Positions 1-64,000 of a stretch of 64,000 nucleotides of DNA are shown here, one piece after another (within the stretch, counting starts at the first letter, position 1; every line of letters begins with the position of its first letter). The translations under genes were made by a program, and so were the position numbers. The notes below the pieces were generated by a model, which saw only the letters and a list, made by a program, of their open reading frames with translations, was not told the DNA's origin and did no database searches. The stretch is from Zingiber officinale (taxonomy: Eukaryota; Streptophyta; Magnoliopsida; Zingiberales; Zingiberaceae), in assembly GCF_018446385.1 (NCBI RefSeq), contig NC_055988.1, positions 63,575,788 to 63,639,787 on the forward strand. The letters are read 5' to 3'.

Positions 1-302
1 TTTCCTTGTTCACTCCCATTATATAAGGGAGGGACATCTTAGTATGAAGCAACTTAGTTTTTGGTGAGATTGCGTGCTCTCTTAGTTCTTGAAACAACTT
101 GCTGAACTTATCGAGTCTACTCTCGTGGCATTCAACCCATAGAAACTTTTCACCCCTAGGTGTGGCGTTTCTTTCCTTCGAAGGCTTGGTTCTTGTCAAT
201 TCTTGGTTACGGGTCAAGGCTCACACTCTTGTCATTTAGTTCTTGGGGTTTTATCCACCTTTGTTTCGGGTTCCATCACATTTATTGGTGGGGTTCGTAT
301 CA
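1..302 (+). mobile_element. Partial LTR (3' part) of a D-family chromovirus
   Basis: This is the same sequence, in opposite orientation, as the LTRs of element D at 38983-39285 and 44330-44640. It ends at the same TATCA boundary. A TATATAA box lies at 20-26. The sequence after 302 is not a tRNA-Met primer site, so this is a 3' LTR or a solo LTR whose start lies left of the window. The 99-codon open frame here is not a credible protein. Confidence 0.85.
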
Positions 303-480
303 TTGGTTGACTAAGATACCGTGGGGCACCGATCTACTATCAATGAAATTCTTTCAAAATATTTGTCACACAACAAGTTTAGGGGTTAAAACTTTATCTG
401 ATGAGGGTAAAAAGGTAATTGTACAATATATTTTCTCTTTCTCCGCCCGTGCAAGATAATATCTATTAAGATTAGAGGGA
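303..480. other. Unassigned flank of the LTR
   Basis: AT-rich DNA with no recognisable gene, repeat or RNA. It is the sequence into which the LTR at the window start was inserted. Confidence 0.4.
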
Positions 481-960
481 TTTACAACTTATATTGAAAA
501 AACTTACCATCGAATGGTTTGTGGGAAATCATGTTTGACAAGTTTCCTACAAACTACATAAAAACAATTGTAAGACAAGTTTGTTTGGAGAGTCAAAGTA
601 GCTGCTACAACATGTAGTAGTTATTGTATGATAGCTGCTATAACATGGAGCAGCTATTGTAGGGTAGCTGCTATAACATGGAGTAGCTAATGTAGGCTAG
701 CTGCTATATTTTGTAGCAGCTACTGTCGGATAGCTGATATAAGGTGTTACAGTTACCTAATTGAAAGTTGATATATGTTGTAGCAGTTACAACTTAAATC
801 ATAAAAAATTAAAACACATACAAATATAAATGTCTACTGCCTACTTAGTATAGTATCATCAAAGTAGCTACATTGAAATTACCATCAAATGGTTTATGGA
901 AAATGATGTTTGGTATGTTTCTTGCAAATTTATAACAAAAAAATTGTAAGAAATGGAGGT
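480..960. repeat. Degenerate TAGCTGCTA repeats and flanking module
   Basis: A loose array at about 598-790 repeats TAGCTGCTATAACATG and GTAGCAGCTA motifs every 33-40 bp. It is preceded at about 485-595 by a module (TTACAACTTA, ACCATCGAATGG, TTTCCTACAAA, then TTGTAAGA-like words). The module recurs at about 870-955 and 2140-2405. The repeated module on both sides of the arrays suggests that array and flank were duplicated together. Confidence 0.7.
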
Positions 961-2085
961 TTGGAGTGTCAAGGTAGCTAATACAATGTTGTGGCAGCTA
1001 ATTCGACGGTTAGCTGATACAACGTTGTAGCAGCTATCATTCCAAGTAGCTATTGTAATGTTGTAGCAACTATCATTCCAAGTAGCTATTGTAATGTTGT
1101 AGCAGCTATCATTTCAAGTAGCTGCTACAGCATTATAGCAGCTATCATTCCAAGTAGATGCTACAACGTTATAGCAGCTAACCAATGAATTAGTTGCTAT
1201 AGCATTGTAGCAGCTAACATTCCAAATAACTGCTACAACATTATAGCAGCTAATCATCGAATTAGCTGCTACAACATTGTAGCACCTACATTCCAAGTAA
1301 TTATTACTATGTTGTAGCAGCTAACATTCCAAGTAGTTGTTACAATGCTGCAGTAGATAACCATTAAATTAACTACTGCAACATTGTAGCAGCTATCATT
1401 CCAAGTAGCTACTGCAACATTGTAGCAGTTATTATTCCAAGTAGCTACTACAATGTTGTAGCATCTAACCATTGAATTAGCTGTTATAGTGTTATAGCAG
1501 TTATCATTCCAAGTAGCTACTACAGCATTGTAGCAATTAATATTCCAAGTAGCTGCTACAATGTTGTAGCAACTAACCAATGAATTAGCTGCTACAGTGT
1601 TGTAGCAGCTAACATTCCAAGGAACTGCTACAATGTTGTAGCAGCTAACCGTCGAATTAGCTACTATAGCATTGTAGCAACTAACATTCCAAGTAACTGC
1701 TACAATATTGTAGCAGCTGACCGACGAATTAGCAGCTACATTGTTGTAGCAGCTATCATTCCAAGTAGTTACTATAGCGTTGTCGCAGTTATCATTCCAA
1801 GTAGCTGCTACAATCTCGATGAATTAGCTGCTACAGTTTGTAGCAGCTAACATTCCAAGGAACTTCTATAATGTTGTAGCAACTAACCGTTGAATTAGCT
1901 GCTACAGCATTATAGCAGCTAACGTTCCAAGTAACTGGTATAACATTATAGCAGCTAACTATCGAATTAGCTATTATAGTGTTGTAGTAGCTAACATTCC
2001 AAGTAACTACTACAGTATTATAGCAGCTAACCTTCCAAGTAACTGTTACAATGTTGTAGCAACTAGCTATGGAATTAATTAACAA
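961..2085. repeat. 36-bp palindromic minisatellite, about 31 copies
   Basis: The register word ATTCCAAG recurs at exact 36-bp steps (1039, 1075, 1111, 1147 and on). Two monomer types intermingle: one carries ATTCCAAGTAG, the other AAYCRWCGAATTAG. Each monomer contains an inverted repeat with arms CTGCTACAA and TTGTAGCAG around two central bases, for example 1623-1642. Because 36 is a multiple of three, long open frames with a 12-residue period appear on the minus strand. They are a by-product of the repeat and not evidence of a protein. Confidence 0.93.
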
Positions 2086-2129
2086 TTTAACATCCGAGAC
2101 ATCCAATAAAGAGAAATCATGTATAAACG

Positions 2130-2450
2130 ATATATAATAGGAATAGAGGGCATTACAACTTAAAATGAAATAGCTAAAATAGATAGTTAGAAAGGTGTAG
2201 CAGTTAACTATCGAAGTAGCTACTAAGCAAAGGTGCCACTACAAGCATTTGTAGCAAGCGTCAGCCTTGTACATTGTAGCATGAATCCTTCCTTCCTTCT
2301 AATATACAACTTAAAATGAAATGAATTACCATTTATTTATTCAATGTGGAAATTGATGTTTGACAATTTCCCTACAAATTACATAAGAAAAAAACTGGTA
2401 AGAAAGCAGCTAGGGCTTGTGCATTGTAGGATCTATCAGGACTAAAAATT
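2130..2450. repeat. Third copy of the minisatellite flank module
   Basis: It contains the same words as the modules near 485 and 870: ATTACAACTTAAAATGAA, a TGTTTGACAATTTCCCTACA-type stretch and GGTAAGAAA. A few more GTAGCA words occur at 2200-2280. No coding potential is seen. Confidence 0.6.
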
Positions 2451-2709
2451 AATGTACAAAGCAAGAATAGACAATGGAGTGGAAAGGATTACGATGGAGA
2501 ATAGAGAATGGAGAGGGTTGCTAAGAAAACCAGTGTTGGTTATATGTTCGATGGCAGTTTAGGGAGCTGCAAGCCAGCTAGTGGATAAGAAAGTGATTGT
2601 AACGTGGGTTTAGCAAGGGATTTATAGAAATTTAACTAAGTCTTACATGCACGTAACTGAGTTAGTAATTTAAGAAAAAATGCAGTTAGTTAAACTATTT
2701 TTTTTAAGC

Positions 2710-4540
2710 ACATTTTAATGATCAGGGGGTTTATAGGAACCCATATGAACTTGTTTCACGTCATTCAGAACCCTCTAGGTACGTTAACTGACTTCAAAAA
2801 GTTTATTTTTAAGAAAATAAAAATAACAATCTATGATGAATTTCAAAATTCCTCGTAGATTTGAGATATTTTTTATATATAAATTTAAACTTTCGAAGGT
2901 CGGTTGAGTTGCCTAGAGAGCTCATAAAACTAATTCCTATGGGTTTCTATAAGTACCCTAATTTTATAAATGTAATCAACCACTAATTTTACACAACTGG
3001 TGATTCTTTTACTATGAAGATGCCCGAAAAATATTAATCGCCTTCATAAAATCAATGATGTTAATATATTAGTTAAAATTGATATTTGAGGACATCTATA
3101 TGATCAAGGGATTTATAAGAACCTATAGGAACTGGTTTCATCTCATTCTGAGCAATCTAGGTACCTCATCTGGCATTGGAAATTTTATTTTTTAAAAAAG
3201 ATTACAATCTGCAACAAATTTCAAAATTTGTCACAGAATCTGCAATAAATTTCAAAATTTGTCGCAGAATCTGCAATAAATTTCAAAAGTCATCTCAAAA
3301 TCTGTGACAAATTTCAAATTTTGTTACAGATCGGTGATGAAATTTAAAATTCATCTCATATTTGATATTTTATATATATATAAATTTAAACTTTTTGAGG
3401 TCGGTTAAGGTACCTATAGAACTCATAATGATATGAAATCAGTTCCTATAAATCCTCTAATTTTATAAATCTCATCAACCACTAATTTTACCCAACCAGT
3501 GATTTTTTTACTACAAATGCGGTCGAAAAATGTTAATCACCTTCATAAAATCAATGAACTAAATATATTGGGTAAAATTAATATTTGAGGGCACCTATAT
3601 AATCAAGGGATTTATAGGAACTCATAGAAACTGGTTTCATCTCATTTCATACTCTCTAGGTACTTTGACCATCTTTTAGATACTTTAAAATAAGTGTGAC
3701 CTATTAAATTACAACTTCTTATAGAAATTTAACTAAGTTTTATATGCACGTAACTGATTTAGCAATTTAAGAAAAAAAAATAGTTGGTCAAATTATTTTT
3801 AAGGGCATTTTTATAATCAGGGAGTTTATAACCCATACAAACTTGTTTCATGTCATCCTAGCTCTCTAGGTACATCAACCAGCTTCGGAAAATTTATTTT
3901 TTAAAAAATAAAAATAACAATCTGCGATGAATTTTGAAATTCATTGCAGAATCTATGATAAATTTCAAAATTCATCGTAGATTTGAGATTTTTTTTATAT
4001 ATAAATTTAAAATTTTCAAGTTTGGTTGAGGTACCTATAGAGCTTGGAATGATATGAAATCAGTTCCTATGGGTTCCTATAAATCCTTTGATTTTATAAA
4101 TCTCCTCAATCACTAATTCTACCAAATCGGTGATTTTTTTACAGTGAAGGTGTCTGAAAAATATTAATCGCGTTCATAAAATCAATGATCGCAATATATT
4201 AGGTAAATTTGATATTTGATGGTATTTATATGATTAGGGGATTTATTTTAACCCATAAGAATTGGTTCCATCTCATTCCGAGCTCTCTAGGTACCTCAAC
4301 CGGTATTGGAAAGTTTATTAAAAAAATACAATCTGTAACAAATTTCAAAATTCATCACATAATCTGTAATGAATTTTGAAATTCGTCACAGATTATATAT
4401 ATATTTATATAAACTTTCTCATGCTAGTTGAGGTACCTAGTGAGCTCGAAATAACATGAAACCAGTTTCTATGAGTTCCTATGAGGTACCTAGTGAGCTC
4501 AAAATGACATGAAACATGTTAAACTTATGAGTTGGTGTGA
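2710..4540. repeat. Tandem AT-rich fold-back (hairpin) repeats
   Basis: Units begin near 2720, 3100, 3600, 3815 and 4230 with a GGGATTTATAGGAACC-like word followed by CTGGTTTCATCTCATTC. Each has a left arm (GAGCTCTCTAGGTACCTCAACC) whose complement returns as GGTTGAGGTACCTAGAGAGCTC after a 100-150 bp AT-rich centre. In the full units the pairing extends outwards to the GGAACC/GGTTCC words. The centres hold smaller palindromes of the type TGAATTTCAAAATTCATC. Spacers between hairpins share ACTAATTTTACCCAACC and TTAATCGCCTTCATAAAATC. No coding frame is seen. This could be a tandemly amplified MITE or fold-back transposon. Confidence 0.8.
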
Positions 4541-4689
4541 GATGGAGTTAAATTAATCTTAATTTTAAAGATGATTTTAAGTTTAAGAATATTATCTCTA
4601 AATTTGTGGAACATAATCATGTTTGAATTTTAAAGAATTGTTAAGTTGGAATTATATTAAAGTTGATTTAAATTTGAACAATTTATTTG

Positions 4690-5065
4690 AATTTGATTTG
4701 AGTTGATTTAAGATTCATCTAGTTTGATTTAAGTTTGATTAGATTTGATTTAAGTTCGATCAGATTTGATTTAAGTTTGATCAGATTTGATTTAAGTTAG
4801 ATCTGGCTTAATTTAAGTTTGATCTGGTTTGATTTGAGACTGATCCAATATGATTTAAGTTTGATCTGGTTTGATTTAAGTTTGATCTATTTTGATTTAA
4901 GCTTGATCAGATTTGATATAAGTTTGATCTGGTTTGATTTGAGCTTGATCAGATTTGATTTAAGTTTGATCTGGTTTGATTTGAGCTTGATCTAGTTTCA
5001 TTTATGTTTGATCTGGTTCAATTTGAGTTTGATCAGGGTTGAGTTAAGTCTAATTTAAGATTGAT
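4690..5065. repeat. About 21-bp tandem repeat
   Basis: Variants of TTTGATTTAAGTTTGATC followed by TGG, AGA or TAG repeat about 17 times. The array is low-complexity and T-rich, with no coding potential. Diverging copies trail into the flanks at 4620-4690 and 5065-5090. Confidence 0.85.
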
Positions 5066-5069
5066 TAAA

Positions 5070-5980
5070 TTAATTCTTAATTTTAAACTAAATTTGTCTC
5101 ACCCTTTTCTAGATTTTTAAACATGAAACCTTATGGATTTTGTGAGATGGTTAATTTTATTTTTAATTTAATTTAAAATCTTAAGATTGATTTACATTTA
5201 AGTTAGACTTAGGTTTAATAGTTAGTTGGTTATATATTTATTTCGATAATTGGCTTCCAAATTATGGTGAGACACGAGATCTTCTTGAGTATTAGAGCAA
5301 CAACCACTTCTAGACAAAGTCTTTTAAGGAAATTGAATATTTAACTTTCTTTCTGAGAATCCTTAGTCTAACTAATCAAGTGTCATTCAAGCCTAAGTCC
5401 TTATCTAACCATTCTAGATTAAGCAATTAGTAAACATGAATGACATGACATTTATCAATATAGATTAATTAAGCATATGCATGTTCATGGCAATTATGCA
5501 TGGATCAGCCAAGTTAAGCAATTTGTTCCATACTTATAAGGTATATTATAGTAAGTTTTAAGATTTAAGTTTTAATTTTATTGATTAGTTTCATAATTGA
5601 AGGATACTAACTTGGTTTATGGGATTTAAGTTTTTTATTCAAATTTAACTTAGACTTGTAACCCAAGTCTAGATTTTGTGAGTTGATAAAATTATTAATT
5701 AACTTTTCTAATTTATCAATTTTATTTTTTAAAATATTATTTTACTTTTCTAATTTTCTAAAACTTGACTTTGAATTTTTAAACCTTGAACAAACTTGAT
5801 TAATTGAATTACTTGAATTAATTAATTGAGCATGCATATCTATTTTTTCAAGAAAATCAAAGCTAGACCAATAATGATTAAGTTACTAGCATGTGTAGTA
5901 AAGATAGGATTTTCATGTAATATAAACTTACTTACCTTGTTTGCTTTCCTTGGATCCTTGGGTCCTATTTTTGGACATTA
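5070..5980. other. AT-rich sequence without recognised features
   Basis: No open frame, terminal repeat or RNA is recognisable. It lies on the 3' side of the copia gag remnant and may be decayed element DNA. Confidence 0.4.
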
Positions 5981-6725
5981 TCATTTGTAATGTTTGAACT
6001 TCTGGTACTTGAAGAACTTAATGTGTTCCTTCCCTTTCCAAACTTTTGGTGTCGGTTTCTCCTTTACCTCCGGTTGTGTGGATCGAGTTTTGTAAGTAGG
6101 ATACTTACTTTTGTAATACCCTCTTTCACTGCATTCAAAACATATTATATGATTTTTAAATTTTAAACTTACAAGGTTACCTTTTGAATCCTTGTTAGGA
6201 TTCTCCCCCTTGATTATTGCCATCTCGGCTTTGGGCTTAGCTTCGAATTCGGGTTCAGACTCAGTCTCAGCCACTTGTGCTTGTACTGATAGTGCAAGGT
6301 AGTTTACTCAAGCTTGTTCTTCTTAATCCAACTCTTTCGAAGATTCAGATCGCATCACTTTCAAAGCCTTAGTTTTGGAAGTCTCTTCATGTAGCTCGAT
6401 TAGTTTCTTCCAAATCTCTTTGACACTCTTGAAAGGTCTGACCCGATTAAATTCTTCTTTGGTCAAACCACATAGTAATGTTAGAGTCACCTTAGCATCG
6501 ACCTCAATCTTCCTCTGTGTTGGTTCGTCGCATTTGTCGCGGGCAAGTAGTACTCCATCTTTGGTGGGGAGCATGAATCCAATTTGGATTATGGACCATA
6601 TTTTCTCCTGGGTCCTTAAGTGGTACTCTATCTAATTTTTTTATTACTCGAAATCCTTGCCGAAGAAGAGGAGTATGCGTGTGATAGTGTAGCCTTTTTG
6701 ATGGGTCATTTAGTGAAAATCTCAC
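5981..6725 (-). pseudogene. Ty1/copia gag remnant
   Basis: The minus strand encodes two separated gag pieces. The upstream piece (about 6574-6323) carries the copia capsid (UBN2-type) pattern: a CGLTKEEFNRV stretch, then VKEIWKKLIELHEETSKTK. The downstream piece (6274-5981) has a damaged zinc knuckle: CFECSERGYYKSKYP keeps the first two cysteines, but the histidine and last cysteine positions are tyrosines. Frames are broken between the pieces and no protease, integrase or reverse transcriptase follows. It is probably the truncated end of the copia element whose primer site and LTR lie at 7857-8475. Confidence 0.7.
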
Positions 6726-6869
6726 AAAAAACCAATGAAACTTGTTCCAAGACTTGGTCTTGGATTAGTAGTGCGGGAGTAGAAAAGGCAAAAAAAACCG
6801 CTCGAGTGGTGATGCACCAATTTTGAGAAACTTTGCAAAATTAACAAATTTGTTAGGAGAGGTTATTAA

Positions 6870-7722
6870 TGTAGGGATCTAGTGCACTAAACACGCAGAA
6901 AGTGTAGCGAAAAAATTAACTAGATCCTCTCCTAGAAGATCCATGCAAAGGATAAAATTACATATAGTAAGTTTCACATGAGAAGTATACCTTTGTAGCG
7001 TGCCCTTCGCAATCCTGACAGCAACTTTTTTTAGATATAGATCTCAGTGCAATCAAGCATCCACGCCTCTATGGTATCCACACGAACATGTTCCGTTCAT
7101 CTCAAGAACTCTCGATCTAGAGAAGAACCAACTTTGTGGTGCTAGCCACACAAGGTGATTCGGCCATGAGGAAGGATTGGCCAAGAGGAAGAAGAGGAGG
7201 AAGGAGAAGAAGACCAATTCTCTTAATGAAAATGAATGAGACAAACCTTGTGTACTCATCCAAGGAATATCAAAGGTCATTTGGCTTTTTGTCTTCCTTT
7301 GATTAATGATCCATTAAACTCTATTAATGGGCATTAACCCTCTTGTGTCTTTTGATCTTCCTTCAAGAATTGATCTTAATCATCTTTCTTGAAGAGGCTT
7401 TTCATCTTCTATGAAGGTTCTTTTAGTCTTCTTCTTTTATATGATCAAATCATGTAAAAGATCTTTTCTCTTCCTTGGTAAATTCAAATTCACCCAATGA
7501 GTCTCACTCATTGAAGCTTATCAATCTCAATTGACTCCATGAATCTTATTTGAATTAGATTCAATCCAATAATTAGATCTAATTGAGTCTAACTCAATGA
7601 GTCTAATTCATATTAAACGTCTCTTTGTTTTCCTCTTAATGGGTTGGATTATTATATTAGATTAACCATTAACCCAATAAGTCTAATCATTTCATAGTTG
7701 ACTCTTAGGGCTAATACTAACA
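6870..7722. mobile_element. Possible copia LTR or LTR fragment
   Basis: The segment runs from TGTAGGGATCT to AATACTAACA. It contains GTATCCACACGAACA, GCCCTTCGCAATCCTG and long runs of AATTAGACTCA-type words, also found in the LTRs of element E. No clean target duplication or primer site was found at its edges, so the boundaries and the status (solo LTR or truncation) are uncertain. Confidence 0.4.
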
Positions 7723-7856
7723 ACTAGACTAATTCTTACTTTTGGAGAAAATTTAAAAATAGAAAAAAATACATAAGAATATTTTACCAAAAATCAAATG
7801 AAAAAACAAGAAAAAAGATTGCTCAAATGGTAGTTATACCAATTCAAAGTGCTCCC

Positions 7857-7868
7857 GCTCTGATACTA
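7857..7868 (-). other. tRNA-Met primer-binding site (decayed copia)
   Basis: The minus strand reads TAGTATCAGAGC, one base from the standard initiator-tRNA-Met primer site TGGTATCAGAGC. It lies two bases from a TGTAGGATCG LTR edge at 7871. It primes in the direction of the gag remnant at 6725-5981. Confidence 0.6.
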
Positions 7869-7870
7869 AT

Positions 7871-8475
7871 TGTAGGATCGTTGCGCTAGAGGAGGGTGAA
7901 TAGAGCTTGTGGATTTTGATGTTTTTCATAAAATGATCGAGTAAACTCAACGAAATTAAAAGCAAAGGAAAACAAACAACGCTAACACAACACCAAGTTT
8001 TACTTGGTTCAGTGTATGTGCTGGCTCCTACTCTAAAGCCCATACATGAGAGTACTTTCGTTAGATAATCATTAATCAATCGGAAAGTTACATATATAAT
8101 TGAATTTATGTACAAGTAACTTGAACAATAAAAGAAATACCAACGACTTAGAAGAAGAGATGAGCGTAGTTGTTGTCGGAGCAACGTTTGGGCATCATAG
8201 AGTTGTCTATTGAGCAGCGTGTAGGAGAAAAACTCTATCAGATTTGTTAATCAACTTAACTTAATCAATATTAATCATTCTATTAATCTACCAATGAATC
8301 ACTAAATCAAACTTAGTTAATTCAATCAAACAACTCTATCAGATTCAACATTCTAACATAATCTTAATTAATAGAGATTAATCAGTTAAACTCAGATTAA
8401 TTAAATTACCTCAATTAAAATTCTAAATGGATTAAATCAAGGTTTACCCTAATCAATCGTTTCTTCTCTGGCAAC
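7871..8475 (-). mobile_element. Decayed copia 5' LTR fragment
   Basis: The LTR edge is set by the adjacent primer-binding site. The far end is uncertain because element A was inserted at 8510. The sequence from 8476 to 8510 is GC-rich (GGCGGCTGGTGGTGG) and may continue at 32357 on the other side of the nest. No gene is present. Confidence 0.45.
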
Positions 8476-8510
8476 AGCAGAGTTGGCCTCTTGGCGGCTG
8501 GTGGTGGTTC

Positions 8511-8937
8511 ATGTGCGTAGATTGTATACACTTGTTTAACATGTTTTGACACACATTACTATATTTTATGCATGATTTATCTATGCATTTTCATGCTCCT
8601 TGCTTACTTTTAGCATATTTACTCTTTCTTATTCGGAGAGCTGCTCTTGTGTGTTTTCTGTCTACAGGGGTCAAATTTGGAGAAGAATTGATGTTCGTAG
8701 TCAATTCAACAATCAAATGGAGGAAAATGACACTAGCCATGAGTACCACACGGCCATGGCAAAGGAAAATGACCTTGGCCGTGTGAAGCTGGTTGGTCGT
8801 GTAGCTTCAGCAGAGAAAGAGAATGGCACGGCCGTGTGAGAGCCACACGGTTGTGTCACTTTTGAAGCTAATCCAGAACACGACCGTGTGGATCTACACG
8901 GTCGTGTGACATTTCCAGAGGCAGAACATTGCTAGGT
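8511..8937 (+). repeat. Element A 5' LTR, part 1
   Basis: It matches the start of A's 3' LTR (25281-25437, then 30867 on). It runs across the point where C is inserted in the 3' copy, giving an empty-site control: TCTACAGGGGTC at 8660-8672 is uninterrupted. It ends at GCTAGGT, where element B starts. Palindromic CACGGTCGTG words occur from about 8750. Confidence 0.88.
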
Positions 8938-9217
8938 TGTTGCACGGTCGTGCACTTCTTCTCTTCTATTTGGCCACACGGTCGTGCAAGGTTTGCACAC
9001 CCGTGTTCTCTGGCTCGCTCCGGTGCATCAACAAACACTGTTTTTGCTCTAAAAGTTATCCCTGTCAACACAAAACCAAACAAAGAGCAGATATCCGTAC
9101 AAAAGAGTATATATGATAAATACATGATAAAAGAGGCGATCATACAAAGAATATGTACGTATAAAGTAAGTGAATGTGTGTAAAAACATGCATAAACCAT
9201 CATAACATTTATGCACA
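8938..9217 (-). repeat. Element B 3' LTR, internally deleted
   Basis: Positions about 8946-9217 match 17768-18041 of B's 5' LTR, including the CTCTGGCTCGCTCCGG block and the terminal TTTATGCACA. About 1.2 kb, including the TATA region, is missing next to the TGTT terminus. The copy is about 280 bp against 1478 bp for the other LTR. Confidence 0.75.
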
Positions 9218-9233
9218 TCACACCCCCAGACTT
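9218..9233 (-). other. Element B polypurine tract
   Basis: The minus strand reads AAGTCTGGGGGTGTGA directly before the 3' LTR start TGTGCATAAATG. It is the expected plus-strand primer for reverse transcription. The same tract precedes A's 3' LTR at 25268-25280. Confidence 0.75.
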
Positions 9234-9654
9234 GAACCTTTGCTTGTCCTAAGGCAAAACGCTACAAACTATGTTCATGAGCGCATGACAAAGTTTCATA
9301 ATCCCTAGTGCATTCGCCTAACTCTATCAACTAGTTTCATTGATAAGCATGATTGTGGAGTTACCTAAGTATGGCCTAAGCATAAGTCCTTTATGCTGGT
9401 GCAATAAGTAGCTCAAACTCTTCAAGTTTTCATTCTTTGTCCAAGTTAAGTCGTCATACAATTGAGTTCCTAATGTTCTCGGTGATAGACACTTACCTGC
9501 CACACACTTGGTTCATTTTTCTTAAATTACACAAGATCTCAAAGGATACTACGTTGAATCAAGAGAAACATAACATTCATTTCCCCAGTAACCTAACTCG
9601 GTCTCAAAGGGGTGAATTGTTAGTTTCCACTCACGACAACTGTTTTTTATCCTT

Positions 9655-9675
9655 TATTATTATTATTATTATTTG
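9655..9675. repeat. Short (TTA)n microsatellite
   Basis: About six TAT/TTA units inside the non-coding 3' part of element B. Confidence 0.8.
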
Positions 9676-10263
9676 GTGTTGTGTAGCCTAATCACACATG
9701 CGGGATGCATATGTTGGGATTTAGATTTTTCCAAATGAGCTTCCATGATCCAAGGTCATCCAGTAACCAAAATATAAATAAGAAATCCCCATGGGAACAA
9801 CAGTACTAAACAATTTGGATGAATCATAACTATTCCAAAAATATTTCTACTATTCAAGCTTAAGTACTTAGGTGTATTGTAAATAAGATCCTTAAGGTTA
9901 GGCCAAAAACTTATACCAAACTCCGTACAATACTTAGCTTATTTCATGCTACTAGAGATAGAGAAAGGAGATACACTAAACATACTAACCCTATCTTGAC
10001 AACTCATAAACTAAGAAAATGCTAGTCATTTTGCTATCGAACAAGTAGAAGAAAAAGTTGAAGGTTTGTTGTTCTCAAATATGCCTCAAAATCAGAAATG
10101 CGAAAAACAAAGCAAAGTTCAAATGAGATGCAAATAAAAACATGAAACTAGAAAAATGCAGATAACCAAAACAGACTAAAAAATGAAAATATACAAAGCA
10201 GAAAGAAAATGCAAAAAGAAAAGAAAACTCAAAAACTCGACTCAGGTTGTGCAGACAGACACA

Positions 10264-10282
10264 ACACCCCCAGACTTAGACT
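10264..10282 (-). other. Second polypurine-like tract in element B
   Basis: The minus strand reads TAAGTCTGGGGGTGTTG immediately after the end of ORF1. It nearly duplicates the tract at 9218-9233, about 1 kb upstream of the 3' LTR. Element A has a counterpart in the same place (24258-24276). Confidence 0.6.
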
Positions 10283-10301
10283 TTTCATCATCCCAATGAA
10301 A

Positions 10302-11682
10302 TCAAAATGGTCGATGAGGCCGAATGTCGGGAAGATCTGGAAGCTCAGGATAAGTCTTAACCACCCATCTCAGATCCCTTACCTGTTTATGATATGCAAA
10401 CAAATCATCAATATTACTCTGAAAGTTCCTCATATACCACCTAAAATCTTCGTTCCAAACCATTCTCTTTCTATGAGCCTCCATAAATTCAAGCATTCGT
10501 GTGCATAACTCTCTCTCACTCTTAAAATAGTCTTTTAGTTGTTTAAACTGCTCGTCCTCCATGTAAAATTCCTAGTAAGCAATCCATTATTTTGTTCAAG
10601 ATCATGATGAAGAGAGTCAATGATAGGGCTAAACTCTTGAAAATCAAATCGCAAAACATCCCGACTAACCGAAGGCACATCTTCACGAAGGGAGTTTGGA
10701 GGTGGCCTAATCTGTTGCCTTGCTAACATCAAACGCCAATTCTCCTTAACATGGATCATAGTCACAGCCGGGTTGGGCAATCTAAGGGGAAAACTATCCT
10801 TAATCACAAGACTATACCCAAATTCCTCCTGGCGAATCAAACGAGTGGTTAAACAAAAATTTAGATACATTCGAGAAACATCATCAATCATTTCAGGACC
10901 ACTCAAGTCATAGCTCAATACTACTGCAATGTGAGTAAGCAATCCACCTAAAACAATGGGGGTAGGGGAGAAAGTTTTCCCTATTTTTACCAAGTGCTTC
11001 AAAAAGAAATATCCTGAATTAATAGATAGCATTTTCTACCATTCCCCATAAACAATACAAGTCCGAAAGCCTTACAATTCCATCCTTACCACCCCTTCCA
11101 AATATCGTATTTCTCATCATCATATGGGCATATCAAAAGATTGGGTTAACGATACTACTACCATTAGAAACATGTGGATTAAACCCAGACTTTCCACCAA
11201 TTTGCTCCCACAAATTTGAATTTTTCAAAAACAGGCAGGATTATGTAGGCTCCGTCCCTAGGCAAATCATAGCATATATTAAAATCTTCAAGACTTCATT
11301 CATAGTCATCATTAAATAAACGAAATTTTAGTTTTCCTCCTCCTTGAACATTATCAACAGAAATGGAGCTTAAAATTTCCAAGACAATACAAGGGTAAGT
11401 TGGGTACCTTAGGGTCATTATGCTAGACCAACCTATTCTATCAAGCAACCAATCAATATCATTTCCAAACCCCAATGCTTGTAAGGTCTCTCGATCCATA
11501 AATCTAGTGCTTAGAATGGGACATTTAGATAAAGAATGAAAACGATGCAATTGATCACCATTAGAGAAAGTAATACCAAAGTTGTTTGATATACCTTCGA
11601 AGCGTGCATTCTCCTATTTTGAGACGACCAACACTTCTTTTCCTTTCCTTTGACGAGAGTTCCATTTTGCGATGTTTGACAT
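10302..11682 (-). pseudogene. Athila ORF1-like protein of element B (broken)
   Basis: The start at 11682 gives MSNIAKWNSRQRKGKE, parallel to MSNLLKK in A's intact copy. The middle piece (11550-11296) contains FMDRETLQALG, IDWLLDRIGWSSIM and LRYPTYPCIVLEILSS, matching A's MDPIVLNILG, VDWMIGSLDWNDIM and HLPTYPHIILEFLSS. Further pieces lie at 11032-10535 and 10562-10302. The family is the Athila ORF1 / putative plant transposon protein family. It lies between pol and the 3' LTR, where an envelope-like gene has been proposed, and its role is unknown. Frames are broken at least three times. Confidence 0.75.
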
Positions 11683-11821
11683 CACGGATGATCGATTGGA
11701 ATGAGATGAACATGGGGGCGGAGTGGTAACACCTTGGGAAGTTGGAGGAAGAGAGGAGAGAAGGGAGGTGTGGGGGAGAAGGTGAAAACGGCAGCACAGA
11801 CGTACAAGCCTCCGCACACCC

Positions 11822-12190
11822 GTGCTCTAATAAATCAAGGGTGTGGGTCGGGCCGTGTAGGGTTGTACGACCCCTCCATGGCACAGCCGTGCCAATTGGC
11901 ACGACCCCATCTTTTCTCCACTCGGCCGAAGTTGCACGGTCGTGCCAATTGGCACGACCCAGTCCTTCCCCTTCTCTGGTCTTGTCTCACGACCGTCCCA
12001 ATTGGCACGGCCTGAGCTTTCTCCTTCTCTGGCAGTCTCACACGGCCATGCCAATTGGCATGGCTTGTGTCCTTCCTCTCTCTGCACAGGCCACACGGTC
12101 GTGCAGGGCTACATGGCCCATGGCCTTCATCCTTCTGTTGGCTTCGCATGGCCTTGTGGGATCACACCGCCGACTCCTTTAGGCTCACGG
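11822..12190. promoter_or_regulatory. 53-bp-periodic palindrome array upstream of ORF1 (B)
   Basis: Near-perfect copies of GTGCCAATTGGCAC start at 11889, 11942, 11995 and 12048, and a degenerate one at 12101, all exactly 53 bp apart. Each is flanked by CACGG or CCGTG half-sites. The array lies 140-510 bp upstream of the ORF1 start (11682, minus strand). The GC-rich frames across it give meaningless HGRANWHGR-type repeats. A regulatory role is inferred from position and spacing only. Confidence 0.7.
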
Positions 12191-12390
12191 TGACTCGCCG
12201 TGAGCATTTCGACGTCAGAGGAACCGAAAGAGCAAATACCCAAAAATGCTCACGACCAGCTCACGAAGGCTCAGCACATCCTGAAAGCAAATACCCAAAA
12301 ATAAAGAAATAATAAAAGTGTTCGACTTAAACTCACTAGAGAAATAAAATGACAAAAGGAATGATGAACTAAAATTAAAGAAAATCCATG

Positions 12391-12410
12391 GGTTACCTCC
12401 CAAGAAGCGC
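12391..12410 (-). other. Conserved TTGGGAGGTAACCCA word (B)
   Basis: The minus strand carries CTTGGGAGGTAACCCA between integrase and ORF1. The same word occurs at 21860-21876 in element A, where pol is missing. Its conservation marks the same point in both elements. The function is unknown. Confidence 0.6.
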
Positions 12411-12689
12411 TTGTTTTAGGTCTTTAGCTCGACCCTATTTTAACTCATTCAGGTGGACGTGGATCTGAGAAGTCTATCAGCATATCTTCCTCTGCCGGCA
12501 CATCGTGGAGGTATTTTTTTAAATGCTTCTCGTTTACTTTAAATTCCCTATGCTCCAAATGTCAACAACTCCAAATGGGTAGACCTTTTTGACTTGGAAT
12601 GGTCCTGTTCATCTCGATTTTAACTTCCCAGGAAAAAGTTTCAATCTTGAATTAAATAGCAGCACTGAGTCCCCTTCCTCGAATTCTCT

Positions 12690-13440
12690 CCACATGATAT
12701 GTTGATCATGTCATCTCTTTGTTCTCTCTTTGTAGGATTTGGCATGTTCATAGGCATCCATCCTCAATTCATCAAGCTCATTTAATTGGAGTTTCCTTCT
12801 GTCTCCTACTAGCTTTAGATCCATGTTAAGTTGTTTTATTGCCCCGTAAGTCTTGTGTTCTAATTCTACTGGAAGATGACACGGCTTTTCGTATACAAGT
12901 CGGAATGGGGTCATACCAATTGGAGTCTTGAAAGCAGTACGGTATGCCCATAAAGCATCATCCAACTTCAATGACCAGTCTTTTCGGGAATTAGACACTA
13001 TCTTTTCTAATATTGCTTTTATCTCCCGGTTGGAAATCTCTGCTTGTCCATTGGTCTGGGGATGGTAGAGTGTTGCTACTTTGTGGCTAACTCCGTATTT
13101 CTTTAGCAAATTTTTAAACTCTTTCAATGAAGTGCGAACCCCCGTCGCTAATAATTGCCCTAGGTACACCAAATCGTGGAAAAATCACCTTTTTAAACAG
13201 TTTAATTACTTCATTGGCACCACTAGTAGGAGAAGCTATGGCTTCCACCCATTTCGACACATAGTCCACCACCACCAAGATATAATTGTTTCCACATGAT
13301 GAAGGAAAGGGTCCCATAAAATCTACTCCCCATACATCAAACAATTCTACTTCGAGGATACAATTCAGTGGCATCTCATTTCTTCTAGTGATGTTCCCGG
13401 TATTCTGACATTGGTAGCAGGACTGCAAAAAATTCTTTGT
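12690..13440 (-). pseudogene. Element B integrase (frameshifted)
   Basis: Two overlapping minus-strand frames form an integrase core. The first (13428-13114) has a zinc-finger remnant (CYQCQNTGN), catalytic Asp in GVDFMGPF and the second Asp in [10 protein letters not shown] frameshift near 13120-13170 moves to the second frame (13172-12711). This has [16 protein letters not shown] with the catalytic Glu, then [19 protein letters not shown] and [14 protein letters not shown], typical of Athila/Tat integrases. All three acidic residues are visible, but the frame is broken, so no functional enzyme is expected. Confidence 0.88.
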
Positions 13441-13858
13441 GTCTTTAAATAGTCTTGGCCAAAAAAATCCTTCTTGTAAAATTTTTGTTGTAAGATGATG
13501 AGTGAAGTGAAATAAAATGTCCTTGATTTCGTCTTCTGGTACACATCTTCGGTAAATTGTATCTCCTCATTTCCTAAAAAGTAGTGGTTCGTCCCATATG
13601 TAGTGTTTGATGTTTGAGAAAAACTTTTTCCTCTGCTGCCAGGTGAATTTTAGGGGAAGTACTCCACTTGCAAGGTAATTAACAAAATCCGCATACCAAG
13701 GAACTCTATCAGAATTTACTGCCAACAAATGCTCGTCAGCGAAAACATCATTTATGGCCAGATGAAAATCTACATCTTTTTGCCCATTCGCCCATACTTG
13801 GGATAGATGTCTTCCACAACATTCTCAACCCCTTTTTGTCTCTAATTTCCAGATTAAA

Positions 13859-15406
13859 TTATTGAAGAAGCAAGATCCACCTGATCAACCCGGGTTTGAC
13901 ATCTTTCTTATTAAGCAGATATCTTATGGCAGCATGATCAGAATACACTATCACTTTTGAGCCTACTAGATAAGACCTGAACTTGTCGATTGCAAATACT
14001 ATGGCCAATAATTCCTTTTCGGTGGTAGAATAATTCATTTGGGATGCATCCAATGTCTTGCTCGTATAGTGGATTGCATGTAGTACTTTATCCTTTCTTT
14101 GTCCTAAAATCGCACCCACTGCAAAATCACTAGAGTCGCACATGATTTCGAATGAGAATTCCCAGTTTGGAGCTTGAATTACGGGAGCTGAGATGAGAGC
14201 ACTCTTGATTTTCTTAAAAGTCTCATTGCAGTCATCGTCAAAACAGAATTCAGCATCTTTAATCAACAAGTTGGTTAGTGGCTTGGAAATTTTTGAGAAG
14301 TCCTTGATGAAACGCTTGTAAAATCCAATGTGCCCTAAAAAGCTCCTAACCCCTTTTACGTTAAGAGGTGGAGGTTGTTTCTCAATTGTCTCTATTTTGG
14401 CTTTATCTACCTCAATTCCTCGTTCTGAAATCTTGTGTCCTAAAACAATTCCCTCTTTGACCATGAAGTGGCATTTCTCCCAGTTTAGAACTAAATTCAC
14501 ATCTTCACATCTCTGAATAACTTTGGAAAGGTTCAGAAGACAAGAATCGAAGTCATTCCCATATACTGAGAAATCATCCATGAATACTTAATCTTTTCTG
14601 TGAAATCTGAGAATATTGCCATCATACATCTCTGAAATGTAGCTGGTGCGTTGCAGAGTCCAAACGGCATTCATCGATAAGCATAGGTACCAAAAGGGCA
14701 TGTGAAGGTGGTCTTTTCATGATCTAGGGGATGTATTGGAATTTGTAAAAAAAAACAGAATACCCATCCAGATAACAAAAATAGGGATGCTTTGCCAATC
14801 TTTCCAACATTTCATCGATGAATGGTAGGGGAAAATGATCTTTCCTACCTTCCTGTAATTAATACACATCCGTCATCCTGTGACTGTTCTTGTTGGAATC
14901 AATTCGTTATTTTCATTTCTAACCACAGTCATTCCCCCCCTCTTGGAGACCACATGGACTGGACTCACCCATTCACTATCTGATATAGGATAAATGATCC
15001 CAACATCAAGAAGTTTCAATACTTCATTCTTCACCACCTCTTTCAAATTTGGATTTAACCTTCTTTGATGCTCAAATGAATTTTTATATCCTTCTTCGAG
15101 CATAATTCTGTGCATGCAGATTGAAGGGATGATCCCTTTTATGTCATCAATGGTGTATCCGATTATTTTTATGTGTGTTCTTAGCTCCTTGATCAATCTC
15201 GGTGTCTCCATCTTAGTCAAATTTGCATTAATTATTACTGGGAAGGTGGAATCTGGACCAAGGAACGCATATTTAAGGTTAGGCGGCAGAAGTTTTAACT
15301 CTACTTGAGGTGGTGCAATCTCAGGCAATGCTGGTTCCTGTTCTAATAACCGTATTTCTTCATTTGCCACGACTTCTTCTGATGCTCCCTCGATTTCTTG
15401 AGTCAT
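13859..15406 (-). pseudogene. Element B reverse transcriptase-RNase H (broken)
   Basis: Positions 15406-14873 encode the N-terminal reverse transcriptase with VKNEVLKLLDVGIIYPISDS and WVSPVHVVSKRGG. The middle part (14872-14582) is out of frame and has stops. Positions 14581-13859 carry the catalytic box as FMDDFSVYG, then [16 protein letters not shown] and [18 protein letters not shown]. RNase H follows with Asp in [10 protein letters not shown], Glu in [10 protein letters not shown] and Asp in [15 protein letters not shown] in place of YxDD is usual for Athila. The polyprotein is split by at least two frameshifts. Confidence 0.9.
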
Positions 15407-15760
15407 TCCCTCAAATTATCGTCATCATCCAAGTCCTCCTCTACACATGATGCTGAGGTAGATATCAAACCTCTCGGTGATTTTAGTAAGACCTCTCCAC
15501 GCCAAGGAAACATTTTTTGTACATCCTTGGATTGCATACTGATGGACTCCTCTAATTCTACCTGAACCTCATTCTTTATGTGTCTTGATTTATTTTCATC
15601 CATCAACACTCCCTTATCCTCTTCTGCTTTGATCGGGTGTAGAGATAAGTTTAGCACGTCTTGTCCTGACCAATCGCTGAGATTTGACACCACCATATAA
15701 ACTATTTCTTGTGCTTCATCCAAACTTTTTTTCATGAGTACCCCCCCCCCCCCCCAGCTG
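15403..15760 (-). pseudogene. Element B region between gag and RT, with G15 tract
   Basis: The frame at 15735-15403 begins with a gag-like KSLDEAQEIVYMVVSNLSDW (compare KSLDEAEDIIESVAQN in A gag). It continues into an acidic linker before the reverse transcriptase, with no recognisable protease. A run of 15 C (15 G on the coding strand) at 15741-15755 interrupts the gag frame and may be replication slippage or an assembly artefact. Confidence 0.6.
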
Positions 15761-15881
15761 TTGTGTCCAGGAGGCTCTTATTCTGGAACAAGAGTCCAAT
15801 GTAAAATATGTGAAGAACCAACCAACTCTCAATACCGTGATGTGGGCACTGATATAGAATTGATAGGTACTTATCCCAAGC

Positions 15882-16250
15882 TTAATGCAATGCCTCTTCA
15901 TCACATTGCTTGAAGTGCAGAATCTGATCTCTCAACTGAGGAGTTCTTTTTGGAGGAAAGTATCTATTTAGAAATTTTCTCTCTAATTCATCCCACATCT
16001 TGATGCTTCTCGGCTGTAGAGTATTGAACCAAACCTTTGCATTACTTTTGAGACTGAATGGATAAACTATAAGTTGTATTGAATCAGCCGGAACCCCCTC
16101 AACTCTTAGTGTGTTGCAATAGCTGTGGAAATCTAGGAGATTCAAGTAAGGATTCTTTGAATCTAATCCCCCAAACTAATTTTCCTGCACCTTAGAGATA
16201 AATGATGGTCTGAGCATAAAATTCTTCGTCGGGATTTCTGGAAACACAAT
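15882..16250 (-). pseudogene. Element B gag remnant
   Basis: The frame at 16145-15882 matches the middle of A's gag: FHSYCNTLRVEGVPADSIQL, LKSNAKVWFNTLQPRSI, MWDELERKFLNRYFPPKRT and LRDQILHFKQCDEEAL. This is the retrotransposon gag capsid domain. N-terminal gag residues are only partly recognisable up to about 16250 and the zinc knuckle is missing, so gag is truncated. Confidence 0.85.
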
Positions 16251-16539
16251 GGGCCCAGCTCTTTAGCAGACTTCGGTGCTCCATAATCCTTTAAGGGTTT
16301 TAACATCATTTCCTATCCGAAAAGACCAGGAGAGCGAAGCAGACAGACATGCAGGGTAATTGAATCTCCTGCAAAGTTAGCTTCGAATGCAAAAACAATA
16401 TATGGAATAAAATGTAGAATGTAAAGAAAAACAAGAGTAAAATTATTTATCTCTAAATGCAAACTAAAGGAAAGATAAAGGAAAAAAAAACAAAGTCTAG
16501 TCTAATCTAGTATAACTATCACCAATGTTATAGACGCAG

Positions 16540-16557
16540 TCACCGGCAACGACACCA
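16540..16557 (-). other. Element B primer-binding site (tRNA-Asp type)
   Basis: The minus strand reads TGGTGTCGTTGCCGGTGA six bases inside the 5' LTR edge. It resembles the TGGCGCCGTTGCCGGGGA site usual for Athila elements. Confidence 0.75.
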
Positions 16558-17523
16558 AAAACTTGTTATAATTTTGCAAGTGCACGGATTCATCATCAGT
16601 AATATAAAAGATTGTTGAACCCACAGGGATTGATTATAAGCACTAGTGATGGCACACTTAGGATTGCTACACTATCGATGGTTGTAAGTAATCTAAGAAA
16701 ATATATTAGAAAGCGGAGAATGAGAACTAGCAACGAGAAGAAATCAACCTGGTTAATGAAAAGTTCTAGGAGTTCAGTTTCATTATGGTGGTATTGATGT
16801 GTCTCATACTATCCTATACTCATTGTCCATCGTCATGCATTATCCCAGAAGCTAAAGCAACTATCTTTGAGCACCAGACAAAGACGATCCTTACGAAATC
16901 CTGTTACGGTTAACCCTGTCACTAGAGCGCCTCGGTAGATCACAAGGACATGACTCTTACTGATGTAATCAAGGATAGAATTAAGAAGCTTAGTTTGGTC
17001 TCTTACTTCCTTGAAGGAGTCGCCTCTCCTTTCAAGGAAGTACCCTAAATGTCCGTGAACGGGTTACCCCTGTCACTAGGGTCCCTCAGGTGTACGATCT
17101 AAGGTATTCCCTCTACGAGGTTGCCAATTCCTATACAATCAATCAACACGACAAAGAGATCGAGTAGTCGAAACAAAGCAAGTGAAATCATCCAATGAAT
17201 ATAAACATAATATGAGTTTTACATCAAAACCAATCCATAATTACTCCCTCGTCCTAGAACAAGGACTCTACTCCATAGACGCTAGAGAAAAACCCGAAGA
17301 CATAGTAAATCTAAACATACAATCCTCAAAAGCTAAGAGAGAAAGAAGAAGTATACTTATCAAATGACGATGAGTGATCTTTGGATCCAATCCTTTACTT
17401 CTAGAGTTGATGTGGTGATGAAAAGGTCGCTGGATCGATGTTCTGGACGGCATGGAACGGCACCAGAGTGATTCTCCTCTTGACGGCTCGCCTCCCGGCC
17501 CATGGAAAAAGGGTTAAAACCCC

Positions 17524-17530
17524 TTTTATA
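17524..17530 (-). promoter_or_regulatory. TATA box of element B LTR
   Basis: The minus strand reads CCTATAAAAGGGG. It lies just downstream, in transcription order, of the palindrome cluster at 17555-17830, as in A's LTR. Likely the LTR promoter. Confidence 0.6.
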
Positions 17531-17554
17531 GGCTAGGGTGCGGCGCGGCAGCAC

Positions 17555-17830
17555 GCCCGTGCAAGGATGGCACGGCCGTGCCATTTCTTGGCTCTAGATG
17601 CATTGCACGGCCGTGCCAATTGGCACGACCGTGTGATGTTGGGACTCGGCTTCTGGGGACACGGCCGTGTAGGGTTGCACAGCCGTGTGCTACTTGGTCT
17701 CGGTCATGGGGGGTACAGCCGTGCAATTTTGCACGGTCGTGTTCTGATCTGTCTCTGGTTTAGCCGCACGACCATGCACTTCTTCTCTTCTGTTTGGCCA
17801 CACGACCATGCAAGGTTTACACGATCGTGT
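17555..17830. promoter_or_regulatory. Palindrome cluster in U3 of element B
   Basis: Dyads centred at about 17566, 17619.5, 17673.5 and 17727.5 (spacing 53.5-54 bp) carry CACGGCCGTG or CACGGTCGTG half-sites, including a perfect GTGCCAATTGGCAC at 17613-17626. More irregular ones follow to 17830. They lie directly upstream of the LTR TATA box. Confidence 0.65.
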
Positions 17831-18041
17831 TCTCTGGCTCGCTCCGGTGCGTCGACAAACGTTGTTTTCACTCCGAAAGTTGTCCCTATCAACATAAAAT
17901 CAAATAAAGACCAGATATCCATACAAAAGAGTATATATGATGAATACATGATTAAAGAGGCGATCATACAAAGAATACATACATATAAAGCAAGTGAATA
18001 TGTGTAAAAATATGCATAAACCATCATAACATTTATGCACA

Positions 18042-19208
18042 ACAATCGTGTGGATCTACACGGTCGTGTAAGACATCCAGTGACAAAGCATGGCATGTCC
18101 CTGTGAGAGCCAAACGGTCATGTGACTCTGGCCGAGAGGGAAGTAGGCAAGGTCGTGTGAGATTCACACGGCTATGCCACGGGCCATGTAGCACCCAAAC
18201 CCCCTGCTCTATATAAGGGTTTCTCCTCTTTTGAAAAGGAGGAGACTCTACCTTTGGGGAGATGGAATCTTGAGGCTTTCCTTCACCTTTTGGGCGTTGA
18301 TCCGATGATTTCAAGGAGTTTTTCATCCAAGATTCGACTTCGGTGGCACGAATTAGTTCCGAAGATCACTCGTCTTCTTTAGATAAGCATTTCTTCTTTA
18401 TCTTCTTGATTGAGATCGAAATGTTTACGATCATCTTGTCTTCGGTTCTTTTCTCTTGTTTCATGGAGTAGATCTCTTTGTTCTAGGATGGAGGGAGTAT
18501 TTGTGATGTGAATTGATGTATGAATTCATGGATTTGCCAACTTCTTGTTTCAATGATGTTGTTATGTTTGGTATCAATTCAATCTTGTGTTGATTGTTGT
18601 GGTTGGATCTAATTACCATTCTTGATTGGTTGTTTGTAATTCTTATGGATCTTGTAGAGGAATTCTCAAGATTGTATGACCGAGGGGAGTCGTGATAGGG
18701 CTGCCCCGTTAATGGACATTTAAGGGACCACCTTGAAGGGTGATGCAAGAATCTACAAAGAAGAAGGATAATGAATGTGACGTAGTCTATATCTTGATGT
18801 GAATTGATTAGTGATGAGTTTCTATGTTGTATGACAGAGGGGCGTCATGACAGGGCCGCCCCGTTAATGAACTTCATAGTGATCATTTCTATTTAGTTTC
18901 TTAAGGTGTAGATTAATGTCCCTAGCCGGTGTCTGCAGAAGATAACCTACAACTTCTTGCAAACGCATGACAATTGAGGATAAGGTTGGTAGACCATATT
19001 ACATTGATAAGTATCACAAAGAAACCAAATTTCCTAGAACTTCCATAAGACCTAGTTTCCTATATTACCTTTCTATTTCTATTTTCTAGTTTTGGTTTTA
19101 GTCCGTGTAATTCTTGTTCGGTTGTTTAGTGATTATAACCAGTCCCTGTGGATACAATATCTTTTTGTATTACTGATGACGTATCCGTACACTTGCAAAG
19201 ATGTAACA
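18042..19208 (+). repeat. Element A 5' LTR, part 2
   Basis: It matches 31175-32356 of the 3' LTR. It contains palindromic CACGGTCGTG words (18048-18170), a TATATAA box at 18210-18216 and two copies of a GACCGAGGGG...CCCCGTTAATG motif (18678-18725 and 18831-18880). The end ATGTAACA is followed after six bases by the primer site. Confidence 0.9.
18210..18216 (+). promoter_or_regulatory. TATA box of element A 5' LTR
   Basis: GCTCTATATAAGGGTTTCTCC-like context; the 3' LTR keeps the same box at 31354-31360. The palindrome cluster lies 40-160 bp upstream. Confidence 0.65.
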
Positions 19209-19214
19209 AGTTTT

Positions 19215-19232
19215 TGGCGTAATTGTCGGGGA
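19215..19232 (+). other. Element A primer-binding site (tRNA-Asp type)
   Basis: TGGCGTAATTGTCGGGGA, six bases inside the 5' LTR, is a diverged version of the Athila tRNA-Asp site. Confidence 0.8.
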
Positions 19233-19440
19233 CTGCGTCTATAACATTAGAGATTATCATTTAAGTTAAACTAAACTTTTCTTTGTTTTTCTTACATCTA
19301 ACTTGTAACTAGTTTTCTAATTCTGTTCTTTAATTTTTCTTTGCATTCTTTTATTACATTCTTTTATTGTTTTTGTTGTGAATCAAATTCTTTGGTTCTT
19401 TATTCTTTATAAATCAAATTTTGCAATCTTGTTCTTGTGT

Positions 19441-20625
19441 ATGCAAAGATCTAATTTTGCAGGAGATTTATTTCCTCTTGATCCTGAAATTGATAGAACC
19501 TTTCATAGAATGAAAACCTCACAAAGACAACAAGAAGATCAAGAACACTTAAACATGGCGAACAAACCACTTAAAGATTATGCAGCACCATATGCTAGAG
19601 GGCTTCGTTCAAGTATTAATAGACTATCTATTAAAGCCAATAATTTTGAGATAAAGCCTGCAATAATCACTATGGTGCAACAAAATCAATTTGGTGGAGG
19701 ATCGCATGAAGATCCTAATCAACACTTGGAAGTTTTCTATGAAATCTGCGGTACCATGAAAATGAATGGTGTACCTTCAGAAGCAGTGAGATTATTACGA
19801 GATAGAGCTAAACAATGGTTGAATTCTTTAGCTCCAAATAGCATTACCACTTGGGAGCAATGTGAGCAGCAATTCTTAGACAAGTTCTATCTTCCAAGTA
19901 AGACAGCTCATATAAGAAATCTTATTGCAAGCTTTAGACAGTCAGACTCAGAATCCTTATTTGAAGCATGGGATAGATACAATAATATGCTCAGACAATG
20001 CCCACATCACGGATTAGAGAAGTGGTTAGTGTTGCACACATTTTATAATGCCATCAACTACCATACTAAGGTGTCCCTAGATTCAACTGCTGGAGGGGCA
20101 CTTATGAGTAAGAGTTTAGATGAGGCTGAAGATATAATTGAAAGTGTAGCACAGAATCATCATCAATGGGCAGCTGAAAGAAGTGGAGGCTATTCTTATT
20201 CAAACCCAACAAAGGCATCAGGGAAATTTCATGTAGATGCAATCACTATGATGTCTGCAAAACTGGATGCTCTTACAAAGAAGCTAGAAAATATGGGAAC
20301 AAGTACTAGTACAGTCAATGCCATTGTATGTTGTTGTGAAACATATGGGAGTTCTGATCATGCTCAAGGCTCATGTCCTCTAGGAGCTATCTCAGCACAA
20401 ATCAATCAATTAGAACAATGTGATACTATCATGAGCTATAATCAGAGACAGAACAATCCATATTTAAACACAAACAACCCTAGGTGGAAGAATCATCCTA
20501 ATTTTTCCTATAGAAACAATCAAGAACAAGGACCATCTATGGGGGCAAGGCCAAGTTTCCAACCTGGGCAACAAAAATTTCCAACAACAACTACCTTCTC
20601 AAGGCTATCAATCTTCTATAATTGA
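19441..20625 (+). CDS. gag: Element A gag
   Basis: Capsid protein that would package element RNA in the cytoplasm. The first ATG in frame is 19441 (the open frame extends upstream only through non-ATG codons), giving about 394 residues. The retrotransposon gag domain spans roughly residues 90-230: EICGTMKMNGVPSEAVRLL, then RDRAKQWLNSLAPNSITTW, FLDKFYLPSKTAHIRN and LFEAWDRYNNMLRQCPHHG. Compared with the B copy, about six residues are missing between the VRLL and RDRAKQW words. A knuckle-like CCCETYGSSDHAQGSC lies near residue 300. The frame stops at 20625 but is followed by gag-like sequence with in-frame stops, so the gag-protease fusion is broken. Confidence 0.85.
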   Translation: MQRSNFAGDLFPLDPEIDRTFHRMKTSQRQQEDQEHLNMANKPLKDYAAPYARGLRSSINRLSIKANNFEIKPAIITMVQQNQFGGGSHEDPNQHLEVFYEICGTMKMNGVPSEAVRLLRDRAKQWLNSLAPNSITTWEQCEQQFLDKFYLPSKTAHIRNLIASFRQSDSESLFEAWDRYNNMLRQCPHHGLEKWLVLHTFYNAINYHTKVSLDSTAGGALMSKSLDEAEDIIESVAQNHHQWAAERSGGYSYSNPTKASGKFHVDAITMMSAKLDALTKKLENMGTSTSTVNAIVCCCETYGSSDHAQGSCPLGAISAQINQLEQCDTIMSYNQRQNNPYLNTNNPRWKNHPNFSYRNNQEQGPSMGARPSFQPGQQKFPTTTTFSRLSIFYN

Positions 20626-21592
20626 GAAAATGCTTGAGGAAATTATTTCCAGCCAAAATGAAATGAAGCAAGATATCTTGAAGTTAACTCAGAGAATGGA
20701 TAATTCTAACAAGCATTAGAAAATTTTAGATAGCCAAATTACCCAGTTAGATTCTTCATCTTTAAGAGCACCAGGATAATTTCCTCGAAAACCTGATGTT
20801 AATCCTATAGAGCACTGCAATCAAATTGAACTTAGGAGCGGATGGACCTTGGGGGATCCTCAAGTGACAGTTCCAAAAGGGATGAAAACTGAAGAAAAAC
20901 TCTCTCCTTCAGCACTTGAACCTATTCAAATTCAAGATGAAGAGGAGAGTACCAATAAGGTTGAAGAGACTCTTCCACTTAATCCACAAAATCAAGTAGT
21001 CCCTTTTCCTCAAAGATTAGTTATGCTGAAAAAAGATGAAGAGTTTGACAGATTTTTGGAAAAAGTTAAGGAGATTTGTGTTGAAGTTCCTTTAATTGAT
21101 GCAATCTTACAAATGCCAAAGTTTGGCAAATTCCTGAAGGACATCATGTCAAATAAAAGAAGAAGAGGAGACATTGAGACCATTGCTCTAATCGAGGAAT
21201 GTAGTACTTTGTTTGAAAAGAACACTTCCCCAAAGCTTAAAACTCCAGGGAGCTTTTATATTCCTTGCAATATAGGAGCTGAATTTATAGAAAAAACTTT
21301 TTGTGATTTGGGGGTAAGTGTTAGCCTCATTTCATATTCAATTTGTAATAAATTAGGTCTCAAAAACTTTAAACTTACTACCATGACACTACAATTAGCT
21401 GACCATTCTTGCAGGTATCCTATGGGTATTATAGAGGATGTGCCAGTAGAAGTTGGTGGGATCATAATTTCCACAGATTTTGTAGTACTCGACATGGTTG
21501 AAGACCCAAAGATCCCAATCATATTAGGAAGACCTTTTCTTGCAACAACTGGAGCAATAATTGATGTCAAAAAAGCTTTCATTGGTAATTAG
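20626..21592 (+). CDS. Element A aspartic protease region (gag-pol remnant)
   Basis: After several stops (to about 20790) a long frame carries the LRSGWTLGDP word that marks the gag-protease linker in Athila/Tat elements. The retropepsin-like domain follows at about 21250-21590: ALIEECSTLFEK upstream, the active-site motif as CDLGVSVSLISYSICNKLGL (DLG, as usual in this clade), VPVEVGGIIISTDFVVLDM, IPIILGRPFLATTGAIIDV. The reading frame ends at 21592, just where reverse transcriptase would follow. The next recognisable landmark, the GGGAGG word at 21860, normally lies after integrase, so all of RT-RNase H-integrase is deleted. Confidence 0.85.
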
Positions 21593-22040
21593 TAAGGAAA
21601 GGTTGGAGTATGATTTATCTAATTCTTCTAACCATGTCTCTTGTCTTTTAGTAAGTGTTTGCAGTGGGGTGGACGCTTATGAGCTAGAGGATTGAAATTT
21701 CCATCCTCATGGGAGGCTGTCGGACGAGGTACATGATCCAGCAAGTGATGTTGGGAGAAGGCCTCCCAACAAAAAATGAAAAAGACATCTGCCCTTCGAG
21801 GGCAAGAAAATGAAAAGAAAACGGGGATTAGTCAAGCTAAAGACCTTAAACAAGCTCTTCTTGGGAGGCAACCCAAGGGTTTCTTTAGTTAGTTTCAATT
21901 CATGTTTTCTTTTCATTAGTTAGTATTTTTATTTCGTTGTTGTTATTTGTTTTTAGGTTGTATTTTGTTTCCATGAGCTGGCCATGATTAATTCATTGGC
22001 ATGGAAGCATGGGAGAAGTCAGAAATGGAGAAAATCATCT
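21593..22040 (+). other. Pol deletion point and conserved GGGAGG word (A)
   Basis: Only about 270 bp separate the protease stop from CTTGGGAGGCAACCCAA at 21860-21876. In B this interval holds some 3 kb of pol. No gene is present. The sequence after the word is T-rich. Confidence 0.7.
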
Positions 22041-22059
22041 AAGTTGAGCTAAACAGAGC

Positions 22060-22520
22060 TCGGTCGTGTTTCAGACACGGCCGTGTTAAGTCTACAGAAG
22101 AGGAGGAGTACACGGTCGTGTGCCATACACGGGCCGTGTGAACTTACCCAAGGAGGAGTCATTCTCGGTCGTGTATCAGACACGGTCGTGTGAAGATTCT
22201 AATGAAAAAAGATGCACTGCCCGTGTCCCATACACGGCCATGTAAGAATTCCCGAGAAGAAGAAGGATTCGTCCGTGTCTTAGACACGGCTGTGTGAGGC
22301 TAAATCAAGAAGGAAAAGAATTCGGACATGCATCACACACGATCGTGCAAAAGAAGCCAAGAGGAAGCCTGCATTGCCCGTGCCATTTGGCACGGCCGTG
22401 TGGACATACCCGAGAAGGAGGCACCTTGGGCCGTGTAGATCTACACGGTCGTGTGGAGCAACCCTACCTTAGTCTTGTCTATAAGACAAGGCCGTGTCTG
22501 GGTCGTGTCAGCTACACACC
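22060..22520. promoter_or_regulatory. 52.5-bp-periodic palindrome array upstream of ORF1 (A)
   Basis: Eight dyads, each 13-14 bp with GTGT and ACAC arms and CGG/CCG extensions, are centred at 22072, 22124, 22177, 22229, 22281, 22334, 22386.5 and 22439.5, a mean spacing of 52.5 bp. Linkers are purine-rich and not conserved in sequence. A further dyad CTTGTCT-ATA-AGACAAG lies at 22474-22490 and includes TATAAG. The ORF1 start is at 22754. The lengths are kept while the linker sequence varies, which suggests spacing matters; function is inferred. Confidence 0.75.
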
Positions 22521-22753
22521 CCCTCTCTCAACCCTTTCTAATCATCAACCTATCTTCATCAAACTCCCAGATCTAGATCTCTATTCTATTTTTCTCTACA
22601 AACTATCTCAGATCTAGATCTAAATAGTAATTTTCTTCTCCTATCTTCAAGATCTAATTATCTCCATTCCTAAGATCTCATTTCTTGAGATCTATTCTCT
22701 TGAGATCTTACTTCTCAAATCACAAAGCCTTTCCCTGCTTTGAACTTCACATC

Positions 22754-24235
22754 ATGTCTAATCTTTTGAAGAAACTTCATAAAGGAAGCGGTGGATCAAG
22801 CGGAGGAAGGGAGCCAACAAAGGAAAAAGGAAAGGAAAAGGTCACAAAGGGCAAAGGAAAGAGGATTTCACGCGATGAAGGTAACGACAATGAATTCAAT
22901 ATTATTTTTAGAAATGAAGATCATAAATCTAGATTTGATATTCTTGTCAATAGAAAGATTGTGTGTACACATTATATGGACCCAATTGTTTTGAATATTC
23001 TAGGAATTAGAGATGATGTAGATTGGATGATTGGGTCTCTTGATTGGAATGATATCATGTACACACATCTACCTACATATCCTCACATTATACTTGAGTT
23101 TTTGAGTTCACTAGATGTTCACTTTGCTAATGAGGATGACTACGTTGGCAAAATAACTTTTAGATTAATGAACCAAGAATTTCAGTGGACATTTAGTGAA
23201 TTCAATAATTATTTCGGATTGTCCACCGGTAGCTCTCGTAGGTTTGACTCTAGATTCAATTGGAATTATTTTTGGAATTCGATTACTGGATTGGATCAAC
23301 CCTATAAGCCTTCTAGAGCTAAAGCTTCCCATATGCAAACCCCCATTTTTAGGTATTTACATCGAGTTATGAATAAAATTATTTTTGGTAGAGAGGAAAG
23401 CGATGGAGTTGTTAGAAAAGTTGAACTTTATGCTTTGTGGGCTATGTTACATAAGGTTGATTTTGATTTCGATTTCCATTTCTTGCAAACCTTGGTGAGA
23501 GATGGGAAGGCATCCTCAAGATCGATTGTTTTTGGTGGTTTGATTACTCAAGTAGCTATAAGTTTGGGTTGTGATATAGATGAACTAGAGATCATTCATG
23601 GCAATAATATGATTGATATTGATACATGTCTTGCTATGAAAATGATTTGTCGGGATGAGAATGGCTTTGCTTTTCCTAGGAGGGATGGTTTTCCACTACC
23701 CCTTCCTTATCCCGAGCGGACTTCGGTTCACAACCCTACTAATTGGGTAATCACTGAAGTAGATCCTGAGAATGTTCCTTCTTTATTTGAGGATACTGAG
23801 CCCCACATTGAGCCCTCGTCATCTGGACACCCGCAGCCCTCTAGACATCTGGAACTTGCTAGGCATTCTTTCGCCTATGGTACGGGTCAGACCAGGTTTG
23901 ATTTTTCTGATTTTCGTGGATCTCTAGACTCACTTCATGAGAAATTGGAGGCCCAACGAGTAATGTTGGAGGGTCGCTTTACTTTATCATATGATTAGTT
24001 TAGAGAGGTGCAAGATCATTTTAAGTTTACGAGAAATTTTCAAAGTCAAGTGGCCGAGTTTGTTCAGGACTATGATATTGATCAAGCTAGGATGAGAGAA
24101 TTCATGCAGGGCATGAGTGTTACTTGTCAACAAGTGGATGCCCTCTATGAATATCATAAGTTCCTGAGTGAGACTCCAGGTTTTCCTATCGGTCGTTCAC
24201 GTAGACCCCCACCTCCTCCTCCACCACCATATTGA
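22754..24235 (+). CDS. Athila ORF1-like protein of element A (one stop codon)
   Basis: The start ATG at 22754 is chosen because B's homologue begins with the same MSN. The N-terminus is basic and Gly/Lys-rich (residues 1-45). The conserved domain follows: MDPIVLNILGIRDDVDWMIG, THLPTYPHIILEFLSSLDVH, FRLMNQEFQWTFSEFNNYFG, PIFRYLHRVMNKIIFGREES and SIVFGGLITQVAISLGCDI. A single TAG at 23996-23998 splits the frame. The same frame then continues to 24235 with YDIDQARMREFMQGMSVTC and ends in eight prolines and a tyrosine. This is the Athila ORF1 / plant transposon protein family. No signal peptide or membrane segment is seen, so an envelope role is not supported here. Apart from the stop it is intact, unlike B's copy. 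Confidence 0.82.
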
Positions 24236-24257
24236 TTTCATCAGGACGATGAAAAGT

Positions 24258-24276
24258 TTAAGTCTGGGGGGGTTGT
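24258..24276 (+). other. Second polypurine-like tract in element A
   Basis: TTAAGTCTGGGGGGGTTG lies about 20 bp after the ORF1 stop, about 1 kb before the LTR-adjacent tract. Element B has the same arrangement. Confidence 0.6.
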
Positions 24277-25267
24277 TTGCAACAACCTGATTTTTCTTTG
24301 CATTTTTCAGTTTTTCTATTTCATTATGCATTTTTTTTTTTGGTTTCTTGAGTTTGTTTTTTATTGTGTTTTGAAACATTGTGGCATACATATTGAGAAC
24401 ATCAATCTTCACTTTTATGCTTTCTTGTCTTTAAGTAAAATGGTTAGCACGTTTTTATCTTGATTCATGATGTAGTAAATGATGCTAGTATATTTAGTGT
24501 ACCGCTTTTCTCTATCTTAAGTAGCATGATATGAGCTAAGTATCGTATGGAGATAAGTTTGAGATTTGGCTTAACCTTAGGGATCTTACTTTCACTTTAC
24601 TTGAGCTTGAATAGTTGATATCATTGAAATAGTCATGATTTATCCAATTTGTTTAATACTTGGTTTCCATGGTGATTTCTCAAACTTTATTTTGGTTACT
24701 GGATGAGGCTCGAATCATGTAAGCTCATTTGGAAAAATCAAAATATCCCAACATTTGTGTTTATGTAAATATGTGTTAAGTGTTGCACCTTGCAATCACT
24801 TAGAAAAAATGGAAAAAAAGTGAAAATAAAAAAAATGTTGAATAAGGGATATAAAAAATAGTTGTCATGAGTGGAAACTAGCAAGTTACCCCTTTGATAC
24901 TGAGCTAAGTTACTGGGGAAATAACTTCTATGATTCTCTTGATATCAAGTAGGCCTTTGAGACCTTGGGTTGATAGAGAAATATGAATCAAGTGTGTGGA
25001 AGGTAAGTGTCTATCACTGGAAATAATAGGAACTCAATTGAATGACGACTTGACTAGGACGAAGATTAAAACTTGAAGGGTTTGGGTCACTTATTTGCAC
25101 TGTGCACAAAGAGACTTATGCTTAAGCCATACTTGAGTTATTTCCGTGATCATGCTTATCAATGAAACTTTTGGATAGAGATAGGAAAGTGCATTAGGGA
25201 TTATGATGCATTATAGAACATATGAATCTAGATTGCGACATTTTGCTTAAGGACAAGCCAAAGTTAG

Positions 25268-25280
25268 TCTGGGGGTGTGA
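25268..25280 (+). other. Element A polypurine tract
   Basis: TCTGGGGGTGTGA directly abuts the 3' LTR start TGTGCGTAG at 25281. Confidence 0.8.
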
Positions 25281-25437
25281 TGTGCGTAGATTGTGTACAC
25301 TTGTTTAGCATGTTTTGATGCACATTACTATATTTTATGCATGATTTATCTATGCATTATCATGCTCCTTGCTTACTTTTAGCATATTAACTCTTGTTTG
25401 TTCGGAGATCTACTCTTGTGTGTTTTCTATCTACAGG
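25281..25437 (+). repeat. Element A 3' LTR, part 1
   Basis: It matches 8511-8668 of the 5' LTR and ends in the duplicated target ACAGG (25433-25437), where element C begins. Confidence 0.92.
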
Positions 25438-26100
25438 TGATGTGAGCCAAGAAGAGGCATTGAAGGGAATTGGGGGACCCATGACAAGGTCCAAGACTAA
25501 GAGAATGAAGCAAGCTTTGGAAGGCTTAATAATGAGGCTCAAGGAAAAGGAGGATCAATGCACAATGGAGGCAACAACTAAGTGGATCACATTCCTTCAA
25601 TTTGAAAGTGAAATTGGACCAACATGAGGACCATTTTCGTGTGCATGCATGGGGGGTTTTTCTAAAGTGAATTTTGATGTCCTTTGTGGGTTTTTAATGC
25701 AATTTTGAGAGTTCCTAAGCTAGTATAACAAATACCATGCATGCATGGTTGCATTAAGATAGTATTAGGGATTAGCGGTTGCATTAGTGGATAATAAAAC
25801 CCATGCATGCAAGCATGATATTTATTGCATAATTAGTGCATAGGGGATCTTAAGGGATGTTAAATAGGAGAACTCTTGTATGACAAATCATGTAAGTTTG
25901 AATGAAAATTTGAGTTCCTCTTTTGTGAGAGCTTCCTTCTTGTTCTTAGGCAAAGAATTAATTTCGATCTTATCAAGGCAACTTGTGTCGATCAAAACTC
26001 CATGACTTATCACTCACCTTCTCATCTTGCTTGAGTGTGGCGTCAATACCCTTCCCCAAGCTGAATTTCAAGGCGATCCATTTACAAGGTTTCTTTATCA
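25438..26100 (+). repeat. Element C 5' LTR
   Basis: Starts TGATGTG, ends TTTATCA, with the primer site two bases later. Its first 190 bp would encode the same C-terminal tail as the end of pol (see 29617-30387), but here nothing precedes it in frame. Confidence 0.93.
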
Positions 26101-26102
26101 TT

Positions 26103-26114
26103 TGGTATCAGAGC
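26103..26114 (+). other. Element C tRNA-Met primer-binding site
   Basis: TGGTATCAGAGC, a perfect match to the usual initiator-tRNA-Met site, two bases after the 5' LTR. Confidence 0.9.
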
Positions 26115-26230
26115 CTTGGCTCCTTGATTTTCAGGTTTGTGTTTTGTTTTCATCTTCGTTCTTGTCCATCTTTGTTGATCTATCCATCCCTATCTGTCGC
26201 AAATTTCTATTCACTATTTGGGTCCTCAAC

Positions 26231-26345
26231 TTAAAAAAAAAAAAGGAAAAGGAAAATTCGAAAAAAAAAAAAAGAAAAAAAAAGGAACCATTAGTCATTG
26301 GTTTCTGATTGAAAAAAAAAATAAAAATAATATATAAAAAAAATA
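26231..26345. repeat. A-rich low-complexity tract
   Basis: Runs of A broken by GGAAA and TTCG, in the untranslated leader of element C. The open frame on the minus strand is a low-complexity by-product. Confidence 0.8.
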
Positions 26346-26671
26346 GGAGGATTTGTGAATTTAAAGGACTCAATATTCTTTTTTTGTGAAATCTAAATTC
26401 AAAAGATATTCCTTTCATTGCTCTTGATCGTTGCTGAATTTCTCGTTTTATCCGTTTATTTCTCTTGTTCTACTCATATTTCTCTTGTTGGTTTCTTGTT
26501 CACTTGATTGTCTACTTGCTGTCTTGAGAAAGACATTGATAAGGTTCTTTCCTTAAGAACTTATAAAGGAAGCTGAGTGGATAAATCTGAGAGCAACCGC
26601 ATGAGTAGAGTGGTGAGGTCCGTATAACATTTCTTTTATAATTTTCCTTGTCATCTTCTTTTGTTGCAAGT

Positions 26672-28360
26672 ATGAGTGGGGAAAAATCACCTAATTCCCC
26701 TAGGCGAGATGTTAATAGGCTTCAAATGGAGGCACTTACTCAACAATTTGAGAGAATATTTCAAAGACAACTTGAAGAAATACATGAAAGGATGGACCGA
26801 CTTGAAGGAGAAAAAGTTTCCAACCGTGGGGGCAATTCTAATCATGAAGAATTTCATCAAAGTGAACCATTCTATGATTCACCAAGAGAAAGAAGGAGGC
26901 ATGAAGGGGGAATAAGATATGAAAGAGGAGGTAGAGACCATAGACGAGAAGATGATCTAGGAGGTGTGAAAGTCCAGATACCTTCCTTCCAAGGGAGGAA
27001 TGATCCTGAAACATATCTTGCATGGGAGATGAAAATAGAACAAATTTTCTCATGCCACAATTACAATGATGCAAAGAAAGTAAAGGTGGATGCCCTTGAG
27101 TTCACCGATTATGCCTTAATTTGGTGGGATCAATTGCAAAAGGAGAGAAGAAGGTATGGAGAGCATCCTATTAACACTTGGGATGAAATGAAGACTTTGA
27201 TGAGAAGGAGATTTGTGCCTTCCCACTACCATAGGGAATTGCACAACAAATTGCAAAGACTCACCCAAGAGAGTAGGAGCGTGGATGATTATTACAAGGA
27301 GATGGAGGTGGCTTTGATTAGAGCCAATATTGTGGAGGATAGGGAAGCTACCATGGCTCGGTTTCTCCATGGCCTAAACCGAGATATTGGAGACATTGTG
27401 GAGTTACAACATTATGTGGAGCTTGACGACTTAGTGCATCAAGCAATGAAAGTAGAGCAACAATTAAAGAGAAAGGGCATTATGAAGAAATCATCTTCTC
27501 CAAACTACTCTTCAAGTTGGAAGGACAAGCCAAAGAAGGAGGGTTCTTCTTCAAATTCTAAGGAGGCAGCAAGCACTAAGAAGCCTATTCCTACTACCTC
27601 TTCTTCCACTTCTAAGAGTAGGGATATCAAGTGTTTTAGGTGTTTGGGAAAAGGTCATATTACATCTGAATGCCCAAATAAGAAGACTATGGTGGTGAGA
27701 GATAATGGGAGTATCTCTAGTGAAGAAATTACTTCTCAATCCTCTTCCTCAAGCGATGAGGAAAATGATGGAGCAGCCTATGCACAAGATGAAGATCTCT
27801 TGGTGGTTAGGAGATTATTGGGAAGTCAAGCCAAGGAGCATGAGGAGGACCAAAGAGAAAATATTTTTCATACCCGTTGCCTTATTCAAGGTAAAACATG
27901 CTCTATGATCATTGATGGTGGAAGTTGTACCAATGTGGCAAGCACTAGGTTGGTCACCAAACTCAACCTCAAGACTACACCACATGCAAGACCATATAAA
28001 CTCCAATGGCTAAGTAATAGTGGTGAATTGGTAGTGAACCAGCAAGTGTTGATTAATTTCTCCATTGGCAAATATGAAGATCAAGTTCTATGTGATATTG
28101 TGCCTATGGAGGCAAGCCACATTCTTCTTGGAAGACCTTGGCAGTTTGATAGGCGAGCTCACCATGATGGATTCTCCAACAAGTTCTCTTTTGTCCACAA
28201 TTCTCGCAAAGTCACACTTGTACCGTTATCACCGAGGGAGGTTTGTGAGGATCAAATAAAAATAAGAGAGAAAAGAGAAAAAGAAGAGCGAGAGCTTAAG
28301 AAAAAGAAAGAGTGTGTGAAAAAGAAAATACTTGATTTTGAGGACAAAATTCAAAAGTAA
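26672..28360 (+). CDS. Element C gag-protease
   Basis: The first ATG is 26672 (the open frame extends upstream without ATG), giving 562 residues. An N-terminal coiled coil (LTQQFERIFQRQLEEIHERM) leads into the gag domain: VQIPSFQGRNDPETYLAWE, YALIWWDQLQKERRRYGEH, MKTLMRRRFVPSHYHRELHN and REATMARFLHGLNRDIGDIV. The zinc knuckle CFRCLGKGHITSEC is intact near residue 330. The protease follows with MIIDGGSCTNVASTRLV, IDG in place of the usual DSG or DTG, as in related plant elements, and SHILLGRPWQFDRRAHHDG. A highly charged Lys/Glu tail ends at a TAA. Pol resumes after a short gap, so gag and pol are separate frames or the stop is a mutation. Confidence 0.9.
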   Translation: MSGEKSPNSPRRDVNRLQMEALTQQFERIFQRQLEEIHERMDRLEGEKVSNRGGNSNHEEFHQSEPFYDSPRERRRHEGGIRYERGGRDHRREDDLGGVKVQIPSFQGRNDPETYLAWEMKIEQIFSCHNYNDAKKVKVDALEFTDYALIWWDQLQKERRRYGEHPINTWDEMKTLMRRRFVPSHYHRELHNKLQRLTQESRSVDDYYKEMEVALIRANIVEDREATMARFLHGLNRDIGDIVELQHYVELDDLVHQAMKVEQQLKRKGIMKKSSSPNYSSSWKDKPKKEGSSSNSKEAASTKKPIPTTSSSTSKSRDIKCFRCLGKGHITSECPNKKTMVVRDNGSISSEEITSQSSSSSDEENDGAAYAQDEDLLVVRRLLGSQAKEHEEDQRENIFHTRCLIQGKTCSMIIDGGSCTNVASTRLVTKLNLKTTPHARPYKLQWLSNSGELVVNQQVLINFSIGKYEDQVLCDIVPMEASHILLGRPWQFDRRAHHDGFSNKFSFVHNSRKVTLVPLSPREVCEDQIKIREKREKEERELKKKKECVKKKILDFEDKIQK

Positions 28361-28399
28361 AGAGAGAATGAGGAAAAGAAAGAGAGAAAAATAGAAAAT

Positions 28400-29610
28400 T
28401 TGTTTACAAGAGTAAGTGAGGTGAAGAAAGCTTATTTGACAAGGCAACCAATATTTCTTCTTTTGTGTAAGGAAACTTGCTTGGAATCTAATACTAACTC
28501 TTTGCCTAGTGAAGTTGTTGTTATTTTGCAGGATTTTGAAGATGTGTTTCCCAAGGAAGTACCTCACGGATTGCCACCAATGAGGGGAATTAAACACCAA
28601 ATAGACCTTATTCCTGGCGCTTCTCTGCCTAATAGGCCAGCTTATAGGAGCAACCCTCAAGAAACAAAGGAGATACAAAATCAAGTGGAGGAGTTATTGC
28701 AAAAAGGATGGGTTAGAGAAAGTTTAAGTCCTTGTGTTGTACCCGTAATTTTGGTGCCTAAAAAGGATGGAACATGGAGGATGTGCACTTACTGTAGAGC
28801 CATCAACAACATCACAATTCAGTATAGACATCCTATCCCTAGATTTGATGATTTGCTTGATGAATTGCATGGTGCTTGCTTCTTTTCTAAAATTGATTTG
28901 AAAAGTGGGTACCATCAAATTAGGATAAGGGAAGGGGATGAATGAAAAACACTTTCAAAACCAAATATGGATTGTATGAATGGTTGGTAATGCCTTTTGG
29001 GTTAACTAATGCACCAAGCACTTTTATGAGGCTTATGAACCATGTCTTACAAGAATTTCTTGGAAAATTTGTGGTAGTATACTTTGATGATATTTTGGTA
29101 TATTCCAAGAGTTTTGTTGAGCATCTTGCACATCTCCAATCTGTCTTGCATGTCCTTAGAAAGGAAAAACTATATGCTAACTTGGAAAAGTGTTCTTTTT
29201 GCACTACTCATGTGGTTTTTCTTGGTTTTGTCATAAGTTCTAAAGGAGTGCAGGTTGATGAAGGGAAAGTTAAGGTCATTAGAGATTGGCCAACTCCTAA
29301 AACTGTGAGTGAGGTTAGGAGCTTCCATGGGTTGGCAAGTTTCTATAGGAGGTTTGTGAAGGAATCCATTTTTGTGGTAGTTGATAGATTCGCCAAGATG
29401 GCACACTTCATACCTTGCCACAAAGTGGATGATGCAACTCATGTGGCAGATTTGTTTTTCAAAGAGGTGGTAAGACTTCATGGCATGCCTAGGAGCATTG
29501 TTTCAGATCGTGACACCAAATTTTTAAGCCATTTTTTGAGGACCTTATGGAACAAGCTGGGAACAAAGTTTCTTTTCTCCACCACATGCCACCCACAAAC
29601 TGAAGGCTAG
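28400..29610 (+). pseudogene. Element C reverse transcriptase fused to integrase core
   Basis: The first frame (28400-28945) has [52 protein letters not shown] and [19 protein letters not shown]. Here a one-base deletion with TGG>TGA breaks it. The second frame (28942-29610) continues with [19 protein letters not shown], the catalytic [11 protein letters not shown] and [19 protein letters not shown]. At about 29365 it jumps in frame to [20 protein letters not shown] of integrase. RNase H, the integrase zinc finger and the first catalytic Asp are deleted. The second Asp (SDRD) remains, and TAG at 29608 replaces Gln in the PQTEGQTEVV region. Confidence 0.92.
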
Positions 29611-29616
29611 ACTGAG

Positions 29617-30387
29617 GTGGTAAATAGGACACTTTCTACTCTTCTTAGAGCAATTATTAAGAAGAACATTAAATCTTGGGAAGAATGTTTACCTCATGTT
29701 GAATTTGCTTATAATAGGGCGGTCCATTCTACTACTCAATTTTCTCCTTTTGGTATTGTTTATGGGTTCAATCAACTAACACCTCTTGATTTGCTTCCTT
29801 TACCTAACACTTCTTCTTTAGTTCACAAGGATGGCAAAACAAAGACAGAATATGTGAAGAAGCTTCATGAGCAAGTTAAAGCTCAAATTGAGAAGATAAT
29901 GGAGCAATATGCAAATCAAGCCAATAAAGGGAGAAAAAGAGTTGTCCCTGAACCCAGTGATTGGGTGTGGGTTCATATGAGGAAGGAACGGTTTCCTACC
30001 CAAAGGAAATCAAAGCTTCAACCAAGAGGAGATGGACCATTCCAAGTGTTGGAAAGAATTAATGACAATGCTTACAAAATTGATTTGCCCGGTGAGTATG
30101 GTGTTAGTGCAACATTTAATGTGGCTGATTTGAGTCCTTTTGATGTAGGTGATGATGACCTAAATTCGAGGACGAATTCACCTAAAGAAGGAGGGAATGA
30201 TGTGAGCCAAGAAGAGGCATTGAAGGGAATTGGGAGACCCATGACAAGGTCCAAGACTAAGAGAATGAAGCAAGCTTTGGAAGGCTTAATAATGAGGCTC
30301 AAGGAAAAGGAGGATCAATACACAATGGAGGCAACAACTAAGTGGATCACATTCCTTCAATTTGAAAGTGAAATTGGACCAACATGA
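29617..30387 (+). CDS. Element C integrase C-terminal part, ending inside the 3' LTR
   Basis: Continues the integrase frame after the TAG: the catalytic Glu region (EVVNRTLSTLLRAIIKKN), [38 protein letters not shown] and the SH3-like end DNAYKIDLPGEYGVSATFNV with ADLSPFD. The frame then runs through the polypurine region into the 3' LTR (from 30198), adding 63 residues that include RPMTRSKTKRMKQALEGLI. No chromodomain is recognised. An LTR-encoded tail of this kind is known for centromeric-type chromoviruses and is also present in element D's 5' LTR. Confidence 0.85.
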   Translation: MVNRTLSTLLRAIIKKNIKSWEECLPHVEFAYNRAVHSTTQFSPFGIVYGFNQLTPLDLLPLPNTSSLVHKDGKTKTEYVKKLHEQVKAQIEKIMEQYANQANKGRKRVVPEPSDWVWVHMRKERFPTQRKSKLQPRGDGPFQVLERINDNAYKIDLPGEYGVSATFNVADLSPFDVGDDDLNSRTNSPKEGGNDVSQEEALKGIGRPMTRSKTKRMKQALEGLIMRLKEKEDQYTMEATTKWITFLQFESEIGPT

Positions 30388-30861
30388 GGACCATTTTCGT
30401 GTGCATGCATGGGGGGGTTTTTCTAAAGTGACTTTTGATGTCCTTTGTGGGTTTTTAATGCAATTTTGAGAGTTCCTAAGCTAGTATAACAAATACCATG
30501 CATGCATGATTGCATTAAGATAGTATTAGGGATTAGCGGTTGCATTAGTGGATAATAAAACTCATGCATGCAAGCATGATATTTATTGCATAATTAGTGC
30601 ATAGGGGATCTTAAGGGATGTTAAATAGGAGAACTCTTGTATGACAAATCATGTAAGTTTGAATGAAAATTTGAGTTCCTCTTTTGTGAGAGCTTCCTTC
30701 TTGTTCTTAGGCAAAGAACTAATTTCGATCTTATCAAGGCAACTTGTGGCGATCAAAACTCCATGACTTATCACTCACCTTCTCATCTTGCTTGAGTGTG
30801 GCGTCAATACCCTTCCCCAAGCTGAATTTCAAGGCGATCCATTTACAAGGTTTCTTTATCA
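30198..30861 (+). repeat. Element C 3' LTR
   Basis: Same ends as the 5' copy, with differences such as GGGGGACC/GGGAGACC and TGTCGATC/TGGCGATC. It is preceded by the purine tract AAAGAAGGAGGGAA and followed by the ACAGG duplication. Confidence 0.93.
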
Positions 30862-32356
30862 ACAGGGGTCGAATTAGGAGAAGAATTGATGTTTATGGAC
30901 AATTCAATAATCAAATGGAGGAAGAAGACACTAGCCATGAGTGCCACACAGCCATGCCAAAGGAAAATGACCTTGGCCATGTGAAGTTGGCTAGCCATGC
31001 AGCTTCAGCAGAGAAGGAGAATGGCACGGTCGTATGAGAGCCACACAGTCGTGTCACTTTTGAAGCTAATCCAGAACACGGTCGTGTGGATCTACATTGT
31101 CGTGTAAGCCTTCCAGAGACCAAGCATTGCCTGCCCGTGTGCCACACTGTCGTGTGATATTTCCAGAGGCAGAACATTGCTAGGTCGTGTGGATCTGCAC
31201 GGCTGTGCAAGACATCCAGTGACAAATTAAAAGTATGGCACGACCATGTGAGAGTCACACATCCATGTGACTCTGGTCGAGAGGGAAGTAGGCAAGGCCA
31301 TGTGAGATTCACACGGCCATGCCACGGGCCATGTGGCGCCCAAACCCCTACTCTATATAAGGGTTTCTCCTCTTTTGAAAAGGAGGAGACTCTGCCTTTG
31401 GGGAGATGGAACCTTGAGGCTTTCCTTCACCTTTTGGGTGTTGATCTGGCGATTTCAAGGAGTTTTTCATCCAAGATTCGACTCCGGTAGCACGGATTGG
31501 TTCCGAAGATCACTCGTCGTCTTTAGATAAGCATTTCTTCTTTGTCTTCTTGATTGAGATCGAAATGTTTACGATCATCTTGTCTTCGGTTCTTTTCTCT
31601 TGTTTCATGGAGTAGATCTCCTTGTTCTAGGATGGAGGGAGTATTTGTGATGTGAATTGATGTATGAATTCATGGATTTGTCAACTTCTTATTTCAATGA
31701 TGTTGTTTTGTTTTGTATCAATTCAATCTTATATGGATTGTTGTGTTTGGATCAATTACCATTCTTGATTGGTTGTTTGTAATTCTTGTGGATCTTGTAG
31801 AGGAATTCTCTTGATTATATGACCGAGGGGTGTTGTGACAGGGATGCCCCGTTAACGGACATTTAGGGGACCACCTTGAAGGGTGATGCAAGAATCTACA
31901 AAGAAGAGGGATAGATGAATGCGCTGTACTCTATATCTTGATGTGAATTGATTAGTGATGAGTTTCTATGTTGTATGACCAAGAGGCGTCATGATAGGGT
32001 TGCCCCGTTAACAAACTTCATAGGGATCATTCTATTTAGTTTCTTAAGGTGTTTTCTGCAAAAGATAACCGACAACTTCTTGCAAACGCATGACAATTGA
32101 GGATAAGGTTGGTAGACCATATTACATTGATAAGTATCACAAAGAAACCAAATCTCCTAGAACTTCCATAAGACCTAGTTTCCTGCATTACCTTTCTATT
32201 TCTATTTTCTAGTTTTGGTTTTAGTCCGTGTAATTCTTGTTCGATTGTTTAGCTAATTCATTTTGATACATCTTTAGTGATTATAACCAGTCCCTGTGGA
32301 TACGATATCTTTTTGTATTACTGACGACGTATCCGTACACTTGCGAAGACGTAACA
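30862..32356 (+). repeat. Element A 3' LTR, part 2
   Basis: Resumes A's LTR after the ACAGG duplication. It includes palindromic words (30940-31330), a TATATAA box at 31354-31360, the paired GACCGAGGGG...CCCCGTTAACG motifs (31821-31870 and 31975-32020) and the end GACGTAACA. Confidence 0.92.
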
Positions 32357-32515
32357 ATGGTAGCAAAGGTGAGGTAGTAAAGGCGTTGGAGGTGACGAGC
32401 CAATGATCCCCTTTCAAGTCCCTGTAAAGCTTGCTGATGATGGCGAATGGACAACAAACAATGAACGGCGAACGATGGTAGCCCATGGCTGCTGGCCTAC
32501 AACCATGGTAGCATG
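32357..32515. other. GC-richer host sequence between A and the CACTA element
   Basis: Composition and GGTAGC/GGTGAC words resemble 37871-38545 on the other side of the CACTA element. The two were probably contiguous before its insertion. No gene is recognisable. Confidence 0.4.
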
Positions 32516-32799
32516 CACTACAAGAAAAACCCTCATAGACATCGGTGGAACAACAACAGTTTTAAGCAAAAACCGATGTCTTTGAGTATTTTACACCGGT
32601 TTTTCCAAAAACCGATGTCTATGAGCGCAGATTTTCGCTCATAGACATCGATTTTTTAGCCGATGTCTATGAGCGCATTTTTTTTTGTTAATAGACACCG
32701 GTTTTAACAGCGGTTTTTAAAACCCGGTGTTAATGAACCAAAAATAATAATTTAATTTTTCCACCAGCTAAAATTTACAACACTTCACAAAGTTCCTCC

Positions 32800-33540
32800 A
32801 AACTTAAACCAATATCGCGCCGCTTCTCTCAGCCTAAACCTAAACCTAAACCTCCTGACCATCTCTCTCAGCCTCATCTCCCTCTTCCCCTTCCTGGATC
32901 TCTTCCCCTTCTTGGATCGATGCCCCTTCCTCTCCCGATTAGGATCAAAACCACCTGCTTCTTCTCCACGCTCGCCGGCACGATCTGGCGGGGCTAGTCC
33001 GGCGACTCCGACCTCATCGGCACCCACGGGGGCTCCGTTGAAGGCTCTTGCTTGCTCAACGACGGCAGCGAGCTCGTGTTGAGGCAAAAGGAAGCAAGAA
33101 CAAGGATGCGTCTCCTCCATTTCCTTGTTGCTGCTGAAGCTCGAGAATCGATTCCTCCAACCTCTGAGCAAACTCCTCCACATTATCCTCCTCCGCCCGA
33201 CCATCATCGACGCCGCCAGAAGGGAAGCACTCGGTCCATGCGCCAAAGGCGCGGCGGCGTAAAAAGCCATGTCCAAGCGGCTGCCTTCCTTTGCCTCCCC
33301 CAACCTCCATCGACCGAGTCCGCAGTAGCATGGCCGATTCGCCAGCCCCAAGGAACGTGCAGCCCACGATGCCCTTCCGCTTGCCGGACCCAACGGTGGA
33401 GACAACGGCAGCGAAGACGGCGGCCTGCGACGGCGTCGTGGAGGCGGTCCACGTCCCAGCGACCTGAACACCCATCTCCTCTCGACGTCTCCTCCGCCTC
33501 TGTGCTTTCAATGAAGTCAAACCTTACCTTTTCGTGACTG
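32800..33540. other. GC-rich captured segment, unidentified
   Basis: GC content jumps abruptly compared with the flanks, as in the 5' exons of many monocot genes. Long frames exist on both strands. The minus-strand frame at 33520-33056 has a plausible stretch (EEDNVEEFAQRLEESILELQ), but I recognise no family and the frames are shadows of each other. Short CCTAAAC repeats occur at 32829-32853. It is probably a captured cellular exon or promoter fragment, by analogy with its neighbours. Confidence 0.5.
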
Positions 33541-33579
33541 AAAATGTAGGCCTCCTCTCACCCTACCCGCCCATGGAAA

Positions 33580-33789
33580 GTGTTCATCAAGAACAATACT
33601 AAAACCGGACACTATCGCACGGTCTGTCACCAAGGAGATCTGGTGAACAATTTGGGCACTATCGCACGGTCTGGCACCAAGGAGTTCATGGAGGCACTCC
33701 AAGCCGGTGTGGATGTGAGCATGATTGGTCAATTTGGTGTCGGTTTCTACTCCGATCTCGTGAGGTATCTCGCTTCGGGTTGCAAGGCC
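33580..33789 (+). pseudogene. HSP90 fragment captured in the CACTA element
   Basis: Positions 33637-33753 encode about 39 residues of the HSP90 N-terminal ATPase domain: [20 protein letters not shown] followed by [19 protein letters not shown]. These include the lid segment and the GxxGxG nucleotide-binding loop, nearly unchanged. Similarity stops sharply after FYS. Just upstream, a 28-bp piece (33610-33637) repeats 33657-33684 in another reading frame, so the join was made with local duplication. No full chaperone can be made. Confidence 0.92.
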
Positions 33790-34463
33790 AAGGAGAAATG
33801 GAGGTATATACTCTTCATCTGGCTTTTCTTCTATGCCTGCTAGTCCTTCCTAGGATCGTTGGTGGATAAATATGGATTGCCTCTGATCATGCATTTGGTG
33901 TACAGAAGTTTATACAGGATCTCTATTGATGTGATTTTGTTTCTCCTTTCCAATTATTATGTTTTTTTTTAAGTTTTCTTTGAATGATTAGTATATGGAA
34001 TTCTGTAGGAACTAAATACATATCCTGTTAATTTTCTAAGTCGAGGAAGACTTGGCTGGTTGTATTAGTTATTGTCCTAGTATCCTTGTGAAGTACAGGA
34101 ACAAAGAAGATTTTTTCCTTCGTATTAATATTGCAAATTAATCTTGTCCATTTATTGTACCCTGAATAAACTGCTTTATTTCCTTATTTAAGGCTCCTTG
34201 TTTATGAATTTGTTTTTTTTCCATTCATTTCCTTGCATAGAGCTCAATGTTGAGAAAAGATCCATGGAGCTGGCCTCTAGGAATCAATAGTTTATCGATG
34301 TTGTTTCTTATGAAAATTAATTTCCTTGTACTTATTGAATTGTTTCATTTTTTCTAATCCATATGGAAGGGATGCCTCTTTGTTTATCTTTGAAGTTTAA
34401 AGAGACGTTTCACTCTCGTTGGTCATATTGTTATGATGACTTGTATGTTTTTTTTGCTGAAAC

Positions 34464-34616
34464 CGAATTGGTACTGAACATGAAAAGTTTGGTTTTGAAG
34501 TTGATACTTTGCGCCCAATGAATTATGAGCAGATCACAGACTTGCTAAATGGTTTGGCAGAGAGGTTTGATTGGGATAAAGTCATGGAAGAGAATTACAT
34601 TATTGGTCTCAAACAG
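34464..34616 (+). pseudogene. Glutamate-cysteine ligase (GSH1) exon captured in the CACTA element
   Basis: The segment encodes [20 protein letters not shown], then [20 protein letters not shown] and [11 protein letters not shown]. These residues match the start of the catalytic domain of plant glutamate-cysteine ligase, the first enzyme of glutathione synthesis. It ends at a good splice donor (CAG/GTGATA), so an intron-containing genomic copy was captured, not a cDNA. The next exon is not found downstream. Confidence 0.87.
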
Positions 34617-35792
34617 GTGATAAAATGTTTCTCTTTTAAGTGTTTAAGATTGCATAGTATGGCTTTGGGTTACTTCTATGATCAGGTTCGGCTCTATATA
34701 TTTATCATGTATGGCTTTGGGTTCCTTCCTCCTCGTGTTATAACATTTGAGCAACAACATCAACGTTTTAGTGAGTCATCATCCTGTGTATCTTGGGCAT
34801 GTTCAATTATGCAGCGATTTTATTATTACATGTATTTCTGCACATAACTATTTTTTTGCTTTACGTTTCATCTCACTTATTTTAACAACTAACCAACATG
34901 TACCTTCTGCGTCAGAAGTTTCATGATTTAAATCTATTCCTCATATGCTAGTCTTCCTAATCATTTGTGTTTTGGTGAACTTCTTGATGCTAATTATGAA
35001 GCCATTTCTGTTGGACTAACTACAATTTAACAACTTTCATTATGCACTTAGTATGTGTATGATATGAGTTACTTATGATGTATACAATAGTCTTTTGTTG
35101 AGTATTTTGTTATTCTTGAAAAACTTTAAGATACTGTAAAGTGCAATTGAATGTCTTTTCTGCATAATGCAGCAAGTTTTCTATAGTAAATCCAACATAT
35201 ATGAAAAGTTGATTAACTTATTTTAACCTTCCCGATCAACTTGTTTCAATTAGACATAACAGGGTTTAGTCTATAATGTTTCTAAACTATTGAAAAGTTA
35301 TAACTGTTGTATTGATATTTTCTAGCTAGGTTTTTTTTCCTTATGTGGACTTTCTGCATGTGGCCTTTTTTTTCCCTTCTATTTTAGATGATGAGTATTA
35401 GAATGATAAATTCATCTAGAAATGGGGCATGCTTCAAGCATAATTAATCTATTCTAGGAAACACTGCTGAATTAGTCAATACCATGCCACATTTGTGTAC
35501 ATGATCATATGCCCGTGTTTGCAAAATTTGTCCAGATTGTCAGGTTCAACCGGTAAAAATTGAAACCCAAAGCCATACTGGTCCAAAGATTATTGATTAA
35601 ATTACATTATTGATTAAATTATTGATTAAACTGGGTAAGAGAATTACATTATTGATTAAATTTGAAATATCTTTTATGGTTACTTCTATGATCAGGTTCG
35701 GCTCTATCTTGACTTATAAAGATTGTAGGCATATTGAACCTGAATTTTGTTTATGCCACCTCAGTTGACCTAGATTCTCCTTTGTATCACAG

Positions 35793-35888
35793 ACTCGAGT
35801 TTACTTGATACTGGAATATGCAGCTAAAGGTGAACTCTACAAGGAACTACAGAAGTCCAAATGCTTCAGTGAGAGGCAAACTGCTACA
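35793..35888 (+). pseudogene. Aurora-type protein kinase exon captured in the CACTA element
   Basis: An exon-sized piece bounded by an acceptor (ATCACAG) and a donor (GTGAGT) encodes [19 protein letters not shown] and [12 protein letters not shown]. This is the hinge and following helix of a plant Aurora kinase. The ATP-binding Gly loop and the catalytic HRD and DFG parts are absent. Another kinase of the same fold is possible, but the [13 protein letters not shown] run is characteristic of Aurora. Confidence 0.82.
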
Positions 35889-36490
35889 GTGAGTTCTTTG
35901 CAAACACACACTAACGGTTATCAGTGTATGAGCTTTTATCTATTATTGCCAATGAAGGACTAACACTCTAATCATGTACCCATAGAATTTGCAGTTCCTT
36001 TCTCACTGTATGTACAAGTGTTGTGCATTTGCAAATTTAATGAGGCTAGTGTGTCTGCAAACTTAAACAAACGTTCTGTTATTCTTCTTCTCTGAACTTG
36101 GGATAAAAGCTACTGAGGTTCCTACACAATTGGGAGACTTTGCAAAACCAAAGTAACTAATTTATTAGGTTGAAATGATAGAAAGATGAGTGATCTCAGT
36201 CTTGGCATGGATAACATTTTTTTTTAATTTTTTTATGTTCGAAACCTTTCATTTTGTTTTGTATGGTTCTCTCTAAGAGCATGGACCTAGTTATCTTTTG
36301 ACAGCTGAATATGATTCTTTTACTTCATTTGTAACTACAAATTCAACTTTCTGATACCTTGTGAACCACTGAAGATCCTTATTGCAAGCATTGAAATAAG
36401 CATGCCTTGTTTACTTGTGCTACTTGAAAAACTATCAACATGATCACTAACTGAAGGTAACAAATTGTTTGATTCTTGTCAATTATCAGG

Positions 36491-36553
36491 TGATTGAAGA
36501 GTTTACTAAGAGTCCATGTTTGGAGCACTGCAAGAACCTTGGAGCAACTTAAC
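36491..36553 (+). other. Possible unidentified exon-like piece
   Basis: After TTATCAG the plus strand reads VIEEFTKSPCLEHCKNLGAT then a stop. It looks like the end of a coding exon, but I recognise no family and it is too short to decide. Confidence 0.25.
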
Positions 36554-37279
36554 ATTTCGAATAAGATGTAGTAGGAGCATATAGAGCCTGCGTTGTGTTC
36601 TCTCTATAGAAAAACGTTCTACTCTTAATTTCCCTTAATACTGGATATATGATGTAGTAAACTAAATTCTTGAGTAAATAAAAAAAATATTTAAGTACTA
36701 ATGAAGTGCAGCTGGTTTGATATATTATGAAGAAGACATTTGCACAAATGTTCCTATGATATATTGGAATTAACATGATATGGGAATCCATCAATGTAAT
36801 TAACATGATACTTTCTTATGTGATGCATTTTTTTATTTTCTTTTATTTATTTACTTATATATATGGTTGCATCTATATTTGGTTGAAATTCATGTTGACT
36901 AGTTAGCATTTTAGCTATTTTCCCCTTGAAATAAAAATTTGTTTTGATGTTATTGTATCATTGGAAATCATATAAATGAATTGATGTTACTCATCTTTAT
37001 TACTGTTAAGGAATTTATTTACTTTTCATGTACTCTTAGTGATAAACAGTTATGTCATTTGGGTCGACTACTAATGAATTGAATTTCCATGTACTCTTAG
37101 TGATAAACAATTCTCAGGAATGGTAGATCTATCACTATATGATGTGGTTGAGATAATTGATGAATGTTTCTCTTTTTAAGCATTCCAATTAGTCATCTTG
37201 TTATCTGGTGCTCTTACTGCTTTTTCAACTATGATTTTTAGTCTTGGTTTACTAATATATTATTTATGTGTTTTTACAG

Positions 37280-37362
37280 TTTACAAATCTCAAGTACTCC
37301 AGAGTTGAAATTGATGAAGTGCGGTTCGAGTGGGTTGAATGCATGCTAGATTACATTTGAAG
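37280..37362 (+). other. Possible unidentified terminal exon
   Basis: A pyrimidine-rich tract and ACAG acceptor precede FTNLKYSRVEIDEVRFEWVE, then CMLDYI and TGA. The splice context is good; the family is not recognised. It could be a further captured exon or the last exon of a lost transposase gene. Confidence 0.35.
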
Positions 37363-37870
37363 TGTGGTTCTACCTTGATGTGTTGTTAAAAGAATGTTCT
37401 ACCTTGATTATGATATCTATTAGCTTTTGATGTAAAAAGAATGTTTGTGTATTTTATGGATACTGTTGTAAGAAGAATATTTATGTAATTTGTGAATATT
37501 TGTGTATTTTATGGATAATGTTGAATGAAGAATATTTGTGTAATTTGTGTATTTTTTTTGTTACTGTTTCGGAAATCAAATTTGTACTGTTAAAAAATAC
37601 TGATATTACATCGGTTTTCCATCGCTGCAAAACCGGTGTTATTAACTAATATTACATCGATTTTACACCGTTGATGAAACAATGTCGTTAAGTGATACTA
37701 CATCGGTTAATAACCGATTCGAACACCGGTGTCGTTAAGTGATACTACACCGGTTTTAAACCGATGTCTAAAATGGCAGACTTTTTACATCACCTTCATA
37801 GACATCGGTCGAAAATGTAATAGACACCGATGGAAAACCGATGTCTATGAGGGTTTTTGTTGTAGTGATG

Positions 37871-38545
37871 CCATGCCGACAGACCGCAACAGTGGCATGT
37901 GGCGGTGACACGTGACGATGGTGGGTTACCAGGAAAGCCTAACGGTGGCAGTGTCTTTGGAAGATATCGTGGTTGGCTTTACTATTACCTGGCAGCAAGG
38001 GAGGCGGTGGCTGCGATGAAGGCCACGATAGTCAATGCGGCGACAACAAGGTGCGCTTGTTCACGGTGGTGAAGCAAGGCGGTGGTCGTAGTTGCGGTTG
38101 TCTCCCCTATGTTTCGGGGGTGAGGGTAGCGGCTGTGGGAATTACAACAGTGGCAGTGGGAAGCGACGCGGTGGCTCGAGGCTGCGGCAGTCAACAGTGA
38201 TGCACAGTAGTGGCATCACCGCACAATGGCATCAACACATGGCGGTGTCATCGCACATCGGCAGTCGGGAAATCATCACCAGGAGCAAACGAGACGTGGC
38301 GTCGGTGGAGGTACGTGTAGTGTCGTTGTTGCACGGCACCGCGACAGCGTCAGATCACGCTATGAAAAAGCGATGGAGGAGACTAGTGTGGCGACGAACA
38401 CCCGTCGGTGCTCATGAGGAGGTAGGGCTACCCTCGATGGATGGAGGAGAGGTTCTCCAACAAACAGTAGGAAGTGTGGCGGTGGTCGAGAGCACTACGC
38501 CGCTCGCGCGTGAGAGAGGGAGGCGACCCGATCAACATAGGGTTT
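37871..38545. other. GC-rich region with GGCGGTGG-type words, no gene recognised
   Basis: Continues the host sequence interrupted by the CACTA element. Overlapping frames on both strands (for example 38092-38547) are rich in G/S/R and look like chance frames in GC-rich DNA. Followed by AT-rich DNA to 38835. Confidence 0.45.
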
Positions 38546-38835
38546 AATAAAAAAAAAATCTAACTTTATAATCAATCAACTCCTTGTTTAAATAGGTATT
38601 CTAAAGAGACTTTTTTTTAACCTCTTCATAAAATATAAAAAAGACTCCTAAAAAATTTAGAAAAATTCTAGTAATTTTTTTAAAAAAAAATCATATAAAC
38701 CTGTTTTTTGATAAATTATCTACTAAAAATATTTATTTTCTCTAAAATAATTTAATTATGTCCAATTTTTAATATTAGATATATATGTCACACTAGTAAT
38801 ATCTGATCTACAAATTTATCGAAGAATTGTTGGAG

Positions 38836-38982
38836 CCTTATAATATGTCACTATCACACACCTTGATATTATCTTTTATAATAAATTGTGCTTGTCAGTT
38901 TATGCATGCTCCGACTGAGCAAAATTGGAAATGTGTGAAAAGAATACTTCGCTATCTCAAAGGTACTATTCTACATGGTCTC
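38836..38982 (+). pseudogene. Old copia pol relic, left part
   Basis: With one frameshift the plus strand encodes [20 protein letters not shown] then LKGTILHGL, the region between reverse transcriptase and RNase H of Ty1/copia elements. It stops at the element D boundary and continues at 45017. Confidence 0.8.
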
Positions 38983-39519
38983 TGATATGAACCCCACCAA
39001 TAAATGTGATGGAATCCGAAACAAAGGTGGATAGAACCCCAAGAACTATACGACAAGAGTGTGAGCCTTGATCCATAACCAAGAATTGGCACGAACCAAG
39101 CCTACGAAGGAAAGAAACGCCACACCTAGGGGTGATAAGTTTCGATGGGTTGAATGTCATAAGAGTAGACTCGATAAATTTAGCAAGTTCTTTCAAGAAC
39201 TAAGAGAGCACACAATCTCACCAAAAACTAAGTTGTTTCATACTAAGATGTCCCTCCCTTATATAATGGGAGTGAACAAGGAAAAATACAAGATAAGTAC
39301 ATACACAATTAGAGTCCCAATGTTGCATGCCTCATGCAAGCTATCTAGAAACCCAAAACAAAATAAATGCATGCACAATTAGAGTCCCAAGTCGCATGAT
39401 TCATTAAACAATCTAAAATACTTAAGTCTTCATGCATGAACGAGTTCCCATGCTTCACATGCTTAGTAATGTTCTTCCGTTAAGCGCGGCTAGTCATGGA
39501 TTGTTATGCCCGATTATCA
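38983..39519 (-). repeat. Element D 3' LTR, start truncated
   Basis: About 535 bp match 44330-44864. On the minus strand the integrase frame (DWVWLHL-like, then LRKERF...RGDDPF) runs directly into mid-LTR sequence at about 39520, so the polypurine tract and the LTR beginning are lost. Confidence 0.8.
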
Positions 39520-39559
39520 TTGATGCGCTCTAATACTTAAATGGGTCGTCCCCTCGAGG

Positions 39560-40384
39560 TAGAAGTTTAGAACGACGTTTGTCCGAAAATCGCTCCTTTC
39601 GGAGGTGTAACCAAACTCATTCTCCTGGTTCAAACACAATTTTCTTGCGCCCCTTGTTAGCTTGTTGCATATATTGCAGAGTTCTTTTCTCAATATTCAG
39701 CCATGCTTGTTCATGAATCTTCTTTACAAATTTGGGCTTCTGCTTACCATCTAAGTTTATATGCTCACTTATAGCTAAAGGAATCAAATCTAATGGTGAC
39801 AAGGGATTGAAACCATAAACAATTTCAAATGGAGAAAATTTAGTCGCATAATGTATTCTCCTATTGTAAGCAAATTCAACATGAGATAGACAATCTTCCC
39901 ATATTCTCAAATTCTTGTTAATGACCGCACGAAGTAAAAATGACAAGGTTTGATTGACCACTTCAGTTTGCCCATCAGTTTGGGGGTGACAAGTAGTAAA
40001 GAACAACAATTTAGTTCCTAATTTCCCCCACAAAGTCTTCCAAAAATAACTCAAAAATTTTGCATCCCTATCAGAGACAATGGTCCTAGGCATGCCATGC
40101 AACCTAATAACCTCTTTAAAGAATAATTCAGCTATATGCGATGCATCATCGGTTTTATGACATGGAATGAAATGCGCCACTTTAGAGAATCTGTCTACCA
40201 CAACAAAAATTGAATCTCTCCCCCTCTTGGTCCGGAGTAATCCCAAAACAAAGTCCATTGAAATATCAGTCCAAGGTTCACTAGGTATAGGCAAAGGAGT
40301 ATACAAGCCATGGGGTTTCAATTTAGATTTAGCTTGTTTGCAAGTGATGCACTTCTCACAAATTCTTTCCACGTCATGTTTCAT
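39560..40384 (-). pseudogene. Element D integrase
   Basis: The zinc-finger end is visible as [18 protein letters not shown]. The core has Asp in [30 protein letters not shown], Asp in [14 protein letters not shown] and Glu in [16 protein letters not shown], so all three catalytic residues are present. It continues with [20 protein letters not shown] and VFEPGE, where a stop replaces Trp. After that only a short out-of-context remnant precedes the LTR. The C-terminal SH3-like end is deleted. Confidence 0.9.
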
Positions 40385-42090
40385 ATGAGGTCAAAATAAA
40401 TGATCCTGTAAAACCCCTAAAGTCTTAGTAACACCAAAATGACCCATCAATCCACCACCATGGGCTTCCCTAGTGAATAATTCACGTAACGAATACATAG
40501 GCACACACAATTAATTTTCACGAAATAAAAACCCATCATGCCTATAGAACTTACCAAATGCAACCTTATCGCATGCTTTGAACACATCAGAAAAATCAGT
40601 ATCGTTAGTATATAAATCCTTGATATATTCAAATCCAAGTAACTTCGTATCTAAAGTGGACAGTAAAGCATACCTTCAAGATAGTGCATCAGCAACTACA
40701 TTCTCCTTTCCTTACATGTATTTGATCACATAAGGAAATGTCTCAATGAATTCTACCCATTTAGCATGGCATCGGTCCAACTTATCTTGACTCTTCAAAT
40801 GCTTTAGAGATTGATGATCTGTGTGAATCACGAATTCTTTTGGCCATAGGTAATGTTGTCATGTCTCCAATGCTCTCACCAATGCATACATTTCCTTGTC
40901 ATATGTGGGATAGTTGAGAGTGGCTCCACTCAACTTCTCACTGAAATAAGCAATGGGTCTCATTTCTTGCATTAGCACAACACCTATACCAACATCAGAA
41001 GCATCACATTCGATTTCAAAGGTTTTAGAAAAATCTGGTAGGATTAGTAAAGGAGCAGAACTTAGCTTTTCTTTCAAAGTGTTGAAGGCCCTCTCTTGCT
41101 CCTCTCCCCACTTGAATGACTCATTTTTCTTGATGACTTTAGTAAGAGGAGCTGCAATATTGCTAGAATCACGAACAAACCGTCGATAGAAGCTGGCCAA
41201 ACCATGGAAACTCCTCACTTGGCTAATTGTTGTCGGTGTTGGCCACTCTTGGATTGCTTTCACCTTTTCCTCATCCATCTCAACTCCTTTAGTACTAACA
41301 ACAAAACCATAAAACACGACTTTCTCTGTACAAAAGGTGCATTTATCGAGGTTAGCAAAAAACTTTTCTTCTTTTAGCACACTCAAAACTAACCTTAAAT
41401 GTGTAACATGCTCTTCTAAGCTTCTGCTATAAATCAAAATATCATCAAAATACACAACTACAAATTTTCCTAAGAAAGCACGCAAAACATGGTTCATCAA
41501 ACGCATAAAAGTGCTAGGAGCATTAGTTAAGCCAAAAGGCATTACTAACCATTCATATAAGCCATGCTTAGTTTTAAAACCAGTTTTCCATTCATCACCT
41601 TCCTTCATCCTAATCTGATGATATCCACTCCTAAGATCAATTTTTGTGAACAGACAAGAACCATGCAATTCATCAAGTATATCATCAATCCTAGGAATTG
41701 GATGGCGATACTTTATCGTGATGTTGTTGATGGCTCGACAATCCACACACATCCTCCATGTCCCGTCCTTTTGGGAACTAGTAACACTAGCACGGCGCAA
41801 GGACTCATGCTTTCTTGAACATACCCCTTTTCTAATAATTCATTAACTTGCCTCTGAAGTTCCTTTGCTTTCTCCGGATTGCTTCTATAGGCAGGTCGAT
41901 TCGGAATGGATGCACCAGGTATGAAGTCAATTTGGTGGTCAATTTCTCTAATGGGAGGTAAACCATGCGGAACCTCTTCAGGAAAGACCTCCTCGAATTC
42001 CTGTAAGAGAGAAACAATATCACTAGGCAAAGAATCGTTAAGGTCGTTAGTGCTCAGGAGTGCCTCCTTATACAAAAGGATAAGGGGCAA
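40385..42090 (-). pseudogene. Element D reverse transcriptase-RNase H (frameshifted)
   Basis: 42090-41713 encodes the start (FEEVFPEEVPHGLPPIREI, RPAYRSNPEKAKELQRQ). A one-base shift at the LVPKKDGTWRM region moves to 41800-40859, with [38 protein letters not shown], the catalytic [31 protein letters not shown] and RNase H starting [19 protein letters not shown]. After 40859 the RNase H end and the integrase N-terminus continue with several stops ([11 protein letters not shown], and ADALS near 40690). The amino-acid identity to C's pol is high, so the two belong to related families. Confidence 0.9.
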
Positions 42091-42212
42091 CTGATTTGAA
42101 AATAAAGCTCGTTTAATCTCACTTTTTTTGCATAAAAACTATTTTTCTTTCTCTCTCCTTTTTTTTCCTTGCCCACTCCTTTTGTCTCTTTCCTCTCATT
42201 TTTTCTTTTCCT

Positions 42213-43934
42213 TTACTTCTTTTTTCTCAATTTTTTTTCTCTCAACTTCTTTTTCTCTCTTATTTTCATTTTCTTTTTTTTTAATCTCAACTGGTCCTTC
42301 ATAACTTGTCTTGGAGTCAATGGTACAAGAATAATAAGTTGTCCCTTCATAGTACAAGTATACCTATTTGTGAGACCATCATGTGTTACCTTTCGATTGA
42401 ATTGCCAAGGTCTCCCCAACAATAGATGGCATGCATGCATGGGAACCACGTCACACAATAGCTCATCTTCATATTTGCCGATGGAAATTGCTACCAAGAC
42501 TTGTTTTGTTACCTTGATTTCTCTGCAATCGTTTAGCCACTGGAGGCGATAAGGTCGCGGATGTTTCTGAGTTGGTAGTGATAATTTCTCCACCAAATCA
42601 GTACTTGCCACATTGGTGCAACTCTCCCCATCAATAATGTCACTGCAAACCTTGTTATTGACAAAGCAACGGGTATGAAACAAGTTTTCCCTTTGATTAC
42701 CTTCCTCCGCCTTAGCTTGTAAATTGAGAACTCGTCGGGCCACCAATAAGTCTTCGATAACAGCATGTTGTTCATCATCACTGTCCTCTTTTTGTGGCAC
42801 TTCTTCAACTATTTCATCCTCATCTTCCGACTCAAGTTCACCTTGGGCGTTTATTACCATCACCCTTTTGTTTACACATTGACTAGCTATATGACCATGC
42901 CCTTGACATTTAAAACACTTGATATCACGAGTTTTGGAGGAAATGGGCTCGCGATTACCTTGAGTAGTAGATGGTGTAGGTTTGGGCTTCTTGAAGGGTT
43001 CAAACTTTGGCTTATTTTGAGGTTGTTCCTCCTTTCTTGGAGTTATCCGCCATGTGGCGTGAGTAGTCATTGGTTGTCCCTTCCTAGCCAATCCTCTCCT
43101 CTTGAGTTGTTCTTCCACTTTTTGTGCTTGGTGGACCATGTCCGACGGCTCAACATAATGCTGCAATTCAACAATATCAGCAATTTCTAGGTTTAAGCCA
43201 TGTAAAAACCTGGCCATAGTGGCTTCCCGATCTTCATTGACATTAGCTCGGATCATGGACAACTCCATGTTCTTGAAATATTCATCCACACTTTTGGAGC
43301 CTTGAGATAACCTTTGAAGCCGCTGATATAAGCTTTTATAATAATGGTTGGGTACAAACCTCCTTCTCATGAGTACTTTCATCTCCTCCCAAGAGGATAC
43401 AGGTTGCTCTCTATTCCTTCTCTGAGTCATCACGACTTGATCCCACCAAACAATAGCGTAATCAGTGAATTCAATGGCAACTAACTTTACCTTTTTAAAC
43501 TCTGAGAATTCATGACAATCAAATACCATTTCCATCTTAGTTTCCCATTCCAAGTAAGCTTCTGGGTCATTTCTCCCTTGGAAGGTTGGAATCTTCATCT
43601 TAATCCCTCCTAAATCATTATTTCTTCTAGTTCCGTTTCTGTCTCCTCGATATCCAATCCTGCTCCGATTGTAGCTTTTCTCATCAAAGTCTTCCACAAT
43701 AACCTCTTCATCTTATTCGACATCAATCCCTTGCACATGTGTTCGTTGTGGCCTAGTAATACGGTCTTGTTGATGTCTTCTTGGTGTCCCATCCTCCACC
43801 CGATCTAACCTCTCATGGATAGATTCTAATTCCGCCCTCATCATCCGCTGCTTCTCCCCCATCAATGCTTGCAATTGCAGGTTTAGAAGTGGCCTAGGCC
43901 CCTCATTTGCTTCATCCTCCTGGTTGTTGGACAT
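42213..43934 (-). pseudogene. Element D gag-protease (one nonsense codon)
   Basis: The ATG at 43934 begins MSNNQEDEANEGPRP with a coiled coil. One TAA near 43713 interrupts the frame, which then continues (42213-43697): IKMKIPTFQGRNDPEAYLEW, MKVLMRRRFVPNHYYKSLYQ, REATMARFLHGLNLEIADIV, the intact zinc knuckle CFKCQGHGHIASQC and the protease as DIIDGESCTNVASTDLVEKL. Gly to Glu follows the catalytic Asp (IDGE against IDGG in C), which would probably weaken or abolish protease. HLLLGRPWQFNRKVTHDG and a Lys-rich tail close the frame. Confidence 0.9.
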
Positions 43935-44315
43935 GGCTGCAAAATGAAAGAAAAACCTCGCAAGAACTCAACTCACGTTTGGGTGGTAGCTCTCAATTGA
44001 TGATGTCGCTTAGTTCTTAAGCAAACTCTAGAACAAATCAGAATATCACGTAGCAATTTAAAAGATACCACCGAAACTTATAAAGGTAGAATTTTTAAGA
44101 GAAAATGAAAGAGTAGAAGTTTGAGAGTAAGGAAAACAAGAAAGGGATTGTTGAAGACAATTTACTTCGATTCGCACAAGCAGTTTTTTTTTCTGCGCTT
44201 TCTTCTTCTTTTTTTTTTGTCTTTTCGTTGCGCACTCTTTTTTTCTTGATTTTTTTTTTTTTGCTTTAAGTTGAACAACAAGTAAAGATAGATTTGCACT
44301 TGCCTTTGAACCGAA

Positions 44316-44327
44316 GCTCTGATACCA
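44316..44327 (-). other. Element D tRNA-Met primer-binding site
   Basis: The minus strand reads TGGTATCAGAGC two bases after the 5' LTR end TATCA. Confidence 0.9.
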
Positions 44328-44329
44328 GA

Positions 44330-45011
44330 TGATACGAACCCCACCAATAAATGTGATTGAACCCGAAACAAAGGTGGATAGAACCCCAAGAACTAAACGA
44401 CAAGAGTATGAGCCTTGACCCATAACCAAGAATTGGCACGAACCAAGCCTACGAAGGAAAGAAACATCACACCTAGGGGTAATAAGTTTTGATGGGTTGA
44501 ACGCCACGAGAGTAGACTCGATAAGTTCAGTAAGTTCTTTCAAGAACTACGAGAGCACACAATCTCACCAAAAACTAAGTTGCTTCATACTAAGATGTCC
44601 CTCCCTTATATAAGGGGAGTGAACAAGGAAAAATACAAGATAAGTACATGCACAATTAGAGTCCAAATGTTGCATGCCTCATGCAAGCTATCTAGAAACC
44701 CAAAACAAAATAAATACATGCACAATTAGAGTCCCAAGTCGCATGCTTCATTAAACAATCTAAAATACTTAAGTCTTCATGCATGAACGAGTTCCCATGC
44801 TTCGCATGCTTATTAGCGTTCTTCCGTTAAGCGCGGTCAATCATGGATGGTTATGCCCGATTATGTGGATTAGGCCACGACTAGTAGTTGCGATTATCTT
44901 GGTTTCTCCTTGCTCATAGTCCTCCCAATGTTTTTTGATTAGCCCATTTAGTACTTCCTTAAAACGCTTTACCCGTAGTCTTGTAATTGGGCCTTCTGGA
45001 AGTGATAAATG
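44330..45011 (-). repeat. Element D 5' LTR
   Basis: About 682 bp. The inner 535 bp match the 3' LTR. The outer 147 bp encode, on the minus strand, EGPITRLRVKRFKEVLNGLI, similar to the LTR-encoded tail of element C. A TTATATAA box lies at 44606-44613. The outer end lacks a clear TG/CA terminus. Confidence 0.8.
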
Positions 45012-45016
45012 ATCTC

Positions 45017-45563
45017 TCCTATCTTCAGCCCTTGGGCATACATCAGTCTCCTTTTATATCGTCAATTGTCTCGAGATTACATATCTATAGTAATGTGGAT
45101 TGGGCAAGTTCTCCTGAAGAGAGATGCTCTACTAGTGGATATGAAATATTTCTTAGATGAAATCTTATCTCATGGAATTCGAAAAAGCAACCTATGATAT
45201 CTTGTTTAAGTACTGAGGTAGAATATAAAGCTATAGCAAATACAACGTCTAAAATTATTTGGTATCAATCACTTCTCTCTGAACTTCATCTTGCATCAAA
45301 TATTACACTAAAAATTTAGTGTGATAATATTGGAGCAATATATCTCACAACAAATCCAATTTTTCATACTCGTCATATGAAAATTGATTTTCATTTTGTT
45401 CGAGAGCGTGTAACGACTTAATAATTATCAGTTTCTTTTATTTCTACAGAGGATCAAATTGCAGATATTTTTACTAAGTTATTATTTAAATAATGTTTCA
45501 ACAAGCTAACAAGCAAACTCAATGTCAGAGATCTCCCGTTAAATTTATCGCAAGGGGAGGGGG
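45017..45563 (+). pseudogene. Old copia pol relic, right part, with polypurine tract
   Basis: Continues the frame broken at 38982. RNase H words are visible: [58 protein letters not shown] and the C-terminal ADIFTK. Several stops and one frameshift are present. The purine run AAGGGGAGGGGG at 45552-45563 directly precedes an LTR start TGTAAAAG, as expected for the end of a copia internal region. Confidence 0.85.
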
Positions 45564-46520
45564 TGTAAAAGAAAATCATTCAATATGATTACATAAAAAT
45601 AAAATTAAAACTTATTAATTATTCCTTTAGTTTATTACTCTCTCGATTGATGTAGTTTTATAATATTTTCTTTATTTATTACTCTGTTAGTTGACGGAGT
45701 CTATTTATAAATTGTTCCTTTATAGATAAACTAACACCCTGTTTGGAATCCTATGGAATTGAATTCCTATGGTAATTGGAATTCAATTCCATAGTTTGGA
45801 ATGAATTTTTAAGATGGATTTGATATGGAATTCAATTCCAATTCCAATTCCATTCAAAACGTGAACAGTAAATCATACCTCAAATGATTAGATTTGGATA
45901 GGGAATTTACCATGAACAACTAAAATTACTTAATTACCCTTTTAACTTAAAATCCTTTTTTCCATCTGCCGACTCTCTTATTTTCTCCTGTCTTTCTCCC
46001 GTGCACCGTTTCTCCTTGCGCCGAAAACTTCTCCTTGCACTGTTTCTCCCGTGCGCCACCTTCTTCATACTGCTGTCTTAACTGTGCGATCCCTTCTTCC
46101 TATTCTCTAATACTTAACTTGATTATTAAATGGTTAGTTATGAGGATAAAATGGTAAATGTATAAGAATGGAATTCAATTCAAATAGATTCCAAATTAAG
46201 GAATTTAATTCAATTCTATTATTCACTAATTCATTCCAAACATAGGAATTAAATTCAATTCAGAATTCAATTCATAATAGAATTCAATTCAATTCCTTCA
46301 CTTAAATTGTTTCCAAACAGGGTGTTAGTAATCAACAATTTTATTATTTAATCTTATTTTTGTCCAATCAATTGTATCTTTCAATCTATAGTTCCACTCA
46401 GCCTTTCTTTCCTAATTTTCTTTTCTTCTATAATTTCATGCTTCATAGTTATTCTATTTTTCTCTTCGCTATATAGCTTCTCCTCGGTCATGTAGATAGA
46501 TTATGGTGTTGTTAACAATG
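45564..46520 (+). repeat. Old copia 3' LTR (end uncertain), carrying a MITE
   Basis: Starts TGTAAAAGAAAATC after the polypurine tract; a possible TTTATAAA box lies near 45705. A MITE interrupts it. The right end is not clear; TTAACA at 46512-46517 is a candidate. Confidence 0.5.
45730..46329. mobile_element. MITE with ACTAACACCCTGTTTGGAA terminal repeats
   Basis: Perfect 19-bp inverted ends: ACTAACACCCTGTTTGGAA at the left and its complement at the right. About 600 bp long, AT-rich and full of GGAATTCAATTCC-type palindromes, with no coding frame. The CCTGTTTGG end is typical of Tourist/Harbinger-like or hAT-like MITEs. A target duplication cannot be told apart from the inverted ends, so the superfamily is open. 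Confidence 0.85.
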
Positions 46521-46539
46521 TAGGCTCCACCTCTCTTCC

Positions 46540-46990
46540 TCTTTGTAGCAAAAGGTGAAATCCTCGCCCCCAGGGCCCCCACCGATCGGACCCACGGTCA
46601 TTGTGAGAGAGGTAAATCTCAGCACCCGAACTAACATGGCTCTCTTCCTCTGTTTTAAAGAGGAGGGAGGGTTGTTAGAGATTTAGTACTTAAAAGCTCC
46701 CTTTTCCTTTATTTTTTTTTTAATATGATCTTTAGAGTTATATTCTATTATTGAGGTTCTGATTGAACAAGATCGTCGAGCTCGGTGCCGATTGCTTTCC
46801 CGCTGGTGCTGTATATAGCTAGTTCTTCGAACACTGCTCAAGGTTTTATTTTATCGATCGATGCATAACGGAAAAGGAGCTACATAAGCTCATCAATTCA
46901 CACCAAATTAAGAGTGCAAAACAAGGAGAAGGCGGCTAGCGCGGTTATGTAGCTAGCAAAGTAGCTAATTATTTATGCGGCCTCGCTTCT
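46540..46990. other. Spacer downstream of the lectin gene
   Basis: A short GC-rich stretch (46560-46640, CCCCCAGGGCCCCCACC) followed by mixed sequence. No gene or terminal repeat is recognised. Confidence 0.35.
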
Positions 46991-46997
46991 CACTCGT

Positions 46998-47003
46998 TTT
47001 ATT
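46998..47003 (-). terminator. Polyadenylation signal of the lectin gene
   Basis: AATAAA on the minus strand, about 45 bp after the lectin stop codon. Confidence 0.5.
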
Positions 47004-47048
47004 TGTTCAACATAAAAGTGATCAGCGGCTCGTCGTGGAGCCGATCAG

Positions 47049-47558
47049 TTAATTATTGATCACCATGGCGATCTTCCGGTTCTGGGGCTCGTCACCCTCC
47101 GGCACGACCACCACCATGGCGGCGGAAGTGTCGTTCCGGCCGTGCTCGACGACCACGACGCCTTTGGAGTTGGCGGTGTTGGTGCCGGTGGCCCAGCTGG
47201 GGCAGCCGTAGATGACGACGTTGCGGTCGCGCTGTAGGATGAGAACGAAGTGGCCTTGCTGTCCGCCGGTGTTGCTCGCCCAAATGGCGTTGTTGTTGCT
47301 GTAGATGACGAGGTTGCCGTCGTTCTGCATGCGGAGGATGCAGTTGTAGCCGCGGTTGTAGGTGCCGGAGGACCAGACCGCCCGGCCGTAGTCGTAGAGC
47401 ACGAGGTTGCAGTCGGACTGCATGGTGAGGCTGTAACTGCCTTGGGTGAGGGACTGGCCGCTGTACAGCGTGTCGCCAGAGTAGAGAACGTTGTCGGCCA
47501 TTGAGGAAGGCAGGAGGAAGCCGAGGAGAAAAGCGGAAAGGATGACGAGGCCAGCCAT
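47049..47558 (-). CDS. GNA-type mannose-binding lectin
   Basis: Complete single-exon gene of 169 residues. Residues 1-21 form a signal peptide (MAGLVILSAFLLGFLLPSSMA), so the protein enters the secretory path, with vacuolar or extracellular deposition. The monocot mannose-binding (bulb-lectin) domain follows. All three mannose-site motifs QxDxNxVxY are intact: QSDCNLVLY (47-55), QNDGNLVIY (78-86) and QRDRNVVIY (109-117). Cys50 and Cys73 form the expected disulphide. A C-terminal extension of about 45 residues (from GTNTANSKG) is probably a propeptide, removed in this family to give the mature ~110-residue subunit. Such lectins act in storage and defence. It is GC-rich compared with the surrounding repeats. 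Long frames on the other strand and in another frame are shadows. Confidence 0.96.
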   Translation of the reverse strand: MAGLVILSAFLLGFLLPSSMADNVLYSGDTLYSGQSLTQGSYSLTMQSDCNLVLYDYGRAVWSSGTYNRGYNCILRMQNDGNLVIYSNNNAIWASNTGGQQGHFVLILQRDRNVVIYGCPSWATGTNTANSKGVVVVEHGRNDTSAAMVVVVPEGDEPQNRKIAMVINN

Positions 47559-47616
47559 GCTGATCAGTCTTATCGAGTGAAGGTTGCCTGATCAAGATTT
47601 GCAACTTGATCGCTTC

Positions 47617-47624
47617 TATTTATA
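47617..47624 (-). promoter_or_regulatory. TATA box of the lectin gene
   Basis: The minus strand reads CTATAAATAG, 59-66 bp upstream of the ATG, implying a very short 5' leader of about 30 bases. Confidence 0.75.
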
Positions 47625-47649
47625 GACGGCGAGGAGGTAAATTGAAGGG

Positions 47650-48580
47650 CCGTGAGACACAATTAAATCGTTCTTGAGTTTACTCTTTTAACAATATATA
47701 TTTTTATAATTCAGATATTCGGGCTTCGGTCGAACAAATGTTTTTTTTTTAAATGCTTGATTTTAATATTTTAAAAAATTAAGTGTGCGGATATTATTCT
47801 TATATTTAATATTTAAAAACTCCTACGTATCTAAAAATATACAATAAGCAGTAAGAAACGCCGGCAACTTCAGATCAATTATATATATAATCAGAAAAAT
47901 ATCTTTAAAAAACTTGGCGATGCGCATCCGCTGGTCCTTTCATGTGCCAGCTCACTGGCCCTGCAGGAGACAGCTATTCAACAATCATGCACGCATTTCC
48001 GTTTCCTTGTTTACTGATAAGGAGAGGTTCTTTACCTATATGATAATTTTATCCGAATTTAATAAAAAATTTAATATCCTATTCGGATGGTGAAAAATAC
48101 AGAGGAAATACTTAGACTCAACTAAATTATTAAGCATTTAGATATATGAATATTTTTGAGTTTGGATATGGAGGTTTATATTTTGAGTCCATTTTCTTTC
48201 TTAAAAATAATTAATTTATCTTTTTATCTTGAACGTATCTGTTTGTTTTTAAAAATTATATATAGTAATAAAATGATAGGTAAATATAGAGATATCTAAT
48301 ACTCGAATGGATATAAAAATAAGGGATATTAATAAAAGTTAAATATTTGATGTATATGAGATGGATCATTATAGATAGAAATGAATAAAAAAGATATAAA
48401 ATTTGACTTAAATTCTACCGATTGTCATTTTATACACAGATTAATCATGATGATAAAAGATGAATACATTCGTCCCTAGTATTTCCTTCAATTCGTCCAG
48501 TATCAATACGGAGGAGGTAAATCATGAACGATTACTAGTCTTTTGAATAGTAAATAACATATATATATAAGGGAGACATT
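47650..48580. other. Lectin upstream region, AT-rich
   Basis: Non-coding AT-rich DNA up to the TRIM-like element. It is the likely promoter region of the lectin, but no specific cis-element can be assigned. Confidence 0.4.
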
Positions 48581-48586
48581 TACCTC

Positions 48587-49825
48587 TGTTGGGGTTTTAT
48601 CAAAGTCTCATATTAGAAATATTTGGTAAAGATCATAGGATTAAAAGGATACATGATATCTCCATTGGCATGAGGCATTTTGGGTATAACCCAAGAACAA
48701 AGCCATGAGGACCAATGCCCCAAGTGGACAATATCATGCCATTGTGCAGATATATAGACATCTTTTTGTACAACAAATGGTATCAGAGTCATGGTCCAAA
48801 TCAGATATCATGTGGGGTGGTCTTGAACGAAGTTAAGGGGAGGCTCGAAGTAGGTCAAGATGATCGGATGTTCGCAAGGAACCCGGAGTAGGTCAAGGTG
48901 ACCAGATGCTTGCGGGAAGGCCTCGAGCAGGTCAGGATGATCATATACTTACGGTGAAGCAAGTAGGTCAGGGTGACCGGATGCTCGCGGATAGGCCCGA
49001 AGTAGGTCAAGATTGACCGGATCCAGCAACTTACGGGGAAGCCCAGAACAGGTCAGGATGACCGAATACTTATGGGAAAGGCCCCGAAGCAGGTCAGGAT
49101 GACCGAATACTTATGGGAAAGGCCCCGAAGCAGGTCAGGATGACCGGATGCTCGCGGAGAGGCCTAGTGCAGGTCAGGATGATTGGATACTTACGGGGAG
49201 GCCTGGAGCAAGTCAAGGTGACCGGATACTTGCAGTGAGACAAGTAGGTCAGGATAACGGGATGCTCGTAGGAAGGCCTGAAGCAGGTCAAGGTGACCAC
49301 GGAGTAGGTCAAGGTGACCACGGAGTAGGTCAAGGGATGCTCTCACGGATAGACCCGAAGTAAGATCACGATTGACCGGATACTCGCGGGGAGGCCTGGG
49401 GCAGGTCAGGATAACTAAATGCTTGCGAGGAGGCTTAGAGCAGGTCAGGATGACTAGATGCTCGCGGGGAGGCGAGTAGGTCAAGGTGACTGGATGCTCG
49501 CAGGGAGGTCCGGAGTAGATCAAGGTGATCAGGTGTGGATGCTTGCGGGGAGGCCCATAGCAGATCAGAGTGACCAAATGCTCGCGGAAAAGTCCGGACC
49601 ATGAGAGTAATTGTGGTCCTTCGTTTATGGGAGGATTGTTGGGGTTCAATCAAAGTCTCAAATTGGAAAGATTTGGTAAAAATCATGGGGTTAAAAGTAT
49701 GCATGATATCTCTATTGACATGAAGTCTTTTGGGTAGAATCCAAGAGCTAAGCCATGAGGACCTAAATCAAAAGTGAATAATATCATATCATTGTCGAGA
49801 TATGTGGACATCCTTTTACATAATA
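48587..49825 (+). mobile_element. TRIM-like mini LTR element with internal tandem repeats
   Basis: Two direct repeats of about 190 bp begin TGTTGGGGTT (48587-48775 and 49637-about 49825) and share GATATCTC, AGCCATGAGGACC and AATATCAT. The first is followed after two bases by TGGTATCAGAG (48778-48788), a tRNA-Met primer site. The second is preceded by a purine run, TATGGGAGGA. The interior has no gag or pol and consists of GGTCAGGATGACCGGATG repeats. It fits a terminal-repeat retrotransposon in miniature. No target duplication was found. Confidence 0.78.
48800..49600. repeat. Tandem repeats inside the TRIM-like element (41-bp core unit)
   Basis: Two exact 41-bp units lie at 49050-49090 and 49091-49131. 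Around them about 16 diverged units of 40-55 bp share AGGTCARGRTGACC, GGATGCTCGCGG and GAGGCC words. Open minus-strand frames with PREHPVTLTC-type repeats are artefacts of this array. Confidence 0.85.
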
Positions 49826-50040
49826 ATTTTGGCTATGCTGAAATTCGAATCCCTGAACCTATGATGACAATATCTTATACATTAACCACTAGATCGTACC
49901 AAGAAAATTATACACATATCAATCATACAACCATTCAAGGTTATCCTTGTTTAATATTCCATGATGATCCGTTTCGTCCCAAATAAACGGCATGCATCCA
50001 CTGACAAAGCAGGGGGCATGACAAAGCAGTGGGGCCAATC

Positions 50041-50150
50041 ATCCAGCCATGGTGATCAGGCGGATCGAGTGCAGGTTGCTTGATCCACATCTGCCAACTC
50101 AACCTCTTCCATCTATAGACGACGAGTTAAATTTAAATTGAAGGGGCGTA
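50041..50150 (-). pseudogene. Truncated lectin gene start (promoter, leader, first codons)
   Basis: About 110 bp match 47553-47650 of the intact lectin: CCAGCCATG, GTGATCAGGC, ATCGAGTG, AGGTTGC, the TATA region as TCTATAGACG, and AAATTGAAGGGGCG. The frame is lost directly after the ATG. It shows that a second lectin copy once stood here in the same orientation. Confidence 0.75.
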
Positions 50151-50419
50151 AAACTCGAAAAAGTCAAAAAGATTCCATAGAGAGTCCCCTCAGAGCAAAG
50201 GGGGGCGCACCGACAAGATCAGGGCGCAGATGTCCTCGAGTTTCCTCATTTCACAATAATTGTCAATATAAACATTTTTGTTTTAATTTGGGCAAAATTT
50301 GTAGACATATTGTTTATGAAATCACCACCAAGCCAAGTGCTCCCGATTTCACGATCAACTCAACTACGATTTCAGAGCCAAGAGATTGGAAGTCTTGGCT
50401 ATTGACTTATAGTTAAGTG

Positions 50420-51450
50420 ACCGTGATCAGTTTTGTAAGAAAAAAATAAAAGAGTAATCAAGTCATATAATTATGGATGACTCAAAAGCCTCTCATCATT
50501 TAATTGGAGTCTCATTTCGTAGATATTTGAATAACAATTGGACATCCTTTAACTATATCAAAGTCCCGAGACAACAATGTTGTAAGAAGGCAAGGGAAGG
50601 AGGTTAATTTTGGATAATCACCCGTGTGTTCTTAATTAAAACACATCATTTGAAAAATAATGCACTTAACTTATGGAATTATGCACTTCTTTTTAATTTA
50701 TCCTTACCGTCAATCATCAATGAATTGCATTAAAAACAATAATATTATTATGTAATACTGATTTCAGAGAACAATATTATTATAATATTATTTTTTAAAA
50801 AAATAAATATTACTGTCGTACTCAAACACTACTACTGTAATATTAATTTGTCAAAATTAAGATAATTTTAACAATACGTAAACCCTAAAATCAGTGTTAT
50901 CATAGTGTTATATTTTAAAAATTAATAATGATATTTGAAATGAATCATCATAATCGTATTAATTTTTAAAATATAATATCACAGTGATATTATACCACGT
51001 GATGTTATACTTTAAATATAATATCACTCCTCGCACTCCGTATAGTTTACCCTGTTTTACTTTCTCTAATTGTAAGATTGATTGACGAGTTTAAATATGA
51101 AGGGACGATTATGATTAAACTCAACATGATTAATTTTTATAAGAATAGGGGATGATATTCTTCATCTCCCCTAGTAAAATCTTATAATACCATGAGTTAT
51201 ATTATCTGTAAAGGGAGACCTCCACTGATGCCACTCCCGTTGAATCCGCCCTACTGAGACGAGTTTTCTAACTTTTTATCACATAAATATAATATCATAA
51301 TAGTGAATGGGAAGAACAAAATGGGAAATAAGTATATTCTTGGTAAATTTGAAAATTAGATGCATATTTTTAGGAATTATAAACGCCACATTTGATCGAT
51401 TTTGAAAAAAAAAAACTTATTTGAATATTTGAAAAATTAAAATACCAAGT
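50420..51450. other. AT-rich sequence without recognised features
   Basis: Contains AATATTATTAT-type low-complexity DNA (50730-51030). No gene or terminal repeat seen. Confidence 0.4.
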
Positions 51451-51456
51451 CATCCT

Positions 51457-51573
51457 GTCCGAGAGTTGAGGTAATGGATGCTAAAGAACGTGACGCTCTT
51501 GTTGACCGTACATGAACTCTGAGTTAGAGGGACCTGCAACCACAGCAACGTTAGTGCTGAGCCAGGGAGGGGT
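51457..51573 (+). mobile_element. Element F LTR, left part (interrupted by E)
   Basis: A TGTCCGAGAGTTGAGG start is followed by GC-richer sequence ending in GGGGT, where element E begins. Sequence with the same character resumes at 60704 (GTCCCGGTGATGG). The left boundary is a guess based on the TGTCC word. Confidence 0.45.
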
Positions 51574-53395
51574 TGTTGGATTTTTTTTCGGGCCGCAAAA
51601 ATCGCTTTTTGCGTTGCGGAAACCTCGAATCTCATGCCACCGGATCCGTGCGAAGTTATAAAACAAAATTTTTCTACGTGTACGAGTTTCTCTAACCTAG
51701 ATCTACACTAGATCTACAAAGAAAAAGAGTTTACCCTTGATGCGATGCCCTTCGCAAATCCTGCTCGTCCAAGGTTCGACGGATCTCAAGGTTGTCAAGT
51801 GTACAATCCTCTATGTGTATCCACACGAACAAATCGATGGAGAGAACCTCTAAAGATGTGCTACCAACCTTAGAGGATCAGCAATGGTGGAGGAGAGGGA
51901 GAGAAGAAAGGTAGAGAGGAAGAAGAAGGAGGTTACCAAAGCACCAAATGCTCTAATAATGTGGTCGGCCACATCAAAAGGGTTTTAAACCTCCATGGGA
52001 TACCAAGGGTCACAACTCTTGGTCTCCCTCATGAGGTGGCACACACACATAAGTGGCCTTGATGATATGGCACATCATCATTAGTTCACTTAATACCAAC
52101 TCACAAATGAGGTGGCAATGGTCAAGTCAAACTTGACATTTCATCTTCCTCTCAAGTCAAGTCAAACTTGACCACTTCTCTCCCATGGTTGATCAAATCT
52201 AACTATTGGTTCAAGTCAATTTTAATTTAATGAATCTCTATTCATTGAATTAAATTAGCTCAATGAGTCTAAGTCCAAATTAGACTCATTTAACACATGA
52301 ACCAAATTGAGTCCAATTTAATTAGTTTACTTTGGATTACTCTTAATCCAATTTGGTTCATCACATGAACTTAATCCTCTTGGTTCATCATATGAACTTA
52401 ATCTCCATCTAATTGCCCTTTGTGTGTGACCCTATAGGTTCTTGTAACGTTGGCAATGCTCCTAAACCCATTTAGAAGTATAAGTAATGAGCGGTATCTA
52501 GCAACACATCATTACTACCCAAGTTACAAGAATGTTGAGATCCAACATCACCTTGTGACTACTAATTGTGACCCCCCACAATATATGACAAGTGTCCTTC
52601 TATCCTAGACATCTAGATTGATCAATATGAGGCATAGACCGTGTCATCCTCTAATCAATCTAAATCTTGAATCCTAAGTAGACTCACTCAATGAAATGAG
52701 TTCAACATCTCATATTGACTCATTTGGGCATAGCCATGCACTTAGTAGTCTCACTCTATCAAGAATAATGATGTCACTCCCGTCATATAGGAGGGATAGA
52801 TCCCATCTACATCACTCACATCCCTCCGCATAATTTGTTACATACCCAGTAATCGCCTTTATAGTCCACCCAATTACGGGTGACGTTTGACGAAGCCAAA
52901 GTATGTAACTCCTTATGTCGAGAACCATGGTGACTTCAGGTCCAAGGACTAATAGTCATACTAATAGCCACATGAGAAAGTATATGACACTCATATAACG
53001 ATCCATGATACTTTCTCATGGCGGGTCATTCAGTATACATTCTCCAATGAATACCCATGTGTCAACTTGATATCGCCATATCCATGACTTGTGAGATCAA
53101 GTCATCGAGTTGACCTACATGCTAGTCTCGTCGCATTAACATTGTCCCTGAATGTTAATGCTTGACTAGGAATGATTAAGAGTAGTGTTCCCTATATCAT
53201 CTCACTATCGATTCAACTAATCGATTGATATAGGTAAGAACCTTCTACTTAAGGACGCTATTATACTTAATTATTTGGAACCAATACAAGTAAGTATAAT
53301 AACCATAAACAAATGCCTTTATATACATAAGAAATATGATACAATGAGTCCATACAACAATCATCAAATGATTAGCTCTAGGACTCTAACTAACA
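51574..53395 (-). repeat. Element E 3' LTR
   Basis: Matches 58891-60698 with scattered substitutions and a 12-bp duplication (CTAGATCTACA twice near 51700). Contains no gene. Confidence 0.94.
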
Positions 53396-53410
53396 ATCTC
53401 CCACTAGCAC
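53396..53410 (-). other. Element E polypurine tract
   Basis: The minus strand reads GTGCTAGTGGGAGAT directly before the 3' LTR. Confidence 0.75.
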
Positions 53411-54440
53411 TAGTGCCAATCAGTATAGGCTCTAAGGCCTAATGACCTAGTGTGACCATCATGCTTTCTCTGTGCCAAAGCCTTGGTCAAGGGATCTGCG
53501 ATGTTAGCCTCAGTGGGTACTCTGCAAATCTTCACATCTCCTCTATCGATGATCTCTCGCATGAGATGGAAGCGTCGTAGTATGTGTTTGGTCCGCTTGT
53601 GTGAGCGAGGTTCCTTAGCCTGTGCTATTGCTCCATTGTTGTCACAATAGAGCTCTATGGGATCAGCTATGCTAGGAACCACCCCAAGTTCAGTAATGAA
53701 CTTGCGGATCCAAATTGCCTCCTTTGTTGCTTCTGATGCAGCAATATACTCGGCCTCTATTGTAGAATCAGCGACTGTGTCCTGCTTCAAACTCTTCCAG
53801 CTCACAACACCACCATTTATGCAAAATACGAACCCAGACTGCGATCGATAATCATCCTTGTCAGTTTGGAAGCTAGCATCACTGTAACCATTTACAACTA
53901 GCTCGTCATCACCTCCATATATCAAGAAATATTCTTTAGTCCTTCTCAAGTACTTAAGAATATTCTTGACCGCTATCCAATGACTTTCATCTGGATCTGA
54001 CTGGTATCTGCTCGTCATGCTCAAAGCATACGAGACATCAGGACGAGTACATAGCATAACATACATGATAGATCCTATGGCTGAAGCATAAGGGATCTGA
54101 TCCATGCGGTCTCTCTCCTCTCTAGAAGAGGGACCTTGAGTCTTTGAAAGACTCACACCATGTGACATCGACAGAAATTCCTTCTTGGAGTTCTGTATGG
54201 CAAACCGTAGTAGTACCTTGTCAATGTATGTACTCTAACTTAGGCCAAGCAATATCTTAGATCTATCTCTATAGATCTGTATGCCTAGAATGCGGGATGC
54301 TTCACCTAAGTCCTTCATTGAGAAACAAGTCCCTAGCCAAGTCTTGACAGACTGCAGCAAAGGGAATCCTTCCCAATGAGTAGTATGTCATCCACATACA
54401 ATATAAGGAAGACAACTATGTTCCCTACAACCTTCTTGTA
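53410..54440 (-). pseudogene. Element E RNase H and C-terminal reverse transcriptase
   Basis: The frame at 54168-53410 has PYASAIGSIMYVMLCTRPDV, WIAVKNILKYLRRTKEYFLI and the RNase H residues Asp in GYSDASFQTD, Glu in STIEAEYIAAS and Asp in LYCDNNGAIAQ, ending with NIADPLTKAL. All active-site acids are present. Upstream, the catalytic YVDD box of reverse transcriptase (LYVDDILLIG) is readable at about 54375-54400 but in a segment separated by stops. Confidence 0.92.
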
Positions 54441-54497
54441 GACACAAGGTTCATCTTCATTCTTGATGAAACCAAACTGTTTGATTGCATCATCGAA

Positions 54498-55228
54498 TCA
54501 AAGATTCAAGCTCCGAGACGCTTGCTTTAGTTCATAAATGGACCTATGCAGTTTGCATACTCTGCCAATATGCTGTGGTTCTACAAAACCCTCAGATTGT
54601 GTCATGTACACATCCTCGAGCAGGTTTCTATTCAGAAACGCGGTTTTGACATCCATCTGCAAGATCTCATAATCGTGGTACACTGCAATAGCAAGCATGA
54701 TCCGAATGGATTTAAACATCGCTTGAAACCTTTAGCTACCAAGCAACCCTTATAAATAAGTCCATCCATGTCAGTCTTTCTCTTAAAGACCCACCTACAC
54801 CCAATGGGTTTGACCCCTTTAGGTGGATCAACCAAAGTCCATACTTGGTTAGTGTACCTGGATTCCATCTCGGATCTCATGGCCTCTAGCCATTTCTCAA
54901 AATTTGGTCTCATCACAGCTTCTTGATAGGGGGTAGGCTCATCCTCAATGAGCACAACGTCATCATGGTTAGACAAGAGAAATGAGTATCTCTCAGGCTG
55001 ATGACGTACCCTATCAAACCTACGAAGAGATAGGTCTACTTGAACTGGTTGTGGTTCCTCAACTGCTTGTGGAACAACATCATCCACAACACTTTGTGGT
55101 TCCAGTTCAACTTCCATCAAGGCTTCAGTGCTATGGTCCACATCTTGAACTTCTTCAAGATCGAACGTACTCCCACTAGTCTTTCTAGAAACAAAATCTC
55201 TTTCTAGAAATACCCCAGTCTTAGCCAC
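54498..55228 (-). pseudogene. Element E reverse transcriptase, N-terminal part (frameshifted)
   Basis: 55228-54632 carries a proline/acid-rich linker then RRFDRVRHQPERYSFLL, MRPNFEKWLEAMRSEMESRY and TLVDPPKGVKPIGCRWVFKR, the usual copia reverse-transcriptase start. A frameshift at about 54710 leads to 54719-54498 with YEILQMDVKTAFLNRNLLED and KLHRSIYELKQASRS. Some of the reverse transcriptase is lost or out of frame. Confidence 0.92.
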
Positions 55229-55367
55229 AACTATCTTGTGTTGACTGGGAATGTAGAAGTAATATCCCTTCGTTTCCTTGGGATATCCAATAAAATAGTA
55301 CTTATCGGATTTGGGTCCCAGTTTGTCCGAGACTTGACGTCGAACATAACCTCACAACCCCAAATTC

Positions 55368-56153
55368 TCATAAAATACACCTGGCATCTCTCCCAATCCA
55401 TATCCTATATGGTGTCTTTATTACAGCCTTAGATGGAACTCGGTTGAGAATGAAGGCTGCTGTGTCTAGAGTATAGCCCCAAAGATACATGGGAAGATCT
55501 ATGTGACTCATCATAGACCGTACCGTATCTAATAAGGTATGATTCCTCCTTTTGGATACACCATTCCACTGTGGTGTTCCAGGAGGAGTGAGTTGAGATA
55601 GAATCCCACACTCAGCTAGATAGTCACGAAACTCATGGCTAAGGTATTCACCACCTCGATCTGATCGAAGTATCTTAATTCTCTTGCCAAGTTGGTTTTG
55701 TACTTCATTCTTGAATTCCTTGAAATTTTCAAAGGATTCTGACTTATGTGTCATCATATACACATAACCATATCTACTGAAATCATCAGTAAATGTAATG
55801 AAGTACCTATAACCACCCCTAGCAGCGACATTGAAAGGTCCACATACATCGCTATGTATAAGTCCTAACAAGTCAGTCGCTCTCTCGCTGTGTCCACTAA
55901 AGGGAGTCTTGGTCATCTTGCCCAGTAGGCATGACTCGTATGTCTCATAAGATTCAAAATCAAATGAGTCGAGCAAACCATCTTTATGGAGCTGGGATAA
56001 TCGTTTGTCATTTATATGACCTAAGCGATAGTGCCAGATATAGGTTTGGTTCATGTCATTTGACTTGAACCTCTTGGTACTTATGTTATAGATAGGGTTT
56101 TCAAGGTCTAGAATATAGAGTCCGTTCATCAGAGGTACACAACAATAGAACAT
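55368..56153 (-). pseudogene. Element E integrase (catalytic Glu changed)
   Basis: The zinc-binding region has the two histidines (WHYRLGHINDKRL), but one cysteine position is Tyr (YESCLLGKMTKT). The core has Asp in LIHSDVCGPF and Asp in FTDDFSRYGYVYM, then LRSDRGGEYLSHEFRDYL. The expected catalytic Glu in the VSERRN motif is Lys (QWNGVSKRRNHTLL). The copia-typical GYTLDTAAFILNRVPSKAV follows, and the frame ends at 55368. With Glu lost, strand transfer should fail. Confidence 0.93.
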
Positions 56154-56238
56154 ATCATTTAAATAAACTGAACAACATTTATTCTTTATTATAAATGAAA
56201 AGTCTTTCTTGTCTTAACAAGAAACTGATATAATGTTC

Positions 56239-57321
56239 TTAGTCAAAAGCAGGTACATAACAACAATCATCCAATTCTAGTACAAGCCCAGAGGGCAGAG
56301 ATAGAGAATAAGTTCCTACAACAACAACAACAACCCGTGCTCCATTGCCTACTCGTAGGACCACCTCGCCCTTCGTCAATGCCCTGCTATTTCTCAGCGC
56401 CTGCACATTAGTACAAATGTGAGAAGCACATCCGGTATCTAATACCCATGATGAAGAAATAGATAAATTGACTTCTATAACATATATACCTGAAGTGGAA
56501 GTCTCACTTCTCTTCTTCTTAAGATCTTCCAGGTACACTTTGTAGTTCCTCTTCCAGTGCCCGGTCTGACCGCAGTGGAAGTAGGTAACATCCTTGGCAA
56601 CCCCTCCTTTAGGTTTCAGTGCCTTGCCTTTGCCCTTGGCTTGGGACTTTCCCTTACCTTTAGGCTTGCCCTTGCCCTTATGCTTTTGTACCATCAGAAT
56701 GGAATTGGGCTTAACTTTCTTAAGGTTGAGCTTAGCAGTTCTTAACATGTTAAGTAGCTCGGGCAGTGACTTGTCAATTTCGTTCATATTATAATTTAGA
56801 ACGAATTGACTATAGCTATCTGGCAAGGATTGCAAGATCAGGTAAGTGGCCAGCTCTTGGCCAAGCGGGAATCCCAACCTCTGTAGGTTTTCTATGTACC
56901 CAATCATTTTGAGTACATATGGGCCTATGGGAGTCCCATCTTGCATCTTGCACTGAAACAGTGCCTTAAAGATCTCGAATCTCTCGTGCCTCGCTTGTCC
57001 TTGATATATTTGACGAAGATGTTCAACCATATCATAAGCGCCCATCAACTCGTGTTGCTTCTTATGCTTAGAGTTCATGGTCGCGAGCATAAGACATGAC
57101 ACATTTAATGCGTCATCTTGATGCTTCTTGTAAGCATCACGATCAGCTTGCGTGGCAGTGGCAGGAGGTGCCTCGGGAATGGGCTGCTCCAGGACGTACA
57201 ATTTTCTTTCCTGAGTGAGAACTATTCTCAGATTTCTGTACCAGTCCAGGAAGTTAGCTCCATTGAGCTTGTCCTTATCGAGGACAGAACGCAGGGAGAA
57301 GGAGTTCATGTTGGACGACAT
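56239..57321 (-). CDS. Element E gag-protease
   Basis: The ATG at 57321 opens a 360-residue frame. The capsid domain runs from LNGANFLDWYRNLRIVLTQE to about LPDSYSQFVLNYNMN, with MLATMNSKHKKQHELMGAYD and RFEIFKALFQCKMQDG. A Lys/Gly-rich nucleic-acid-binding stretch (KGKGKPKGKGKSQAKGKGK) follows. The zinc knuckle is damaged: YFHCGQTGHWKRNY has Tyr at the first and last Cys positions. The protease starts WVLDTGCASHICTN with intact DTG and ends at GLVLELDDCCYVPAFD, where the frame stops before integrase. Confidence 0.93.
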   Translation of the reverse strand: MSSNMNSFSLRSVLDKDKLNGANFLDWYRNLRIVLTQERKLYVLEQPIPEAPPATATQADRDAYKKHQDDALNVSCLMLATMNSKHKKQHELMGAYDMVEHLRQIYQGQARHERFEIFKALFQCKMQDGTPIGPYVLKMIGYIENLQRLGFPLGQELATYLILQSLPDSYSQFVLNYNMNEIDKSLPELLNMLRTAKLNLKKVKPNSILMVQKHKGKGKPKGKGKSQAKGKGKALKPKGGVAKDVTYFHCGQTGHWKRNYKVYLEDLKKKRSETSTSGIYVIEVNLSISSSWVLDTGCASHICTNVQALRNSRALTKGEVVLRVGNGARVVVVVVGTYSLSLPSGLVLELDDCCYVPAFD

Positions 57322-58877
57322 GGTAATCTACAATAGAAAAATGCAGAAAAATAAATATCATATTCCAATCATCTAATTAGGCCTTTAATTAAATGATGCT
57401 CCCACTGAATTATAGAACTTTTGTAGAATCAAGTCATGGTCGTGGTCAAACCACACTTACTAGATTCTAACTAGCTATAATTTATGCAAGACAAGATCCA
57501 CATCATACTACGCCTTGAGTTAGCTTTGGCTAAATCACCCAAGACTTAGTATAATCGGTAGGTAACTAATTACCAATTATATCTCTATGTAATTCTTGTT
57601 TATAGGATCAAGATCCGCATGTATATTAAAACTTGAGTTAGCTTTGGCTAAATCGCCCAAAAGTTAATATAAATGTGATTTTGACCTATCTACCAACCAT
57701 TGGAAAATGCCTATAGTTAAACTCGATCCAATTGAGTTAACTAGTTACTCAATCTAATTAAGTTGTACTCACCCATGCGTTGATAGGCGGGACCAAGATT
57801 GTCCCTCCGCACCCTACCAAGATAATATGCGTTGCTCTGCTTTGGCAGATTCAACAACAACATATGATCGAGGTAGTGATGGGTATCACGGCATGGTAGG
57901 CATTTCGAGTTGACGCAATTGAGATCTAATCTAATCGACGATGTGTATCATATACTCGATTTAGATCTAATCTAATCATGGAGGTGCATCATGTACACGA
58001 TTTAGATCTAATCTAATCGTTAAGACACTAATTAATTACTAATTTAGCATGCATCAGATACACACACACACAAGTAATTAATTAAATTTTGTGATTAGTC
58101 ATGGCCCTACTTCGATCTTCTCAAGCCAATGAGAAGATCGATTGGTCAACCTAGGGTCAATAGCTTCCTCAAGCTCTTCCCTTTGACTGTCATGTGTTGA
58201 TCGCACTCTCCTCGTAACTCCGTCTCGAGTTGACCTTCCACCGCTCCAATTTTTATACATTACAAAAGATGAAACTCGAGTTACATTCGAGTCTAAAAAC
58301 TATTTTACAACAGGAATATAAATAGAAGGGCACGACGTGCAGGTCGCGAATCAAGTACAACACGCACAAACACACAAAAATGGCGCGCAGGCCATATTAT
58401 GAATTACAACACATATTTCCAATCAAATTGGGTTCTTTGGGCCATGACCATCACAAAATGATACATAATTCTAAATTATGTGATTTCCATAAATTTCTGT
58501 AATTTTTCAAATATTTTTATGATTTTATGAGTCGCAACTTCCCCGCGGTCCCAATTAGCGATTTTCGGGCGCAATCGCGGAACGAAGCCCCTTGCGGGGT
58601 TAGGGGCAGCACCCCTACTTGCGATATAACTATCGTAAGTGTTCCTAAGCGATCCTACAGCGCCTTAGCCCACTGTCCCAAATCATTTTGGGCGAGACCT
58701 TGCCGATTCGGAAGGTGTTTCTCGGTAGTCGAAGCCTACAAGTGTTCAAACACTTGTTGCTTCGCTTCTACGAGAAAAATACCCATAAAATACATAAAAA
58801 TTATAAATTTACAAAAATTTACAGAACTGATATTTTTCATAAAAATACAAAACAAACTCGTACACGCTTCGCACGTG
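57322..58877 (-). other. Element E untranslated leader
   Basis: About 1.55 kb between primer site and gag. It contains AATCTAATCGA repeats (57920-58020) and a GC-rich part (58530-58720), but no protein frame I would support. Confidence 0.6.
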
Positions 58878-58889
58878 GCTCTGATACCA
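58878..58889 (-). other. Element E tRNA-Met primer-binding site
   Basis: The minus strand reads TGGTATCAGAGC one base after the 5' LTR end. Confidence 0.9.
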
Positions 58890-58890
58890 C

Positions 58891-60698
58891 TGTTGGATTT
58901 TTTCGGGCCGTAAAAATTGCTTTTTGCGTTGCAGAAACCCCGAATCCCATGCCACCTGATCCGTGCGAAGTTATAAAACAAAATTTTTCTATGTGTACGA
59001 GTTTCTCTAACCTAGATCTACAAAGAAAAAGAGTTTACCCTTGATGTGATGCCCTTCGAAAATCCCGCTCGTCCAAGGTTCGTCGGATCTCAAGGTTGTC
59101 AAGTGTACAACCCTCTATGTGTATCCACACGAACAAATCGATGGAGAGAACCTCTAAAGATGTGCTACCAACCTTAAAGGATCAGCAATGGTGGAGGAGA
59201 GGGAGAGAAGAAAGGTAAAGAGGAAGAAGAAGGAGGTTACCAAAGCACCAAATGCTCCAATAATGTAGCCGACCACATCAAAAGGGTTTTAAACCTCCAT
59301 GAAATACCAAGGGTCACAACTTTTGGTCTCCCTCATGAGGTGGCACACACACATAAGTGGCCTTGATGATGTGGCACATCATCATTAGTCCACTTAATGC
59401 CAACTCACAAATGAGGTGGCAATGGTCAAGTCAAACTTGACCTTTCATCTTCCTTTCAGGTCAAGTCAAACTTGACCACTTCTCTCCCATGGTTGATCAA
59501 ATCTAACCATTGGTTCAAATCAATTTTAATTTAATGAATCTCTATTCATTGAAATAAATTGGCTCAATGAGTCTAAGTCCAAATTAGACTCATTTAACAT
59601 ATGAACCAAATTGAGTCCAACTCAATTAGTTTACTATGGATTACTCTTAATCCAATTTGGTTCATCACATGAACCTAATCCTCTTGGTTCATCATATGAA
59701 CCTAATCTCCATCTAATTGTCCTTTGTGTGTGACCCTATAGGTTCTTGTAACGTTGGCAATGCTCCTAAACCCATTTAGAAGCATAAGTAATGAGCGGTA
59801 TCTAGCAACACATCATTACTACCTAAGTTACAAGAATGTTGAGATCCAACATCACCTTGTGACTACTAATTGTGACCCCTCACAATATATGACAAGTGTC
59901 TTTCTACCTAAACATCTAGATTGATCAATATAAGGCATAGACTGTGTCATCCTCTAATCAATCTAAATCTTGAATCCCATGTAGACTCACTCAATCAAAT
60001 GAGCTCAACATCTCATATTAACTCATTTGGGCATGTCCATGCACTTAGTGGTCTCACTCTATCAAGAATAATGATATCACTCCCATCATATAGGAGGGAT
60101 AGATCCCATCTACATCACTCACATCCCTCCGTATAATTTGTTACATATCCAGTAATCGCCTTTATAGTCCACCATGTTACGGGTGACGTTTGACGAAGCC
60201 AAAGTATGTAACTCCTTATGTAGGGAACCATGGTGACTTCAGGTCCAAGGACTAATAGTCATACTAATAGCCACATGAGAAAGTATATGACATTCATATA
60301 ACGATCCATGATACTTTCTCATGGTGGGTCATTCAGTATACATTCTCCAATGAATACCCATGTGTCAACTTGATATCGCCATATCCATGACTTGTGAGAT
60401 CAAGTCATCGAGTTGACCTACATGCTAGTCTCGTCGCATTAACATTGTCCCTGAATGTTAATGCTTGACTAGGAATGATTAAGAGTAGTGTTCCCTTTAT
60501 CATCTCACTATCGATTCAACCAATCGATTGATATAGGTAAGAAACTTCTACTCAAGGACGCTATTATACTTAGTTATTTGGCACCAATACAAGTAAGTAT
60601 AATAATCATAAACAAACGTCTTTATATACATAAGAAATATGATACAATGAGTCCATACAACAATCATCAAATGATTGGCTCTAGGGCTCTAACTAACA
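58891..60698 (-). repeat. Element E 5' LTR
   Basis: Starts and ends as the 3' copy. By eye about 95-97% identical to 51574-53395, with most differences being transitions. Confidence 0.94.
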
Positions 60699-62180
60699 GG
60701 GGTGTCCCGGTGATGGCCCTCCGACGCTCAAGTCAGTCACCGACGATGTGGATGCAAGGAAGCGGAGTAACAGACAGAAGAACAGTGTGACTACAGTGAA
60801 AAATTAGCATTCCTCCGTTGAAGCTTGGGGTCCTTTATATACGGCTCCGGGGGCGCGCATGCATGCTCCTTGAGGCGTGCACACTTCTCAAAACTTTCCT
60901 TAAAAAGACATGTAAGGAAAGTGTCCCTGACACCAAACCTTAACAACCCGAGTATATCTCTGACGTGACAGTGGAAACTTCCGCGGTATGATCTTCCATC
61001 TGAACTAGCCGCCGACCATGCCGCTTGTCAGCGGCGCTTGCTCCCAAAAAGATAATCTCCGAATAGCATTGTCTTTTATTGGGCCGAGAGGGATAGCCGC
61101 TCGGCTCGAATTCTCCCTTTCTGCCAACGCTCCCACTGTCCTGGCCCATAAGTCCTTGTCTGGCCGAGCGATAAAATTGCTCGGTCGCCCTTCTATTTAT
61201 GTGCAGCTCGGTCGTCAATCCGCCCTGCTATTCTTGTAGATCGATATAAGGCTGAGCGGGGTGGCCGCTCAGCGTGCACTTGCAGATACTTGGCACTTGT
61301 CTTTCTGAGCGTTGAAAGCTTGGAATCTTGCCGAGCTGTGATGATGCCGGATCAGATCTTCATTATCCCGATCGGGTGAGCGGGTTGCCCGATCGACTGA
61401 TGATACAAGGGAGTTGACTGCCTTGACTTTGACCTCCACCGTGGCACTGACCCTTCGCGGGAGTAGGACCCTCCTTATCCCCGCATCACATGCCTCCTCC
61501 TCAAGTCTAGTCGAAAGAGGCTTGCAAGTCTGACTAACTAGACAAGAAGTCTGGGATCAGTTGGCCAATCGGCCTGGCTACTGATGGATCCTGGTCGATC
61601 TGTCGAAGGGTGTCGGTAGGCTATAGGACCGATTCTTGGAGCCGATCGGCGCTTCACATATGCGGTCAACATTGCCGTTACCTGAATCTCTTGGAAATTC
61701 ATGCAAATCGCCCTCATTAAGGTTGAGCACGTGCCCACACCTGTTAATAGCGTTCATTAAATGTGTACCAATGAGGAAATGCCATGTGTCACTGCCGCAG
61801 TCGCCACATGCTCGTAGCAACAGGCTTCGATGTGACGTTTGGCAGTTTGAATTCCATGGCTAGATCTGTGTCTTGGGTTTCATGCCCTAGATTCGACTTC
61901 TCCACTCAGCCGAGCCAGAGGTTTATAACCTCGCATAGCCACTGTTGTTTTACCACCTTCGCGTTTTGTTCGAGTGCCACCGATGACTTCTTGTGCGATC
62001 AATGCTCTGGTGACCTGCTCTCTTCTGCAGCAACCTTTCCTTTCCTTCTGTAAGCTCTCCTGAACCTTCTCGCCTTCAACCTTTTGTAGTACCTTTAGCT
62101 CTCCGCGGCTTTCCAGTGTTCGCTTTGGGTTTTCTGTCCCCATTTCTTCCTGTCGAACCTTGTTTTCTCATTTTCCAGAA

Positions 62181-63569
62181 ATGGCAAGCTCTTCACAGCC
62201 ATCAGACCCCGCTCCTGGACTCTGGTATACTACCATGGAGACCAGGTTCGACCCGGGCGACGCTGAGAGCCTTAGTAACGTCTTCGATATTCCTTCTGAT
62301 CACGAGATCATTCTAGCCTCTCCATCCGATCGGCCAAATGACCCGTCGATCAACACTATATGTCTGTTTTGAGACCATTTTGTGGCCGGTCTTCGTTTAA
62401 CTATTTCCGTGTCCTCCTTCCACAACTTGTGCTGAACTCTTTTTGCTTGCTGTGCAACGTTATCATGTTGTTTCGGTTGCACGACATTCCTTTGACCCCT
62501 TGAGTTTTTCATTACTTTTATTATCCCAAGCAGTTTGAGCTGGGGACTTTTCTATTTCAGTCTCGGATCGGGCTAGTCTTCTTTGACAAAATGTCAACTT
62601 CCAATAAACATTGGAAGGAATATTTATTCTTTGTGCTCCTTCCTGAACGACCTAGCTTCTAAACCCGCTGGCAGGTAGGCCTACCACCCCAACCAGATTT
62701 GATGAAGAATAAGAGCCGCTCGGACTACCTTCATGCTGCCTCCATGCCGGCTGGTCAAAAATATGACATTTATAATCTGCTGCTGGAAGGTTTCATGTAC
62801 ATCTTCGGACTGAGCCCGATCCGCACCAAGCTCTCGAGCGGCTTAGGTACGCCATTATCTAATCCTTTATTTTGAGTCAAACTAATTTCTTTTCCATCTC
62901 TTGCAGTCGAAGTCATGATGCAAGCGCGGGTGGCCGACTTCACAAAGCTTAAGGACGCCGAGGTTGAGGCTGTCGCTGCAAAGGAATTGGCGAGCTGAGG
63001 TTTAATGGCGGTTGACTCCCAGGAAGGCCAACAAGCTCCTCGAGGCCGAGTGGCAGAAGACTGCTAGCCAGGAAGTTATGCTAGGCCGGCTCAACACACA
63101 GGTTAGCACCTTTGATAAGAAAATCGAGTCGGCCACGATGAGGAAGAACTGAGCCATTGCCGATCTGGAGCTAAAAAACCAGGAGGCTCGAAATCTCGCC
63201 CAAAAGCTAAAGGAAGCTGAAGACTTTCTGGTCGCCGAGCAGAGCTACCACTTGGCTTAAGAGTCTTCCCTATGGGGGGAGCTAAAAGCTGCTGAGAATG
63301 CTTTGGAAGCCTCCCGTTCGGCTCTGGTGATATATCAAGAAGGCGAATCGGGCAGGCTTGAAGCGCTAAAGCAGGCTTACATTCACTCGGACAAATTCAC
63401 TGATAAGGTCGTCCAGCGGATCATCCGGATCTTCGAATTGGCTATTGATGGGATGCTCCAATAGCTCAAGGCGAACGACCATCTTCCCACCGTACTGACG
63501 GACAATGCCATCAATCGCAGCAAGCTGAACGACTCACTGCCTGATGACGTTTTTAATTATCTAGAGTGA
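62181..63569 (+). pseudogene. Putative gypsy-type transposon protein of element F (broken, spliced)
   Basis: The ATG at 62181 begins MASSSQPSDPAPG, then METRFDPGDAESLSNVFDIP and DHEIILASPSDRPNDP. This start is familiar from the plant putative gypsy-type transposon family (Transposase_28). Stops appear from 62371, but family words continue in shifting frames: PLEFFITFIIP, WGLFYF, IGLVFFDKM, HWKEYLFFVLLPERP and YDIYNLLLEGFMYIFGLSPI. A GT-AG intron is possible at 62847-62906. After it comes a coiled-coil-like end (VEVMMQARVADFTKLKDAEV) with further stops, ending FNYLE at 63569. The role of this protein is unknown. Confidence 0.7.
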
Positions 63570-63848
63570 GACTGAGCGTCCATCTTGTAGAAAATTTTCT
63601 TTCTGAATGTAAGCCTACCCGCTCAGAGGGGCACCCCCTTTTTGCAATGAATGTTCACTCGTTTTGCGGAGCTTTCTTTTTATAATTCTCCTTGTATGAC
63701 TACCTTTAACCTTCCATGGTGTTTGTGCGTATCACCCCGAACGAACAACACCTTCGAGGAAGCTTGCCTGAGCGGTGTTTCTATGGTTAGCCGCTCCGCC
63801 CTACGAGTGCAATTGTAGGAATTGAGGAAGGTTTATACCTTCTCCCAA

Positions 63849-64000
63849 GTTTAACGTCGCCGCTCGACCATCAATGAAGACCCGTGTTTAACGTCGCTGC
63901 TCGATGATTTGATGAAGGCTTGGGTTTAAGGTCGCTTCTCGACCGTTGATGGAGACTTGCGTTTAACGTCGCCACTCGACGATTTGATGAAGACTTGGGT
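63849..64000. repeat. 37/38-bp tandem repeat in element F
   Basis: Four units start with GTTTAACGTCG or GTTTAAGGTCG, each followed by CYGCTCGAC and a GATGAAGRCYTGGGT-like end (63849, 63886, 63924, 63961). Two half-types alternate. The array runs off the window end. Confidence 0.85.

Follow-up and report, generated by a model that had tools for sequence, protein, structure and literature searches.

In element A, an LTR retrotransposon of Athila type, ORF1 is preceded by an internal array that is a diverged tandem repeat of about 53 bp. Profile matching of the repeats indicates that this array and a second one in the U3 region of the LTR are built from the same unit. The best supported reading, drawn from sequence comparison, is that the internal array makes up the upstream portion of an internal promoter for RNA polymerase II, which would probably give ORF1 a transcript of its own.

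The window, i.e. the whole 64,000-nucleotide stretch of plant DNA that was analysed, holds nested LTR retrotransposons. Element A lies on the forward strand. Its LTR segments, near 18.1-19.1 and 30.9-32.3 kb, match each other at 93-95%, and its 5' LTR is truncated in U3. The traits of the Athila lineage (Ty3/gypsy) are present in it, namely gag, protease, paired LTRs and a PF03078 frame downstream; RT and integrase are absent, element B (a second element of the window) has an RT/RNase H fragment, and the placement is by these traits. Between protease and ORF1 of element A lies a short landmark, followed by the array:

19378..20625, forward strand: gag frame of element A
20849..21592, forward strand: protease frame of element A, with no RT or integrase after the protease
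21857..21877, forward strand: short inverted motif, TTGGGAGG..AACCCA, upstream of the array and present in element B too
22062..22450, forward strand: dyad units 1-8 of the internal array, with a period of about 52.5 bp and three half-sites per unit
22472..22492, forward strand: dyad 9, with TATAAG (22480-22485), a candidate TATA box, in its loop
22500..22521, forward strand: dyad 10, which follows dyad 9 at 29 bp in 35 of 40 copies
22525..22753, forward strand: leader, pyrimidine-rich, G-poor and without ATG
22754..23998, forward strand: ORF1, ATHILA ORF-1 family (PF03078), E-value 1.7e-21

An earlier note on this DNA had placed the array behind a pol deletion. The deletion (21592-21877) is present, but it is not peculiar to this copy, as all 11 copies examined over that junction have it. 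The seven close copies (L002-L008) are all colinear across the junction, and so are all four copies at 82-86% identity (L048-L051), three of which begin close to the LTR end, the other one at 20027. Since it occurs in 11 of 11 copies, the deletion is a family trait, and, judging from the aligned copies, the order gag, protease, array and ORF1 is an old non-autonomous Athila layout and not a damaged copy. In L004 and L007, homology to ORF1 stops at nearly one place (window position 23010), which perhaps marks a further deletion derivative.

ATHILA ORF-1 is reported from 16% of surveyed Athila elements (PMC6317226), and a sunflower Athila ORF of ORF1 type is predicted to be nuclear (PMC11728184). 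Substitutions in ORF1 by codon position numbered 415, 439 and 408 over seven copies, among which L004-L007 aligned badly, and constraint was not seen in these counts; in L002, L003 and L008 the numbers were 71, 65 and 76. For ORF1 as a DNA-binding protein, three homologs were found, and the structural model had a mean pLDDT of 40.1, too poor for use.

The eight dyads and their mean spacing of 52.5 bp were found as first described, with centres at 22072, 22124, 22177, 22229, 22281, 22334, 22386.5 and 22439.5, a span of 367.5 bp. Nine matches to GTGY-N-RCAC, two of them overlapping, occur in 22040-22540; 2000 dinucleotide shuffles averaged 0.33 such matches and never had more than 4. The array continues past these dyads, as dyad 9 is centred at 22482 (a step of 42.5 bp) and dyad 10 at 22511 (29 bp). 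In each unit two CGTG-type half-sites are opposed, with about 5 bp between them, and a third comes right after the dyad. The half-sites within a unit are about 12, 5 and 17-18 bp apart, steps that do not bear out the helical phasing originally claimed; phasing of the array is a possibility. Tandem Repeats Finder reports 22059-22194 as a 53-bp repeat. The linkers had been described as differing in sequence while holding their lengths, and linkers aligning without gaps, as in a plain tandem repeat, had been named as evidence to the contrary. Their lengths are indeed kept, but the linkers are related, and the contrary evidence was found by half: they run in register, though at low identity, with a common purine block (column identity about 0.5-0.7) among other columns that are mostly near random (about 0.2-0.4).

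Searching the genome from which the window comes (3.09 Gb) yielded 40 scored matches out of 1062 candidates, 74-100% identical; the 39 copies outside the window were all retrieved for comparison. The commonest spacing of each of the seven intervals between dyads 1-8 was found in 26 to 38 of the 40 copies, which are related by descent, such that counts over them are not independent. One unit is missing in 6 of the 40 copies, and the array measures 211 or 264 bp in another family, a difference of exactly 53 bp. The spacing probably arose by tandem duplication. Insertions and deletions of up to 12 nt, counted as distinct events in 36 of the 40 rows, number 4.5 per 100 bp in the array, 7.0 upstream, 8.5 in the leader and 8.4 in ORF1. 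That unit spacing is held (51-54 bp in 49 of 59 gaps across ATHILA loci) over near-random linkers suggests constraint. Selection on spacing, as the note proposed, is suggested by this regularity, although a tandem origin and indels only mildly fewer than in the flanks temper the claim.

These features bear on a rival account, in which the array is nothing more than one of the diverged tandem repeats that Athila and Tat elements commonly carry between pol and the 3' LTR, its period and palindromes being remnants of the founding unit with no role. The 53-bp repeat with its purine block in register, array lengths that differ by exactly one unit, the loss of one unit in some copies and the mild deficit of indels all agree with it. 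However, such a leftover would not keep its half-sites better than its linkers. Over 36 columns of half-site core the minor-letter fraction is 0.023, against 0.156 for linkers and 0.120 upstream in comparable context (p 1.5e-8 and 2.4e-8 vs core). Similarly, it would not keep CG better than outside the array, where CG variation is 0.273, against 0.137 in the arms (p 1.7e-6). Nor would it hold a conserved TATAAG at a fixed distance, and the recurrence of one unit both in U3 and before ORF1, in several families, also counts against it. A roleless repeat is, on this balance, unlikely.

The best-kept half-site letters are the TG/CA core, with CGG/CCG in many half-sites. Variation is high at the outer arm positions of the dyads (up to 0.34), so that the array often differs more between close copies than its flanks do; L009, for instance, is 98% identical upstream, 92% in the array, 99% in the leader and 98% in the ORF. 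The column statistics argue that the conserved thing in the array is each half-site by its letters, read as DNA. Alternatively, each unit might act as an RNA hairpin in the transcript, with a role in packaging, translation or splicing or as a precursor of small RNAs, and the element A array does fold more stably than its shuffles (z -5.3 in sense). However, the antisense strand folds comparably in element A (z -4.6) and better than sense in element B (z -7.4 against -4.7). Over ten dyads in 40 copies, the 3122 cells of arm pairs comprise 2360 Watson-Crick, 308 G-U, 287 A-C and 167 other pairs. Re-dealing the 3' letters leaves 2336 +/- 12 Watson-Crick pairs, and G-U is about equal to A-C; covariation in these dyads is thus almost nil. 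The window copy has one paired change of its own, in dyad 9, which is a single case. With folding and pair counts giving it no support, the RNA structure reading was rejected as very improbable. Palindrome repair by template switching, which rests on that same paired change, was set aside.

The TATAAG noted near the array and ahead of ORF1 was confirmed. It is exact in 36 of 40 copies (missing in L024, L025, L030 and L031) and lies inside ATAAGACA and TATAAGAC, the 8-mers with the highest conservation (0.966) across array and leader. From about 30 bp past TATAAG to the ORF1 ATG, pyrimidines make up 63-68% of the leader and G 5-8%, as measured in the 28 copies whose ORF1 starts with ATG and whose leader exceeds 150 bp. 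These copies hold five upstream ATGs against 23.3 expected from shuffling, and 23 of them have none; each copy has 5-13 ATGs in the 360 bp ahead of the array. The 12 of 40 copies left out of the count, with the start codon lost or the leader short, have 15 upstream ATGs, seven of them in L025.

Further arrays of the same type lie elsewhere in the window, in element B and in LTR sequences:

8700..8940, forward strand: A-like U3 fragment with the same unit
11827..11832, reverse strand: TATTAG at the array end of element B, a weak TATA-like candidate, in 36 of 40 copies
11860..12199, reverse strand: internal array of element B, with a 53-bp period
17540..17850, reverse strand: array in a B-type LTR, same unit, with steps of 53, 54 and 54 bp
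30925..31340, forward strand: U3 array in the 3' LTR of element A, same unit as the internal array
31354..31360, forward strand: LTR TATA box TATATAA, found in every one of 21 sequences, that of the window itself and those of 20 among the 39 other full U3 rows

The element B array was found in 40 scored matches of 876 candidates, and the 39 others were retrieved. A spacing of 53 bp is seen at three of its intervals, in 38, 37 and 31 of the 40 copies, and its half-site core is better conserved (0.043 vs 0.087, p 3e-4). A candidate core promoter motif stands at a fixed place in both families, TATAAG in that of element A and, as a weaker match, TATTAG in family B. The latter is not a standard TATA box, nor is it the best-conserved 8-mer of family B (0.978 vs 0.991 in the leader). 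Beside this array, at 12200-12260, three other loci match only in opposite orientation to the array (43-bp matches), perhaps owing to a small inversion between inverted repeats.

A genome search for the ATHILA family gave 92 scored matches of 4833 candidates, which reduced to 30 loci. At 26 of them there is a unit match that exceeds 10.1 bits, the top score among 600 shuffles; L111 (8.4 bits), L130, L136 and L138 had none above that level. Oriented clustering of the loci gave 10 groups, eight with the array ahead of ORF1 and two (L130; L136 and L138) without a unit match. Because several groups are close to element A or B, independent lineages are fewer than 10. Of the 59 gaps, taken between adjacent matches that score more than 5 bits, six are 42-44 bp, in addition to the 49 of 51-54 bp given above. 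The array could be measured in 16 of the 17 copies of the largest group, with lengths of 211 (four copies), 264 (nine) and 252 bp (three). In the same group, none of 16 copies has an ATG from 30 bp past TTTAAATA to the ORF1 ATG; the stretch is only 13 bp in L111.

A profile built from 12 internal units (eight of element A, four of element B) scores 22.8 and 17.4 bits in the U3 of element A, 22.3 in the 8.7-kb fragment and 26.3 in the B-type LTR. Matches in the U3 arrays are best on the same strand, where 100 shuffles of each give 8.8 bits or less, and the profile has no match in gag or in the leader and ORF. The 3' U3 array of element A has centres at 30984.5, 31037.5, 31089.5, 31142.5 and 31192.5, i.e. 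steps of 53, 52, 53 and 50 bp, and is less regular thereafter. Its half-site core is not significantly better conserved than its linkers (0.039 vs 0.057, p 0.08). At 8932-8942 and 18044, an A-like U3 fragment joins a B-type LTR fragment in opposite orientation, inside half-site arrays. Other tandem arrays lie at 974-2077 (36-bp units), 4663-5049 (21-bp units) and 48841-49528; the last has palindromic AGGTCA..TGACC-like units of about 39 bp and is possibly a similar array in an unrelated element.

In the promoter reading, a factor acting as a dimer or multimer would bind the dyads of CGTG-type half-sites, TATAAG at 22480 would place the start of transcription at about 22510, and ribosomes would reach the ORF1 ATG at 22754 by scanning an ATG-poor leader. 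Since the unit also precedes the LTR TATA box, one factor may serve both genomic RNA and ORF1 mRNA and so co-regulate them. The earlier note had offered a binding array for a dimeric protein or an internal promoter. The family-wide array, its conserved half-sites and TATAAG speak for this, while protein binding and the start site are what we infer from them. Splicing has been put forward for Athila env-like ORFs. The array might instead be bound by a chromatin or silencing factor, as an anti-silencing or CpG-island-like element and not as part of a promoter. Element-encoded proteins that bind motif arrays are known, as with VANC of VANDAL elements. Further, CG decay is weaker in the arms than outside the array, and Sirevirus motif clusters delimit predicted CpG islands (PMC2829016). 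We regard this alternative as quite unlikely, as it leaves the conserved TATAAG and the ORF1 leader unexplained, and it is compatible with the promoter reading. A bolder extension of the promoter reading is that Athila has two matched promoters, LTR and internal, sharing one phased dyad unit and one trans-acting factor, possibly the ORF1 protein. This would create a feedback loop between ORF1 and genomic RNA, kept by a long-lived non-autonomous lineage without RT and integrase; we hold it to be rather doubtful. In practical terms, TATAAG, the ATG-poor leader and the LTR-shared array define one exact place in which to search for a transcript start, and the unit shared by array and LTR is one motif with which to test for a common regulator.

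A literature search of open-licence papers did not find the array layout in Athila in print, and the motif letters, looked for in such papers, gave unrelated hits among the matches listed. A 2016 study reportedly dealt with Sirevirus LTR palindromes. For the expression of env-like or accessory ORFs in plants, splicing, stop-codon suppression and an internal promoter have all been proposed (PMC2829016). In Grande, the accessory gene23 is transcribed from a promoter of its own and, like Athila ORF1, lies between pol and the 3' LTR; however, Grande belongs to the Tat lineage, its gene is antisense, and the passages on it do not mention a phased dyad array (PMC7264820). Retand, like element A, carries a tandem array between pol and the 3' LTR, but its repeats are described as family-specific and of open origin and function, whereas the Athila unit is shared by families and by U3 (PMC11963269).

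The closest parallel is that of the Sireviruses (Ty1/copia), in which palindromic motifs lie upstream of ENV and in the LTR before the TATA box (PMC2829016). The idea that the layout was undescribed thus did not hold. The Sirevirus paper supports an internal ENV promoter, none having been conclusively identified (PMC2829016). As in element A, many palindromic copies precede both ENV, or an extra ORF, and the LTR TATA box. The Sirevirus repeated motifs have a CGG-CCG core; in the Athila unit, about 53 bp long with three CGTG-type half-sites, CGG/CCG occur in many half-sites, and the best-kept letters are TG/CA. The hosts differ, Ty1/copia in one case and, in the other, a Ty3/gypsy Athila with a conserved internal TATAAG; the array host is not a Sirevirus because its ORF1 is PF03078, of the Athila family. 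The Athila array is therefore a variant, in another superfamily, of the published Sirevirus layout, with a candidate core promoter added. If the promoter reading is true, Ty1/copia Sireviruses and Ty3/gypsy Athila elements would have reached the same two-promoter layout, by convergence or by exchange.
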